Shown piece after piece: positions 1 to 49,637 of a stretch of DNA of 49,637 nt; positions within the stretch are counted from its first letter, which is position 1; each line of letters opens with the position of its first letter. The position numbers and the translations under genes are program-made. The notes under the pieces were generated by a model that made no database searches, was not told the origin of the DNA, and saw only the letters and a program-made list of their open reading frames with translations. This DNA is from Actinomycetes bacterium (GTDB lineage Bacteria > Actinomycetota > Acidimicrobiia > Spongiisociales > SHLN01): NCBI GenBank assembly GCA_024638625.1, contig JAHEJY010000004.1, positions 1 through 49,637 of the forward strand. Reading direction: 5' to 3'.

Positions 1-682
1 GGCCGTGATAGGCCGTGGGTTGGGTGGCACCGCCGGCTTCGAGCCCTGCTTTGAGTTCTTGCCACACTCCGACGTTGTTCAGCTCGTCACTCGGACCGCC
101 GGAGATCGAGTAGTAGTCGCCGCCGAAGACCCACATCCCAATCGCGGGATGGCTTGCGTAGCGGCTGGCCAAGAACGATCCGTAGCTACGAGCGTTTGAG
201 GTCGTCAGGGGGGCGTTCCCGCCGTTGTGATAGGCACCGGAGTTCCCCACGTACTTCTGCGCCCAACCGACGACCATGCCCACATCGAGATTGTGGTTGG
301 CGGCGGCGGTGAGAATGTGGTCGATGTGGTCGAAGTAGGAGCTATTCGGGCTGCCGAAGCTCGCCATCTTTTGACCGTGTTGATTCGGCTCATCCAGAAG
401 CTGGCCTGAGATGGGAGCAACCGATATCCAGACACCGGTGAACCCCGCATTCGACAGGTGCTGCATATAGGCGTCGAGCTCGCTGTCGATGGAACGAACC
501 GGCAATTCCCACGCCGTGTCGTACACGTCGAAATGGTTCGAAGCGCGAGCGGTTGGAGTCGGGACCAACAGCGCTACGGCTACAACAGCGATTCCCAGGC
601 AGGCGAAGGCACCCGCCGTCCAGCGATGTGTGGCCCACCCTGGCAGGGCGGCTATGGCGGCCGTCAGCGAACGGCGCTTCAT
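1..682 (-). CDS. Secreted DUF4038/apiosidase-like glycoside hydrolase, 3' truncated
   Basis: The reading frame is open from an ATG at 682 to the window edge (about 227 codons), so the C-terminus is missing. The N-terminus is a signal peptide: KRR, a hydrophobic stretch at about residues 28-42 (ACLGIAVVAVALLV) and a likely cleavage site after ARA. The mature part shows the pattern of DUF4038 (apiosidase-like TIM barrel, near GH140): DTAWEL early, then an AGFTGVWIS strand, YFDHIDHIL with a following 'NHNLDVGMVVGW' strand, NARSYGSFLASRYASHP, and a GMWVFGGD strand. In that family such enzymes cleave plant or bacterial glycans. Family assignment is by pattern and substrate is unknown. The start codon is preceded by AAGGGGAA, a good ribosome-binding site lying at the edge of the repeat array upstream. 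Confidence 0.72.
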   Translation of the reverse strand, partial: MKRRSLTAAIAALPGWATHRWTAGAFACLGIAVVAVALLVPTPTARASNHFDVYDTAWELPVRSIDSELDAYMQHLSNAGFTGVWISVAPISGQLLDEPNQHGQKMASFGSPNSSYFDHIDHILTAAANHNLDVGMVVGWAQKYVGNSGAYHNGGNAPLTTSNARSYGSFLASRYASHPAIGMWVFGGDYYSISGGPSDELNNVGVWQELKAGLEAGGATQPTAYHG

Positions 683-689
683 GAAGTTC

Positions 690-771
690 CCCTTTACCTG
701 ACCAGCCTTTTACCTGACCAGCCTTTTACCTGACCAGCGCTCTACCTAACCAGCCCTTACCGGAACAATCC
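690..771 (-). repeat. 16-bp tandem repeat (about 4-5 copies) in leader of the glycosidase gene
   Basis: Copies at 690-705, 706-721 and 722-737 are nearly identical (CCTTTTACCTGACCAG on the + strand); those at 738-753 and 754-771 are degenerate. Read in the gene's direction each copy is CTGGTCAGGTAAAAGG, so a purine-rich AAAAGG, similar to a Shine-Dalgarno sequence, recurs every 16 bases and the last one sits just before the ATG at 682. Confidence 0.9.
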
Positions 772-774
772 TTT

Positions 775-907
775 CAAACCAGCCTTGTCAAACCAGCCTT
801 GTCAAACCAGTCTTGTCAAACCAGTCCTGTCAAACCAGTCCTGTCAAACCAGTCCTGTCAAACCAGTCCTGTCAAACCAGTCCTGTCAAACCAGTCCTGT
901 CAAACCG
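775..907 (-). repeat. 14-bp tandem repeat (9 copies plus a partial)
   Basis: Units CAAACCAGTCCTGT run head to tail from 775 to 900, followed by a broken copy to 907. The first three carry small variants (GCCTTGT, TCTTGT); six are identical. The period of 14 is not a multiple of three, so the repetitive peptides predicted here (SNQSCQTSPVKPVL) are not a credible protein. The array adjoins the 16-bp array and shares its ACCAG core. It lies upstream of the leftward glycosidase gene. A possible -10 (TACAAT on the - strand, 981-986) would place both arrays in a leader of about 290 nt, which is inference. Nothing else is visible in 908-1084. Confidence 0.92.
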
Positions 908-1084
908 GCAGGTTCGACCCGTCGAATGTCTCCCCGAGATACCGCATACGTCCGGATCAGCACCGGTGCTGACAACGATCATTGTATTGCCGGCTGGAAC
1001 TCAATCTGATGGGTCGCAAGGCCTTTACGAGAAGCTACTCGAGCTCATTCCCGCAACATCGGCAACATCTTCAAATGGAGAACC

Positions 1085-1879
1085 TCAGGTTCCGGTGAAT
1101 CTGGGGGATCGCTTTTCTACGAAGGCTGCGACCCCTTCTTTCATATCCGACGAACCAAAGCAGGCAATCTGGGCCGCACCTTCGGCCTCGTGGGCTTGGG
1201 CCAGTGTCCGATCGAACGACGCGTTCATATTGGCTTTGACCGAGGCCAGACCGAGCGGGGCGTTGTCCGCAATGACCTCCGCCAGTGCCTGCGCCCGGGC
1301 CGGCAGGTCTTCGGCGATCTCGAGCAGCAAGCCGATCCGCAACGCTTCATCCGCGTCTACGACCCGACCCGTCATCGACAACTCCTTGGCGCGCTGGAGC
1401 CCGACATGACGCGGCAGATAGAAAGACCCCCCAAAATCGACCGTGAGGCCTCGCCTGACAAAGATTTCGGTGAACCTTGCTTCAGGCGATCCGATAACCA
1501 GGTCACAACCCAACGCCATGTTCATGCCGGCCCCCGCCGCCACGCCGTTGACGGCAGCAATCGTAGGCTTGGTGAGATCGTGCAGGGCCTGGGCCGCCCG
1601 ACCGACGGTTCGCATCGTGTCGCGCCCCCCTCCTGCAACCAGGTGGCTGATATCGGTGGGGGTCAGATCGGCACCAGCACAGAATCCCTTTCCCGCGCCG
1701 GTGAGAACGAGCACTCGCTGGTCTGACTCCTCGAATGCCTCCATGGCGGCGCGAAAGTGGTCCCAACCGTGAGGAGGTATGGCATTGAGTCGATCGGGTC
1801 GGTTGAGGGTGATCCACCGAACCATCCCTCTGTCCTCGGTGAGAAGTTCTTCCATGGGTGATTCGTCGTTGTTCAACAT
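1085..1879 (-). CDS. Enoyl-CoA hydratase/isomerase family protein
   Basis: A 264-residue crotonase-fold protein, the usual length. It should hydrate or isomerise an acyl-CoA in the cytoplasm. The crotonase signatures are present: GKGFCAGADL (first oxyanion-hole strand, residues about 64-73), then AAVNGVAAGAGMNMALGCDL (about 107-126, second oxyanion-hole region). The next strand reads FTEIFVRRGLTVDFGGSFYLPR, where the classic hydratase glutamate pair is not clearly conserved; substrate and reaction (hydratase, isomerase or hydrolase) are therefore left open. An internal ATG at 1855 (MEELLTEDRG) is an equally good start, since neither has a clear ribosome-binding site. The gene is monocistronic, facing the repeat leader of the glycosidase. 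Confidence 0.9.
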   Translation of the reverse strand: MLNNDESPMEELLTEDRGMVRWITLNRPDRLNAIPPHGWDHFRAAMEAFEESDQRVLVLTGAGKGFCAGADLTPTDISHLVAGGGRDTMRTVGRAAQALHDLTKPTIAAVNGVAAGAGMNMALGCDLVIGSPEARFTEIFVRRGLTVDFGGSFYLPRHVGLQRAKELSMTGRVVDADEALRIGLLLEIAEDLPARAQALAEVIADNAPLGLASVKANMNASFDRTLAQAHEAEGAAQIACFGSSDMKEGVAAFVEKRSPRFTGT

Positions 1880-1977
1880 CGTCCGAGGCTACCAAGTGGA
1901 ATCATCTTGCCCCGCAATCGCCTTGCGACGGCGTCCAATCGAACGAAGAGTCACGAGGACCGCCTTAGCATCGCACG

Positions 1978-2088
1978 ATGGGATTCAATCCGTTCCGGCC
2001 GACCGAACGTAAGCCTGCTGACATAGCCCTCGTGATCGTCGCGCTGGGAGTCACGCTTGCGGTGGTGATATGGGCGCTGATGGCATAG
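1978..2088 (+). CDS. Tiny conserved actinobacterial membrane protein (36 aa)
   Basis: The 36-codon frame starts MGFNPFRPTERKPAD and continues as one hydrophobic helix (IALVIVALGVTLAVVIWALM). A short protein with an MGFNPFR start and a single C-terminal membrane span is recurrent in actinobacterial genomes; I recognise the pattern but know of no function. Its end overlaps the start of the next small gene by 19 bases if that gene begins at 2070, which supports both being real and co-transcribed. The orientation is divergent from the enoyl-CoA hydratase gene, about 100 bases upstream. Confidence 0.6.
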   Translation: MGFNPFRPTERKPADIALVIVALGVTLAVVIWALMA

Positions 2089-2279
2089 CCGCCGGTTCAA
2101 GTGTGTTCGCGATCCAGCCCTACCAGGCCACCAAGCGCTATACCTGCCCCTGGTGCTCTGGACCCATCGAGGCAGGTATCGGCCATCTGGTGGTGGTGCC
2201 TCCCGGGCGCCCGGAAGAACGACGACACTGGCACAAGGGGTGTTGGCACAAGAGCCGGCAAGGGACGATTGCGGGGTAG
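2070..2279 (+). CDS. Small actinobacterial zinc-ribbon-like protein
   Basis: A 69-residue protein whose conserved core is FAIQPYQATKRYTCPWCSGPIE, then GIGHLVVVPPGRPEERRHWHKGCW. The CPWC pair plus the distal HWHKGC makes a likely metal-binding knuckle. Actinobacteria carry many homologues of this type, commonly annotated as hypothetical or 'ATP/GTP-binding' proteins without evidence for that activity. A GTG at 2103 (VFAIQPYQ) is an alternative start that removes a poorly conserved N-terminal extension and avoids the overlap with the preceding membrane peptide. No function is assigned. Confidence 0.65.
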   Translation: MGADGIAAGSSVFAIQPYQATKRYTCPWCSGPIEAGIGHLVVVPPGRPEERRHWHKGCWHKSRQGTIAG

Positions 2280-2292
2280 AGCCAATATCTGG

Positions 2293-3225
2293 CTAGACGA
2301 ATGGTAAAACATCGGTCGCGAGCAGCTCTATCGAATCCACGTCGTCCAATGCGTTCTGCTGGAGCATGAATCGGCTGGCACCGGCCTCGACCAGCTTCGA
2401 GATCTGATCCACGATCTCGGCTCCAGACCCGACGAGAAAACCCTCCTGCTTCCATCCTTGCGGATCGGGAGGCAGGCTCGGAAAGGTCACTCGATGCGCG
2501 TCAATATGAGCTTGCACGGCGCTATCAGACGATCCAATCGCGAACGGAATCATCATCGATCTTGCAATCTCGCCTGGATCACGACCGATGGAGCGGCAGG
2601 CTGCATCCAGGTCGGCTGATTTGTCGATGAACACGTCAATCGGAGCGTACGAGCAGTTCCACTCAGTTGCATGACGGGCCACCACGCCGAGAGTTCGTTC
2701 GCCCTTGCCTCCCATGATCAGCGTCTGGTGACGCGGCGTGGGTTGGCTCTCCGCATCCACCAGCGGATAGTAGGGGCTGCTGCGGCTGGTCTTCTCACCG
2801 CTCCAGAGAGCCCGGACGACCGCTGCCCCTTCGTCGAGGCGATCGACCCGCTCGGCGAAGCGCGGGTACCTGATACCGAACATCTCGTGCTCGCCGGCAT
2901 GCCAGCCCGCTCCCAGACCCAGGTCGAGCCGACCCTGGGACAGCTGATCCAGCGACGCTGCCATCTTCGCAACCATCACCGGATGACGAAATGTGATCGA
3001 ACATACGAGCGGTCCAAAGCGGATGCGACCGGTACGCTCAGCCAGGGCCGTCAGCGAAGGCCACAACGCCAACGATTCCCGGCCACTGATGCCCGTCAAA
3101 GCCGTGAGATGGTCGGAGCGGAAGAGTCCGCCAAAGCCCAGGGTCTCGACGGTGTCGGCTATCCGGAACCAGCGGTCCCAGGTCAGATCCTCCTGACCTT
3201 CGACCATGAGACAGATGTCAGCCAT
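2293..3225 (-). CDS. LLM-class F420-dependent oxidoreductase
   Basis: 310 residues of luciferase-like monooxygenase (LLM) fold, a TIM barrel that binds F420 or FMN. Visible family marks are LGFGGLFRSDHL near residue 30, RIRFGPLVCSITFRHPVMVAKMA (about 68-90), SLDQLSQGRLDLGLGAGW (about 90-107), FGIRYPRFAERVDRLDEGAAVVRALWSG and IMGGKGERTL. These match the F420-dependent branch (TIGR03560-like or related). Substrate is unknown. The presence of cofG and cofH in the same window makes F420 a plausible cofactor. The gene is convergent with the small zinc-ribbon gene and heads the leftward run toward yraN, 31 bases away. Confidence 0.88.
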   Translation of the reverse strand: MADICLMVEGQEDLTWDRWFRIADTVETLGFGGLFRSDHLTALTGISGRESLALWPSLTALAERTGRIRFGPLVCSITFRHPVMVAKMAASLDQLSQGRLDLGLGAGWHAGEHEMFGIRYPRFAERVDRLDEGAAVVRALWSGEKTSRSSPYYPLVDAESQPTPRHQTLIMGGKGERTLGVVARHATEWNCSYAPIDVFIDKSADLDAACRSIGRDPGEIARSMMIPFAIGSSDSAVQAHIDAHRVTFPSLPPDPQGWKQEGFLVGSGAEIVDQISKLVEAGASRFMLQQNALDDVDSIELLATDVLPFV

Positions 3226-3256
3226 GACGAGACCCTACCGGCGCGCTGAGCGCCGA

Positions 3257-3592
3257 TCACGTGACGCGAGGGATCCAGTGAATCTCGACTCCTTCGGGCG
3301 TGACTCTGACACCACACAGGTCGACGCGAGCCACGGGAGGTTTGAGCTTGCTCGCCGCCCGTTTGACCTTTTCGGCTTTGTGGTCGTCAAAGGCCTCAAT
3401 GGGTTCAGCCATGATGCGGGTTTTGACCTCGACTACCGTGCACGATCGATCAGGCCATTTCACGATCAGGTCGAGCTCATCCCGGCCAACTCGACGGTTG
3501 CGATCGACGAGCGTAGCGCCGCGCCTCACGAGGAATGCCAACGCCTGGGCCTCGCCGAAGCGGGCGAGCTGTCTGCGGTCGGCGGCGATCAC
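3257..3592 (-). CDS. YraN/UPF0102 family endonuclease-like protein
   Basis: A 111-residue protein with the UPF0102 pattern: GEAQALAFLVRRGATLVDRNRR, then GRDELDLIVKWPDRSCTVVEVKTR. The E...D...ExK arrangement is a PD-(D/E)XK-like nuclease core, though biochemical function is not established for most members. The start is GTG at 3592, immediately after the TAA of the DUF2469 gene, so translation is probably coupled. The order DUF2469-yraN is standard in actinobacteria. Confidence 0.9.
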   Translation of the reverse strand: MIAADRRQLARFGEAQALAFLVRRGATLVDRNRRVGRDELDLIVKWPDRSCTVVEVKTRIMAEPIEAFDDHKAEKVKRAASKLKPPVARVDLCGVRVTPEGVEIHWIPRVT

Positions 3593-3895
3593 TTAGAGAG
3601 GCGTGCCCGGCTCCAACTCCTCGATGTTGACGTCGCGGAAACTCAGCACTCGTACGTTCTGTAGAAAGCGCGCGGGCCGGTACATGTCCCACACCCAGGC
3701 GTCCTCCAATTCGAGCTCAAAATAGGTCGCTCCGTCCGATGATCTGGTGTTCAGATCTACCTTGTTCGCGAGGTAGAACCGCCGTTCGGTTTCTACGACA
3801 TACCGGAACATCGGGAGCACATCGCGGTACTCCTTATAGATTTGCAGCTCGACCTGGCTTTCATACCGTTCCAGGTCTTCCTCGTTCATGCTCAT
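3593..3895 (-). CDS. DUF2469 family protein
   Basis: About 100 residues beginning MSMNEEDLERYESQVELQ and carrying the hallmark stretches VVETERRFYLANKVDL and AWVWDMYRPARFLQNVRVL of DUF2469, a family nearly confined to actinobacteria and of unknown function. The frame is open further upstream to 4003, but that extension overlaps the 3' end of lepB and is not conserved in style, so I place the start at the ATG at 3895 (3889 is also possible). In relatives rnhB sits between lepB and this gene; here only about 80 bases separate them and no RNase HII is present. Confidence 0.88.
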   Translation of the reverse strand: MSMNEEDLERYESQVELQIYKEYRDVLPMFRYVVETERRFYLANKVDLNTRSSDGATYFELELEDAWVWDMYRPARFLQNVRVLSFRDVNIEELEPGTPL

Positions 3896-3972
3896 CGAAA
3901 GTGGTCGCCCGTCAGTCCGTTGGATTAGCTCCAAATAGTTTGGCAGGTATTTGCCCCGTGTCCAGAGATCTC

Positions 3973-4788
3973 TTAGAGGCCCGACCATCGGCTGAGTGGC
4001 CACATCCGGACAAAGGCCCGCCCGATGATGTCTTCTTCTGACACCGCTCCGATTCGGCGGCTGTCCGAACTGCGGGCCCGGTTGTCACCCATGAGAAAGT
4101 ACGAACCGTCCTCGACCATGACGGGACCGAAGTTCGCCATACGCGATTCCGGTCCGAGGTAGGGCTCGTCGAGCGGCTGGCTGTCGACGTAGAGCTGATT
4201 GTCGATGATCTCGATTGTTTCGCCCGGGAGACCGATCACCCGCTTTATCACGACAGAATCCGGACTCGACAGGCCAACCGATTCAGCCACCAGCCTCACG
4301 AAGGCGTCGAGAATCGGTTCGCCACCATCGTCAGTGGACGTGTCGAACACGACGATCTGAGATCGTTCGATGTCGCCGAAGACATATGAGAGTTTGTTGA
4401 CGGCGACACGATCATTGATTTCGAGCGTATTCCGCATGGACTCGCTGGGAATGAAATAGCTCTGGAACAGAAAAGTCTTCACGATGATCGCGACGAGCAG
4501 AGCGACGAGCAGGAGAATCGGTAGCTCCTGCCACAACGGCAGTCGCTTCTTCTCTTCGGAGCGATCTTCCTTCTCGGGTTCTGCGAACGGTTCGTCATCA
4601 CCAGGCGGACGTGGATCGAAATCGAACTTCTCCGGTGGTGGTTCGAGCCGATACCGAACCAGGTCGGAAGCGACTTCCGCCGGCACCTCGGGTACACCGA
4701 TATGCCCGTTCGAAAGGGCTTCCGAAGGTTTCGGCAAAGAGGTGGCCGATGGATCAGATCGGGCGGGAGGTTCGGACAAGGACGACAT
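3973..4788 (-). CDS. lepB: Signal peptidase I
   Basis: Serine-lysine signal peptidase that removes signal peptides outside the membrane. After a charged, proline-rich cytoplasmic N-terminus of about 85 residues comes a single span (LPILLLVALLVAIIVKTFLF), then the boxes SYFIPSESM (catalytic serine), NKLSYVF, SVVIKRVIGLPGE (general-base lysine) and YFLMGDNRARSSDSR. The S26 motif order is complete. The frame extends to a TTG at 4833, but the ATG at 4788 is preferred; that gives 271 residues. It follows rplS in the usual trmD-rplS-lepB order. The DUF2469 gene follows with no rnhB. Confidence 0.95.
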   Translation of the reverse strand: MSSLSEPPARSDPSATSLPKPSEALSNGHIGVPEVPAEVASDLVRYRLEPPPEKFDFDPRPPGDDEPFAEPEKEDRSEEKKRLPLWQELPILLLVALLVAIIVKTFLFQSYFIPSESMRNTLEINDRVAVNKLSYVFGDIERSQIVVFDTSTDDGGEPILDAFVRLVAESVGLSSPDSVVIKRVIGLPGETIEIIDNQLYVDSQPLDEPYLGPESRMANFGPVMVEDGSYFLMGDNRARSSDSRRIGAVSEEDIIGRAFVRMWPLSRWSGL

Positions 4789-4845
4789 GAGGGCCAAGCC
4801 TATCGGAATGCTCGACGAAGGTACGGCTACCAACGGCAGGTCTGG

Positions 4846-5187
4846 TCAGCGTTTTTCTTTGATACGCGTTGCCTTGCCGACCCGGTCACGAAGGTAGTAC
4901 AGCTTTGCTCTCCGTACGGCCCCGCGACGAACAACCTCAATGCTGGAAATGATCGGGGCATGGAGTGGGAAGATTCGTTCGACCCCCACGCCGAACGCGA
5001 CTTTCCGGACCGTGATCGTCTCGCGGAGGCCACCCCCGTCGCGAGCAATGACAACCCCCTCGAAAGCCTGGACGCGTTCCCGGCCCGCCTCGACCACGCG
5101 CACGTTGACCCGCACGGTATCGCCGGGGTTGATGTCGGGCAGATCGTCGCGGAGAAACCGCGATTCAACGTTGTCGAGTTTGTTCAT
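4846..5187 (-). CDS. rplS: 50S ribosomal protein L19
   Basis: 113 residues, full length for bacterial L19. The sequence runs [59 protein letters not shown] and ends in the basic [22 protein letters not shown]. It sits at the 30S-50S interface. It is 90 bases downstream of trmD, and that gap shows no gene. Confidence 0.97.
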
Positions 5188-5277
5188 CGGACTGCCTCAG
5201 GACGGTGAGCGGCTGAAGCATACCCTGGAATTCGACGCCTGGCGAGCACGATCGATCCATTTCCTATGGGAGGTGTT

Positions 5278-5970
5278 TTATGTTCCCGAGTCGTCGACCC
5301 GGCGGTCTTGCTGCCACAGATCCGGACGGCGCACCCTGGTCCGCTCGTCCCTCTGGGTTGCTCGCCACGCCTCAACTGCGCCATGATCACCAGACAACAG
5401 CACCTCCGGAACACTCCAGTCGAGATACCTGGCGGGCCGGGTGTAGTGCGGCTCCTCGAGTAGTCCGTTCGAGAAAGATTCATGTACCGGTGATTCCGGG
5501 TTACCCACGGCTCCCGGAATCAGCCGCCCGACGCCCTCGAGAATCGCCAGAGCGCCAACCTCACCACCCATCACGACAAAATCACCCAGAGATACCTCTT
5601 CGTCTACCAGATGTTCGGCGACGCGTTGGTCGACACCCTCGTAGCGGCCGCAAACCAGGGTGATCGATGCTTTGGCCGACCATGACTGGAGGTGTGACTG
5701 GGTCAACCGTTCTCCGGCCGGTGCCAGCAGGATCTTATGGGAATCGGGCAGGACCGACAGGGCCTCGGCGATGGGTCCGACCATCATGACCATCCCCGCT
5801 CCTCCGCCGAATGGAGCGTCGTCGACCTGGCGGTGCTTTCCCACTCCATAGTGGCGAAGATCGATGAGATTGACCTCGATCGTGGCTTCGGTGATTGCTT
5901 TGGCCATGAGACTTGTGCGCAGCGGAGAGGTGAAAAACTCGGGAAAGAGGGTGATGATGTTGAACTGCAC
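5278..5970 (-). CDS. trmD: tRNA (guanine-N1)-methyltransferase
   Basis: SPOUT methyltransferase that makes m1G37 in tRNAs to prevent frameshifting. The sequence begins VQFNIITLFPEFF, continues with DDAPFGGGAGMVMMVGPI, then the trefoil-knot S-adenosylmethionine site LVCGRYEGVDQRV and GDFVVMGGEVGALAILEG. The frame is open far upstream, but family alignment and length (230 aa) fix the start at the GTG at 5970. It is divergent from the DUF74 gene, whose start is 48 bases away, so this short interval must hold both promoters. In most bacteria trmD follows rimM; here it is separated from rimM by about 5.4 kb. Confidence 0.95.
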   Translation of the reverse strand: MQFNIITLFPEFFTSPLRTSLMAKAITEATIEVNLIDLRHYGVGKHRQVDDAPFGGGAGMVMMVGPIAEALSVLPDSHKILLAPAGERLTQSHLQSWSAKASITLVCGRYEGVDQRVAEHLVDEEVSLGDFVVMGGEVGALAILEGVGRLIPGAVGNPESPVHESFSNGLLEEPHYTRPARYLDWSVPEVLLSGDHGAVEAWRATQRDERTRVRRPDLWQQDRRVDDSGT

Positions 5971-6018
5971 AGTCCCAGGGTATATTGGCCGGGAAGGCGC
6001 TGGAGCGAGGGAGAGAGA

Positions 6019-6717
6019 GTGGGGACCGACAGCCATAGGCGGCGGACGTCCACCGCGAGCGGTGACGTCGACCCGGGGGCGTCGACGGAACAGCCCAGCC
6101 CGATCCGACAGGCGTTGCGTGCTGCCCGCCGTGGACGGCACGTAAATCCGACGAACCAGGACCCACTCCAACCGGAATCTCCCGCAGATACGCCCAACTT
6201 TGCGCAGGAGTCCGAAGAGCTGAGGGAACCGCGCCGCGATGATGTGTTCGGGCGGCCCGATGATCCAGCTTCCTATGAACCAACCATCGACGAACCGCGG
6301 GTAGACGGATTTGAATTGACGATTGAGGACTTTGGCACTGCCTGGTCTACCACGGTGCAGGGTTGGGTGGTCGATGAGCGAGGCCATACCGTGTGGCGAC
6401 CCATCGTTACGACAACCGGTGACGTTCCGAATTGGGTGGTGGACACCACACTTGGTGTGGTCACCGGTGAGGCTGCACTCGATCTCGATGTCGGGTCAAT
6501 CCGGGAACTCCTGGTCGAGCGGGGCGGACGGAGAACCGTTGAACAACGCGTGCACCGCGATCGGGTTGCCGCCCACCAAGCGATGGTCGAGGCGGCGGTG
6601 GCCCGTGGCGCCCATGCTGTCGTCGGTGTCAGCGTGGGTTACACACCCCTCGGAGAGGTCGTATTGGTGACCGCGACCGGCACAGCTGTCACACTTCGTG
6701 CCCCGGAATACGGTTGA
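6019..6717 (+). CDS. YbjQ/DUF74-domain protein with a disordered N-terminus
   Basis: 232 residues from a GTG at 6019, preceded by the purine-rich GAGCGAGGGAGAGAGA. The first 80-90 residues are polar and proline-rich, without fold signatures. The C-terminal half matches the DUF74/YbjQ heavy-metal-binding-like domain: TTTGDVPNWVVDTTLGVVTGEAAL, then the helix RDRVAAHQAMVEAAVARGAHAVVGVSVGYT and a terminal TATGTAVTLR strand. DUF74 proteins form oligomeric rings; their role is not established. The gene is followed by the TetR regulator on the same strand. Confidence 0.82.
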   Translation: MGTDSHRRRTSTASGDVDPGASTEQPSPIRQALRAARRGRHVNPTNQDPLQPESPADTPNFAQESEELREPRRDDVFGRPDDPASYEPTIDEPRVDGFELTIEDFGTAWSTTVQGWVVDERGHTVWRPIVTTTGDVPNWVVDTTLGVVTGEAALDLDVGSIRELLVERGGRRTVEQRVHRDRVAAHQAMVEAAVARGAHAVVGVSVGYTPLGEVVLVTATGTAVTLRAPEYG

Positions 6718-6731
6718 ATCCGACCAAGAGT

Positions 6732-6765
6732 TTGAGTTGACACTCAAGATTGTTCGCAAGATAGC
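6732..6765 (+). promoter_or_regulatory. Palindromic operator over a putative promoter of the TetR gene
   Basis: The perfect inverted repeat TTGAGT-TGAC-ACTCAA occupies 6732-6747. Inside it lies TTGACA (6737-6742), a consensus -35, followed after 17 bases by GATAGC (6760-6765), a weaker -10. Such an arrangement suits autorepression by the TetR-type protein encoded 100 bases downstream. The assignment is inferred. Confidence 0.5.
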
Positions 6766-6857
6766 TAGCGACGCGTTAACGTAGTCGCCGCGATCAGGCC
6801 ACATTCTTGCTGGCCCTTCGACAACGTCCTCCAGGAGTGCTCAACGCACGAAAGGGA

Positions 6858-7463
6858 ATGATGCCGCGTATTCGTGCAGAGAATCTCAGCGCCCACAAGG
6901 TGCTCAATAGATCAGCCATCTTGCAGGCTGCTGAGAAGATGTTTTCAACCGAAGGTTTTCTGGCGTCGAACCTGACGGACATCGCAGACGTTGCAGGCGT
7001 TGGCCGCTCCACCATATACGAGTACTTTCCATCAAAAGATGACCTGCTGCTGGCTGTCGCCGAGAGTCGCCTCCTGCCCTTGATGAGCGCCGTCGAAGAG
7101 AGCGTGGTTTCTGCGAGCCCGATCGACGATGTCTGCAAGCTGAGTCACCTGACGATCGATTTCATGTCGGCCAACCTCGAGCTCACGCGGGTAGTCACCT
7201 GGGAAAGCAGATATCTCTCCAAGGAGTACCAGGAGCGCCTCTGGCGAACCGTCGCTCCGCTCTCGGGCAAGTTCCGAAAGCTCATCGAAGCAGGTTTGCC
7301 ATCCGAGAACGCCGAGGTCCTGGCCAAAGTCGTCTTGTTCACGTTGCGGGACGCAGGTGACATTCTGCTGCATGCAGAAGAAGACGGTTTGAAGTTCGAA
7401 GCCGTCAAAAGCACTTCGCTTGGCTTCATCAGGCGTGGATTGGGACTACCACCACTCCGCTGA
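6858..7463 (+). CDS. TetR/AcrR family transcriptional regulator
   Basis: About 200 residues. An N-terminal TetR helix-turn-helix is clear: SAILQAAEKMFSTEGFLASNLTDIADVAGVGRSTIYEYFPSKDDLL (roughly residues 20-65). The C-terminal ligand-binding region (ELTRVVTWESRYLSKEYQERLW and following) has no recognisable ligand signature. The ATG at 6858 (MMPRIRAENL) is preceded by AAAGGG, so it is preferred over the longer frame from 6807. The gene converges on cofH, with 29 bases between the ends. Its nearest upstream palindrome suggests self-regulation; control of the F420 genes or of DUF74 is possible but not shown. Confidence 0.9.
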   Translation: MMPRIRAENLSAHKVLNRSAILQAAEKMFSTEGFLASNLTDIADVAGVGRSTIYEYFPSKDDLLLAVAESRLLPLMSAVEESVVSASPIDDVCKLSHLTIDFMSANLELTRVVTWESRYLSKEYQERLWRTVAPLSGKFRKLIEAGLPSENAEVLAKVVLFTLRDAGDILLHAEEDGLKFEAVKSTSLGFIRRGLGLPPLR

Positions 7464-7492
7464 GCCAGGCGAACGCGCCTGCCGACCGGCCG

Positions 7493-9358
7493 CTACGTGA
7501 TGTCGTGCGTTGTCACGCCCAGGGGATGGTAGAGCGTGTTGCGGAGCACAGGTTCCCGGCCTGCGCCGGCTATCGCACGCGACAGCTCCACAGCCGTCAT
7601 CTCTTCACCATGACTGGCACCGGCCGCTCGTGAGATGTTTTCGTTCATCAACGTTCCACCGAGGTCGTTGCACCCGGCCGCCAACAATCGCTGGGCACCC
7701 CTGACACCGAGCTTCACCCACGAAGCCTGAATATTGTCGATCAAGCCATCGAACGCGATCCGGGCCACGGCGTGTACAAGAACGACTTCGTCCCAGGTGG
7801 GACCCATTCGAGATCTCCCGCGCAAGAAAATCGGAGCACCCATGTGTACGAATGGCAAAGGCACCATTTCCGTGAAGCCACCCGTTCTGGCTTGGATGGT
7901 TCGAATCACCTGGAAATGATTTGCCCAATTCCTGGGGCGATCCATGTGACCGAACATGATGGTCGACGTCGCCCGAATCCCCAACCGGTGGGCCGTTTCC
8001 ATGACGAAGGACCACTGGGAAGTACGGATCTTGTCCGGACACAGTGTCCTTCGAACATCATCATCGAGGATCTCGGCCGCAGTCCCGGGGAGCGTGCCGA
8101 GACCGGCATCCTTGAGACGGGCGAGAAACGGCTCGACGCCGATCCCTAGCGTCTCGGCACCCTGCCAGACCTCCAGGGGCGTGAAACCGTGGATGTGCAT
8201 GCCCGGGATCCGCGCTTTGATCCTCTTGACGACGTCGAGATAGAACTCACCTGTGAAACCGGGATGAATCCCACCCTGCAGCGTCACCTCGGTGGCTCCC
8301 TTGTCCCAGGCCTCCTGGCTCCGATCGACAATTTCCTCGATATCGAGAAGGTAGGGATCACCCCGGAGATTGAGGGACCTGGGGCCCTTGGAGAAAGCAC
8401 AGAAACCACACTTGAAATAGCACTGGTTCGTGTAATTGATATTCCGGTTGACGACGTAGCTGACCTTGTCCCCGTTTCGAACCTGACGAAGTTGATCTGC
8501 CACGTAGGCAGTGGCATCGACATCGTTTCCTCGCGCGCCCAGCAAACGTGTCATCTCCTCAACCGACGGACGGTGCCCATCCAATGAACGTTCGAGGATC
8601 ATCCGGATGTCGGGCGAGGCACCCGATAGTGCGTCCGGTGCAGCTCCCGTGACCCAGCGCTCATCCGACCATTCCAGGGAAATCCGATGCTCAGGTACCG
8701 CCGGTGCCTCCGCTTTGCCGGGTGCCCAGTCGTATCTCGGTCTTGCGGCTCCGGACGCGTCGGTGAGGTGGAGTTGAACCGCAGCCGCTTCGGGGCTGAG
8801 TTGCGAAATGAGCTCGTCGTAGGTGACACCGAGAGGGAAAGCTGTGCGTTCGACCAGCCGACCGTCGAGAGCAGTCCGCAGGGCTCCGATACGCTCGGTG
8901 TCCCAATCTCGCAGCAACAGGTCAGCAGCCCCGGCTGCAACCGCTTCGACCGCTTCATCCACATCGTTCGCATACACCGAGACCCTGGCGGGAATCCCCG
9001 GCATCGAACAGAGAGCCGAAGCGGCCGGGACGCTCGAGCGACCGGTCCTCAAGAAACAAGCCTGGCTCCGTGCGAGCGCATCGAGTACGGCCTCAACCGC
9101 ATCGTCGTCGTGCACAATCGTGATCCGCCATCCCGCAACGCCTGACTCTGCAAGGGCGAGTGCGGCCCCCGGATCCACAACGTATCCCGGGGCCGGATCA
9201 CTCGAGTCGGAGACGACGGCCAGGATTCCTCCCGCCAGCGCCTGAGACACATGCTCGGCACCGGGAAGTTCGACGACAGTGGTCCCCTCTCGTCTGCGGG
9301 TTGCGGCTCCGAGATCGCTGATTCGATCGGCCGGGCGGATGCGAAGAAACGTGATCAT
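7493..9358 (-). CDS. cofH: CofH-type FO synthase subunit 2 with an extra ~250-residue N-terminal domain
   Basis: The C-terminal part (about residue 251 to 621) is a radical SAM FO synthase subunit (CofH, the C-terminal half of FbiC), which joins tyrosine to the flavin precursor to start the F420 chromophore. It has the CxxxCxxC cluster at C313, C317 and C320 (CYFKCGFC), YVVNRNINYTNQ before it, and EVTLQGGIHPGF and GHMDRPRNWANHF after it. The first 250 residues are not CofG, lack cysteine cluster motifs and look like an alpha/beta region (ILAVVSDSSDPAPGYVVDPG, AAGAADLLLRDWD). I do not recognise them. The start is supported by an ATGA overlap with the cofG stop codon at 9355-9358. Confidence 0.92.
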   Translation of the reverse strand: MITFLRIRPADRISDLGAATRRREGTTVVELPGAEHVSQALAGGILAVVSDSSDPAPGYVVDPGAALALAESGVAGWRITIVHDDDAVEAVLDALARSQACFLRTGRSSVPAASALCSMPGIPARVSVYANDVDEAVEAVAAGAADLLLRDWDTERIGALRTALDGRLVERTAFPLGVTYDELISQLSPEAAAVQLHLTDASGAARPRYDWAPGKAEAPAVPEHRISLEWSDERWVTGAAPDALSGASPDIRMILERSLDGHRPSVEEMTRLLGARGNDVDATAYVADQLRQVRNGDKVSYVVNRNINYTNQCYFKCGFCAFSKGPRSLNLRGDPYLLDIEEIVDRSQEAWDKGATEVTLQGGIHPGFTGEFYLDVVKRIKARIPGMHIHGFTPLEVWQGAETLGIGVEPFLARLKDAGLGTLPGTAAEILDDDVRRTLCPDKIRTSQWSFVMETAHRLGIRATSTIMFGHMDRPRNWANHFQVIRTIQARTGGFTEMVPLPFVHMGAPIFLRGRSRMGPTWDEVVLVHAVARIAFDGLIDNIQASWVKLGVRGAQRLLAAGCNDLGGTLMNENISRAAGASHGEEMTAVELSRAIAGAGREPVLRNTLYHPLGVTTHDIT

Positions 9359-10479
9359 GCTGCTATCGAGATGACAGCGTAGCCTCTGTCGTCAGAACCC
9401 CGCCGCGCCCGCTCGAGCATCGCCGGAGCGAGCCATTCGGGGGTGAGGAATTCGGGATAGGTCGGCAATCTGGCGACCAGCTCGAACCCGGAAGCTTCTG
9501 TCCTGTCACGAAGCTGATCGAGATGTGGCCACGGTTGCTCGGGGTTGACCCAATCGATCGTGATGGGCGACACCCCACCCCAGTCGTTGATTCCGGCATC
9601 GAGGAGGAGCTCGTAGCGTTCGGACAAGTTGGGTGGCACTTGCAAGTTGACGTCAGGTCCCAAAATCCAACGAGCCACAGCCACCACCCGCCGGAAATAG
9701 TCAGGCGTCGGCTCGGCTTCGCCCCGCATGCGGGTGTCGGCCTTGGCCCGGAAATTCTGAACGATCACCTCCTGAATGTGGCCCGTCTGAAGATCGCTGA
9801 GAGCAAACAAGCTGTCAACAAGCTCTTCGGTGGTCTCACCGATACCGACGAGGACACCCGTTGTGAACGGAACGTTCTGGCGACCCGCCGCCTTGATGGT
9901 CTCCACCCGGGCTCGTGGATCCTTGTCAGGACAATTGTGATGAGGCATTCCGGGCTCCATGAGACGCGGCGAGATGTTCTCGAGCATCATCCCTGCCGAG
10001 ATGTTGGAGGGACGCAGAGTGCGTAGCGCCTCGTCACTCATCAAACCGGGATTGGCGTGGGGAAACAGCGAAGTCTCCGAAACGATGAGTTCAGACATCT
10101 TCTGCACATACTCGATGGTGGTACCGCAGCCCTGTCGTTCGAGGAATTGGGCAGCCTGCGGCCATCGATCCTCCGGCCGGTCGCCCAGCGTTAGGAGCGC
10201 TTCGGTGCAACCGAAGCGCTCCCCGGCCTTCGCTATGGCCAGCACGTCTTCGGGCTCGAGATACTCACCTCCGGCTCCTGGTGGTTTGGCGAAAGTGCAA
10301 TAGGAGCACGTGTCCATGCAAAGCGTGGTCAACGGTATGAACACCTTGCGTGAGTATGTGATGGTCCGACCGGTTCCCTCATTCCGCAAGCGCCGGGCCT
10401 CCGCGAACAATCGGGTCGGATCCAGTTGGCCCTTCGCCAACGCCACAGCCTTGTCTCGCTCGGCGGTGCCGAGATTCAT
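9355..10479 (-). CDS. cofG: 7,8-didemethyl-8-hydroxy-5-deazariboflavin synthase subunit 1
   Basis: 374 residues of radical SAM enzyme that acts with CofH to form FO, the deazaflavin core of F420. The 4Fe-4S motif is CMDTCSYC near residue 54, followed by LTLGDRPEDRWP, NPGLMSDEALRTLRPSNISAGMMLEN, PFTTGVLVGIGET and INDWGGVSPIT. In many actinobacteria CofG and CofH are fused as FbiC; here they are separate and translationally coupled (ATGA). No cofC, cofD or cofE is in the window. A divergent LLM enzyme, a probable F420 user, starts about 120 bases away. Confidence 0.95.
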   Translation of the reverse strand: MNLGTAERDKAVALAKGQLDPTRLFAEARRLRNEGTGRTITYSRKVFIPLTTLCMDTCSYCTFAKPPGAGGEYLEPEDVLAIAKAGERFGCTEALLTLGDRPEDRWPQAAQFLERQGCGTTIEYVQKMSELIVSETSLFPHANPGLMSDEALRTLRPSNISAGMMLENISPRLMEPGMPHHNCPDKDPRARVETIKAAGRQNVPFTTGVLVGIGETTEELVDSLFALSDLQTGHIQEVIVQNFRAKADTRMRGEAEPTPDYFRRVVAVARWILGPDVNLQVPPNLSERYELLLDAGINDWGGVSPITIDWVNPEQPWPHLDQLRDRTEASGFELVARLPTYPEFLTPEWLAPAMLERARRGSDDRGYAVISIAA

Positions 10480-10597
10480 ATGAAGGGGTCTGTCATGAGG
10501 TCAGCCACTGTAACCCGACGACCAATCAACGGGTAGCGCTAGATTGCGTCACCGGGACCGCGCCCTCCACCCGCCACGCATTCCCAAGGAGCCAAAT

Positions 10598-11377
10598 ATG
10601 AAGATCGCCGCCCATCTACACCCGCAACACGCAACGTACGACGATATCCGAAAAGCGGTCCTCCGGGCAGAAGACATGGGAGTGGACGTCGTCTACAACT
10701 GGGATCATTTTTATCCGTTGTATGGCGACGCTTCCGGGAAGCATTTCGAGGCCTGGACCATGCTCGCCTCGTGGGCCGAAATCACGGACCGCGTCCAGAT
10801 CGGATGCCTCGTGACTTGCAACTCGTATCGAAACCCGAATCTGCTTGCCGACATGGCTCGCACGGTCGATCACATCGCAGGCGGCAGGTTGATCTTCGGC
10901 ATCGGATCCGGCTGGTTCGAAAAGGACTACGACGAATATGGATACGAATTTGGCACCGCCGGCCGGCGGCTCGACTATCTCGCCGAGTCTCTCCCCATCA
11001 TCCGTTCCCGGTTCGATGAACTGAATCCCCCTCCCATTGGGCCGATGCCGATCCTGATTGGCGGAGGCGGTGAGCGCAAGACGCTCCGCTACACGGCCCA
11101 GCATGCCGACATCTGGCATTTCTGGTGGAATCAGCGAGATCCATCCACGTACCTGCACAAGGATTCTGTACTGAAGCAATGGTGCGAGAAGGAGGGCCGC
11201 GACTCCAGCGAAATCGTGCGTTCGGTCGGTGTCGATCGCGACAAGGACCCGATGACGCAGGAACTTCTCGATGCCCTTCTCGAAGCCGGGGTCGGCGAAG
11301 TAACCCTGGGCTTCAACGGCCCCGATTACGATCTATCGCCGATCAAGAGCTGGATCGACTGGCGGGATTCGCTCTAG
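10598..11377 (+). CDS. F420-dependent LLM oxidoreductase, MSMEG_3544-like
   Basis: 259 residues from an ATG with an AAGGAG ribosome-binding site 7 bases upstream. It matches the TIGR03854-type group closely: MKIAAHLHPQHATYDDIRKA, WDHFYPLYGDASGKHFEAWTML, LVTCNSYRNPNLLADMARTVDHI, GIGSGWFEKDYDEYGYEFGTAG and PILIGGGGERKTL. Members are inferred to use F420; substrates are unknown. It is divergent from cofG, which makes a functional link with F420 supply reasonable. The gene ends 7 bases before the end of rimM, in convergent orientation. Confidence 0.9.
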   Translation: MKIAAHLHPQHATYDDIRKAVLRAEDMGVDVVYNWDHFYPLYGDASGKHFEAWTMLASWAEITDRVQIGCLVTCNSYRNPNLLADMARTVDHIAGGRLIFGIGSGWFEKDYDEYGYEFGTAGRRLDYLAESLPIIRSRFDELNPPPIGPMPILIGGGGERKTLRYTAQHADIWHFWWNQRDPSTYLHKDSVLKQWCEKEGRDSSEIVRSVGVDRDKDPMTQELLDALLEAGVGEVTLGFNGPDYDLSPIKSWIDWRDSL

Positions 11378-11384
11378 CGGATTG

Positions 11385-11876
11385 CTACAAGCCCTCCGGC
11401 GGATCGACCACGACGAGCCCGTGTTCCAGGTCGACCTCGGGTACCAGTTCCGCGACAAACGGGATTTCGATGAGGCGAGAGTCCGACTCGATCACCAATC
11501 GGGCCTGGGCGGGGCCAACGGCTACCTCCTTCACCATCCCGAGCGAGGCGCCGCCTACGGTCATCGCCCGGAGTCCGATGAGGTCTTCGAGCCAGTACTC
11601 AGACTCGTCGAGTTCGGGGGGAGAGTCCGTCCAGGCCTCCAGGTTTCGAAAGGTTTCTGCAACCTCGCGCCGGTTGATCCCCTCGAGCGTCAGGAGCAGT
11701 TGATCCTGGTGATCTCGAACCGAGGCGATCGTATATGGCAGTTCCCCGGACCCCTCAACGCGCAGCAACGTGCCGGGCACGAACCAACCCGCATCCACGA
11801 GCGGGAAGAACTTGATTTCTCCGGCAAGGCCGTGTGCCTTGCCGAAGGAGCCAACTCTGCGATTCGCCGGTTCCAT
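11385..11876 (-). CDS. rimM: 16S rRNA processing protein RimM
   Basis: 163 residues. It binds S19 and assists maturation of the 30S head. The N-terminal beta-barrel shows VGSFGKAHGLAGEIKFFPLVDAG, and the C-terminal PRC-barrel-like half has EYWLEDLIGLRAMT, LGMVKEVAVGPAQARLVIE and EIPFVAELVPEVDLE. It lies 37 bases downstream of khpA. Its usual next neighbour, trmD, is not adjacent. Confidence 0.93.
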   Translation of the reverse strand: MEPANRRVGSFGKAHGLAGEIKFFPLVDAGWFVPGTLLRVEGSGELPYTIASVRDHQDQLLLTLEGINRREVAETFRNLEAWTDSPPELDESEYWLEDLIGLRAMTVGGASLGMVKEVAVGPAQARLVIESDSRLIEIPFVAELVPEVDLEHGLVVVDPPEGL

Positions 11877-11913
11877 CTAGCCGGTCACTTTCCATGCCCG
11901 CCCTTGAGATGTC

Positions 11914-12162
11914 CTAGTCGAGAAACTCGACGTTGGCCCGGAGCCCCTCTTCGTCTCCAGCAGCCTGAGCGAGGGTTCTGATCGCGCGGGCCACCCGTCC
12001 TCTGCGCCCGATGACCCGGCCCATGTCGGTCTTTGCGGTCTTGACCTCGGCAACAACCTCGTCCGGACCGTCTTCCATCAAGTCGACCTCGACGTCTTCG
12101 GGATGCTCGACGATCTCGGTAACGATGAACCGGACGACCTTCTCGACAATTTCACCAGCCAT
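11914..12162 (-). CDS. khpA: KH-domain RNA-binding protein (KhpA/YlqC)
   Basis: 82 residues, a single KH domain with the GxxG loop in VIGRRGRVARAIRTL. KhpA-type proteins bind RNA with KhpB and affect cell elongation in firmicutes; the actinobacterial role is less clear. The start codon shares its A with the rpsP stop (TGATG at 12160-12164), so translation is coupled. The order rpsP-khpA-rimM is standard. Confidence 0.92.
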   Translation of the reverse strand: MAGEIVEKVVRFIVTEIVEHPEDVEVDLMEDGPDEVVAEVKTAKTDMGRVIGRRGRVARAIRTLAQAAGDEEGLRANVEFLD

Positions 12163-12740
12163 CAGGCCTCCTCGGTTGTAGCGGTTTCATCGGACGCCTC
12201 CCCGGCAACCGGTTCCTGGTCGGGCTCAGCAGCCACAGGCTCAGCAGCCACAGGCTCTCCAGCCATGGGCTCTCCAGCCACAGGCTCTTGCGTCCCGGGT
12301 TGTTCCGGTGCGGGTTCTGTTGCCGCGGATTCTTCGGGCGCAGATTCTTGGGGCGCAGATTCTTCGGGTGCGGGCGTCTCGGCCACCGGCTCTTCCGCGA
12401 CGGGTTCTGGCTCTGGAGCCGTCCCGGAGGGCCGACCTTTGGATTCGGGCGGGCTCGCATCGACAACGTGAATATCGCCCCTTGCCATCGCGAATCGGGT
12501 CCAGGCGCCGGATATTTCGAGCAGTTTTCGCACCGCTGCGGTTGGTTGGGCGCCTACGCCCAGCCAATAGTTGGCCCGGTCGTTGTCAATCTCGACGACG
12601 GAGGGCTCGTGATGCGGGTCGTAACGACCGATCAGCTCGATGAATCGCCCGTCCCGGGGTGAACGCGAGTCGGCGGCAACCACGCGGTAGGTCGGATGCT
12701 TCTTTTTGCCCATCCGCATGAGCCGGAGCTTTACAGCCAT
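12162..12740 (-). CDS. rpsP: 30S ribosomal protein S16 with a long Ala/Glu/Pro-rich tail
   Basis: The first 90 residues are S16: [44 protein letters not shown], then [18 protein letters not shown]. After about residue 100 comes a 90-residue tail built of short EPVAAEP-, APEESAP- and GEPMAGEP-like repeats, acidic and probably unstructured. Tails of this kind occur on S16 of other actinobacteria but this one is long. At DNA level the tail consists of 15-bp tandem duplications, consistent with slippage expansion. The ribosome-binding site region is itself duplicated. Confidence 0.95.
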
Positions 12741-12747
12741 GTCGTTG

Positions 12748-12775
12748 CTTCTTTCAAGTCACTTCTTTCAAGTCG
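12748..12775 (-). repeat. 14-bp tandem duplication including the rpsP ribosome-binding site
   Basis: Two head-to-tail copies (12748-12761 and 12762-12775) read GACTTGAAAGAAG in the rpsP direction. The copy nearer the gene places GAAAGAAG about 8 bases before the ATG at 12740; the second is 14 bases further upstream. The rest of the 12741-12883 gap holds no recognisable gene. Confidence 0.85.
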
Positions 12776-12883
12776 TGGTGGGTATCAGTTTGATTCGGCA
12801 GTGATTCTTCAGTGCCCTCTGTTCTTGATGCGGGTTGGTGGCGAAGATGGTGAGCCTCGACGTTGAGGGCCTTGATATGGAGT

Positions 12884-14305
12884 CTATTTCTTCTTCTTCT
12901 TTTTACCTTTGACGCGGTTTTGTCCTCGTACCGGTCCAGTCTGGACCGGACGTTGTTTCGTCGCAACTCCACCACCGAAGGCGCCTGGATTCTGTAGGGC
13001 CTCCAGTGAGGGCATCGCTCCGCCTGACATCACGGCAGACATCATCTGTTTCGCCTGCCCGAATTGCTTCAACAGGGCAGTGACGGCTTGCGTCGTCGAT
13101 CCCGAGCCCCTGGCAATACGCTGTTTCCGGCTTTTGTCAATCAGGTTGGGATTACTTCTCTCGGCTGCGGTCATGGATCGAATGATCGCTTCCACCCGGC
13201 TGAGATCGGCCTCGTCAACGTCAGCACCCGCCAGCGCCGCCGAAGCGCCGGGAATCATACCTAGCAACTGCTTCAGCGGCCCCATTTTTCTCAGCTTGCT
13301 CATCTGGTCGAGGAAGTCGTCGAGGTCAAATTCGTTCCTCGCCATCTTTTCGGCTGTTCGTTCGGCTTCTTCCTCGTCGAAAGCGGTCTCGGCCTTTTCG
13401 ATGAGCGTGAGAACGTCGCCCATGCCGAGAATGCGCGAGGCCATACGCTCGGGGTGGAATACCTCGAATTGGTCGAGTCCCTCCCCGACGCCTGCGAACT
13501 TGATCGGACACCCGGTGACCTCACGTACCGATATCGCAGCACCGCCACGTGCGTCACCATCGAGCTTGGACATCACGATCCCGGTGACGCGGATCCTGTC
13601 GAGGAACCCCTGTGCCACGTCAACGGCAACCTGGCCGGTCATTGCGTCGACAACCAGCAACGTCTCATCCGGTTGGGCGACCTTGGAAACATCGGCCAAC
13701 TCGTCCATGAGCTCTTTGTCGATCTGGAGCCGGCCCGCAGTGTCGATGATGACGACGTCGTTGCCCATGCGATCGGCTTCTTTGAGCGCTGCCTTCACCA
13801 ACCGGGCCGGCTTGGATTTCTGCTCGGAGTAGACCGGCACCCCTACCCGCTCGCCGAGAACGATGAGCTGCTCGATGGCGGCGGGTCGCTGGAGATCCGC
13901 CGCAACGAGGATCGGACGCTTTCCGGCATCTTTGAGTTGCTTGGCGAGCTTGCCTGCTGACGTGGTCTTACCGGAGCCCTGCAAGCCGACCATGGAGATG
14001 ATGAGCGGCGGCTTCGTCGGCTTTGCCAGCTCGGCTGTGTCGGAACCGAGGGTCTGGATCAGTTCTTCATTCACCACTTTGATGATCTGTTGACCCGGCG
14101 TCAGGCTTTGCTGCACCTCAGAACCGAGCGCCCTCTCTCGCACCCGCCGTAAGAGATTGCCGGCTACGCCGACATTGACGTCGGCTTCGAGCAGCGCCAT
14201 ACGCACGTCGCGCAAGACCTCATCGAGGTCCTGTTCACGAATCTTGCCTTTGCCGCTGATTTGGCGAAAGACGTCGGAAAAACGATTGGTCAGGTTGTCG
14301 AACAT
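12884..14305 (-). CDS. ffh: Signal recognition particle protein Ffh (SRP54)
   Basis: 473 residues from the ATG at 14305 (MFDNLTNRFSDVFRQ); the frame extends to 14353 but family members start here. Order of parts: N domain, GTPase G domain with GLQGSGKTTSAGKLA, DTAGRLQ and MSKLDGDARGG, then the methionine-rich M domain with MKKMG-like helices (KLRKMGPLKQLLGMIP) and SRKQRIARGSG. The tail is a run of lysines. It binds signal sequences and docks with FtsY, whose gene lies in the window at 20.6 kb. It is the first gene of the leftward ffh-rpsP-khpA-rimM group. Confidence 0.96.
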   Translation of the reverse strand: MFDNLTNRFSDVFRQISGKGKIREQDLDEVLRDVRMALLEADVNVGVAGNLLRRVRERALGSEVQQSLTPGQQIIKVVNEELIQTLGSDTAELAKPTKPPLIISMVGLQGSGKTTSAGKLAKQLKDAGKRPILVAADLQRPAAIEQLIVLGERVGVPVYSEQKSKPARLVKAALKEADRMGNDVVIIDTAGRLQIDKELMDELADVSKVAQPDETLLVVDAMTGQVAVDVAQGFLDRIRVTGIVMSKLDGDARGGAAISVREVTGCPIKFAGVGEGLDQFEVFHPERMASRILGMGDVLTLIEKAETAFDEEEAERTAEKMARNEFDLDDFLDQMSKLRKMGPLKQLLGMIPGASAALAGADVDEADLSRVEAIIRSMTAAERSNPNLIDKSRKQRIARGSGSTTQAVTALLKQFGQAKQMMSAVMSGGAMPSLEALQNPGAFGGGVATKQRPVQTGPVRGQNRVKGKKKKKK

Positions 14306-14412
14306 CGAAGGAGCAAGTGTAGAAGGTCGAGCGGTTCGCCGGTGGGCCTCCACGATAGGAACCGGCGGAGACGTTGGCGGCCGGTGTAGGTGAGCATTGG
14401 TAAGGTGCGGCT

Positions 14413-15030
14413 ATGAACGTGACTGCCCTCGACCACCCTCTGGCTGCGCACTACCTCACCGTCCTGCGCGACGCATCCACCCCGCCGGCCATGTTTCGCG
14501 AAGCGGCTGTTTCACTCGGGGGTTTGCTCGCCGTGGAAGCCACGAGCGGACTGCAGGTTTCCCAGATCGAGGTCACGACGCCGTTGAAATCGACTGTCGG
14601 CCACTCTATGTCGTCGAACGTTGTCGTTGTCCCGGTCCTCAGGGCAGGCCTCGGTTTGCTCCAACCTCTGCTCGATCTTCTGCCGGCATCGGCGGTCGGG
14701 TTCGTCGGCGTTGCCCGGAATCACGAATCCGCTCTTCCCGAGCAGTATTACGTCAACCTCCCTCACCCTGTCGAAACTGCAATTGTCCTCGAACCGATGC
14801 TCGCAACGGGCGGCTCGCTTGCGTGGGCGGTCGACGCCGTCAAGCAGGCCGGAGCCAACCAGATCATCTGTATCTCGGTTGTAGCAGCGCCCGAAGGCAT
14901 CGCGCACATGAAGGAACGACATCCCGACGTCCGGATCGTCACGGCAGCCTTGGACGAAGGGCTCAACGACTCCTTTTACATCGTTCCGGGTCTCGGTGAC
15001 ATGGGCGATCGGTTGTTCGGGACGATGTAG
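14413..15030 (+). CDS. upp: Uracil phosphoribosyltransferase
   Basis: 205 residues. It converts uracil and PRPP to UMP. Seen are VVPVLRAGLGLLQPLLDLLP, GVARNHES, and the PRPP loop LEPMLATGGS, followed by uracil-binding-region residues near GLGDMGDRLFGT at the C-terminus. In the PRPP loop the usual first aspartate (DPMLATGGS) is glutamate, a conservative change worth noting. The gene is first in a salvage cluster: deoA begins 4 bases after its stop and punA overlaps deoA. It is divergent from ffh. Confidence 0.94.
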   Translation: MNVTALDHPLAAHYLTVLRDASTPPAMFREAAVSLGGLLAVEATSGLQVSQIEVTTPLKSTVGHSMSSNVVVVPVLRAGLGLLQPLLDLLPASAVGFVGVARNHESALPEQYYVNLPHPVETAIVLEPMLATGGSLAWAVDAVKQAGANQIICISVVAAPEGIAHMKERHPDVRIVTAALDEGLNDSFYIVPGLGDMGDRLFGTM

Positions 15031-15033
15031 CCG

Positions 15034-16344
15034 ATGCGAGCTGTCGACATCATCGTCAAAAAACGTGACAAGCAGGAACTCACCCGGGAGGAGATCGACT
15101 ACCTGATCTCAGCGTTCACAGCCGATCGCGTTCCCGACTACCAAATGGCTGCCTGGGCGATGGCCGTTTTGCTCAATGGGATGACCGATCGCGAAACGAC
15201 CGATTTGACGATGGCAATGGCGGAATCAGGCGATCTTCTCGATCTGTCGAGTGTCGTCCCCGCCAGCGTTGACAAACACTCGTCAGGAGGCGTCGGAGAC
15301 AAGACCACCCTGGTAGTCGAGCCGATTGTCTCGGCGTCCGGCCTTCCGGTTGCAAAAATGTCCGGTCGGGGGCTCGGCCATAGCGGCGGGACCCTCGACA
15401 AGCTCGAATCGATTCCAGGACTCAGGACCAACCTCACCGAAGCCGAGTTCATCGCGCAGCTGAGGGAACACGGAATTGCTCTCATCAGCCAGACGGCAGA
15501 TATGGCGCCCGCCGACGGAAAGCTCTACGCCCTGCGGGACGTGACAGGCACGGTGCCGGCCATTCCCCTCATTGCCTCCTCCATCATGAGCAAGAAGATC
15601 GCGGCCGGCGCCCCGGCGGTAGTGCTCGATGTCAAGGTCGGGTTGGGGGCTTTCACACAGGATCTCGAGAGCGGGCGCCACCTGGCCCGACTGATGGTGG
15701 CGATCGCCAAGCTCAGTGGGCGCAAAGCGACTGCCCTCCTCTCCGATATGAACCAGCCTCTCGGACGCGCCGTCGGCAATGCCATCGAGGTAAAGGAGGC
15801 GATTGCGACCCTGCACGGCAGCGGCCCGGCAGATTTTCGGGAACATTGCCTGACTGTGGCGGCACATATGTTGTTGCTCGGGAGTATGGTCGCCACGGTG
15901 GACGAGGGACTCGAGTTGGCTGCCAGATCGCTCGATGACGGACGTGCATGGGAGCGCTTCCGGGTGTTGGTCTCGGCCCAGGGTGGTGACGTTTCGTCGG
16001 TCGACGACCCCGCAGGGTTACCTGTGGCCGCTCATATCGAACCGGTGGCGGCTCCCCGTTCCGGCTTCCTGAGCCAAATCCACGCGCGACGAGTCGGCGA
16101 AGCCGTGGTGAGGCTCGGCGGCGGCAGGGAGACCAAGGGCCAACAGATCGATCATGCCGTCGGAGTCGAGATCCTCAGATTGGTTGGAGACGAAGTATCG
16201 GAAAACGAACCTCTGTTTGTCGTTCATGCGGCCACCAGAGGTGAACTGGAGCGAGCGAAGCGCGATTTGCTCGCGGCCCACCGCTGGTCTGATGAACCGG
16301 TCGCTCCGCTTCCCCTCTTCTATGACACGATTCATTCGGAATGA
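15034..16344 (+). CDS. deoA: Thymidine/pyrimidine-nucleoside phosphorylase
   Basis: 436 residues, the usual length. It cleaves pyrimidine nucleosides with phosphate to base and sugar-1-phosphate, supplying uracil to upp. The signature KHSSGGVGDKTTLV (phosphate site) and KMSGRGLGHSGGTLDKLESIPG are intact, followed by SKKIAAGAPAVVLDVKVGLGAF. Whether it prefers thymidine (deoA) or accepts uridine as well (pdp) cannot be told from sequence; the symbol is tentative. Its stop overlaps the start of punA (ATGA at 16341-16344). Confidence 0.94.
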   Translation: MRAVDIIVKKRDKQELTREEIDYLISAFTADRVPDYQMAAWAMAVLLNGMTDRETTDLTMAMAESGDLLDLSSVVPASVDKHSSGGVGDKTTLVVEPIVSASGLPVAKMSGRGLGHSGGTLDKLESIPGLRTNLTEAEFIAQLREHGIALISQTADMAPADGKLYALRDVTGTVPAIPLIASSIMSKKIAAGAPAVVLDVKVGLGAFTQDLESGRHLARLMVAIAKLSGRKATALLSDMNQPLGRAVGNAIEVKEAIATLHGSGPADFREHCLTVAAHMLLLGSMVATVDEGLELAARSLDDGRAWERFRVLVSAQGGDVSSVDDPAGLPVAAHIEPVAAPRSGFLSQIHARRVGEAVVRLGGGRETKGQQIDHAVGVEILRLVGDEVSENEPLFVVHAATRGELERAKRDLLAAHRWSDEPVAPLPLFYDTIHSE

Positions 16345-17165
16345 ATTACGAAGACCTGATGGTCGCAGCTCGGGTGATCTCAAACTCAACCCGACGCACG
16401 CACACCGTAGCCATGGTTCTCGGCTCAGGGCTCGGTGGGTACGGAGCGGATGATTCCAGCGCGATCGCGATCCCGTATGTCGACATTCCAGGGTTTCCCG
16501 TCCCGAAGGTCGAAGGCCATCGTGGAACGCTCTATTCCGTACTTCCGGATGGATCACAAAACGGCATACTCGTCTTCTCCGGAAGAGCCCACGCTTACGA
16601 AGGCCTCGCTCTCGACGAGGTGGTCTTTGGGGTCCGCGTTGCGATCATGTCGGGATGCAGGACAATTGTGCTCACGAACGCCGCCGGGGGCGTAAGCGGT
16701 CATCTGGAGCCGGGGGATCTCGTTCTGATAACCGATCATCTGAATCTATCTGGTTTGAATCCTCTCATCGGTGAGAACGACAATCGGCTCGGACCACGGT
16801 TCCCGGACATGACGGATGTCTACGATCCGGCTCTCCGCGACGTTGCCCAGGAAGCTGCTGCCACCGCCGACGTCGCCCTCAAATCCGGTGTGTATGCATG
16901 GTTCAGCGGTCCATCGTATGAGACTCCCGCAGAAATCGAAATGGCGCGCAGACTGGGCGCCGACCTGGTGGGGATGTCGACCGTCCCCGAAGCGATAGCC
17001 GCGCGCCATATGGGAGCGAGAGTCCTCGGCATCTCGTTGGTCACGAACAAGGCGGCGGGCATGTCGGGCAAGCCGCTATCGCATGACGAAGTCACCTCGG
17101 CCGCCGATTTGGCACGGCGCGATCTCACCCTGATCATCGACCGGCTACGTGACCGACTGGTTTGA
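16341..17165 (+). CDS. punA: Purine-nucleoside phosphorylase
   Basis: 274 residues of the trimeric PNP family. It phosphorolyses inosine and guanosine. Recognisable stretches are VLGSGLGGYG (phosphate loop), EGHRGTLYS, FSGRAHAYEG, LTNAAGGVSGHLEPGDLVLITDHLNL, FSGPSYETPAEI and GADLVGMSTVPEAIAARHMG ending in LVTNKAAGMS. All catalytic-region motifs are present. It completes the upp-deoA-punA group, consistent with scavenging of both pyrimidine and purine nucleosides. Confidence 0.95.
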   Translation: MNYEDLMVAARVISNSTRRTHTVAMVLGSGLGGYGADDSSAIAIPYVDIPGFPVPKVEGHRGTLYSVLPDGSQNGILVFSGRAHAYEGLALDEVVFGVRVAIMSGCRTIVLTNAAGGVSGHLEPGDLVLITDHLNLSGLNPLIGENDNRLGPRFPDMTDVYDPALRDVAQEAAATADVALKSGVYAWFSGPSYETPAEIEMARRLGADLVGMSTVPEAIAARHMGARVLGISLVTNKAAGMSGKPLSHDEVTSAADLARRDLTLIIDRLRDRLV

Positions 17166-17238
17166 CGCAGATCGACACAGAGACGGATAACATCACCCGA
17201 CCATTGAGGCGCCATCCGTACCGACCCCCTGGAGCACT

Positions 17239-18000
17239 ATGAACATCGTCGTCTGTGTAAAGCAGATTCCCGACCCGGCCAACCCCTACTCGCTGGACCC
17301 TGAAACCCACTACCTGAATCGACCGCACGAGCAGGTGCTCGACGATACGGATCGGTACGGAGTCGAGGTCGGACTGCAGTTGGCTGCCGTGGACGAGGGC
17401 ACGGTCACACTCGTGTCCATGGGGCCTGCCGGAAACATGCAAGGCGTACGACAGGCCCTGGCCATGGGAGCGGACAAGGCGATCCATATAGATGACGCCG
17501 GACTCAAGGGCTCGGGTGCTCTCACGACCGCCAGGATTCTGGCAGCTGCGATCCAGCAGACCGGATTCGATCTCGTCGTGGCCGGTACCGAGTCGACGGA
17601 TGGCTACACCGGAGTCGTTCCGCAGCAGCTCGCAGAACTCCTCGGGGTGCCCGCACTCACCTTCGCGAAAAAGGTCGACGTGGACGGTTCAACCATCACC
17701 ATCAACCAACAGACCGCCACGGGCTATAACGTGGTCACCAGCGAGCTGCCCGCTGTCGTCTCTGTCACAGCTGGAGTCGTTGAACCCCGATATCCGACGT
17801 TCAAGGGCATCATGGCCGCGAAATCGAAGCCGGTCGAAACGTATTCGGCGTCAGATCTCGGTATCACCGATACAAGCTCAGGGCAATCAACCGTTTCGGT
17901 GACCGATGCAACGGAACGTGAAGCTGGTGAAAAGATCGAAGACGATGGCGAAGGGCATCTGCGCATCGTCGAGAAACTCCAAGAATTGAAGGTCGTCTAA
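17239..18000 (+). CDS. etfB: Electron transfer flavoprotein beta subunit
   Basis: 253 residues. It carries electrons from acyl-CoA and other dehydrogenases as a heterodimer with EtfA. Family marks are MNIVVCVKQIPDPANPYSLD, then DRYGVEVGLQL, VSMGPAGNMQGVRQALAMGADKAIHI, AAAIQQTGFDLVVAGTESTDGYTGVVP and LPAVVSVTAGVVEPRYPTFKGIMAAK. A GGAG motif precedes the ATG. Its stop overlaps the etfA start (TAATG). Confidence 0.96.
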   Translation: MNIVVCVKQIPDPANPYSLDPETHYLNRPHEQVLDDTDRYGVEVGLQLAAVDEGTVTLVSMGPAGNMQGVRQALAMGADKAIHIDDAGLKGSGALTTARILAAAIQQTGFDLVVAGTESTDGYTGVVPQQLAELLGVPALTFAKKVDVDGSTITINQQTATGYNVVTSELPAVVSVTAGVVEPRYPTFKGIMAAKSKPVETYSASDLGITDTSSGQSTVSVTDATEREAGEKIEDDGEGHLRIVEKLQELKVV

Positions 18001-18941
18001 TGGTCTGGGTCTTCGCACAAGCAGCAAACGGGGCGGTCGAACCAGTAGCGCTGGAACTCCTCACCAAGGCCAGGACGCTCGGTTCGGTTACAGCATTGTT
18101 GTTGGGGGAATCCACCAATGACGTCCTGGCCGAGCTCGGGGACTACGGCGCGTCACATGTGATTCACCTCACGGGCGCCGGAGATGCACTTCCTGCCGCC
18201 GCAAGCGCCGCCGCCATTGCGGGCCTTGCCGAGGAACAGAAGCCGGCACTCATTCTGTTCGGCTCCACCTACACCGGCCGCGATGTCGCGGGGCGTCTCA
18301 GCGTTCGCCTGGATCGCCCGATACTTGCCAACGCCGTCGACGTCGCCCTCGAAGATGGCTCGGCGCTCGTGACAAACGAGATATTTGGTGGCACCAAGAT
18401 CATCAAAACTGCCATCACGTCTCCGAGCCCCTCCCTGGTTGTTGCGCGACCAAAGGCCTTCACCGCCGAACCAGCGGGCGGGGGCACCCCGGACGTCACC
18501 GAGTCTGCGCTACCCGATGTCGGACATGCCGGCTCGGCGATCATTACCGAACGTCATGCGGAGACGGCCTCAGGTCCCAAACTGGAAGAAGCCGAAATCG
18601 TGGTATCTGGAGGTCGGGGACTTGGTTCGGCCGAAAACTACGGGCTCGTCGAGTCTCTGGCGGCCAAGCTGAGAGCCGCCACCGGCGCAACCCGCGCCAT
18701 CGTCGACGCCGGGTGGGTGCCATACGCAAAGCAGGTCGGACAGACCGGTAAGACGGTCAAGCCCAAGATCTACATTGCCTGTGGTATCAGCGGCGCAATG
18801 CAGCACCTGGTGGGCATGAAGGACTCGGACACGATCATCGCCATCAACAAGGACCCTGAGGCGCCCATCTTCGATGTGGCGGACCTGGGAATCGTCGGTG
18901 ACGTCCACAGTGTGATACCGAAGTTGATCGAGGCCCTCTAG
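18000..18941 (+). CDS. etfA: Electron transfer flavoprotein alpha subunit
   Basis: 313 residues. The C-terminal FAD-binding domain is clear: [65 protein letters not shown], and [19 protein letters not shown]. The start codon shares one base with the etfB stop, so the two subunits are coupled. No ETF-quinone oxidoreductase lies beside it, so the electron acceptor is encoded elsewhere. Confidence 0.96.
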
Positions 18942-18973
18942 CACCGTTCAGCCAGCCGGAAGTCGGACCGTGA

Positions 18974-19246
18974 CTAAGCGGCCCTCGGCAGGTCTGCGGG
19001 TTCTTCGGGCGTTGATATCAGTAAGCGGGGACCTTCAAAGCCCACCTCGGCTTCGGTGACGTCGGGCAGAATGCCGACGGTCATGAAGACTCCCCCGGCA
19101 AGCGCCAACGCTCCTAGCCAAAGAATGCGATCGCCGGTCGCAAAGGCGGCCGCCCCTACTGCGTACGAAGCTATCAACAGCACCCACGCGATCCTCACCA
19201 TGCGCACTCGATGTCTGGCTCGTTCCGTCCACAGTTCAATATCCAT
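18974..19246 (-). CDS. Small two-span membrane protein, unknown function
   Basis: 90 residues: a basic amphipathic start (ELWTERARHRVRMVR), two hydrophobic segments (about residues 18-36, IAWVLLIASYAVGAAAFATG, and 42-60, ILWLGALALAGGVFMTVGIL), then an acidic tail. I do not recognise the family. It is convergent with etfA, 32 bases away. Confidence 0.6.
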   Translation of the reverse strand: MDIELWTERARHRVRMVRIAWVLLIASYAVGAAAFATGDRILWLGALALAGGVFMTVGILPDVTEAEVGFEGPRLLISTPEEPADLPRAA

Positions 19247-19357
19247 GTGACTAGTTATCGGCAGCGAGGTGTTATGGCTTTAGGTAGCGTTCGCTCGAAC
19301 GCCGGCGCCGGGTAGGAACAGGCGTCGACTCCCGAGTGGACGACATGAGGAGGCAAC

Positions 19358-19807
19358 ATGGAAAATACGCTAAAACTCATTCACGTACTCGCCGCCATTG
19401 CGTGGTTCGGTGCCGGGACCGTGAGGGCTGTTCTTTTTGCGCGAGCTCGCGGCTCGGGTGATCGTCTGCGGCTGATCACCTTCTTGGAAGAGAACGAGTT
19501 TCTCGGCCGGGTGTATTACAACATCACAGGCATCATCACGCTTGTCGCCGGGGTATGGCTGGTTCTCATTTCGAACTGGGAGTTCTCGCAGTTGTGGATA
19601 TCCATCGGCTTCATCGGTGTCATTGTTGGCATCGTGTGGGGAGTCGTCTTTTATCCGAGGTTCCAGCGCGAGGCTCTTGCCGGACTGGCTGACGGCGAGG
19701 TATCGGACGTACGCGAGCCGCTGACTCGCTTCGCGCTCTACGCGAATGTCGAACTCCTGATCCTTGTGATCGTCGTGTGGGCGATGGTCTTCAAACCCGG
19801 CGCATAG
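19358..19807 (+). CDS. DUF2269-like integral membrane protein
   Basis: 149 residues with four hydrophobic helices: LIHVLAAIAWFGAGTV, ITGIITLVAGVWLVLIS, WISIGFIGVIVGIVWGVVF and the C-terminal LLILVIVVWAMVF. The first helix with H-x-L-x-x-x-x-W and the overall plan fit the DUF2269 family of predicted membrane proteins, function unknown. A strong ribosome-binding site, GAGGAGG, lies 6 bases before the ATG. The DUF3052 gene follows after 3 bases. Confidence 0.78.
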   Translation: MENTLKLIHVLAAIAWFGAGTVRAVLFARARGSGDRLRLITFLEENEFLGRVYYNITGIITLVAGVWLVLISNWEFSQLWISIGFIGVIVGIVWGVVFYPRFQREALAGLADGEVSDVREPLTRFALYANVELLILVIVVWAMVFKPGA

Positions 19808-19810
19808 AGC

Positions 19811-20251
19811 GTGCGGGCCCGTGACCTCGGAGTGCGAACCGGCGATCGAGTGTGCTTGATCAATCCTCCGGTCTCGTTCGCCGAGAACCTCGGACCCTTT
19901 CCCGATGGAGCCGAGCTGGTCCGGCCCGATGCAGGCGAATTCGAAATCGCCGTGTGCTTCGTAAAAACACTCGATCTCATGGCCGAGCGATTCGAATCGA
20001 TGCGGGTACGGGTTGCGCCTCGCGGGTCGATATGGCTCGGCTGGCCCCTGAGCGCGGCGGAGACCGATATCACCTTCAACAAGGTTCAGGCCATAGGGTT
20101 GACTGCCGGCATGGTCGACAACAAGGCCACACGCCTTGACCCCGCCTGGAATGGCTTACGCTTCGTGGTCCGGCCGCAGAACCGGCCGACCTGGCCGAAC
20201 CGCGCCGTTGTCTACTCCCAGTACTCGAACGATCGCGGAAGCAGGTCCTGA
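19811..20251 (+). CDS. DUF3052 family protein
   Basis: 146 residues from a GTG. It matches the DUF3052 plan: LGVRTGDRVCLINPPVSFAENLGPFP, a central EIAVCFVKTLDLMAERFE, a glycine-tryptophan step GSIWLGWPLS, and the C-terminal GLTAGMVDNKATRLDPAWNGLRFVVR. The family is widespread in actinobacteria and has no proven function. Its 3' end overlaps the convergent cdd gene by 40 bases (20212-20251). Confidence 0.85.
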   Translation: MRARDLGVRTGDRVCLINPPVSFAENLGPFPDGAELVRPDAGEFEIAVCFVKTLDLMAERFESMRVRVAPRGSIWLGWPLSAAETDITFNKVQAIGLTAGMVDNKATRLDPAWNGLRFVVRPQNRPTWPNRAVVYSQYSNDRGSRS

Positions 20252-20610
20252 AGGGTCACGATCTCCGGTCCGCCCGGCGACTCGAGGACAATCCATTCGA
20301 CCCCGAACTCGGCCATACGCTGACGACACTGGCCACAGGGGACGACCCCCTGGACATCAAGACTGATGACAGCCATGGTCGAGATTCGGCGCGCGCCACT
20401 CGAAATGGCGGCACCGGTGGCGCTCGCCTCGGCACAGAGCGCGGACGGATGTGCGGCGTTTTCTACATTGGCCCCTTCGAATCGGTCCCCGCTGTCTGTG
20501 ACGGCTACCGCACCAACCCGGAAATTCGAATACGGAGCGTAGGCACGGCCTGCAACCACCCGGGCCTGCTCCAACAACCCTGTTGCTTCTTCGATCGATG
20601 GAGCGTCCAC
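20212..20610 (-). CDS. cdd: Cytidine deaminase
   Basis: 132 residues, a normal tetrameric CDA length. It deaminates cytidine and deoxycytidine. Seen are YAPYSNFRVGAVAV, FEGANVENAAHPSALCAEASA (zinc cysteine and catalytic glutamate) and PCGQCRQRMAEF (the other two zinc cysteines). It feeds uridine into the salvage route of deoA and upp but lies 3 kb from that cluster. It ends over the DUF3052 gene and begins 9 bases after the ftsY stop on the same strand, so it is read after ftsY-type transcription only if that extends past; ftsY is downstream of it. Confidence 0.94.
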   Translation of the reverse strand: MDAPSIEEATGLLEQARVVAGRAYAPYSNFRVGAVAVTDSGDRFEGANVENAAHPSALCAEASATGAAISSGARRISTMAVISLDVQGVVPCGQCRQRMAEFGVEWIVLESPGGPEIVTLQDLLPRSFEYWE

Positions 20611-20618
20611 AACCTGTC

Positions 20619-21623
20619 CTAGTCGAGCAGTGCGTCTACGAAAGCGGCGGGCTCGAACGGAACGAGATCATCCATTGATTCGCCGACACCGATGAATCGG
20701 ACCGGGACGCCCGTTTCGTGTTCTATCGCGGCGACAACCCCGCCTTTGGCTGTCCCGTCCATCTTGGTGAGAATGATGCCATTCACCGGCGCCACACCCA
20801 CGAAGGCTTCGGCCTGGACAATGCCATTCTGGCCGGTCGTCGCATCGACCACCAGCATGACGTTGTCGATCTCGCCCGCCTCGCGCTCGAGCACCCGAAC
20901 GACTTTGGCGAGTTGTTCCATCAGGTTCTTGTTGTTGTGCAGCCTTCCGGCAGTATCGACGATTACGACATCGGCATCAGTGGCTCGCGCCCGTTCGATA
21001 GCCCGGTAGGCAACAGAAGCCGGATCGGCGCCGGTCTCCGCATCCACAAATTCAACGCCCAAACGATCGGCCCACATTCTGAGTTGATCTATCGCGCCGG
21101 CACGAAACGTGTCGGCGGCTCCAAGCACGACGCGCTTTTCCTCGTGCTGGAGACGCCGGGCAAGCTTGGCGATCGAAGTGGTCTTGCCGGTGCCATTGAC
21201 TCCGACCACGAGGATCACCGATGGGCGGGTGGTCATGTGAAACGAGCGATCCGGTCCGGTTAAACCTGCCACCATTTCATCACGGAGCGAGGTACGAGCT
21301 GCCTGCCCATCGACCGGCTTGGAAGCCTTCACCTGATCGACGATCCTCGCCGACGTGACCGGACCGATATCTGCCGCAATGAGCGTCTCTTCGAGCTGGT
21401 CCCAAAAGGCATCGTTGAGTGGTCCACCGAACAAGCCGCTCAACCTGCCCGAGAGGGCGTTCCGCGTCTTGGCGAGACGCGAGCTGAGAGAAACGGCAGG
21501 GGCCGGGCGGTCGACGACGAGAGAAGTTTCCTCGCGACCGGGTCTCCGGATAAAAAAGACTCCGACAACAATCAGGAGCAGCACCGATGCCACCACGACG
21601 CCAAGTATTTCGCCGGTATTCAC
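20619..21623 (-). CDS. ftsY: Signal recognition particle receptor FtsY
   Basis: 334 residues. A membrane anchor lies at about residues 7-25 (ILGVVVASVLLLIVVGVFFI), unlike the soluble acidic A domain of E. coli. The NG domain follows with GVNGTGKTTSIAKLA, DTAGRLHNNKNLM, TTGQNGIVQAEAF, TKMDGTAKGG and FIGVGESMDDLVPF. It is the docking GTPase for Ffh. The start overlaps the smc stop by 4 bases (ATGA at 21620-21623), the usual smc-ftsY coupling. Confidence 0.96.
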   Translation of the reverse strand: MNTGEILGVVVASVLLLIVVGVFFIRRPGREETSLVVDRPAPAVSLSSRLAKTRNALSGRLSGLFGGPLNDAFWDQLEETLIAADIGPVTSARIVDQVKASKPVDGQAARTSLRDEMVAGLTGPDRSFHMTTRPSVILVVGVNGTGKTTSIAKLARRLQHEEKRVVLGAADTFRAGAIDQLRMWADRLGVEFVDAETGADPASVAYRAIERARATDADVVIVDTAGRLHNNKNLMEQLAKVVRVLEREAGEIDNVMLVVDATTGQNGIVQAEAFVGVAPVNGIILTKMDGTAKGGVVAAIEHETGVPVRFIGVGESMDDLVPFEPAAFVDALLD

Positions 21624-24600
21624 GGACTGGAAGGTAGCACGCCTCGGCCGGCTTCGATCCGCGGAGCAAGATCGGCCGGTGTGATGTCGCGAAGTCGTTT
21701 GGCAATGACTTTCGATGAACCACCCGGTTCCATCGTCACTCCGTACAAGATGTCTGCTGCTTCCATCGTCTGCTGTTGGTGGGTGATGATCAGCACCTGG
21801 CTCGACACCCGCAGCGCGTCGACCAGACGCAAGAATCTACGCAGGTTGGCGTCGTCCAGTGCCGCCTCTACCTCATCTAGCACATAAAACGGGCTCGGCC
21901 TCGCTCTGAATACCGCGAACAAGAACGCAATCGCCGCCATCGTTCTTTCACCGCCCGACAGCAGGCTCAAGCGCCTCAACCTTTTCCCGGCCGGCTGGGC
22001 ATCGATCACGACGCCGGTTTCGAGCAGATTCTCCGGATCCTCTAGCCGCAGCCGTCCCCGACCTCCGGGAAAGAGGAGCTCGAAGTTCTCTTCGTAATAC
22101 CGGGCGATGTCGTCGAATGCTTCATGGAACAGCTTCGCCATGGTGTCGTCCAATGCCCCGATCACTTTCCGTAACTCGGCGGCACTCGACTCCAGATCGG
22201 CGAGCTGGTCGGCCTGGAACAACGAACGCTCCTCGAGGGCGGCGAATTCTTCCGCCGCGAGCGGATTGACGGGACCGATGCGCCGTAGTTCGGCTTCCTT
22301 CTGATCGAGCTCAGCCTGCCAATCGTGTGAGGCCGGATCGACAATGTTCTCCGGAAGCTCGGGTTGCGGCGCAGCAAGGGCCTCCTCTTCCGATGCGTCA
22401 ACGTCTCGTCGCAGGCCTTCGGCGACGGCGTCATCCCGAACACGCAAACCCTCGGCTTCAACCGCCAGCGCACCATCCTTTTCTTTGGCCTGAGCAGTGT
22501 CTCGCTCCAACTCGGCTTTTCTCTGACGGGCGCGTTCCAGCTGGAGACCGGCATCGCCCGCAACCTCACGGTTCGCTCGCTGGCGCCCGCGAAGCTCTTC
22601 GAGGTGAGAACCGATAATTCCGATGGCTTCGCGGGCGACATGTTCGATGGCAACCAGGCGCTCCGGCTCCGAGCTCGTGATATCGATCATCGAGATTCTG
22701 TCGATTTCCGTCACTACTTCCCGCGAGCGCGTAGCCAGCATCCGGTGTCGTTCCTCGAGGGAAGCGAGGTTGGCACCAGCGGCCTGACGGGCGACCCGCG
22801 CATCATCTCGCCGGGCTGCGACAGCTTTGCGTCGTTCAGTCAGCGCTTCCCAGATCGCCTGGCGCTCTGCTTCTTCACCTTCGAGCGCCTGCAACCTCGA
22901 ACGTAGATCCTCCAGCCTCGAATGACGATGCACCGAGGCTTCCGAAAGCAGGCCAAGCCGCGCATTGATGCGGTGACGTTCGGCCTCGCCGGACTCCACT
23001 GCTCTCAGGGCTCGCTCGCGAACCATGCCAAGTTCTGTGCGCTGATGCTCGATGCGATGTAATTCGTCGAGGGCTGCGCTCTCGTCTTGTCGAGCAATCT
23101 CAAGCGCTTGCCGGTCGACATGCAATCGGGACGTCGCCTCCTTCACTCCGTCGAGGGCGGCCTGCTTCTCCCGGGTGGCCTGTTCGAGAGATAGAGACCC
23201 GACGGTGGCATCTGCACCGAACCGTACGCCGGCCGGGCTGATCACATCGCCGTTCCTGGTGACAATTCGCAACAGGGGGTGGCGGCGGGCCACGTCGAAT
23301 GCGACGTCCCAGTCGTCGGCGAGAGCGATGTCTCCGATGACGGCTTCCAGCAGAGATCCGGGGAGAGCATCATGGTTCGACAGCGCGTCTGAGAGCAGGT
23401 CGATCAGGCGGGGCAATCCCGCATCGGCCGACTCGGTGATCGGGATTTCGCCGGCCGGCGTCAGAATCGACAGGCCCCTCAATGCTTCGACGCCAAAAGA
23501 TGCCGCCAGCTTCCCGATCCGCTCGCGGGAATCGACGGCGACACCGTCCACCCACCAGCCAAGAGCGGCGTTCACGGCGGTTTTCAGATCAGCGGGAACC
23601 TCCAGCATGGCGATGATGCTCCCGAGTACCCCTTCGGTTGCCTCGATCGCTTCCCTCGTAGCGGGATCGATCCCGCTGGCTGCGCTCACGACATCGATCC
23701 TGGCGGTCGCCGTCGCCGAAGCCAATTGCAGGTCCTGAATGTCCTGCTCCGTGGCTTGTAGGTTCGACTCCGCTTGCCGGACCCGGGAACAGATCTCTGA
23801 CAGGGTCACAGACAACTCGACGGAAGCCTTTTCGGCGATCCGCAATTCCTCGGAAGCGCTCTCCGTCGAAGTGCCGTTGCTCTGCATCCGAGCCTCGACA
23901 TCGAGCAGTCGTTGCCGGGTTGTCTCGGTTTCTGCGGTATCACGTTGGTCGGCTGCTTCGAGCGCGGCCAGGTCACCTCTCAGGTTGGCTATGACACCCT
24001 CCGCCGGCATCATCTCCTGTTCGGCGAGGGATCGCTCTTCCTCTTCGAGGGCCCTCAGGGCGATCTCCGTACGGTCGACCTCGGCAATTGCCTGATCACG
24101 CTCATCAGAAATCAGATCGAGCTCGCTTTGCAGCCGCTGTTGCTCCTCGCTGAGATCCTTCAGCCGATCGTCGCGTTGTTCAAAACCAGCGAACAGCGAT
24201 CGCGACCGTTCGCCGGCGACCGAGGCAATCCGGTCGAGTCGCTCTCTTGTCGTCTCCAGGCGAGCCGCCGAAGCGGTATCCCGCTGTAGCGCACGAGAAA
24301 CGTCGCCGGTCTCGGCCGCAAGCGTCGCTATCACCGTTTCGAGATCGGCCAATTCCGCTGCGTTTTCCGCCAGCGTGTCGGCGAAACCACTTCGCAAAGC
24401 TGACACTTCGGAGGCCCGTTCCCGTAGGGAAGCCAGTGAACGGCCCCCGACAAACAGTCGTAGCGCCCGAATGCGCGCCCGCAGTTCGACGTATGTTTCG
24501 GCTGCCTTTGCTTGCCTTGCCAAAGGGCGCATCTGGCGTTGCAGCTCGCGTTGTATGTCCTGCAATCGAGCGAGATCGACCGCGGTTCGCTCGAGCCTTC

Positions 24601-25135
24601 TCTCAGCCCGCTGTCGGCGTGTCCGATGTTTTAGGACACCGGCTGCTTCCTCAATCACTGCTCGATGCTGTTCAGGCGATGCGCTCAATATCTCTGTGAC
24701 CTGACCCTGGTTCACGATGATGTGTTGATTGCGACCAACATTTCCGTCCGACAGCAGTTCCTGGATGTCGAGCAGTCGACACGCCGCCCCGTTGATCTCG
24801 TAGTCCGACGTACCGTCTCGCAACAGCCGTCGAGTGATCGTGACTTCGGACAGGTCGAGCGGAAGCCGGCCATCAGAGTTGTCGAACGTGACTGAGACCT
24901 CCGCCCGATTCTGGGCCGGCCGGTTGGCCGTTCCGGAAAAGATGACGTCCTCCATCTTGGTGGTGCGAAGTTGTTTGGTCGCCTGGGTGCCCATGACCCA
25001 GGCGAGTGCGTCGACCGTGTTCGATTTCCCGGATCCGTTCGGTCCGACGATCACCGTGACCCCCGGCTCGATCTCGAGCCGGGTTCGGTCCGCGAACGAT
25101 TTGAAACCGAGCAGTTTCATGGATTTGAGATACAT
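21620..25135 (-). CDS. smc: Chromosome segregation ATPase SMC
   Basis: 1171 residues with the full SMC architecture. The N-terminal head has Walker A at 31-39 (GPNGSGKSN). Long coiled coils follow, then a hinge at roughly residues 500-660 (DLKTAVNAALGWWVDGVAV and following), the return coil, and a C-terminal head with LSLLSGGERTMAA (signature) and FYVLDEVEAALDDANLRRF (Walker B and D-loop). It organises and segregates the chromosome with ScpA/ScpB, which are not in this window. The 239-base gap downstream toward the acyP start region (25136-25374) probably holds its promoter; no gene is seen there. Confidence 0.97.
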   Translation of the reverse strand: MYLKSMKLLGFKSFADRTRLEIEPGVTVIVGPNGSGKSNTVDALAWVMGTQATKQLRTTKMEDVIFSGTANRPAQNRAEVSVTFDNSDGRLPLDLSEVTITRRLLRDGTSDYEINGAACRLLDIQELLSDGNVGRNQHIIVNQGQVTEILSASPEQHRAVIEEAAGVLKHRTRRQRAERRLERTAVDLARLQDIQRELQRQMRPLARQAKAAETYVELRARIRALRLFVGGRSLASLRERASEVSALRSGFADTLAENAAELADLETVIATLAAETGDVSRALQRDTASAARLETTRERLDRIASVAGERSRSLFAGFEQRDDRLKDLSEEQQRLQSELDLISDERDQAIAEVDRTEIALRALEEEERSLAEQEMMPAEGVIANLRGDLAALEAADQRDTAETETTRQRLLDVEARMQSNGTSTESASEELRIAEKASVELSVTLSEICSRVRQAESNLQATEQDIQDLQLASATATARIDVVSAASGIDPATREAIEATEGVLGSIIAMLEVPADLKTAVNAALGWWVDGVAVDSRERIGKLAASFGVEALRGLSILTPAGEIPITESADAGLPRLIDLLSDALSNHDALPGSLLEAVIGDIALADDWDVAFDVARRHPLLRIVTRNGDVISPAGVRFGADATVGSLSLEQATREKQAALDGVKEATSRLHVDRQALEIARQDESAALDELHRIEHQRTELGMVRERALRAVESGEAERHRINARLGLLSEASVHRHSRLEDLRSRLQALEGEEAERQAIWEALTERRKAVAARRDDARVARQAAGANLASLEERHRMLATRSREVVTEIDRISMIDITSSEPERLVAIEHVAREAIGIIGSHLEELRGRQRANREVAGDAGLQLERARQRKAELERDTAQAKEKDGALAVEAEGLRVRDDAVAEGLRRDVDASEEEALAAPQPELPENIVDPASHDWQAELDQKEAELRRIGPVNPLAAEEFAALEERSLFQADQLADLESSAAELRKVIGALDDTMAKLFHEAFDDIARYYEENFELLFPGGRGRLRLEDPENLLETGVVIDAQPAGKRLRRLSLLSGGERTMAAIAFLFAVFRARPSPFYVLDEVEAALDDANLRRFLRLVDALRVSSQVLIITHQQQTMEAADILYGVTMEPGGSSKVIAKRLRDITPADLAPRIEAGRGVLPSSP

Positions 25136-25374
25136 GGTCAGCTATGCGATCTCGTGGGTGTCACTGGCTGGGCCTCTTCCCTCTTCATATTGGCCGGTCA
25201 TCATGGTCGACGACCGAGCGTAGACATTCCTGTCTTGGTTGTACTGCGTGGGTCGTCATCTACCGTTCCGGTTGACGTCTGTCTGATCCTCTGGCATTAC
25301 GGGTTTCGGCCGCGGTCGGATAACTCTATTGGGACGGAATTGCATGCATGTAATTTAGCCGGGCAGACCCGCCG
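25136..25374. other. Intergenic region between acyP and smc
   Basis: 239 bases with no credible reading frame. It lies upstream of smc and downstream of acyP, both leftward. A short palindromic stretch, TTGCATGCATGTAA, is at about 25341-25354. I see no clear terminator. Confidence 0.5.
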
Positions 25375-25662
25375 TCAGCGGCGAATCTCAAACCCGCTGA
25401 ATCCTGGGCGAGGCGGCGCCTCCCGGATCGAAATGCCAGTGACCTCCGCCGCCGATGGTCCGAGGTCGAGCCACGACAGGTACACGTCGAGATTGGCCGA
25501 CGTTCCCTGTGCAAACACCTCGACACGGCCGTCAAAGAGATTCCGAACCCATCCTGCCAGTCCGAGATCACGGGCCCGATCGGCTGCTGTGTATCGAAAT
25601 CCCACCCCTTGCACGCGACCACTCACGAACACCCGCACGGCCCTGGTGTCCTCGCCGTTCAT
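25375..25662 (-). CDS. acyP: Acylphosphatase
   Basis: 95 residues from the ATG at 25662, which overlaps the mutM stop (ATGA, 25659-25662). The frame is open to 25746 but that part overlaps mutM. The catalytic loop VSGRVQGVGFRYTAADRA contains the arginine of the GxVQGVxFR motif, and the asparagine is in LAGWVRNLFDGRVEVFAQG. It hydrolyses acylphosphates. It is last in the long leftward run. Confidence 0.93.
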   Translation of the reverse strand: MNGEDTRAVRVFVSGRVQGVGFRYTAADRARDLGLAGWVRNLFDGRVEVFAQGTSANLDVYLSWLDLGPSAAEVTGISIREAPPRPGFSGFEIRR

Positions 25663-26504
25663 CGTGGTCGAAACGGTGGTTGGCACGTTCGACAGAAGAA
25701 GTGGCTCCGTTGGCCTAGCACCATCCGCTCGATCGGCGTTCCACACGATCGACAGGGGAGCCCGCTCCGTCCATATACGCGCAGCCTCTGGAGATACTCC
25801 CCGGCACGCCCATCGGGCAACAAATACGCCAGATCATCGAGGCTCGTGCCGCCAGCCCGAAGCCCGGCTTTCAGGACGGGTCCAATCGCGGCTCGCACCC
25901 GGCGTACCTCTTCTCCGTTCAACGAGCCGCCGGGCCGCGACCCATGAACCCTTGCGCGAAACAAGACCTCATCGGCATAGATGTTTCCGAGGCCGGCGAT
26001 GATCCGCTGGTCGAGTAAGAGAGACTTGATGGGAGCGGTCCTCTCGCGTAGTGCTGTACGGAACGCACTCGTGCGAGGCAGAGCGTTCAACGCATCGGGT
26101 CCCAGACGGGCAACAGAATGAACCGCCAGCTCCTCGGGCGTCACGGCTACGGCGAAGCCAAAGGTCCTCGGGTCGACCAACCTCAGTTCGATCTCATCAT
26201 CAAATCCAATCACCACATTGCTGTGCGGAGCACATTCCTCACCCGGAAGGGCGAGCTGGAGGCGCCCGGACATGCCGAGGTGCATGACCAGGGTCATATC
26301 CGCATCGAACCTGAGCAGGAGGTATTTGCCCTTGCGGTCGACAGCCATGAGTTTTCGCCCAAGGAGACGACTCGTGAAGTCCACCGGTATTGCCTGATGG
26401 CGAATCATCCTGGCCCGACCTACCGCAACACCTGTCACCGACCTGCCGACAAGCGGTTCCTCGAGATACCGCCGGCTGGACTCGACTTCAGGAAGCTCAG
26501 GCAC
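25659..26504 (-). CDS. mutM: Formamidopyrimidine-DNA glycosylase (Fpg)
   Basis: 281 residues. It excises oxidised purines and nicks the strand. The N-terminus PELPEVESSRRYLEEPLVG matters: the catalytic nucleophile is the proline after the initiator, so the GTG at 26504 must be the start although the frame is open to 26795. Other marks are KGKYLLLRFD, MHLGMSGRL, LLDQRIIAGLGNIYADEVLFRARVH (H2TH) and a C-terminal zinc finger with CRSCGTPIERMVLGQRSHFFCRTC. It overlaps the rnc stop by 8 bases and acyP by 4. Confidence 0.95.
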   Translation of the reverse strand: MPELPEVESSRRYLEEPLVGRSVTGVAVGRARMIRHQAIPVDFTSRLLGRKLMAVDRKGKYLLLRFDADMTLVMHLGMSGRLQLALPGEECAPHSNVVIGFDDEIELRLVDPRTFGFAVAVTPEELAVHSVARLGPDALNALPRTSAFRTALRERTAPIKSLLLDQRIIAGLGNIYADEVLFRARVHGSRPGGSLNGEEVRRVRAAIGPVLKAGLRAGGTSLDDLAYLLPDGRAGEYLQRLRVYGRSGLPCRSCGTPIERMVLGQRSHFFCRTCQPPFRPR

Positions 26505-27189
26505 CTGGCGTCCCATTCTCGAACTCAGCGAGGGCACGTCTTGCGGCCACCTGTTCGGCAGCCTTTTTCGAAGTTCCCTCGCCTCCGGACACCCGGTCTT
26601 CTGCCACGAACAGCTGCACACGGTAGCGGCGTTCGTGATCGGGCCCACTGGCACTCGATTCGTATCGAGGCCTGACTCCGCGCTGGGCCAACAGCTCCTG
26701 CAGGCGGGTCTTGTAGTCTTCTCGCCCCGGATCCGTTGCCTGCTCGTCCACCAGGTCGCCGAAAAGAGAAAGCACGACGCGGGCAGCCTCTTCATATGAG
26801 CTGTCGAGAAAGACGGCGCCGATCACCGCCTCGAGGCTGTCTGAGAGAATCGAAGGTTTGCGTCGTCCCCCACTCGTGTCCTCGCCCTTGCCGATTCGCA
26901 GATACTCGCCGAGATGCACCCGGTTCGCCACTCGAGCAAGGCTCTGCTCGTTGACGACCGCAGCTCGAACTTTTGCCAGCATCCCCTCCGCCAACTCTGG
27001 ATACTCCGCATAGAGCTTGGTCGTTATCGCCATGCCGAGGACGGCATCTCCCAGAAACTCGAGCCGCTCATTGTCATCCTCACCTTCGGTCTCCGCGGCA
27101 TAGGACGAATGGGTCAGAGCGAGTTCGAGGAGCTCCCGATTGGTAAACCGGTATCCGAGCTCGCCACCGAGTTCGTCAGGAGGCAACAC
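26497..27189 (-). CDS. rnc: Ribonuclease III
   Basis: 230 residues. It cleaves double-stranded RNA in rRNA and mRNA processing. The catalytic signature ERLEFLGDAVLGM and the second acidic patch (SLEAVIGAVFLDSSYEEA) are present, followed by a double-stranded RNA binding domain (DYKTRLQELLAQRGVRPRYE, ERRYRVQLFVAEDRVSGGEGTSKKAAEQVAARRAL). It overlaps plsX by 14 bases and mutM by 8, within a tightly packed operon. Confidence 0.96.
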   Translation of the reverse strand: MLPPDELGGELGYRFTNRELLELALTHSSYAAETEGEDDNERLEFLGDAVLGMAITTKLYAEYPELAEGMLAKVRAAVVNEQSLARVANRVHLGEYLRIGKGEDTSGGRRKPSILSDSLEAVIGAVFLDSSYEEAARVVLSLFGDLVDEQATDPGREDYKTRLQELLAQRGVRPRYESSASGPDHERRYRVQLFVAEDRVSGGEGTSKKAAEQVAARRALAEFENGTPGA

Positions 27190-28156
27190 TTGCCCGAATG
27201 CTGTCCACCAGTCCGAGGCCAGCGACTTCGTACGTCATCTTCAGAGCGGAGGCTATTGCCTCGGCGTTTGCGGTACCGTGCGCGATGGTGACCACACCGT
27301 CGACGCCCAGCAGCGAGGCTCCGCCGTACCGATCAGGATTCATGCGGTTGCGGACAGCAACCAGCGGCGGGATGACGTGCTGGGCGAGTTCGGGATGATC
27401 CGAAAGCGTATCGCTGAGACCCAGCCGAACCAGATCGACCAGGCGTTCGGCCGTTGCCTCCGACGACTTCAAAACCGCGTTGCCCGTGAATCCGTCGGTA
27501 ACGATGACGTCCGCCGTTCCCATCAGAAGATCACGGCCCTCCACATTTCCGACGAAATTGAGCTTCGATTCTTTGAGCAGTGCAAAGGCCGCCTTGTCGA
27601 CTGCTCGCCCTTTGCCTTCTTCGGATCCGTTGTTGAGCAGGCCAACCGTTGGGACATTGATGTTCAGCCTGGCTCCCGCCAGAGCCGCTCCCATAGCCGC
27701 AAACTGGAAAAGGTGTTCGGGCTTGCACTCCGGGTTGGCCCCTGCGTCGAGTAACACTCCCCCGCGAGCGGTTGTCGGAATGATGGCGGCGATGGCCGGC
27801 CGTAGAACGCCCTCACTACGGCCCAACTCGAGAACCGCAGCGGTGAGTGATGCCCCGGTCGAGCCGGCTGAGACGAGACCCTGGGCTTTGCCTTCTGCAA
27901 CGAGCCGGGTGGCTACGACGATCGACGCGTTTCGCTTCTCACGGACAGCCCGCCCCGGGTTCTCGGCCATGGTGATCACGTCAGATGCATGAACGATCTC
28001 AGCAGAACAACCGTGTTCTTGGGCTAGAGGCTCGAGAATACTCGAGTCGCCGACCAGGATGACGTCGACCCCTGCTTGGCCCGCGGCCGCCGCTCCTGCA
28101 ACCAGCACTCCGGGTTCATGGTCGCTGCCCATGGCATCGAGCGCGACGCGAGTCAT
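27176..28156 (-). CDS. plsX: Phosphate acyltransferase PlsX
   Basis: 326 residues. It converts acyl-ACP to acyl-phosphate at the first step of membrane lipid synthesis. Seen are VALDAMGSDHEP, VLVAGAAAAGQAGVDVILVGD, NPGRAVREKRNASIVVA, QGLVSAGSTGASLTAA, LLDAGANPECKPEHLFQFA and VTDGFTGNAVLKSSE. It follows rpmF with a single-base boundary, the classical rpmF-plsX arrangement. Confidence 0.95.
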   Translation of the reverse strand: MTRVALDAMGSDHEPGVLVAGAAAAGQAGVDVILVGDSSILEPLAQEHGCSAEIVHASDVITMAENPGRAVREKRNASIVVATRLVAEGKAQGLVSAGSTGASLTAAVLELGRSEGVLRPAIAAIIPTTARGGVLLDAGANPECKPEHLFQFAAMGAALAGARLNINVPTVGLLNNGSEEGKGRAVDKAAFALLKESKLNFVGNVEGRDLLMGTADVIVTDGFTGNAVLKSSEATAERLVDLVRLGLSDTLSDHPELAQHVIPPLVAVRNRMNPDRYGGASLLGVDGVVTIAHGTANAEAIASALKMTYEVAGLGLVDSIRASVAS

Positions 28157-28339
28157 CTAGGCGGAAGCAGTCTCGCCGACCGTACGTCCCCGATACTGCC
28201 CACAGTTCTTGCAGGCACGATGAGGCAGAACGTGTTCGCCGCAGTTCGAGCATTCGCTGATCGTCGGGGCTGCAACCCTCCAGGCAGCTTTTCTCTGCCG
28301 ACTTCGCGATCGTGACATCTTTTTCTTGGGTACGGCCAT
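28157..28339 (-). CDS. rpmF: 50S ribosomal protein L32 (zinc form)
   Basis: 60 residues: [20 protein letters not shown], then two CxxC pairs, CSNC and CKNC, giving the C4 zinc-binding version. A GGAAGAAA ribosome-binding site is just upstream. It sits between the DUF177 gene and plsX, the common order. There is a 149-base gap upstream. Confidence 0.95.
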
Positions 28340-28379
28340 GATTTCTTCCGTCTACTCGTGTGTGGTGCTAACTACTCGA

Positions 28380-28412
28380 AGCCAGCAATTCTTGCTGGCA
28401 AGCGATCCTTGC
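28380..28412. terminator. Stable hairpin in the DUF177-rpmF gap
   Basis: GCCAGCAA-TTC-TTGCTGGC forms a perfect 8-bp hairpin near 28381-28399, followed by a second CCTTGCTGG copy. No U-tract follows on either strand, so it may be an RNA processing site, partial terminator or attenuator ahead of rpmF rather than a strong terminator. The rest of 28340-28488 shows no gene. Confidence 0.5.
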
Positions 28413-28488
28413 TGGTGGTTCGTGCCGATGTTGTGCTCGCTCCGGTCGGTATACGGGCGGAAACGGTTATCGGTTCGCAGGTATCCAC

Positions 28489-28977
28489 TCATTCGAACAG
28501 ATCTTTTAGCCCTGCAAACGGTGACGATAGTTCGGATTCCTCGCAGTCGCACCTTCCATTGTTCAAATCGGTGCCACAGGTGCCACACAAACCCCGGCAA
28601 TCGGGATCGTGGACAACGTTCACGGGAACGGCCGCGAGTACCTCATCTCGCAACGCCGGCTCGAGGTCGATCGTTGTCCCCTGAATGGGGAACGTATCCG
28701 GAACCGGGTCAACGGCAAACACCTGGGTGAATGAGGGTTCAACCTCTGCCACCCACGGGGCCAGGCAACGGCTACACGTCAAGGCAATCGGGGCGGCAAC
28801 AGAACCGGTTGCTACGACGCCTGAAGGCGTGCTTTCGAGCGTCAGGTTCGCCCTGATTGGACCATCAACCGCAGCCATGTCCCGCCTGGCCTCGAGCACA
28901 CCGGTGACGGTCGCATCTCTGCGTGACCCCGGGTGAGTGAGAAGATCCCCAACCTCAACGTGAAACGCGGACGACAT
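28489..28977 (-). CDS. DUF177 (YceD) family protein
   Basis: 162 residues of the DUF177 family, linked in many bacteria to rpmF and 23S rRNA or L32 production. Seen are GDLLTHPGSRRD, SVAAPIALTCSRCLAPWVAEVEPSFTQVF and a C-terminal cysteine cluster (CRGLCGTCGTDLNNGRCDC) that may bind zinc. It precedes rpmF by 149 bases and follows the SepIVA-like gene by 9. Confidence 0.9.
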   Translation of the reverse strand: MSSAFHVEVGDLLTHPGSRRDATVTGVLEARRDMAAVDGPIRANLTLESTPSGVVATGSVAAPIALTCSRCLAPWVAEVEPSFTQVFAVDPVPDTFPIQGTTIDLEPALRDEVLAAVPVNVVHDPDCRGLCGTCGTDLNNGRCDCEESELSSPFAGLKDLFE

Positions 28978-28986
28978 GAGAGGTTC

Positions 28987-29628
28987 CTAGTAGGGAACGT
29001 CCGGTGATGCCTGGCGAGGCTCCAACAGCTCCTGGCGACGATACCGGACTTCGGTCAACAGTCGGGTCAGCAGTTCGTCCAGATCCTCGAGCGACACACC
29101 AACAGCGTCCTCGGCATCGAGCCTGATCTGAGATGACTGTTGCTCGGCGTTCCGCACCAGGATGTTGGCCTCTTCGACCGCCTCGGCCATGATCTGGGTT
29201 TCTGAGACGAGCTCGGCGCCTTTTGCTTTCGCTCGAGCGATGATCTCTCTCGCTTGTTCGTTCGCTTGAGCAACGAATGCCTCGCGTTCCCGGACCATGT
29301 GCCGGGCCTGTCTCAGCTCCTCGGGTAGAGCGTCCCGCAGCAGGTGGAGGTTCTGGGCGAAGGCCGCGCGATCGATGACAGCTTTCGAAGCCGACAACGC
29401 AGCCGACTTCGCCTGCTCGACGGTCAAGATCAAGTCCTCGAGCAAGGTCTGAAGATCACCCACGGTAGCGCGGGCCATCGGCACTCCGTCGAGACCGGTC
29501 CCCGGGTCGGAGTCGAAGAGGTCGTCTCCTCCTGTTGGGTCTCCTCCTGTTGGGTCGATCATGTTGGGATCTCCCATAATCGCATTTCTCGCATTCGGGT
29601 TTCGGATTCTCGGATCTGCAAGCTCCAT
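28987..29628 (-). CDS. DivIVA/SepIVA-like coiled-coil protein
   Basis: Up to 213 residues. A variable N-terminus (with DPTGG repeated) precedes a conserved core VGDLQTLLEDLILTVEQAKSAALSAS, then LHLLRDALPEELRQARHMVREREAFVAQANEQAREIIARAKAKGAELVSE and a long helix to LLTRLLTEVRYRRQELLEP. This is the plan of the actinobacterial DivIVA-like protein placed between coaD and DUF177, called SepIVA in mycobacteria, where it acts in septation. The true start could be internal (M18 or M22), since the first residues are low complexity and DNA-level 15-bp duplications occur there. No obvious ribosome-binding site decides it. Confidence 0.85.
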   Translation of the reverse strand: MELADPRIRNPNARNAIMGDPNMIDPTGGDPTGGDDLFDSDPGTGLDGVPMARATVGDLQTLLEDLILTVEQAKSAALSASKAVIDRAAFAQNLHLLRDALPEELRQARHMVREREAFVAQANEQAREIIARAKAKGAELVSETQIMAEAVEEANILVRNAEQQSSQIRLDAEDAVGVSLEDLDELLTRLLTEVRYRRQELLEPRQASPDVPY

Positions 29629-29716
29629 CGGTCGTTTCTCGATGACCGGCTCACGAGTGTATGCCGCTCGTCACTCCCCGCATGTCCTAAGCCCACCTCG
29701 ATCCACAGGCGTCCTC

Positions 29717-30205
29717 TCAAGACTCGTGCTCCTGCGGGTGTCTTGAAAGCAGAGCCCTTTCTACCACCGGGGGAACCAGACCTTGCAGTTTTCCGCCAAA
29801 CTTCGCCACCTCTTTCACCAACGATGATGATAGATAGGCGTGTGTTGCGCTGGTCGGGACGAACATCGTTTCGACTCCCTTGAGGTGCCGATTCATCTGC
29901 GCCATCTGCAATTCGTATTCGAAATCGCTGACCACACGCAGGCCTTTGAGAATCACAGAAGGCGCCCGGGCAGCTGCGAACTCGGCCATGAGTCCCTCAA
30001 ACGCCTCGACCTCCACATTGTCCAGCTGCGCTGCTATCTCGCGCAACATGGCGATGCGCTCGTCAACAGAGAACATGGGCGTCTTCGACGGATTCAGGAG
30101 TACTGCAACCACGACATCCTGAAATGCCGTGCTGGCGCGTTGGATGACGTCGACGTGACCAAGCGTCGGGGGGTCGAAACTGCCGGGTACAACGGCGGTG
30201 GTCAT
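29717..30205 (-). CDS. coaD: Phosphopantetheine adenylyltransferase
   Basis: 162 residues, normal length. It makes dephospho-CoA from phosphopantetheine and ATP. It begins TTAVVPGSFDPPTLGHVDVIQRA (nucleotidyltransferase TxGH), then VVAVLLNPSKTPMFSVDERIAML, GLRVVSDFEYELQMAQMNRHL and the ISS-like YLSSSLVKEVAKFGG. It overlaps the end of rsmD by 4 bases (ATGA), the usual rsmD-coaD pairing. Confidence 0.95.
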   Translation of the reverse strand: MTTAVVPGSFDPPTLGHVDVIQRASTAFQDVVVAVLLNPSKTPMFSVDERIAMLREIAAQLDNVEVEAFEGLMAEFAAARAPSVILKGLRVVSDFEYELQMAQMNRHLKGVETMFVPTSATHAYLSSSLVKEVAKFGGKLQGLVPPVVERALLSRHPQEHES

Positions 30206-30747
30206 GGGTTTCCTCGCTTCCGTAGGCGGACGATCTGGCTATCTCCGTAGGTTCGGTCATCTTCAACTACGAGACCCCCAACCGCTCCAGCGAGCCCTTC
30301 GCCCTTCCGCCGATGGACGACCACGGTGGCGCCGTCAGCCAGATAGGGATCCAGATGCTCGAGCGTTTCGTGGACTGACGCTAGCGAAAGGCGGTACGGT
30401 GGGTCAACGAACACGAGATCGTGGACGCCGGAGACCCGTGCCAGAGCTGCGGGAAGTGTTCCGCGGATGACCACTGCAGCAAAACCACATATGGCCAGGT
30501 TTTGCTGGATCACTTTTACCGCTTCACGGTTCTCCTCAACCATCGTTGCCGCCGCAGCGCCGCGGCTCAAGGCCTCGATTGAGAGGCTGCCGCTGCCTGC
30601 GTAGAGGTCAAGCACCCGTGCGCCCGGCAGCCGGGGAGCAATCGAAGAGAAGACGCCCTCCTTCGCCTTTCCCGTAAATGGCCTCGTGGTCGCAGCGGGA
30701 GGCGCTTTGAGCTTTCGTCCGCCCGCAGTCCCTGCGATAACCCTCAC
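30202..30747 (-). CDS. rsmD: 16S rRNA (guanine966-N2)-methyltransferase
   Basis: 181 residues from the GTG at 30747 (VRVIAGTAGGRKLKAPP), 11 bases after the recG stop. The frame extends much further upstream, but that part lies over recG. The class I methyltransferase motifs are VLDLYAGSGSLSIEALSRGA (S-adenosylmethionine site), and LVFVDPPYRL (DPPY catalytic motif). It methylates G966 of 16S rRNA. Confidence 0.94.
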   Translation of the reverse strand: MRVIAGTAGGRKLKAPPAATTRPFTGKAKEGVFSSIAPRLPGARVLDLYAGSGSLSIEALSRGAAAATMVEENREAVKVIQQNLAICGFAAVVIRGTLPAALARVSGVHDLVFVDPPYRLSLASVHETLEHLDPYLADGATVVVHRRKGEGLAGAVGGLVVEDDRTYGDSQIVRLRKRGNP

Positions 30748-30757
30748 GACGCGCCGG

Positions 30758-33025
30758 TCATGAGTGGAGCAGAAACTCGCCCGAGTCTCCCAACACCACC
30801 CGCAGGTCCTCTCGCAACTCTTGGTGATGAGCGAGGTCCGGATCGATCTCGACCAGCGCGAACGCTTCCTGTCGAGCCGCGGCGAGAATGTCGTGATCGT
30901 CGAGGATGTTTGCCAGCTTGAGGTCGGGCACGCCCGACTGACGCTCTCCGAGGACGGTACCTTGCTTCCGAATCCGCAGATCGGCCTCGGCCAAAACAAA
31001 CCCATCGGTGCTGGATGCATACACCTCCAGCCTCGCCTTGCCGTCGGGGTTGGCCACAACACCCTTGTCGGTGAGCTTCCACGGAGCGTCCGAAATCGCA
31101 ATGCAGCGCCCTGGCCATTCACCCCGGCCCACCCGTCCACGTAGCTGGTGGAGTTGACTCAGACCAAACCTTTGAGCATCTTCGATGACCATGAGCGTCG
31201 CATTCGGAATATCAATGCCCACCTCAATTACGGTCGTGGCAACCAGCACGTCGATTTCGCCTGCCCGCATTCGCTCCATCACCCGTTCCTTTTCGACAGA
31301 TGGCAGTTGGCCGTGCAAGAGGCCTACTTCGAGGCCGGCGAAGATACGGGAGAGCCGGGCGTGCTCGGCCACAGCCGACGCCGCTTCCACGGTTTCGCTG
31401 TCGTCGACCAGAGGACAAACCACGAACGCCTGCCGGCCCGCAGCCACCTCCTCTTCAACGGCAGCCCAGGCCACATTCTCGTCTGCCAGCGGAAGCACCG
31501 AGGTCTCGACCGGAGATCGGCCCGGTGGCATCTCGTCGAGTTCGGTCACATCGAGATCGCCATATGCGGTCATGGCAAGAGTTCGAGGAATCGGAGTTGC
31601 CGTCATGATGAGGAGATCCGGGTCGGTGTCCTCACCCTTTTCGCGGAGCTGGACACGCTGGTGGACTCCGAAGCGGTGCTGCTCATCGATGACTGCCATG
31701 GCGAGGCTGCTGAAATGCACGCCTTGCTGGATCAGAGCGTGAGTTCCGACAACGATATCGAGGCGTCCACCGGCGATATCAGAAAGCACGGACTCACGAT
31801 CAGCGGTGCTGCCGGTAAGGAGACCCATCCGGACCCCGACTTCGTCACAGAGCGGTTTCATCCCGAGGTAATGCTGCTCGGCAAGGACTTCGGTGGGAGC
31901 CATCACCGCGCCCTGGAATCCGCTTTGAACGGCAGTGAGCAACGCCGCCAGAGCTACAACCGTTTTACCCGAGCCCACCTCGCCCTGGAGGAGCCGATGC
32001 ATGGGGTGAGAGCTTGCCATGTCGGCCTGAATCTCGGATATGGCGTTTTCCTGAGCTCCCGTGAGCTGATAGGGCAAACTCTCGAGAAATGCCTGAACGA
32101 GGCCGGCTGTGACGTCGTGTTGTACACCCTGGGAGCGGGCCAGCTGCTGGTGTTTCCGAATCGCCAGCGCGAGTTCCAATCGGTAGAGCTCATCAAAGGC
32201 CAACCTCCGTCGCGCCGGGCCCTCGTCAATCTTCTCCTCTGGAAAATGGATATCGGCAAACGCCTGATCCCTCGAGATGAGATCGAGGGCCTCGAGGATC
32301 CGTTCCGGGACCGGATCCGCTATCGGCCGTGATCGCTGGAGCGCGTTGTGTATCGCTCTTCGAAGCATTGCCTGACCGACCTTGTTGACAGTCGCGTAGA
32401 CCGGCACTACCCGACCCGTGACCAGAGCTTCGGTCGAACCTGACAGCACATCGACTGCCTTGGGTTTCATCTGAAGACGCCCCCGAACCCGATCGACGAC
32501 ACCAGAAATCGCTACTTCTGTCCCCTCTGGCAGCTGGCGGGCGAGCCAGGGCTGATTGAAGAATGTGACGATGAGAGGCGAGTTCCCATCGGTGAGGGTC
32601 ACCTCGATGATGGTCAGTTTGGCCCTGGGTCGCCTGGTTGAGACGCGGGTGACGGTACCGATCGCGGTGACCTCTTCACCCAGCGGTATCTCGGAAAACG
32701 GAGGCTTGAGCGTTCGATCGATGGTTCTCCGGGGGAAATGAAACAAGAGATCCATCACCGAGACGATGCCGCCCTTTTTGAGCATCCCCCCGTATTTGCC
32801 CCCGAGCCCTTTGACGCGCTCAACCGGGATTCTCGAGAGGTAGGCCAGGGTTCGACCACGCTCCGCCGGTCCTTCGCTCGTACCGGACTCAACGGATGAT
32901 GCCGCCAGGACTTGCGCGTCCGGCATGACCTGCCCATTTTGGGAGCCAGAACTCTTGGCTGAAGAGGATTCCTTCGTCATCGATCGCGTAGCGTAACGGT
33001 TGTCACCTACCCAACGGCCTCCCAT
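30758..33025 (-). CDS. recG: ATP-dependent DNA helicase RecG
   Basis: 755 residues. It remodels stalled forks and branched DNA. The N-terminal wedge/OB domain (LSRIPVERVKGLGGKYGGML, FHFPRRTIDRT) is followed by helicase motifs: RLLQGEVGSGKTVVALAA (Walker A), AVIDEQHRFGVHQR (DExx), MTATPIPRTLAMTAYGDLD, VATTVIEVGIDIPNATLMVIEDAQRFGLSQLHQLRGRVGRG. An alternative ATG at 32980 (MTKESSSAKS) would drop 15 residues that overlap the divergent rpmB promoter region. The first 50 residues are low complexity. It is the first gene of the leftward run that includes rsmD and coaD. Confidence 0.95.
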   Translation of the reverse strand: MGGRWVGDNRYATRSMTKESSSAKSSGSQNGQVMPDAQVLAASSVESGTSEGPAERGRTLAYLSRIPVERVKGLGGKYGGMLKKGGIVSVMDLLFHFPRRTIDRTLKPPFSEIPLGEEVTAIGTVTRVSTRRPRAKLTIIEVTLTDGNSPLIVTFFNQPWLARQLPEGTEVAISGVVDRVRGRLQMKPKAVDVLSGSTEALVTGRVVPVYATVNKVGQAMLRRAIHNALQRSRPIADPVPERILEALDLISRDQAFADIHFPEEKIDEGPARRRLAFDELYRLELALAIRKHQQLARSQGVQHDVTAGLVQAFLESLPYQLTGAQENAISEIQADMASSHPMHRLLQGEVGSGKTVVALAALLTAVQSGFQGAVMAPTEVLAEQHYLGMKPLCDEVGVRMGLLTGSTADRESVLSDIAGGRLDIVVGTHALIQQGVHFSSLAMAVIDEQHRFGVHQRVQLREKGEDTDPDLLIMTATPIPRTLAMTAYGDLDVTELDEMPPGRSPVETSVLPLADENVAWAAVEEEVAAGRQAFVVCPLVDDSETVEAASAVAEHARLSRIFAGLEVGLLHGQLPSVEKERVMERMRAGEIDVLVATTVIEVGIDIPNATLMVIEDAQRFGLSQLHQLRGRVGRGEWPGRCIAISDAPWKLTDKGVVANPDGKARLEVYASSTDGFVLAEADLRIRKQGTVLGERQSGVPDLKLANILDDHDILAAARQEAFALVEIDPDLAHHQELREDLRVVLGDSGEFLLHS

Positions 33026-33088
33026 CGCCTAGCCTGTGCTATGGTTTCGGCCGCCCGCCATCCACCCGTTCATCGATAAGAGGTTCTC

Positions 33089-33295
33089 ATGTCCCACCGT
33101 TGCGAAATCTGCGACAAAGGTCCGCGCTACGGCAAAAAGGTCAGCTTTTCCCATAAGCGCTCAAACCGGCGGTGGCTGCCCAACATCCAACGGGTTCGGA
33201 TCAAAGACGGCACCAATTCCCGCAAGGCCCGCGTCTGCACGTCGTGCATCAAAGCAGGCAAGATCGAGAAGGTCGGGAACCCTTCGGGTTCCTAA
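33089..33295 (+). CDS. rpmB: 50S ribosomal protein L28 (zinc form), C-terminus formed by a repeat
   Basis: 68 residues beginning SHRCEICDKGPRYGKKVSFSHKRSNRRWLPNIQRV; the CxxC pairs (CEIC and CTSC) make the zinc-binding version. An AAGAGG ribosome-binding site precedes the ATG, and a likely -10 (TATGGT) is at about 33040-33045. The last residues, NPSGS, together with the stop codon are encoded by the first copy of a GGGAACCC-containing repeat that continues downstream, so the end of the coding sequence appears to have been rewritten by that element. Confidence 0.95.
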   Translation: MSHRCEICDKGPRYGKKVSFSHKRSNRRWLPNIQRVRIKDGTNSRKARVCTSCIKAGKIEKVGNPSGS

Positions 33296-33577
33296 GGAGT
33301 TTGCGGGAACCCTTCGGATTCGGGAACCCTTCGGGTTCCTTGGAGTTTGCGGGAACCCTTCGGGTTCCTAAGGAGTTTGCTCCGCAAACTCCACTTGACG
33401 CAAAGGGGCTAGAACACCCTGCGGATGCCATTCAGAAAACTCGGTAGAAAACTGGATCCTTCATTCACGCAAAGGGGCTTGAACACTCTGCGCATGCCAT
33501 CAGAAAAAGCAGATACCATTCAGAAAACTGGGCCCCACATTCACGCAAAGGGGCTAGAACACCCTGCGGATGCCACC
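33275..33577. repeat. Composite palindromic repeat cluster after rpmB
   Basis: A 30-bp unit with the hairpin GGAACCC-TTC-GGGTTCC plus TAAGGAGTTTGC occurs at 33275, 33305 (truncated), 33322 and 33351. The last copy runs into GGAGTTTGC-TCC-GCAAACTCC, a second hairpin, then ACTTGACGCAAAGGGGCT. A second unit, CGCAAAGGGGCT...CTGCGGATGCCA, occurs three times (about 33398, 33468, 33543), and can fold CGCA/TGCG with GGG/CCC. The third unit's variants keep pairing (GGG-CTC wobble). The cluster fills the gap between the convergent rpmB and RAM-protein genes. No other gene is seen. Confidence 0.85.
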
Positions 33578-33610
33578 CGATCAATACTGCGATGCCAGGA
33601 AGCGATACTG

Positions 33611-33847
33611 CTAAATGGTCACCTTTGGGCAGGCCACGGCGCGGCTGATGCCCTCTACCGCCGTGACGTTGGTACCGACGAGTACGCCCATCTCGTCGAT
33701 CGACTGCGTTTCTGCTTCCGCGATCACATCGTACGAGCCCGAGACCCCGGTCACGCGAACAATGCCGGGGAGCGAAGTCAATCGAGCCACGACCTCAGCC
33801 GTTCGGCCTGGTTCGGTTTGTATGAGCACAAAAGACTCAACAGCCAC
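33611..33847 (-). CDS. Stand-alone Lrp/AsnC ligand-binding (RAM) domain protein
   Basis: 78 residues from a GTG that overlaps the previous stop by one base (TAGTG). The whole protein is the RAM domain of Lrp/AsnC regulators: VESFVLIQTEPGRTAEVVARLTSLPGIVRVTGVSGSYDVIAEAETQSIDEMGVLV, ending GISRAVACPKVTI. The helix-turn-helix half is absent. Such small proteins are common in actinobacteria and may sense amino acids or modulate partner regulators; none is proven here. Confidence 0.88.
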   Translation of the reverse strand: MAVESFVLIQTEPGRTAEVVARLTSLPGIVRVTGVSGSYDVIAEAETQSIDEMGVLVGTNVTAVEGISRAVACPKVTI

Positions 33848-34059
33848 TAGTAACCGTCTGATCCGAAGCGAAGGCGCGAGGCATAATCACGGCCGTCTTC
33901 TGCCGCGATATCGAATACAACTCGCTGTCCCTGCCGGAGCATGCGAAACAGGCTCCCGTCCAGAGAGCCGGGACGAAGATATACCGCCTCGAGATTGTCC
34001 TCGCGGATGATGATGCCCGCCCCGGTTTTGGGATCGTAGACCTTCACAACGCCTTGCAT
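33847..34059 (-). CDS. Cold-shock-domain-like protein
   Basis: 70 residues from the ATG at 34059 (MQGVVKVYDPKTGAGII); the frame to 34173 overlaps ddl and is rejected. The start resembles the first strand of cold-shock proteins (GxVKxxxxxxGxGxI), followed by LEAVYLRPGSLDGSLFRMLRQGQRVVFDI. The aromatic RNP1 and RNP2 motifs of CspA (FGFI, VFVHF) are replaced by AGIII and AVYLRP, so nucleic-acid binding is uncertain. It is coupled to the RAM protein gene. Confidence 0.72.
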   Translation of the reverse strand: MQGVVKVYDPKTGAGIIIREDNLEAVYLRPGSLDGSLFRMLRQGQRVVFDIAAEDGRDYASRLRFGSDGY

Positions 34060-34106
34060 GGCGCCCGAGTATAGGGACGGTGCACTCCGCCATCTGTGAG
34101 CTCGCG

Positions 34107-35138
34107 CTATCCGAGAGCAGCCTTGACGAGCCCATCGATGAGGTCCGGGTATTTGACTCCCGACGCCTCCCACAGCAGGGGAAACATGCTCCGCTTCGTC
34201 ATGCCCGGCATGGTGTTGACCTCATTGAGCAAGAATCCTCGACCCGCTTCTTCGTAGAAGAAGTCGACCCTGGCCAGGCCGCTCAATTCGAGAGCCTGAA
34301 ACGCCCGACCTGCCAGAGTTTGCGCAGCAGCCATTTCGGACGTCGACAACGGGGCGGGCACATGCAATACGGTTCCCTCGTCATGGTATTTCGAGGCATA
34401 GTCGTACCAACTGCCGGTCGGCGGGACGATTTCACCCGGCACACTCATCCTCGGACCATCGAGAACCGCGACCTCTATCTCGCGGCCGACAATGCCCTCT
34501 TCCACGATCGCCTTCGAGCCGTGTTCGAACGCGAGAGTGAGTGCCGGTTTGACGCCGTCGGGTTCCACGACCTTGGAAATCCCGACCGAAGACCCGAGAG
34601 ACGCAGGCTTCACGAACATCGGAAGGCCCAGCTCCTTCTGGAGGAGGCTCAAGACGTCACCTGGCGCCTCATTCCACTCGGAGGCTCGTACGACAACGCT
34701 TCTGGACACCGGCAGTCCGGCGTCTATGAACACCCTCCTGGCCATGTCCTTGTCCATCCCCACTGCCGACCCCAGAACTCCGGCCCCGACGTAGGGGAGA
34801 CCGGATACCTCGAAGAGCCCCTGGACTGTGCCGTCTTCGCCGAAAGGTCCATGGAGCACGGGGAACACGGCATCTACCTCAATTGTCGAACCCGATTCAG
34901 ACAGCAACCGGCCGCCCGGGGTGAGCATATGGACGGTCTCCCCCACCGCTTCGAGCCGGTCCCGCTCGCCTGCAGGCTGACCAGAATCAGCCAGATGCCA
35001 GTCGCCCACCCGGTCGATCCCCACCGCTATCACCCGGTGGTGATGGGCCTCGAGCGCGGTGACCACTGACGCCGCTGACACACAAGAAACCTCATGTTCA
35101 GCAGATATTCCACCGAAAAGAACTAGGACAGAAGCCAC
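34107..35138 (-). CDS. ddl: D-alanine--D-alanine ligase
   Basis: 343 residues from a GTG. It makes the D-Ala-D-Ala dipeptide of peptidoglycan. ATP-grasp features: VLFGGISAEHEVSCVSA at the N-terminus, HGPFGEDGTVQGLFEVSGLPYVGAGVLGSAVGMDKDMARRVFIDAGLPV, GLPMFVKPASLGSSVGISKV, and FFYEEAGRGFLLNEVNTMPGMTKRSMFP. The cold-shock-like and RAM-domain genes are downstream; the histidine kinase gene is divergent 32 bases away. Confidence 0.95.
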   Translation of the reverse strand: MASVLVLFGGISAEHEVSCVSAASVVTALEAHHHRVIAVGIDRVGDWHLADSGQPAGERDRLEAVGETVHMLTPGGRLLSESGSTIEVDAVFPVLHGPFGEDGTVQGLFEVSGLPYVGAGVLGSAVGMDKDMARRVFIDAGLPVSRSVVVRASEWNEAPGDVLSLLQKELGLPMFVKPASLGSSVGISKVVEPDGVKPALTLAFEHGSKAIVEEGIVGREIEVAVLDGPRMSVPGEIVPPTGSWYDYASKYHDEGTVLHVPAPLSTSEMAAAQTLAGRAFQALELSGLARVDFFYEEAGRGFLLNEVNTMPGMTKRSMFPLLWEASGVKYPDLIDGLVKAALG

Positions 35139-35170
35139 GAGGAGACATTACTCGCGCAGCGAGCCACGTC

Positions 35171-37702
35171 ATGGGTGACGACCTTTACCAGGAACTAAGC
35201 AGCATGCGTCCCGAGCAGAAGCCTCGCAAACGCAAGAATCGCCGCGCCCAGGACGTCGATCCGGGCGCGGAGTCGAAACCACCAGCGGGCAGTGTCGAGC
35301 GACGTTCCCGGCGTCTCACGCTCGCCAGTGATACCGGGGATTATTTGCCGTCACGAAGAGCCAACGGTTCGGACACGCAACACCCCGGCCAGCCGGAAAC
35401 AGTCAACCAGGCAACACCAATGTCAAACCTTTCCCTGGGCTCCAAGGGGATCGTGCCAACCACCCGTAACTCGGGCCGTGACGAGGGCGCACCGGCAACA
35501 CTCAACCGCCCATCCACGAAACAACAGGTTGCTCACCAGCTTCCCGGCAACGTTGGTCAGGCTCCCCGGCTCGAAGCAACCCTGACCAACCTTGCACGAA
35601 CGGAGATTCCCAAGGTGAATTTCACGTTCACGAATCTCGATGAGGAATTCCCTCGCACTGACCAAGCCGACGAGGCAGGCTCCGTGAAGAAAATGAGCCG
35701 CAAGGACAAACGCGAGCTCAAACACCAGGAAAAGAGGGATCGCCAAGAAGAAAAGGACGAAGCCAAAGAGGCCAAACGTCGTGCCAAAGAACAGGCGAAA
35801 ACCGACCGCAAGAACGAGAGGAGGTCGCGTCGCGGCCAGCTCCCCATCGACCACACCGATGCCTCGCCGCTCACGCCCAAAGAACTCAAACGCCGACAGA
35901 AGGAACGGAAGCGTCAGCTCGATCAGCATCAAGTAGTAGCAGCGGGAAAAGTGCGGGCGATCAGGATCGGAATAATCCTCTGGTGGTTGGGACTGGCCGG
36001 AGCTGTCTACTACGGGTTTGTCACCTCCCGTATTGAAGACGCCACGTTCTCGATTCCCCTCCTCGCGGGCGGCGTCATGGCAGCGATTCAGAGCGTTCTG
36101 CCCTGGAAACGCCTTTCAGGGCGCCCCATCGGCCAGATTGCGAATCTCCTCGGCATCCTCGGAGGACTGGGCGTCATCACGACCCTGGCTGGTCACGTCG
36201 AATCAACAGTGATCGTCTTCAGCTTGTATGTCGTATTCCTGGCCTACGGCTCAGTGCTCTTGCCGCTCTGGGGCTATGGCGTGTCCGCCCTGGGAGCCGT
36301 TGGGGTGTATGGAGCAATCACCTGGATCGCAAACCCGACGGTGGGCGCCGACACGATCCTTCCCGTGGCATCGTTGGCTGTTGTCTCGATGGCGATCGCT
36401 CTCACAAATATGGAACTCCTTCGCTATGCGCGCGAGGCAGCGAGACGGTTGGTTCGACTCGAAATCCAACAGGATGGCCTGCAGGATCGACAGAAAGACC
36501 TGGAGGCCCTCTACGAAGTCTCCAGGACGATCGGCGCCGGTGAAGCCATCGAGAAGGTCATCCCGGAACTCATCGAGCGCACTGCCGGATACGTACATGC
36601 CAAAGTGGGGGTAATGCTGCTGTACCGGCCCGTGGAGGACATTCTCGACGCTCTCTCGCCGATATGGGCAGCCGGACAACCCCTCGAAGCCGACGGCTAT
36701 AACCTCCCGCTGTCCTCGAAATCGGGTGCGGTTTGGGCCTTCCGCAACGGGCAGCCGATCGCTATCAACGAGATTCCGGACGGAGTAACCGATCCCCTCA
36801 TACGGGACCTCGGGGTCGAACGGGTGGCTGCGGTACCTCTCCAGATCGAGAATCGTACGATTGGCGTGATGATGGTTGCCGACAAACCCACCGATTTCGA
36901 CGAGGCCGATCTGAAGACTCTGGAGCTGCTGGCCGCACCGGCCGCTCTCGTTCTGCAGAGTGTCGTCCGTCTGGAGGCGTCACAGGAAACCGGCCGCAAG
37001 ATGTCGGAGCTCGCCCAGATGAAGTCTGACTTCGTGTCGGTCGTGAGCCATGAGCTCCGTACCCCTCTCACCTCGGTGATTGGTGCCTTGTCGACGATGT
37101 CTCGACCCGAGCTCGCTCCCAGCAACCCGACTGCGGCCAGCCTCCTCGAGTCCGCCAGGAGCCAGGCTCAACGGCTGAAAGTCTTGATCGAGGACCTTCT
37201 CACGGTGTCAAAGATCGACAACCAGGCACTTCCGCAGCGCTCCGAGCTCGTAGAGGTGCAGTCGTTCCTGAGCGAGATGATCACAACAGGCGACAACTGG
37301 GATGCGGTTACCGTCGACGCCTCGGAGGCACTTGCACCGATACACATCGATCGGGACCACTTGCGGCGCATCATCACGAACCTGGTTGACAACGCTCGCA
37401 AGTACGCCGCGAACTCGACGATCGAGATAGTCGCCATGGAAGCGTCCGGCCGGGTCCGGATCTCGGTCATCGATCACGGCCCCGGAGTTCCTTTCCAGTT
37501 CCGGGAGACGATTTTCGAACGTTTCACCCAGGTGGAGGCGCCCGGAACACGTGGCACCGGCGGTACCGGTCTCGGTTTGAGCATTGTGAGAGAACTAGCG
37601 GAATCCATGAACGGCAAGGCGTGGTACGAGCCGACCGTGGGAGGTGGAGCCACGTTCATCGTGGAGTTTCCCGCCGTCGACGCCGCACTCGAGGTTGCCT
37701 AG
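35171..37702 (+). CDS. Membrane histidine kinase with GAF domain and long disordered N-terminus
   Basis: 843 residues. The first 250 are hydrophilic: a basic, proline-rich stretch (residues 1-140) and a strongly charged Lys/Glu/Arg segment (about 175-240, KEAKRRAKEQAKTDRKNERR). About six membrane helices follow (residues 258-415), then a coil, a GAF-like sensor (about 445-600), a HisKA dimerisation domain with H627 in SVVSHELRTPLTSV, and a HATPase domain with NLVDNARKYA (N box), DHGPGVP (G1), FERFTQ (F box) and GTGGTGLGLSIV (G2). No response regulator gene is adjacent. The long charged N-terminus is not typical of the family and is unexplained. Confidence 0.9.
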   Translation: MGDDLYQELSSMRPEQKPRKRKNRRAQDVDPGAESKPPAGSVERRSRRLTLASDTGDYLPSRRANGSDTQHPGQPETVNQATPMSNLSLGSKGIVPTTRNSGRDEGAPATLNRPSTKQQVAHQLPGNVGQAPRLEATLTNLARTEIPKVNFTFTNLDEEFPRTDQADEAGSVKKMSRKDKRELKHQEKRDRQEEKDEAKEAKRRAKEQAKTDRKNERRSRRGQLPIDHTDASPLTPKELKRRQKERKRQLDQHQVVAAGKVRAIRIGIILWWLGLAGAVYYGFVTSRIEDATFSIPLLAGGVMAAIQSVLPWKRLSGRPIGQIANLLGILGGLGVITTLAGHVESTVIVFSLYVVFLAYGSVLLPLWGYGVSALGAVGVYGAITWIANPTVGADTILPVASLAVVSMAIALTNMELLRYAREAARRLVRLEIQQDGLQDRQKDLEALYEVSRTIGAGEAIEKVIPELIERTAGYVHAKVGVMLLYRPVEDILDALSPIWAAGQPLEADGYNLPLSSKSGAVWAFRNGQPIAINEIPDGVTDPLIRDLGVERVAAVPLQIENRTIGVMMVADKPTDFDEADLKTLELLAAPAALVLQSVVRLEASQETGRKMSELAQMKSDFVSVVSHELRTPLTSVIGALSTMSRPELAPSNPTAASLLESARSQAQRLKVLIEDLLTVSKIDNQALPQRSELVEVQSFLSEMITTGDNWDAVTVDASEALAPIHIDRDHLRRIITNLVDNARKYAANSTIEIVAMEASGRVRISVIDHGPGVPFQFRETIFERFTQVEAPGTRGTGGTGLGLSIVRELAESMNGKAWYEPTVGGGATFIVEFPAVDAALEVA

Positions 37703-37741
37703 GCGATTTCAGACGCTGTCGCAACTCCTAACGTTTCGCAT

Positions 37742-38908
37742 GTGTCGGAACGCCGTGAATTTCCAGCCAGCCTGGGGGCCAGCCTCTTGCTGCTTACCGG
37801 CGCGAGACTCACTGTCAACTCCGCCATCAGGTTCGTGTATCCCTTCCTCGGAGTCATATCGCGGGGACTCGGCATCCCCATCGAGCAGGCCGGGCTCCTC
37901 GTGTCTGCCCGCTGGGCTGCGGGCCTGGCTACCCCTGCGGTCACAGCAACGGTCGGACGCCAGAACGGCCACCGGCGCCAGATCGTGATCGGGCTGGCTC
38001 TGTTTGGAGTCGGAGCGGCCGCCGCAGCCTCATTCGGAACACTCACAGGCGCCATGGTCGGTTTCGCCGCGATGGGCCTCGCCAAACCGAGTTTTGACGT
38101 TGCGGCCCAGGCCTACCTTGCTGATCGAGTTCCGTACGAACAACGGGCCCGTTCGCTCGGAATCTTTGAGATGACATGGGCGGGTAGTTTTCTCGTCGGC
38201 GCGCCTGCAGCTGGTTGGCTCATTGCAAGGGGCGGATGGACCGCCCCGTTCTGGGTTTTTGCGGCGATCTTGATCGTGGCGGTCGTGCCCACGGCACGCA
38301 CCCTCGACAGCAACCCTGCCAAGCGCGAAAAGCAAAAGAAGCTCGACTGGGACAGGTCCGCGATCGCTCTGTTGTTGGTCATGAGCCTTTTCGCCGGAGG
38401 CGCCGAAGTCCTGTTTGTCATCTTCGGTGTCTGGCTCGAGGGTTCCTTCGGCTTGGCCATCGTCGCCCTCGGAGCAACCTCAATATTCGTCGGTCTTGCC
38501 GAGTTGGCCGGCGAGGGTGCGACGGTGGCCGTTACCGATCGACTGGGAAAACGGCGTGCGCTCGTACTCGGTTTGGCCGTCTCGGCCATGGGATACGCGC
38601 TTCTCATCCCGGGCGAAGACAGCTTCGTAATGGGACTCGGAGCACTGGGTCTGGGGCTGGCAGGATTCGAGTTCGCCATCCTGTCGTCGGTCCCGCTCCA
38701 AACCGAGTTGAAACCGGGAGCTCGAGCGCAGTTGCTCTCCTGGGCCGTGGTTTCCATGGGGATCGCAAGGGCGATCGGGGCTGGAATCGGGCCGATGCTA
38801 TATAGCGCGTTCGGCCTCTCCGGAAACGCGATCCTGGCGGCCACGCTCAACGCTGCCGCAATCGCAGTCTTGATCCGGTGGGTGCCCGAGCCCACCGCCA
38901 GCGATTGA
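37742..38908 (+). CDS. MFS transporter
   Basis: 388 residues from a GTG 39 bases after the kinase. About 12 hydrophobic segments, in two halves joined by the cytoplasmic loop SNPAKREKQKKLDWD. Typical MFS helix features are seen (GLLVSARWAAGLATPAVTATVGR, RSLGIFEMTWAGSFLVGAPAAGWLIARGGW, DRLGKRRALVLGL in the second half's loop). Substrate unknown. It is probably co-transcribed with the kinase and converges on fabI, one base between the ends. Confidence 0.85.
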   Translation: MSERREFPASLGASLLLLTGARLTVNSAIRFVYPFLGVISRGLGIPIEQAGLLVSARWAAGLATPAVTATVGRQNGHRRQIVIGLALFGVGAAAAASFGTLTGAMVGFAAMGLAKPSFDVAAQAYLADRVPYEQRARSLGIFEMTWAGSFLVGAPAAGWLIARGGWTAPFWVFAAILIVAVVPTARTLDSNPAKREKQKKLDWDRSAIALLLVMSLFAGGAEVLFVIFGVWLEGSFGLAIVALGATSIFVGLAELAGEGATVAVTDRLGKRRALVLGLAVSAMGYALLIPGEDSFVMGLGALGLGLAGFEFAILSSVPLQTELKPGARAQLLSWAVVSMGIARAIGAGIGPMLYSAFGLSGNAILAATLNAAAIAVLIRWVPEPTASD

Positions 38909-38909
38909 G

Positions 38910-39695
38910 CTACTCGTCGACGCCGGCCGCTATCGCGTGGAACCCTCCGTCGACATGGATGACTTCTCCGGTTGTGGCCTGCGCCCAGTCTGAAAGCAAC
39001 ACACACACCATGCGGGCCACCGGCTCGGGATCGGACACGTCCCAGAACAGCGGTGATCGCTGGCTCCAAACCCGGGAAAACTGGTCAAAGCCCGGAATGG
39101 ACTTGGCAGCCACCGTACCGAGCGGGCCGGCTGACACGGCGTTCACCCTGATAGCTTCTCGACCGAGATCCCTGGCAAGATAACGAACGACCGAGACGAG
39201 CGCGGCTTTCGCCACGCCCATCCAGTCATAGGCCGGCCAGGCCTGACGGTTGTCGAAATCGAGCGTTACCAGGGAACCGCCGCCTCCAGCTTTCAGAAGT
39301 GGGAGCAGGCCGACTGCCAGCGTCTTCAGAGAGTACGCGGAGGTCATGAACGCGGTCTGGGCGCTTTCCGGGGGCGTGGCGAGAAAATTGCCTCCCAGCG
39401 CATCCTCAGGGGCGTACGCGATGGCGTGAAGTGCTCCGTCAACGGCTCCCCACCGGGTCGTGAGGTTGTCGGCAAGCGCGGAAACATGATCAGGATCATT
39501 GATATCCAGCTCGAGCACATCCGGTGGCACCGGCAAGCGATTGGCTACGCGCTCGGTGAGTTTCATGCCTCGACCGAAGCTCGTCAAAACGATCTCGGCG
39601 CCCTCCTCCTGGGCGATGCGAGCTACATGAAAAGCGATTGAACCGTCGGTGAGAACGCCAGTGATGACGAGGCGTTTTTCGTCAAGTAGTCCCAT
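38910..39695 (-). CDS. fabI: Enoyl-[acyl-carrier-protein] reductase, InhA type
   Basis: 261 residues of short-chain dehydrogenase fold. It reduces trans-2-enoyl-ACP with NADH in fatty-acid elongation. The nucleotide loop ITGVLTDGSIAFHVA and the active-site Y-D-W-M-G-V-A-K spacing (tyrosine, methionine at +3, lysine at +7) are as in InhA, and AYAPEDALGGNFLATP and SAGPLGTVAAKSIPGF are conserved. This is the target class of isoniazid-type inhibitors. The gene is leftward, convergent with the MFS gene. Confidence 0.94.
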   Translation of the reverse strand: MGLLDEKRLVITGVLTDGSIAFHVARIAQEEGAEIVLTSFGRGMKLTERVANRLPVPPDVLELDINDPDHVSALADNLTTRWGAVDGALHAIAYAPEDALGGNFLATPPESAQTAFMTSAYSLKTLAVGLLPLLKAGGGGSLVTLDFDNRQAWPAYDWMGVAKAALVSVVRYLARDLGREAIRVNAVSAGPLGTVAAKSIPGFDQFSRVWSQRSPLFWDVSDPEPVARMVCVLLSDWAQATTGEVIHVDGGFHAIAAGVDE

Positions 39696-39720
39696 AGGGC
39701 AACTCTAAACCGGGCGACGA

Positions 39721-40077
39721 TCAGAAACTGCGACCGAAGGTCATGATGCCGCGGATTCCCAAACCCATCGTGAAGAGGAGCAACAAGCCCCAGCGCAAAC
39801 CGGGCCGTTTGTCGAGCTGGTCGCGATACACGTACGCGAACGTCAGTGTGAAGAGAATGATGAAACCGTAGAACATGTGCTGGGAACCAGGACGCTGACC
39901 AGTGTTATAGAGGTAAACACCCGCAAGGACCTGGACAACCAGTGCACCCAGGGTTGTCATCATCGCCGGTTTGAAGGCTCTGGGCATCGGCCGATTCCTC
40001 AGCCCGAGCGCCCAGAGTCCTGTGAGGCCCACCGCCGCCGTCACCACATACCCAAAACCGGTGTGAAACGCTCCCAT
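39721..40077 (-). CDS. Four-span membrane protein, unknown function
   Basis: 118 residues with four hydrophobic helices (GFGYVVTAAVGLTGLWALGL, MMTTLGALVVQVLAGVYLY, MFYGFIILFTLTFAYVY and WGLLLLFTMGLGIRGIMTF). The HMFYGFIILF and QVLAGVYLY segments give it a cytochrome-b561- or DUF2231-like look, but I would not assign a family. It is upstream of fabI on the same strand. Confidence 0.65.
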   Translation of the reverse strand: MGAFHTGFGYVVTAAVGLTGLWALGLRNRPMPRAFKPAMMTTLGALVVQVLAGVYLYNTGQRPGSQHMFYGFIILFTLTFAYVYRDQLDKRPGLRWGLLLLFTMGLGIRGIMTFGRSF

Positions 40078-40120
40078 GCGATCAGGTTACGGCCCGGATC
40101 GCGGGTAACGTGAACCGGTC

Positions 40121-40402
40121 ATGGGCCGAACTGAACGAATCATCGGCGACATCGAACGCAAGTTGCTCGACCTCGCGGACGAACGATCGCTCTTGCTCGA
40201 AGAGCTATCTGATCATCGCGATCTAGCCGACGATGCCGCCCGTGATGCCGCAGTCTTCGACAGTCCCATCGATCGGGAAGCCGCCACGATGACTTCCGGC
40301 GACGTCTCGAGGATCGAGCGTCTCCTGTCGAAGAATGAGAAGGTCCGCATGAAACTGCTCAATCGTCTCGAACGGCTCGAACGTCTCGACGGTCTCGATT
40401 GA
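40121..40402 (+). CDS. Small coiled-coil protein, unknown function
   Basis: 93 residues, almost wholly charged helix: ERIIGDIERKLLDLADERSLLLEELSDHRDLADDAARDAAVFDSPIDREAA, then SGDVSRIERLLSKNEKVRMKLLNRLERLERLDGLD. No known domain. The divergent membrane protein gene starts 43 bases away. Codon usage matches the neighbours, which favours a real gene. Confidence 0.6.
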   Translation: MGRTERIIGDIERKLLDLADERSLLLEELSDHRDLADDAARDAAVFDSPIDREAATMTSGDVSRIERLLSKNEKVRMKLLNRLERLERLDGLD

Positions 40403-40482
40403 TCGACCACCGGGGATGTCATCGCCCGGGCCATTCCGAGGCTCCGTATTCAATCGCCCCCGCGGATCAATCGCCGCCGAAT

Positions 40483-41097
40483 TCAATCGATCGTGTCGAG
40501 GATCCGGGCCTTTTGCTGTTTGAATTCTTCGTCGGTCAGGGCTCCTTGCCGATGGAGCTCGGCAAGTTGCGCCAGGCTCGCCACATCTTTGTCGATCCGG
40601 CTTGAAACACCTGACAGGACTTTGGTTCTGTCCTCGCGCACGCGGTATAACTCACTATGGAACTTCTGGGGGTGCGGGATGTTCGACAGCCTGCTTTGAC
40701 CAAGCTCTCCGGCGGACTCGATGACGACATCGCCGAAGCCCATCAGCCTTTCGAACAAGGACTGAGAGAACCCGACATCGTTCACGACCTCGAGAGGTAT
40801 CTCCATGCCCGTACGCGCCAGGATCCCCTTCCGAACTATGAGCCGCTCGCTCGTAAGAACGTACAGCGTGTAGTACCAGCGTGTCACCGGCAAAGCGGCG
40901 AGACCAATCCAGCCTGCGACCAACGCCACGAGCGAAGCCCACCTCGGCCACCCATCAGGTAGCAAGTTCCATACGAGAACCGAAGCAACGATTACGAGGA
41001 TCGTCCAGATAATGGGAATGATGAGAGTCTTCCAGTGAGGCCGGAATGCTCGCTGGATGGTTTCGTCTTCGGTGAGAAAATCGGATGGATACGGCAT
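40483..41097 (-). CDS. Bacterial PH-domain membrane protein with C-terminal SHOCT motif
   Basis: 204 residues. Two membrane helices (IPIIWTILVIVASVLVWNLLP and WASLVALVAGWIGLAALPV) are followed by a bPH2/YdbS-like domain (YTLYVLTSERLIVRKGILARTGMEIPLEVVNDVGFSQSLFERLMGFGDVVIES). The tail LAQLAELHRQGALTDEEFKQQKARIL is a SHOCT motif, an oligomerisation or docking element. Function is unknown. Confidence 0.85.
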   Translation of the reverse strand: MPYPSDFLTEDETIQRAFRPHWKTLIIPIIWTILVIVASVLVWNLLPDGWPRWASLVALVAGWIGLAALPVTRWYYTLYVLTSERLIVRKGILARTGMEIPLEVVNDVGFSQSLFERLMGFGDVVIESAGELGQSRLSNIPHPQKFHSELYRVREDRTKVLSGVSSRIDKDVASLAQLAELHRQGALTDEEFKQQKARILDTID

Positions 41098-41119
41098 GAC
41101 AAAAGGCTAGCGCCCACGG

Positions 41120-42016
41120 TCAATCGGCGGCCGCAGAATTGCGGGACACCACCTGCGAGGTGGGATCCGCCGGAGTTGTCCCGGTATCGTCGGCAAAGGC
41201 GGGACAAATGTCCTGGAACGAGCACCAGTCGCACAAACGGCCCGGTCTCGGGCGGAAGTCGTCGCTCCGCAGCGCCTTGGCGATCGCATCCCAGAGCGCT
41301 CGCACCTGCTTGTCCATCGCATCGAGCTGTTTGTCGTGGATATTGAGTCGATACATCGTCGGGCCGTTGAGATATAACAAACGGACTTCCTTGGGTGTAC
41401 GCCCAAGGCGTTTTCGGATCAGCAGCGCATAGATCTTGAGCGCAAAGAAGGCCGGGAGTGCATACCGCTCCGGCGGAGCCTTGCCAGTCTTGTAGTCCGT
41501 GATGATCAGATCCCCATTCGCATCTTCGTCGATGCGATCCAGAATTCCGCGCACCGCTACTCCCTCGAGTTCCTCGAGCATGTCGTACTCACAGAACATG
41601 GGGTCGATCGATCGTGGATCTTCAAGCGAGAAATAGTTCGCGAGTAGCTCCATACTCTCCAATCCCCACGCTCGCTCATCGTCGAGCGATGCGAACAGGT
41701 CGGGATACTCCTCCATACGAAGCTCTGACCAGGCCTGCCGGAACAGTTCATACAACTGCTCCGGAGATCGATCCGGCGACGGTAGCTGGAAAAGGTTCTC
41801 CAGCGCCAGGTGGGCGGCAGTGCCGCGGGCCTGATACACGGTCGAGGGCTCCGGCAGACGCTCGATGAAGCGGTATTTGAAGAGCTGGGGACATTGCTTG
41901 TAGTCACTCAAGCGGCTGGGAGACACCCGTGGCTCGATGGGCGGCCCACCGGGCGAACCAGAGGGGGTCGGATGAGCGGTGACCGAAGAGGGGGATGGAG
42001 TGGTGAGGGCTGTCAT
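41120..42016 (-). CDS. Stand-alone RecB-type (PD-(D/E)XK) nuclease with Fe-S cysteines
   Basis: 298 residues of the AddB/Cas4-like nuclease type. After a proline-rich start, the core begins SPSRLSDYKQCPQLFKYRF with C42. The nuclease motifs are GTAAHLALENLF, GILDRIDEDANGDLIITDYKTGK (the D...DxK pair), and the C-terminal CDWCSFQDIC (C262, C265, C271). The four cysteines are those of a 4Fe-4S cluster in this family. No helicase is encoded with it; the AdnA/AdnB-like genes lie 4 kb away on the other strand. The leader upstream is a tandem repeat. Confidence 0.88.
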   Translation of the reverse strand: MTALTTPSPSSVTAHPTPSGSPGGPPIEPRVSPSRLSDYKQCPQLFKYRFIERLPEPSTVYQARGTAAHLALENLFQLPSPDRSPEQLYELFRQAWSELRMEEYPDLFASLDDERAWGLESMELLANYFSLEDPRSIDPMFCEYDMLEELEGVAVRGILDRIDEDANGDLIITDYKTGKAPPERYALPAFFALKIYALLIRKRLGRTPKEVRLLYLNGPTMYRLNIHDKQLDAMDKQVRALWDAIAKALRSDDFRPRPGRLCDWCSFQDICPAFADDTGTTPADPTSQVVSRNSAAAD

Positions 42017-42054
42017 CGGATGCGCCCAAACAGCACGACAGGCTCCTGCCCTTG

Positions 42055-42199
42055 CTTACGTTTCATGGTTCTTACGTTTCATGTTGTTTCTCGGCTGGTT
42101 CGTTCACGACTGGTTCGTTCACGACTGGTTCGTTCACGACTGGTTCGTTCACGACTGGTTCGTTCATGACTGGTTCGTTCATGACTGGTTCGTTCACGG
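42055..42199 (-). repeat. Tandem repeats (16 bp x2, 15 bp x7) in the leader of the RecB-type nuclease gene
   Basis: Two copies of CTTACGTTTCATGGTT-like 16-mers occupy 42055-42086. Seven copies of CTGGTTCGTTCACGA occupy 42095-42199 with single changes (CATGA twice, CACGG last). A 15-base unit gives the peptide repeat RLVRS on one frame, but there is no supporting start or gene context. A -10-like TATAGA on the - strand at 42216-42221 would put the whole array in the 5' leader of the nuclease mRNA. Confidence 0.88.
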
Positions 42200-42215
42200 C
42201 TGTTGCCTAGGTTCA

Positions 42216-42221
42216 TCTATA
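42216..42221 (-). promoter_or_regulatory. Putative -10 of the RecB-type nuclease gene
   Basis: TATAGA on the - strand is a good -10 hexamer about 200 bases before the start codon at 42016. No clear -35 is seen at 16-18 bases. The call is tentative. Between it and the RNA promoter at 42487 (42222-42486) I see only a short hairpin, TTCCCA-TCTGG-TGGGAA, near 42319-42335. Confidence 0.35.
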
Positions 42222-42486
42222 CGCACTTTACGCCATCAGAGTGACACGTTTGTAATTCTCCCGCAAGAGGCCGTCGGCGCACGCCCGGTACGCTGCCAAA
42301 ACCACCCGTCGTCTCGTTCCCATCTGGTGGGAACATGATGGAAGCGATATGACGCCACATGTGCGAAAAGTGGCTCTAGATTGCCGAAAATCAGACCCGC
42401 GGGCGTGAGAAATGGGATCAAGAACTCGAAACCAGATGAGGCGCGAAAACTATGTCTTGTTCGCGAAATCTGTCGAGCGATCTAGC

Positions 42487-42516
42487 TTGACTCCCCTGGG
42501 CCGACCCTCGTATGTT
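42487..42516 (+). promoter_or_regulatory. Sigma-70-type promoter of a structured RNA
   Basis: TTGACT (42487-42492), an 18-base spacer, and TATGTT (42511-42516). The expected start, about 7 bases on, is at the first base of the GCACTCG hairpin (42523). Both boxes are close to consensus. Confidence 0.6.
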
Positions 42517-42522
42517 CGCAAA

Positions 42523-42832
42523 GCACTCGCATGTGGACCCCACATCGAGTGCCCCGTCGGAGGTGATGGGGCACCGACCCTGGTCGGTCCGCCAATGCCG
42601 CAGACGGAGTGGGCTTCGAACCGGAGGAATCCGGATGAACCTCCCGCCAAGGTTCATGAGAAGCCGGGCGGCGTCGCCATAGCGGCCGGGCAGGTCTCAG
42701 GACCCCGGGCTGATCTGACGACAAGCGCCAACATGAGCGCCGCAAGGCGCCGGCCCGGATGCATCCTCCGAGGGGGTGTCCGGGGGCAAAACCCCGAGAG
42801 GGCGTTCTTCGGAGCGGTCACTCGGGGTTTTT
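42523..42832 (+). ncRNA. Putative 310-nt structured RNA upstream of the ferredoxin-NADP reductase-like gene
   Basis: Between a good promoter and a terminator, the sequence folds into many local hairpins. GCACTCG-C-ATGTGG pairs with CCACAT-CGAGTGC (42523-42552). ACCGACC-CT-GGTCGGT is at 42573-42588. GGCTTC (42612-42617) pairs with GAAGCC (42660-42665) to close a three-way junction holding CCGGA-GGAA-TCCGG (42621-42634, GNRA loop) and an 8-bp ATGAACCT/AGGTTCAT stem (42635-42657). GCGCC-GCAA-GGCGC (42737-42750) is another GNRA hairpin. No frame in this region is protein-like. I could not match it to RNase P RNA, tmRNA, SRP RNA or a known riboswitch. It could be an independent small RNA or a leader that controls the gene starting at 42929. 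Confidence 0.6.
42788..42832 (+). terminator. Rho-independent terminator of the + strand RNA
   Basis: AAACCCCGAG pairs with CTCGGGGTTTTT around an inner GCG-TTCTTCGGA-GCG arm, and ends in five U. It is the same design as the terminator of the - strand RNA at 45229-45281. Confidence 0.8.
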
Positions 42833-42858
42833 GCATGTCTGGACACATGTGCATGCAA
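42831..42858. promoter_or_regulatory. Palindrome between the RNA terminator and the reductase gene
   Basis: TTGCATG (42831-42837) and CATGCAA (42852-42858) are inverted repeats 14 bases apart; the inner CATGT/ACATG pair is an alternative. The site overlaps the end of the terminator U-tract. It could be a protein-binding site or an alternative RNA fold. Confidence 0.4.
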
Positions 42859-42928
42859 GAAAAAGGGGGTTTGGCGGATTTCACGAGAAACGAAGAACGT
42901 GGCAGCATGGTGTCCATGGATTCACGAC

Positions 42929-44737
42929 ATGACATCTGAGACCGAATGCCAGATCGCCATCATCGGTGCCAACCGCGCCGGGATCGGTGTGGCCACCGAC
43001 GCCTACGAGGCCGGTATCGACAAAATCGCCATCTTCAGCAAGGATCCCCTCGAATTTCGACTTCCGAACGCGCCGCAGGGGGACACCACACTGATGGGAA
43101 CGCCCGACGAGTACATCGGGTCGCCCGTTACACGCCTGGTTCAGCACGACGACCACGTTGAGGTTCACACCGATGATCTGGTGGTAAAAGCCCAGGTTGC
43201 CGTCGTCGCCGCCAGGGCCGGACTGGAATCGGCCCCGCCCCCCTACGAGATCCCGGCGGCCGTTGCTGCCCGGGTACATATGTCCATGCCGGACGATATC
43301 GACATGGATGCCGACATACTCATCATCGGAGTCGGCGAGACGGCAGCTGAATACTGTGAAGATCTCGTCGACTCCGGATACACGTCCGTGGTCCTCAGCC
43401 TGCCGTCAACAGCGTTCGATCGCCTGGCTCCGGCAACACGCGATCGGCTGAGAGAGGTCGAGTCCCGCCTTCAGGCAACCGTGCTCTGGCACGCACATCC
43501 AACCGGGGTCATCGACGCCGGCGGCGTTCCGATGGTCACCTTTGACGACCGCCGAACGCCTGACCTGGTGTTCGACCACGTCATCTACTCGCTGGGTCCG
43601 GGCCAGAAGGCGGGCAGGCTGGAGCGACTGGGAATTGACCTGCAAAGCGATGCAGTCGAGAACCCGTCACTGGTCGTGTTGAGCCAGCTCGATGATGATG
43701 ACACCCCGCATGCCGAGCCGGTCATTTACGTCTCGCCCGGTCACGCCTGGAGGCTCATACACGACACGCATTTTCCCGAGCTGGCGCCTGCACACGATCT
43801 CGAGGCGCGACCTCCTCTCCTCCGATATCAGCTCGCCGAACACCTCCGCCGGGACGCTTACAACGCCACCATCACCTCGTTCGACCGCCGGCATGGGGAT
43901 CTCTGGGTTATCCGAGTCAAGCCCGACACCGGTGGGGTAGAGCATTTTCCCGGCCAGTACACGACTCTTGCCCTCGGATATTGGGAACCACGAATCGACG
44001 GCCTGGATGAACACCTCGAAGAGGCCAAGTTCGAGAAACTCGTGCGCCGTTCGTATTCGATCTCGTATCCGATCCTCGAGGATGATCGATTGGTTCGACC
44101 CGAGGAGATCGATGGTCTGGAGTTCTACATCGTTCTCGTCCGGGCCGAAGGAATGGATCATCTGCCGGAACTGACCCCTCGCCTCGCGCTCAAGCGAGAA
44201 GGCGACCGGATTTTCATGGGTACCAAGGTCACCGGGCGCTACACACTCAAACCGGTCACGGATCCCGAGATGGACGTCATCTTGCTGTCGACAGGAACCG
44301 GCGAGGCGCCGCATAACAACATGATCGCCCAGCTCCTCCGTGATGGGCACACCGGCAAGATCATTTCTGCCTGCACGGTTCGCTACAACGAGGACCTCGC
44401 CTATCTCCATACCCACCGTCGCCTGGAAGAGCTGTATTCCAACTACACGTATCTGCCACTTACCACTCGCGAGCCCGAAACCATCAACAACAAGGTCTAC
44501 ATCCAGGACCTGATCACGAAAGGGCTGCTGTCCGAAGCACTCGGCCACGAACCGACTCCCGAACGTTCACAGTTCTTCCTATGCGGCAACCCGCTGATGA
44601 TCGGGCTCCCCGCTGTCGACGGCGACACCGTAGCCTTCCCCGAATCGATTGGCGTGTGTCAGATTCTGGTCGAGCGGGGCTTCACAATCGCTCACCGCGG
44701 CATCGATGGAAACGTTCACTACGAGGAGTACTGGTAA
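42929..44737 (+). CDS. Ferredoxin-NADP reductase-like flavoprotein with an N-terminal nucleotide-binding half
   Basis: 602 residues from the ATG at 42929 (MTSETECQIAIIGANRAG). Residues 1 to about 290 resemble a thioredoxin-reductase-type two-dinucleotide fold, but the first glycine loop is altered (IGANRAGIGVA) and the second is ADILIIGVGETAAEY. From about 295 a bacterial ferredoxin-NADP reductase domain follows: HFPGQYTTLALG, RRSYSISYPI (FAD), LLSTGTGEAPHNNMIAQLL (NADP) and CGNPLMIGLP, ending in YEEYW. No iron-sulfur cysteines are seen, so the partner protein is unknown. There is no clear ribosome-binding site. The frame is open upstream into the RNA terminator region, which is not coding. 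Confidence 0.85.
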   Translation: MTSETECQIAIIGANRAGIGVATDAYEAGIDKIAIFSKDPLEFRLPNAPQGDTTLMGTPDEYIGSPVTRLVQHDDHVEVHTDDLVVKAQVAVVAARAGLESAPPPYEIPAAVAARVHMSMPDDIDMDADILIIGVGETAAEYCEDLVDSGYTSVVLSLPSTAFDRLAPATRDRLREVESRLQATVLWHAHPTGVIDAGGVPMVTFDDRRTPDLVFDHVIYSLGPGQKAGRLERLGIDLQSDAVENPSLVVLSQLDDDDTPHAEPVIYVSPGHAWRLIHDTHFPELAPAHDLEARPPLLRYQLAEHLRRDAYNATITSFDRRHGDLWVIRVKPDTGGVEHFPGQYTTLALGYWEPRIDGLDEHLEEAKFEKLVRRSYSISYPILEDDRLVRPEEIDGLEFYIVLVRAEGMDHLPELTPRLALKREGDRIFMGTKVTGRYTLKPVTDPEMDVILLSTGTGEAPHNNMIAQLLRDGHTGKIISACTVRYNEDLAYLHTHRRLEELYSNYTYLPLTTREPETINNKVYIQDLITKGLLSEALGHEPTPERSQFFLCGNPLMIGLPAVDGDTVAFPESIGVCQILVERGFTIAHRGIDGNVHYEEYW

Positions 44738-44739
44738 CC

Positions 44740-45102
44740 ATGGATATTCGTCTAAGCCTGGTCGCGCTCGACTGTCCCGATCCTCTGGCACTCGCCGGGT
44801 TCTATCGCGATCTGACCGGCTGGCCCGTCGGTCATGTGAGCGACGACTGGGTCGAACTGGATGCAGGCGACGGCGTGACCATCGCATGCCAAAAAGTAGA
44901 GGACTTCTCACCGCCGGTGTGGCCCGGGTCCCAGCACCCCCAACAGCTCCACCTGGATTTCGATGTTGACGACCTGGATGAGGGCGAAGCCCATGTACTC
45001 AAAGTTGGGGCCATCAAGACTGATGAACAACCCAAGCCTCAATCCTGGCGTGTGTTTTTGGATCCCGCCGGCCACCCCTTCTGTCTCGTCCTAGCCGATT
45101 AG
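44740..45102 (+). CDS. Glyoxalase/VOC superfamily protein
   Basis: 120 residues, a single VOC module pair: LSLVALDCPDPLALAGFYRDLTGWPVGHVSDDWVELDAG, then QQLHLDFDVDDLDEGEAHVLKVGA and WRVFLDPAGHPFCLVL. This is the actinobacterial VOC subtype with DPAGHPFCL. Metal ligands and substrate cannot be assigned. It starts 2 bases after the reductase stop, so it is co-transcribed with that gene and ends shortly before the repeat element and the convergent RNA terminator. Confidence 0.88.
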   Translation: MDIRLSLVALDCPDPLALAGFYRDLTGWPVGHVSDDWVELDAGDGVTIACQKVEDFSPPVWPGSQHPQQLHLDFDVDDLDEGEAHVLKVGAIKTDEQPKPQSWRVFLDPAGHPFCLVLAD

Positions 45103-45112
45103 ACGTGTTATT

Positions 45113-45210
45113 CAAGGCATGTTATTCATGGCATGCGCAGAGTCTTAGAGCCCCTTTGCGTCAAGTGGAGTTGCGCAGCAACTCCCAAGGAACCCGCAGG
45201 GTTCCCGCCG
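45113..45210 (-). repeat. Second copy of the composite palindromic repeat
   Basis: Read on the - strand this has the same parts in the same order as the cluster after rpmB: a GGGAACCCTGCGGGTTCC hairpin, GGAGTTGC-TGC-GCAACTCC, ACTTGACGCAAAGGGGCT, and an ending like CTCTGCGCATGCCAT. It lies between the ends of the VOC gene (+) and the - strand RNA. Short ATTCA(A/T)GGCATG repeats follow at 45111-45135. Confidence 0.85.
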
Positions 45211-45227
45211 CCGACAACCAACACGCG

Positions 45228-45959
45228 CAAAAACCCCGGGCTGACAGTCATCTCCGAAGAGATGTCCGCCCTCTCGGGGTTCTTGCCGGCCCTGCCCACT
45301 CCGGTCCCAACGCTTCGCAGTGGTCCGGTCGTTCACCCGAAGGTGAGCGTCCGGTACTCCGAAGAGCCGGCTCCGCAGCTTTCTGCAGCGCCCTGGCTCC
45401 GTCACCGTTCCTGACTCAACAGGCACCGATTGCTGCCGGTCTCTCGACCAGCCACTCCCGGTTCGGCTCGAGTGCCAAACCCAAAGTCACGTATTCTCGT
45501 CGGTCCTTCCCCGAAGGGTCGGGCCGTCTCGAAGTTTGCAACTCCGGTACCGAAGCAACGTCCGTCCACTGCATCCTGGCTGCGTCGTGCAACGTTTCCG
45601 TCGCTACGCGGCCCTTCAACAACAGCCTTCTGAGGCTCCGGTTGCCTGGAATGGTCCCAAGTCTTGCGACCCGCTTCCATGCCGGGCCGGGAACTTCCTC
45701 GGCTATTCCCGCACCTCCCGATTTTTCCCCTTGCGGTTCAAATTCGTTCGGTAAAAGAGGCCCTGGAAGTGCCCTCGCCTTCCAAAGTCCTGCAGATCCC
45801 TCCGAGTCACCCGTTAAGACAAGCTCTTTGGTCCCTGCCTGACCGGTCATCCGTTGTCGCCTTCCGTTTTACCGGCGTGACACGTCACCGAAGTGGCATG
45901 TCACAAAAGCGACGGGACGACCAAAGGTCGGCCGCTGTCCGGGATCACTCCCGATCAGC
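45228..45959 (-). ncRNA. Putative ~730-nt structured RNA, - strand
   Basis: This 1-kb gap has no credible protein. From a good promoter (45966-45994) the - strand begins with CGCTG-AT-CGGGA-GTGA-TCCCG-GA-CAGCG (45933-45960), then CGACC-TTT-GGTCG. Next is GTGACATG/CGTGTCAC around CAC-TTCG-GTG (45877-45904). CCAAAG (45826-45831) can pair with CTTTGG (45782-45787). CTGGTC-GAGA-GACCGG is at 45436-45451, TCACC-TTCG-GGTGA at 45333-45346, and a CTGCAG-AAAG-CTGCGG hairpin lies near 45380. The region ends at an intrinsic terminator (45229-45281). Many UUCG and GNRA loops are typical of large folded RNAs. I see none of the conserved boxes of RNase P RNA, tmRNA, SRP RNA or group II domain V. Confidence 0.6.
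45229..45281 (-). terminator. Rho-independent terminator of the - strand RNA
   Basis: On the - strand AACCCCGAGAGGGCG pairs through to GCCCGGGGTTTTT, with a CATCTC-TTCG-GAGATG inner hairpin. The outer stem, the GAGAGGGCG 5' arm and the U-tract match the + strand RNA's terminator. Confidence 0.82.
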
Positions 45960-45965
45960 GTCAGA

Positions 45966-45994
45966 ACAATACGCCGACCTAACCCCCCGGTCAA
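45966..45994 (-). promoter_or_regulatory. Sigma-70-type promoter of the - strand RNA
   Basis: TTGACC (45994-45989), a 17-base spacer, and TATTGT (45971-45966) on the - strand. The predicted start is near 45959, at the base of the first hairpin. The 46000-46125 interval beyond it, upstream of the adnA-like gene, holds a TATCA/TGATA inverted repeat but no gene. Confidence 0.65.
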
Positions 45995-46125
45995 ACGTCA
46001 CGGCTGTTTAGTTTTCGCGCTCTACAACCTTGTTTCGCGACCGCCCGGAGTGCCTTTTTATCACTCTTTTCGAATGATAGGTCGGCTCGGAAATCCTGTC
46101 ATATCGCACGGCTAGCTTCACAACC

Positions 46126-49050
46126 ATGGCGACCATAGAAGTGCATCCCGGGCGCTGGGATGATGCGATTGCCGATACCGACGGACCGCAGATCGTTGTA
46201 GGAGGGCCTGGAACGGGCAAGACCGAATTCCTCGTGAGGCGCGCCTCCTACCTGATCGAGCGTGGCACGGATCCATCGGCAATCGCAATACTCGGCTTCT
46301 CGCGGCGAGGGGCGGCTGGAATTCGTGATCGAATCGAGGCAAGGCTCGATGAGACCACCGCAGGCATTTCAGCATCTACGTATCACTCGCTGGCGATGAG
46401 GATCCTCGAATCGCATGGCAACTCGGCAGGCGAACCACCGGCGTTGCTCACTGCGCCTGAGCAAGTTGCGTTCGTCGCTGATCTTCTAGCCGCAGAAGAT
46501 CCTGCGAACTGGCCTGCCGCCTATCGGCCGATTCTGCAATCGTCGAGATTCGCCCAGGAGGTCACCGACTTCTTGCTGCGCTGCGCCGAGCAGAGAATCG
46601 GGCCAACCGAAGTCGCGGCATTCGAACGCGATGACTGGAAAGGGCTTCCCGGCTTCTTCGAGAACTATCTCACAAGCTTGGAAGAGGCCGGACGCCTTGA
46701 CTACGGATCGCTCATCGTCCAGGCGGTTGACCTTCTCGACGATCCGATCGTGGCGGAGGCGCTGTCGGAGCAGTTTCAATACGTGCTGGCGGACGAATAC
46801 CAGGACACATCCCATGTTCAGGCTCGCTTCCTCCAGGCACTGGCACGGCATCACCGGAATCTCACCGCAGCTGCCGACCCCTATCAATCCGTCTACAGCT
46901 TTCGGGGAACGGATCTCGCGAACGTTGCCCGGTTTCCCGAGGAGTTCAGAGACGCCGACGGTCGGCCGGCGCGGCGGATCGTGTTGCCGACCTCATTCCG
47001 CGTGCCGGGCGAAATCCTGCGTGCTGCCGAATCGTTGACGACGAACCTGAACCTGCCGGGGGCAGCAGGTCCCGTCGAAGGGGTCGCGAGCGCGGGCCGC
47101 GTCGACGCCCACCGGTTCGACCAGGCGACCGAGGAAGCCGAGTGGATAGCTCGAGAAATCGAGCGAACCCACGTCGTTGATGGCACCGCGTATCAGGACA
47201 TCGCCGTGTTTGTGAGAACAAAGAAGCGTTTCATGTCCGAGTTGTCCCGAGCGCTCGAGCGCCGGGGCATCCCACACAATCGGCCGGATTCCCGCCTCGT
47301 CGACCATCCCGCCGTCCGGATATTGTTCGATCTCGTCACGGCCGCAACCGCCACGGGTGCGGATCAGGATCGGGCCCTTCGCCGGCTCGCACTGGGACCA
47401 CTTCTCGGACTTCCGCCAGGCGAGTTTTACCGGATTTCCCACGAGCAAGGCACCCGCGGTTGGATCAACGTGCTCGGTGAGCACAGCCCTGGCGGAGCGG
47501 CCATCGCAGGATTGATCTCGAACCCGGCGTGGGCGACGACCATGTCGGCAGCAGAAGGTCTCTGGCACATGTGGGAATCCCTACCCCAGGTCGTTGACGT
47601 CGCCAACGATCCGCAGAGACAGAACGAGCGTTTGGGTTGGTCCTCCATCAGCCAGGTACTGGGTCGCCAGTTCGAACGTGACGAAACCGTGACGCTGCAG
47701 CAATACCTCGGCTGGACAGAGAAAGACGATTTCGAGGCCGACCCTTTGCTTCGTCATCAATCGAGTCGCGTTCCAGAGGTGACCCTGACCTCCCTTCATC
47801 AAGCCAAGGGTCTCGAATTCGATACCGTCTTCATTGCAGATGCCGTCGAGGGAGTGTTCCCCGATTTGAGAGCGCGAGAATCGCTTCTGGGCTCGCGACA
47901 TCTGTCCTCATCGCTGCCTGCCGATGTTGTCCAATACCGCCGGTTCCGACTTCAGGAAGAAGCCCGGCTGGCATACACAGCCATGACCCGCGCTTCCCGG
48001 CGTGTGATCTGGACAGCGACCTCCGCAGGTGACGACTTCCGGCCCGGGGGCCCCAGCCGGTTTCTCGATCGGCTCGGCATCCCGGTTGATCGTCCGCCAG
48101 ACAGGATGCTGCCGGTTTCGGTGCTCGAAGGAGAGGCCTGGTTGCGGAGAATCGCAGCCGACCCCGGGGCGGGGATTGCTGCGAGATCGGCGGCCATCGA
48201 ACATTTGGCCAGTGGCCAGGCATGGGGCGGTCGGGATCCCCTTCGCATTGCCGGAGTTCTGCGTCGTGGCTCGAATAGGGGGATCACTACCCCAGGCAAG
48301 CTTCGCCTCTCTCCCAGCCAGGCCGACAGCTATGCCCGCTGCCCCCGTCAGTACGCCCTGGAAAGGCGTCTGCGATTCTCGGATGGTCCGACGGTACACC
48401 TCGCCTTGGGAAACGTCGTGCATCAGGTGATTCATCAGACCGATGTACATCACCCTGATCCCGTCGTCGAAGATGCGCTGACAACCCTGGATGATCGTTG
48501 GGACCCGGCCGACTTTGGCGGACCGCCCTGGGCTGACGCCTGGTATCTGCGCGCCCGTCATATGCTCGAAAACCTCTACAAACATCGCAACCGGAATCAT
48601 GAGGTGGTTGAGTCCGAGTACGACGTCACGCTGGATGCCGGTGGAGTGCAGTGGAGTGGTTCAGTCGATCGTATCGAACGTCGCGGTTCGCAACTCTGGA
48701 TCGTCGATTTCAAGACGTCGAAAACGCCCGCCCGGGCAGACGAAGCCGCCCGATCGATCCAGCTTGGCTTCTACGTTCTGGCCACGCAACAAGACCCGGG
48801 TTTGTCGGCGTTGGGAGAAATCACGGGAGCCGAGCTCTGGTATCCAGCCGTCCCGCAGAAGAAGCAACCCTTTGCGACCCGCCCGTTCAACATGTCGTTT
48901 CTTCCCCAGGTTCGCCAGACGATGTCTGAGCTTGCAGCCGATGTCGAGGCGGAGCGCTGGGATCCGGTGCCGGGAGAGGCCTGTCGCCACTGCACCGTGC
49001 GATCGTCGTGCCCCGCGGTTCCGGAAGGCCAGGAGGCCTATGCCGGATGA
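46126..49050 (+). CDS. AdnA-like UvrD-family helicase with C-terminal Fe-S nuclease
   Basis: 974 residues. A superfamily 1 helicase with Walker A GGPGTGKT at 26-33, VLADEYQDTSHVQARF (motif II), YQSVYSFRGTD, and LTSLHQAKGLEFDTVFI followed by RLAYTAMTRASRRVIW. The C-terminal 230 residues are a RecB-type nuclease: LSPSQADSYARCPRQYAL, GSVDRIERRGSQLWIVDFKTSK, and CRHCTVRSSCPAV, giving four cysteines for a 4Fe-4S cluster. A second UvrD-like gene starts 12 bases after its stop. Paired helicase-nucleases are AdnA/AdnB, the actinobacterial end-resection machine. By order the first gene corresponds to AdnA; this is inferred from arrangement and domain pattern. Confidence 0.9.
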   Translation: MATIEVHPGRWDDAIADTDGPQIVVGGPGTGKTEFLVRRASYLIERGTDPSAIAILGFSRRGAAGIRDRIEARLDETTAGISASTYHSLAMRILESHGNSAGEPPALLTAPEQVAFVADLLAAEDPANWPAAYRPILQSSRFAQEVTDFLLRCAEQRIGPTEVAAFERDDWKGLPGFFENYLTSLEEAGRLDYGSLIVQAVDLLDDPIVAEALSEQFQYVLADEYQDTSHVQARFLQALARHHRNLTAAADPYQSVYSFRGTDLANVARFPEEFRDADGRPARRIVLPTSFRVPGEILRAAESLTTNLNLPGAAGPVEGVASAGRVDAHRFDQATEEAEWIAREIERTHVVDGTAYQDIAVFVRTKKRFMSELSRALERRGIPHNRPDSRLVDHPAVRILFDLVTAATATGADQDRALRRLALGPLLGLPPGEFYRISHEQGTRGWINVLGEHSPGGAAIAGLISNPAWATTMSAAEGLWHMWESLPQVVDVANDPQRQNERLGWSSISQVLGRQFERDETVTLQQYLGWTEKDDFEADPLLRHQSSRVPEVTLTSLHQAKGLEFDTVFIADAVEGVFPDLRARESLLGSRHLSSSLPADVVQYRRFRLQEEARLAYTAMTRASRRVIWTATSAGDDFRPGGPSRFLDRLGIPVDRPPDRMLPVSVLEGEAWLRRIAADPGAGIAARSAAIEHLASGQAWGGRDPLRIAGVLRRGSNRGITTPGKLRLSPSQADSYARCPRQYALERRLRFSDGPTVHLALGNVVHQVIHQTDVHHPDPVVEDALTTLDDRWDPADFGGPPWADAWYLRARHMLENLYKHRNRNHEVVESEYDVTLDAGGVQWSGSVDRIERRGSQLWIVDFKTSKTPARADEAARSIQLGFYVLATQQDPGLSALGEITGAELWYPAVPQKKQPFATRPFNMSFLPQVRQTMSELAADVEAERWDPVPGEACRHCTVRSSCPAVPEGQEAYAG

Positions 49051-49062
49051 ACGGATGAGAAG

Positions 49063-49637
49063 ATGAACATCGACCCAACGCCCGAACAACTCGCCATCAT
49101 GGAATACGACGCCGGAAAACCTCTTCGGGTAGCCGCGGGAGCCGGGACCGGCAAGACTTCGACGATCGCGTTGCGGCTCGAGACACTCATCTCGCAAGGC
49201 GCGGTAGATCCGGAGACCACACTCGGTATCACCTTCACGGTCAAGGCGGCCGAAGAACTCCAGCATCGTTTGATGACACAACTCCACGAGCTGGCCAAGG
49301 ATGGGCGCATGCCACTCGTGACCACCTACCACGGTTTCGCGTTCTCGATCGTCCAGGAGTTCGGCGGATATGTGGGACTCGAACAGCAAACCCGTGTGAT
49401 CACCCCGGGATTCGGCCGACAGCTCCTGCTCGAGACCTTGAGCGAGGGCCAGTACGAGCACCTCGACTTGACACATGTTCGGGGGCGGATTGAAGAGCTG
49501 GTCGGGCTGGGGTCCGAGCTCTCCAATCACCTCTATCGACCACAGGATCTGTTCGCGGAGGTCGATGCGAACGACGACATCGGAGCCCGGCGCCGCGAGC
49601 TGGCGGCAGTTCTGGCCCGGTACGATGAGAAGAAGCG
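49063..49637 (+). CDS. AdnB-like UvrD-family helicase, 3' truncated
   Basis: The first 191 codons only. It starts MNIDPTPEQLAIMEY, which carries the Q motif of UvrD-type helicases, then VAAGAGTGKTSTIALRLETL (Walker A), GITFTVKAAEELQHRL and LVTTYHGFAFSIVQEFGGY. In AdnB-type proteins a nuclease domain would follow after the window edge. The start is at the ATG at 49063, 12 bases after the upstream stop, with GATGAGAAG in front. Together with the preceding gene it should form the heterodimer. Confidence 0.88.
   Translation, partial: MNIDPTPEQLAIMEYDAGKPLRVAAGAGTGKTSTIALRLETLISQGAVDPETTLGITFTVKAAEELQHRLMTQLHELAKDGRMPLVTTYHGFAFSIVQEFGGYVGLEQQTRVITPGFGRQLLLETLSEGQYEHLDLTHVRGRIEELVGLGSELSNHLYRPQDLFAEVDANDDIGARRRELAAVLARYDEKK

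Follow-up and report, generated by a model that had tools for sequence, protein, structure and literature searches.

One of the larger gaps left in bacterial molecular biology concerns large structured RNAs whose role is unknown. Two of them, GOLLD and ROOL, are carried by phages or prophages, in many cases close to tRNA islands. The CsrB/CsrC and RsmX/Y/Z systems rely on two co-regulated sponge RNAs, which have an upstream activator-type site and a variable number of hairpins. OLE, GOLLD and ROOL form homo-oligomeric, ordered three-dimensional folds (PMC12286853). In Actinobacteria, 6S RNA is missing, and its known counterpart is Ms1, an RNA of ~300 nt that shows synteny with HAD hydrolase and oxidoreductase genes (PMC9130861).

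The RNA described here lies in a window of 49,637 nucleotides (the whole stretch of DNA that was analysed, from contig JAHEJY010000004.1 of an actinomycete of the class Acidimicrobiia). It resembles OLE, GOLLD and ROOL in the size of its long type, in the density of stable hairpins, in the possession of its own promoter and terminator and in its unknown function, but it has no match in Rfam, is chromosomal, vertically inherited within one order, paired and as short as ~150 nt in some genomes, and is associated neither with tRNA islands nor with phage genes. The likeness to these RNAs drawn in an earlier, sequence-only reading of the window goes no further than size and tetraloop density. Their models give no match, and the genomic setting differs: throughout the order the RNA occupies a fixed chromosomal locus beside repair genes. 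A phage or plasmid origin of the window RNA was considered and rejected, no blastn match being obtained in either collection.

With CsrB/CsrC and RsmX/Y/Z the RNAs have in common a co-regulated pair, a shared upstream site, variable hairpins and a presumed binding of protein, whereas their loops are GNRA and UUCG and not exposed GGA motifs. A CsrA sponge is not a satisfactory explanation. CsrA (PF02599) was found in none of the eight genomes of the window's family and in only 23 of the 138 genomes of the order (several genomes are incomplete), and since it went undetected in the family and in 115 of the 138 genomes, it is excluded as the general partner. Like 6S RNA and Ms1, the RNA is an independent structured RNA that would act in trans, but the models of 6S RNA match neither the window nor 20 homologous loci, the fold and neighbours are different, and there are usually two copies per genome. 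The synteny of Ms1 is not met, the neighbours being a RecB-like nuclease, AdnAB-like helicases and a bPH_2 protein; an oxidoreductase gene does lie near the second RNA of the window, without a HAD gene.

A cmscan search of the window region with Rfam 15, the check that the sequence-only reading had proposed, returned no match at E values up to 10, and none was obtained for the 20 homologous loci at E values up to 1. When the window and 33 related loci were searched at gathering and permissive thresholds, the only matches were tRNAs elsewhere. In agreement with the earlier statement that the conserved parts of RNase P, tmRNA and SRP RNA and domain V of group II introns were not recognisable, the models of these RNAs and introns, and of group I introns, are unmatched. 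The designation as an unclassified structured RNA is thus upheld at the window and at the 20 homologues, and compensatory changes support the structure. A text search of the literature, limited to open-licence papers, revealed neither a structured RNA described for this group nor a CGCGAAA operator at dnaA; an earlier description outside that literature is possible.

The RNA genes of the window

The interval 45103-46125, which is flanked by a glyoxalase-like gene, whose 3′ end is at 45102, and a UvrD-type helicase gene, whose 5′ end is at 46126, contains no convincing gene and corresponds to the coding-free kilobase noted previously. Its (-) strand carries a putative RNA gene of ~735 nt, with a predicted +1 at about 45960 and an end at about 45229. 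The near-consensus promoter that had been proposed is indeed present at 45994..45966, as is the intrinsic terminator, a hairpin followed by UUUUU; the latter is conserved in a congener, although a generic terminator scan did not flag it and it was recognised instead through this conservation. The 5′ hairpin that had been called perfect exists but contains imperfections. Although its main features were all in place, the earlier description overlooked a second member of the family within the window. Both RNA genes and their context are as follows.

45224..45960, (-) strand: structured non-coding RNA, long type, supported by its fold, by a congener copy with identical limits and by the absence of an Rfam match
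45934..45959, (-) strand: 5′ hairpin of the long RNA, GCUGAUCGGGAGUGAUCCCGGACAGC, with one compensated pair in the congener
45229..45285, (-) strand: terminator hairpin with UUUUU tail, bearing the family signature CCCCGAGAGGG...CCGGGGUUUUU, common to the second RNA and relatives
45966..45994, (-) strand: promoter core, -35 TTGACC at 45989-45994, -10 TATTGT at 45966-45971, 17-nt spacer
46013..46039, (-) strand: tandem operator CGCGAAA-N13-CGCGAAA, placed 18 nt ahead of TTGAC, restricted to the order and exact in spacing
42522..42833, (+) strand: second RNA, short type, with the same operator and promoter layout and terminator signature as the long RNA
42783..42833, (+) strand: terminator hairpin of the second RNA, from the terminator signature and the covariance model R1 (see below)
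42487..42516, (+) strand: promoter core of the second RNA, TTGACT at 42487-42492, TATGTT at 42511-42516
42442..42468, (+) strand: tandem operator of the second RNA, CGCGAAA-N13-CGCGAAA, from a pattern search
41120..42016, (-) strand: PD-(D/E)XK RecB-like nuclease gene, context (Pfam PF12705, E 9.6e-38; synteny)
46126..49050, (+) strand: gene for a UvrD-type helicase fused to a PD-(D/E)XK nuclease (AdnAB-like), context (Pfam PF00580 and PF12705; synteny)

The (-) strand of the long RNA gene folds at -351.5 kcal/mol, as compared with -293.0 ± 7.7 in dinucleotide shuffles (z = -7.6), and the (+) strand exceeds its shuffles less strongly (z = -5.0). In line with the search of related genomes that the earlier reading had proposed, a homologue with the same limits and compensatory changes was found in G001, the one other genome of the genus; it is 82% identical, is accompanied by the same promoter and terminator and lies upstream of the same helicase gene. 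The conserved unit runs from promoter to terminator and the two sequences diverge beyond it, which establishes the boundaries at the level of sequence; transcription itself is inferred. The consensus structure of the two sequences comprises 228 pairs, of which nine show double compensatory changes and none is broken, a level of compensation reached by only one of 500 shuffles, and the alignment folds at -281 kcal/mol as compared with -212 ± 8 when its columns are shuffled. A conserved reading frame, which had been named as grounds for abandoning the RNA model, is excluded by the gap lengths (12, 1, 1, 2 and 14) and by the even distribution of the 111 substitutions over the codon positions (35/37/39), and a protein gene at this position is thereby ruled out. 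The possible long-range pairing of CCAAAG with CTTTGG did not withstand the same comparison, because CUUUGG is replaced by CGUUGG in the congener and CCAAAG is unchanged, so that one pair is lost and the pairing is unsupported.

The second RNA has a homologue in the congener that is 89% identical, and its fold gives z = -4.3. The signature CGCGAAA-N13-CGCGAAA-N18-TTGAC is met at 46039..45990 on the (-) strand and at 42442..42491 on the (+) strand, and the terminator signature CCCCGAGAGGG... is present in both RNAs. The locus of the window is rearranged: the second RNA adjoins the nuclease gene, the long RNA adjoins the helicase gene, from which it diverges, and the two RNAs face each other across oxidoreductase and glyoxalase genes. 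About seven copies of a 15-bp tandem repeat, CTGGTTCGTTCACGA, occupy 42095-42202, in the interval that separates the nuclease gene from the second RNA's operator.

Distribution and anatomy of the RNA family

The family was found across the order through the shared promoter and operator signature. Paired CGCGAAA boxes with the same spacing before TTGAC were present at the long RNA of the window, at its copy in the congener and at a weak match from a distant genome of another family. Elsewhere in the order, weak blastn matches were mostly due to chance; those to the terminator were the exception and led to the family. With up to two mismatches, the pattern CGCGAAACA-N11-CGCGAAA-N18-TTGAC occurs in 62 of the 138 genomes of the order and in one of the 257 others of the class, and the exact boxes alone, CGCGAAA-N13-CGCGAAA, occur in 120 of the 138. 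The reversed pattern, used as a control in both operator searches, was absent from every genome. A scan of 84,980 species genomes yielded 62 stretches, mainly from Acidimicrobiia or unclassified actinobacterial bins, together with a scatter of single matches under unrelated names. At nearly all sites examined, a TANNNT-like -10 element comes after 17-19 nt, and most of them could be assigned a recognisable terminator. The genomes that carry the RNA are apparently metagenome bins.

R1, a covariance model of the terminator hairpin built from 32 sequences, matches 116 of the 138 genomes of the order, with exactly two matches in about 65 of them (hand count). Among 397 sampled genomes of the phylum, its matches at E ≤1e-6 are confined to the class, and those above 50 bits are all in the order. 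The single match in the window's genome is the second RNA (E 4e-6); at E 1e-4 or better the model scores only this copy at 42522-42833 and not the long RNA, probably because the inner stem of the latter is longer. Outside the order, one other genus of the class, g89 of family f23 (for example G344, G364 and G214) gives weak to moderate matches, with E values down to 8e-9, which are possibly remote members of the family.

In most genomes, the two RNA genes lie close together in one orientation and are divergent from the gene for a PD-(D/E)XK RecB-like nuclease. Beyond the nuclease gene come UvrD/AdnAB-like helicase genes and a gene resembling that of glutamate dehydrogenase (assigned from the sequence without a domain scan), and a bPH_2-domain gene is often found downstream of the RNA pair. 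As judged from these genome comparisons, the RNA family is vertically inherited within one order of Acidimicrobiia, usually as a pair at one locus. In G036, which is assembled as one contig, R1 matches at 2085389-2085441 and 2085877-2085929. A location at the replication origin was considered and rejected, because in this genome of ~2.2 Mb dnaA is at 1.358 Mb and the pair at 2.085 Mb, neither beside dnaA nor exactly opposite to it.

The lengths of the family members range from about 150 nt to more than 700 nt; they rest on an automatic terminator search, and some of the longest values may overrun the true end. The minimal members of ~150 nt consist of four hairpins and are found at the same locus as the longer ones. 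Of the 639 hairpin loops predicted in 68 RNAs, 452 (~70%) are GNRA or UNCG loops, as compared with 16-19 of about 440 loops (3-4%) in shuffled sequences. Pairs altered on both sides are in excess in three sets: 23 were counted in five long RNAs of f1, the window's family (3′ domain; 8.1 in shuffles), 16 in the minimal 150-nt RNAs (six sequences; 5.8 in shuffles) and, as double-change cells, 21 in the terminator hairpins (32 sequences; 4.6 in shuffles), and in each case none of 500 shuffles reached the observed value.

The bodies of the RNAs cannot be aligned between genera, and beyond the promoter and operator the window RNA shares by sequence just the terminator region. Within family f1, a multi-helix 3′ domain is highly conserved. 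The 5′ arm of the terminator, CCCCGAGAGGG, is more constant than pairing alone would demand: an A in it faces any of the four bases, and all 32 sequences keep one and the same G-U pair. An unpaired motif common to the whole order was not seen; conservation is instead of helices, of tetraloops and of the terminator arm. Family f8 has a constant CCCGCU loop in its minimal RNAs. The short RNAs of families f1 and f5 share a three-way-junction core, which was recognised only by eye and without a model. No long-range pairing or pseudoknot was established. On this evidence, the RNAs almost certainly constitute an undescribed family with a conserved promoter, operator and terminator and with structural covariation.

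The shared operator and the possible role of the RNA pair

The exact operator was verified upstream of dnaA at eight loci (L178, L182, L191, L192, L193, L197, L210 and L218), and it also precedes nrdJ at five loci (L179, L190, L205, L209 and L211) and ftsK at one (L206), Pfam and NCBIfam having served to identify these genes. Family f7 contributes eight genomes with full site lists; 26 of their 33 sites are at RNA loci, dnaA, nrdJ or ftsK, and the other seven are without an assignment. The nrdJ-type class II ribonucleotide reductase of L205 matches Hint domain models inside the protein, which suggests that it carries an intein. The presence of the operator before these genes is thus a direct observation in relatives; the genome of the window itself has no exact N13 operator at dnaA or nrdJ, only half-sites at other spacings, so that the replication link in this species is drawn by analogy and its coupling to replication is an inference.

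Each RNA gene would be read from a sigma-70-type promoter equipped with two direct CGCGAAA operator sites, and the product would be a trans-acting chain of GC-rich hairpins, mostly capped by GNRA or UUCG loops, that ends in the conserved terminator hairpin. Because the same tandem operator precedes dnaA and nrdJ in relatives, it is proposed that the RNA is made together with the replication programme. Such replication-linked regulation is fairly probable, although no transcript data are available and control by one factor is inferred. The RNA may then serve as a stable scaffold or sponge for a protein, in which the number of hairpins is free to grow or shrink. Protein binding is inferred from the absence of an order-wide unpaired stretch, the free gain and loss of hairpins and the duplication, as in CsrB/RsmZ-type RNAs; since no partner is known, this element falls a little short of an even chance. 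The reading as a whole, a replication-coupled pair of stable, multi-hairpin, protein-binding RNAs, is nevertheless held with slightly more belief than doubt. A more specific form, in which the pair is an inherent effector of a replication regulon, expressed along with dnaA, the B12-dependent ribonucleotide reductase and ftsK, is controlled by an undescribed CGCGAAA-binding regulator, has a dedicated protein partner and acts on replication, repair or segregation, is tentative and on balance doubtful.

The long type of ~735 nt, with its very high tetraloop density, the conserved multi-helix 3′ domain of family f1 and the two co-regulated copies could also be understood if the RNA formed a particle without protein, that is, if it took on a defined three-dimensional shape, perhaps by homo- or hetero-oligomerisation of the paired RNAs, and acted as a cage or platform in the manner of OLE, ROOL and GOLLD, since ornate RNAs are known to oligomerise (PMC12286853). 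Four-hairpin members of 150 nt at the same locus are too small and simple for a cage, which argues against this as the shared function, and the lack of any established long-range pairing or pseudoknot and the failure of the body to be conserved between genera point the same way; the explanation is unlikely for the family, and a particle remains possible for the long forms. That an exposed stretch pairs with one or more mRNAs, for example of replication or repair genes, is likewise improbable: a feed-forward pair would be plausible given the operator that relatives also have before dnaA and nrdJ, and the CCCGCU loop of the minimal f8 RNAs is a candidate for such a stretch, but conservation across the order rests in helices, tetraloops and the terminator arm and not in any unpaired motif seen. 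A regulator of RNA polymerase, replacing 6S RNA or Ms1 in function, would be in keeping with the strong independent promoter, the structure and the single locus, and with the occurrence of Ms1 in Actinobacteria, which are without 6S RNA (PMC9130861). There is only a slim prospect that this is correct, because cmscan gives no 6S match, the fold is a chain of hairpins and not one long bulged hairpin, the neighbours are not the HAD hydrolase and oxidoreductase pair of Ms1, and the operator is common to replication genes.

It can also be asked whether the transcript matters at all. The operator is strictly conserved and the RNA bodies change freely, as would be expected if the tandem operators titrated a replication regulator at the DNA level and the RNA were a by-product. 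Helix-preserving compensatory changes, the conserved -10 element and terminator and the preference of the fold for the (-) strand are, however, evidence of selection on the transcript, and make this explanation very improbable. Chance folding of GC-rich DNA, or the spread of hairpin repeats, might be suspected because high-GC DNA folds well on both strands, but it is refuted by the exact boundaries, the covariation, the fixed promoter spacing, the copy number of mostly two and the vertical synteny, and can be virtually dismissed.

If the more specific form given above, the effector of a replication regulon, is true, the RNAs represent a new class of chromosomal RNA that is order-wide, elastic in length, tetraloop-capped and paired. 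The family also suggests that this uncultured order has a replication regulator not yet described. The exact operator ties the RNAs to genes of known function, dnaA, nrdJ and ftsK, and so offers a testable entry into their role. Because more than a hundred homologues of very different lengths occupy one locus, a minimal functional core of ~150 nt can be read from them.

The operator is also found at loci of other kinds. In genus g45 of family f8 (G105-G110), there are 3-10 exact sites per genome, many in the form CTAnCCCGCGAAA, and R1 detects no terminator in these genomes; the regulon seems to have expanded there and the RNA to have been lost or changed. At L167-L170, from four genomes of the window's family, the operator is followed by a conserved stretch of ~100 nt, CACAGGCGGAGU...GGGCGCCUCCCUCGGGGCGCCCUUU, which ends in a terminator-like hairpin, is divergent from an HtpX-like protease gene and has no match in Rfam; it is possibly a third small RNA under the same control. 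At L171-L173, which come from three genomes of that family, a short conserved reading frame follows the operator; its product begins with approximately M(L/F)EA(L/I)VVI(G/A)LFVALVLAGGRS.
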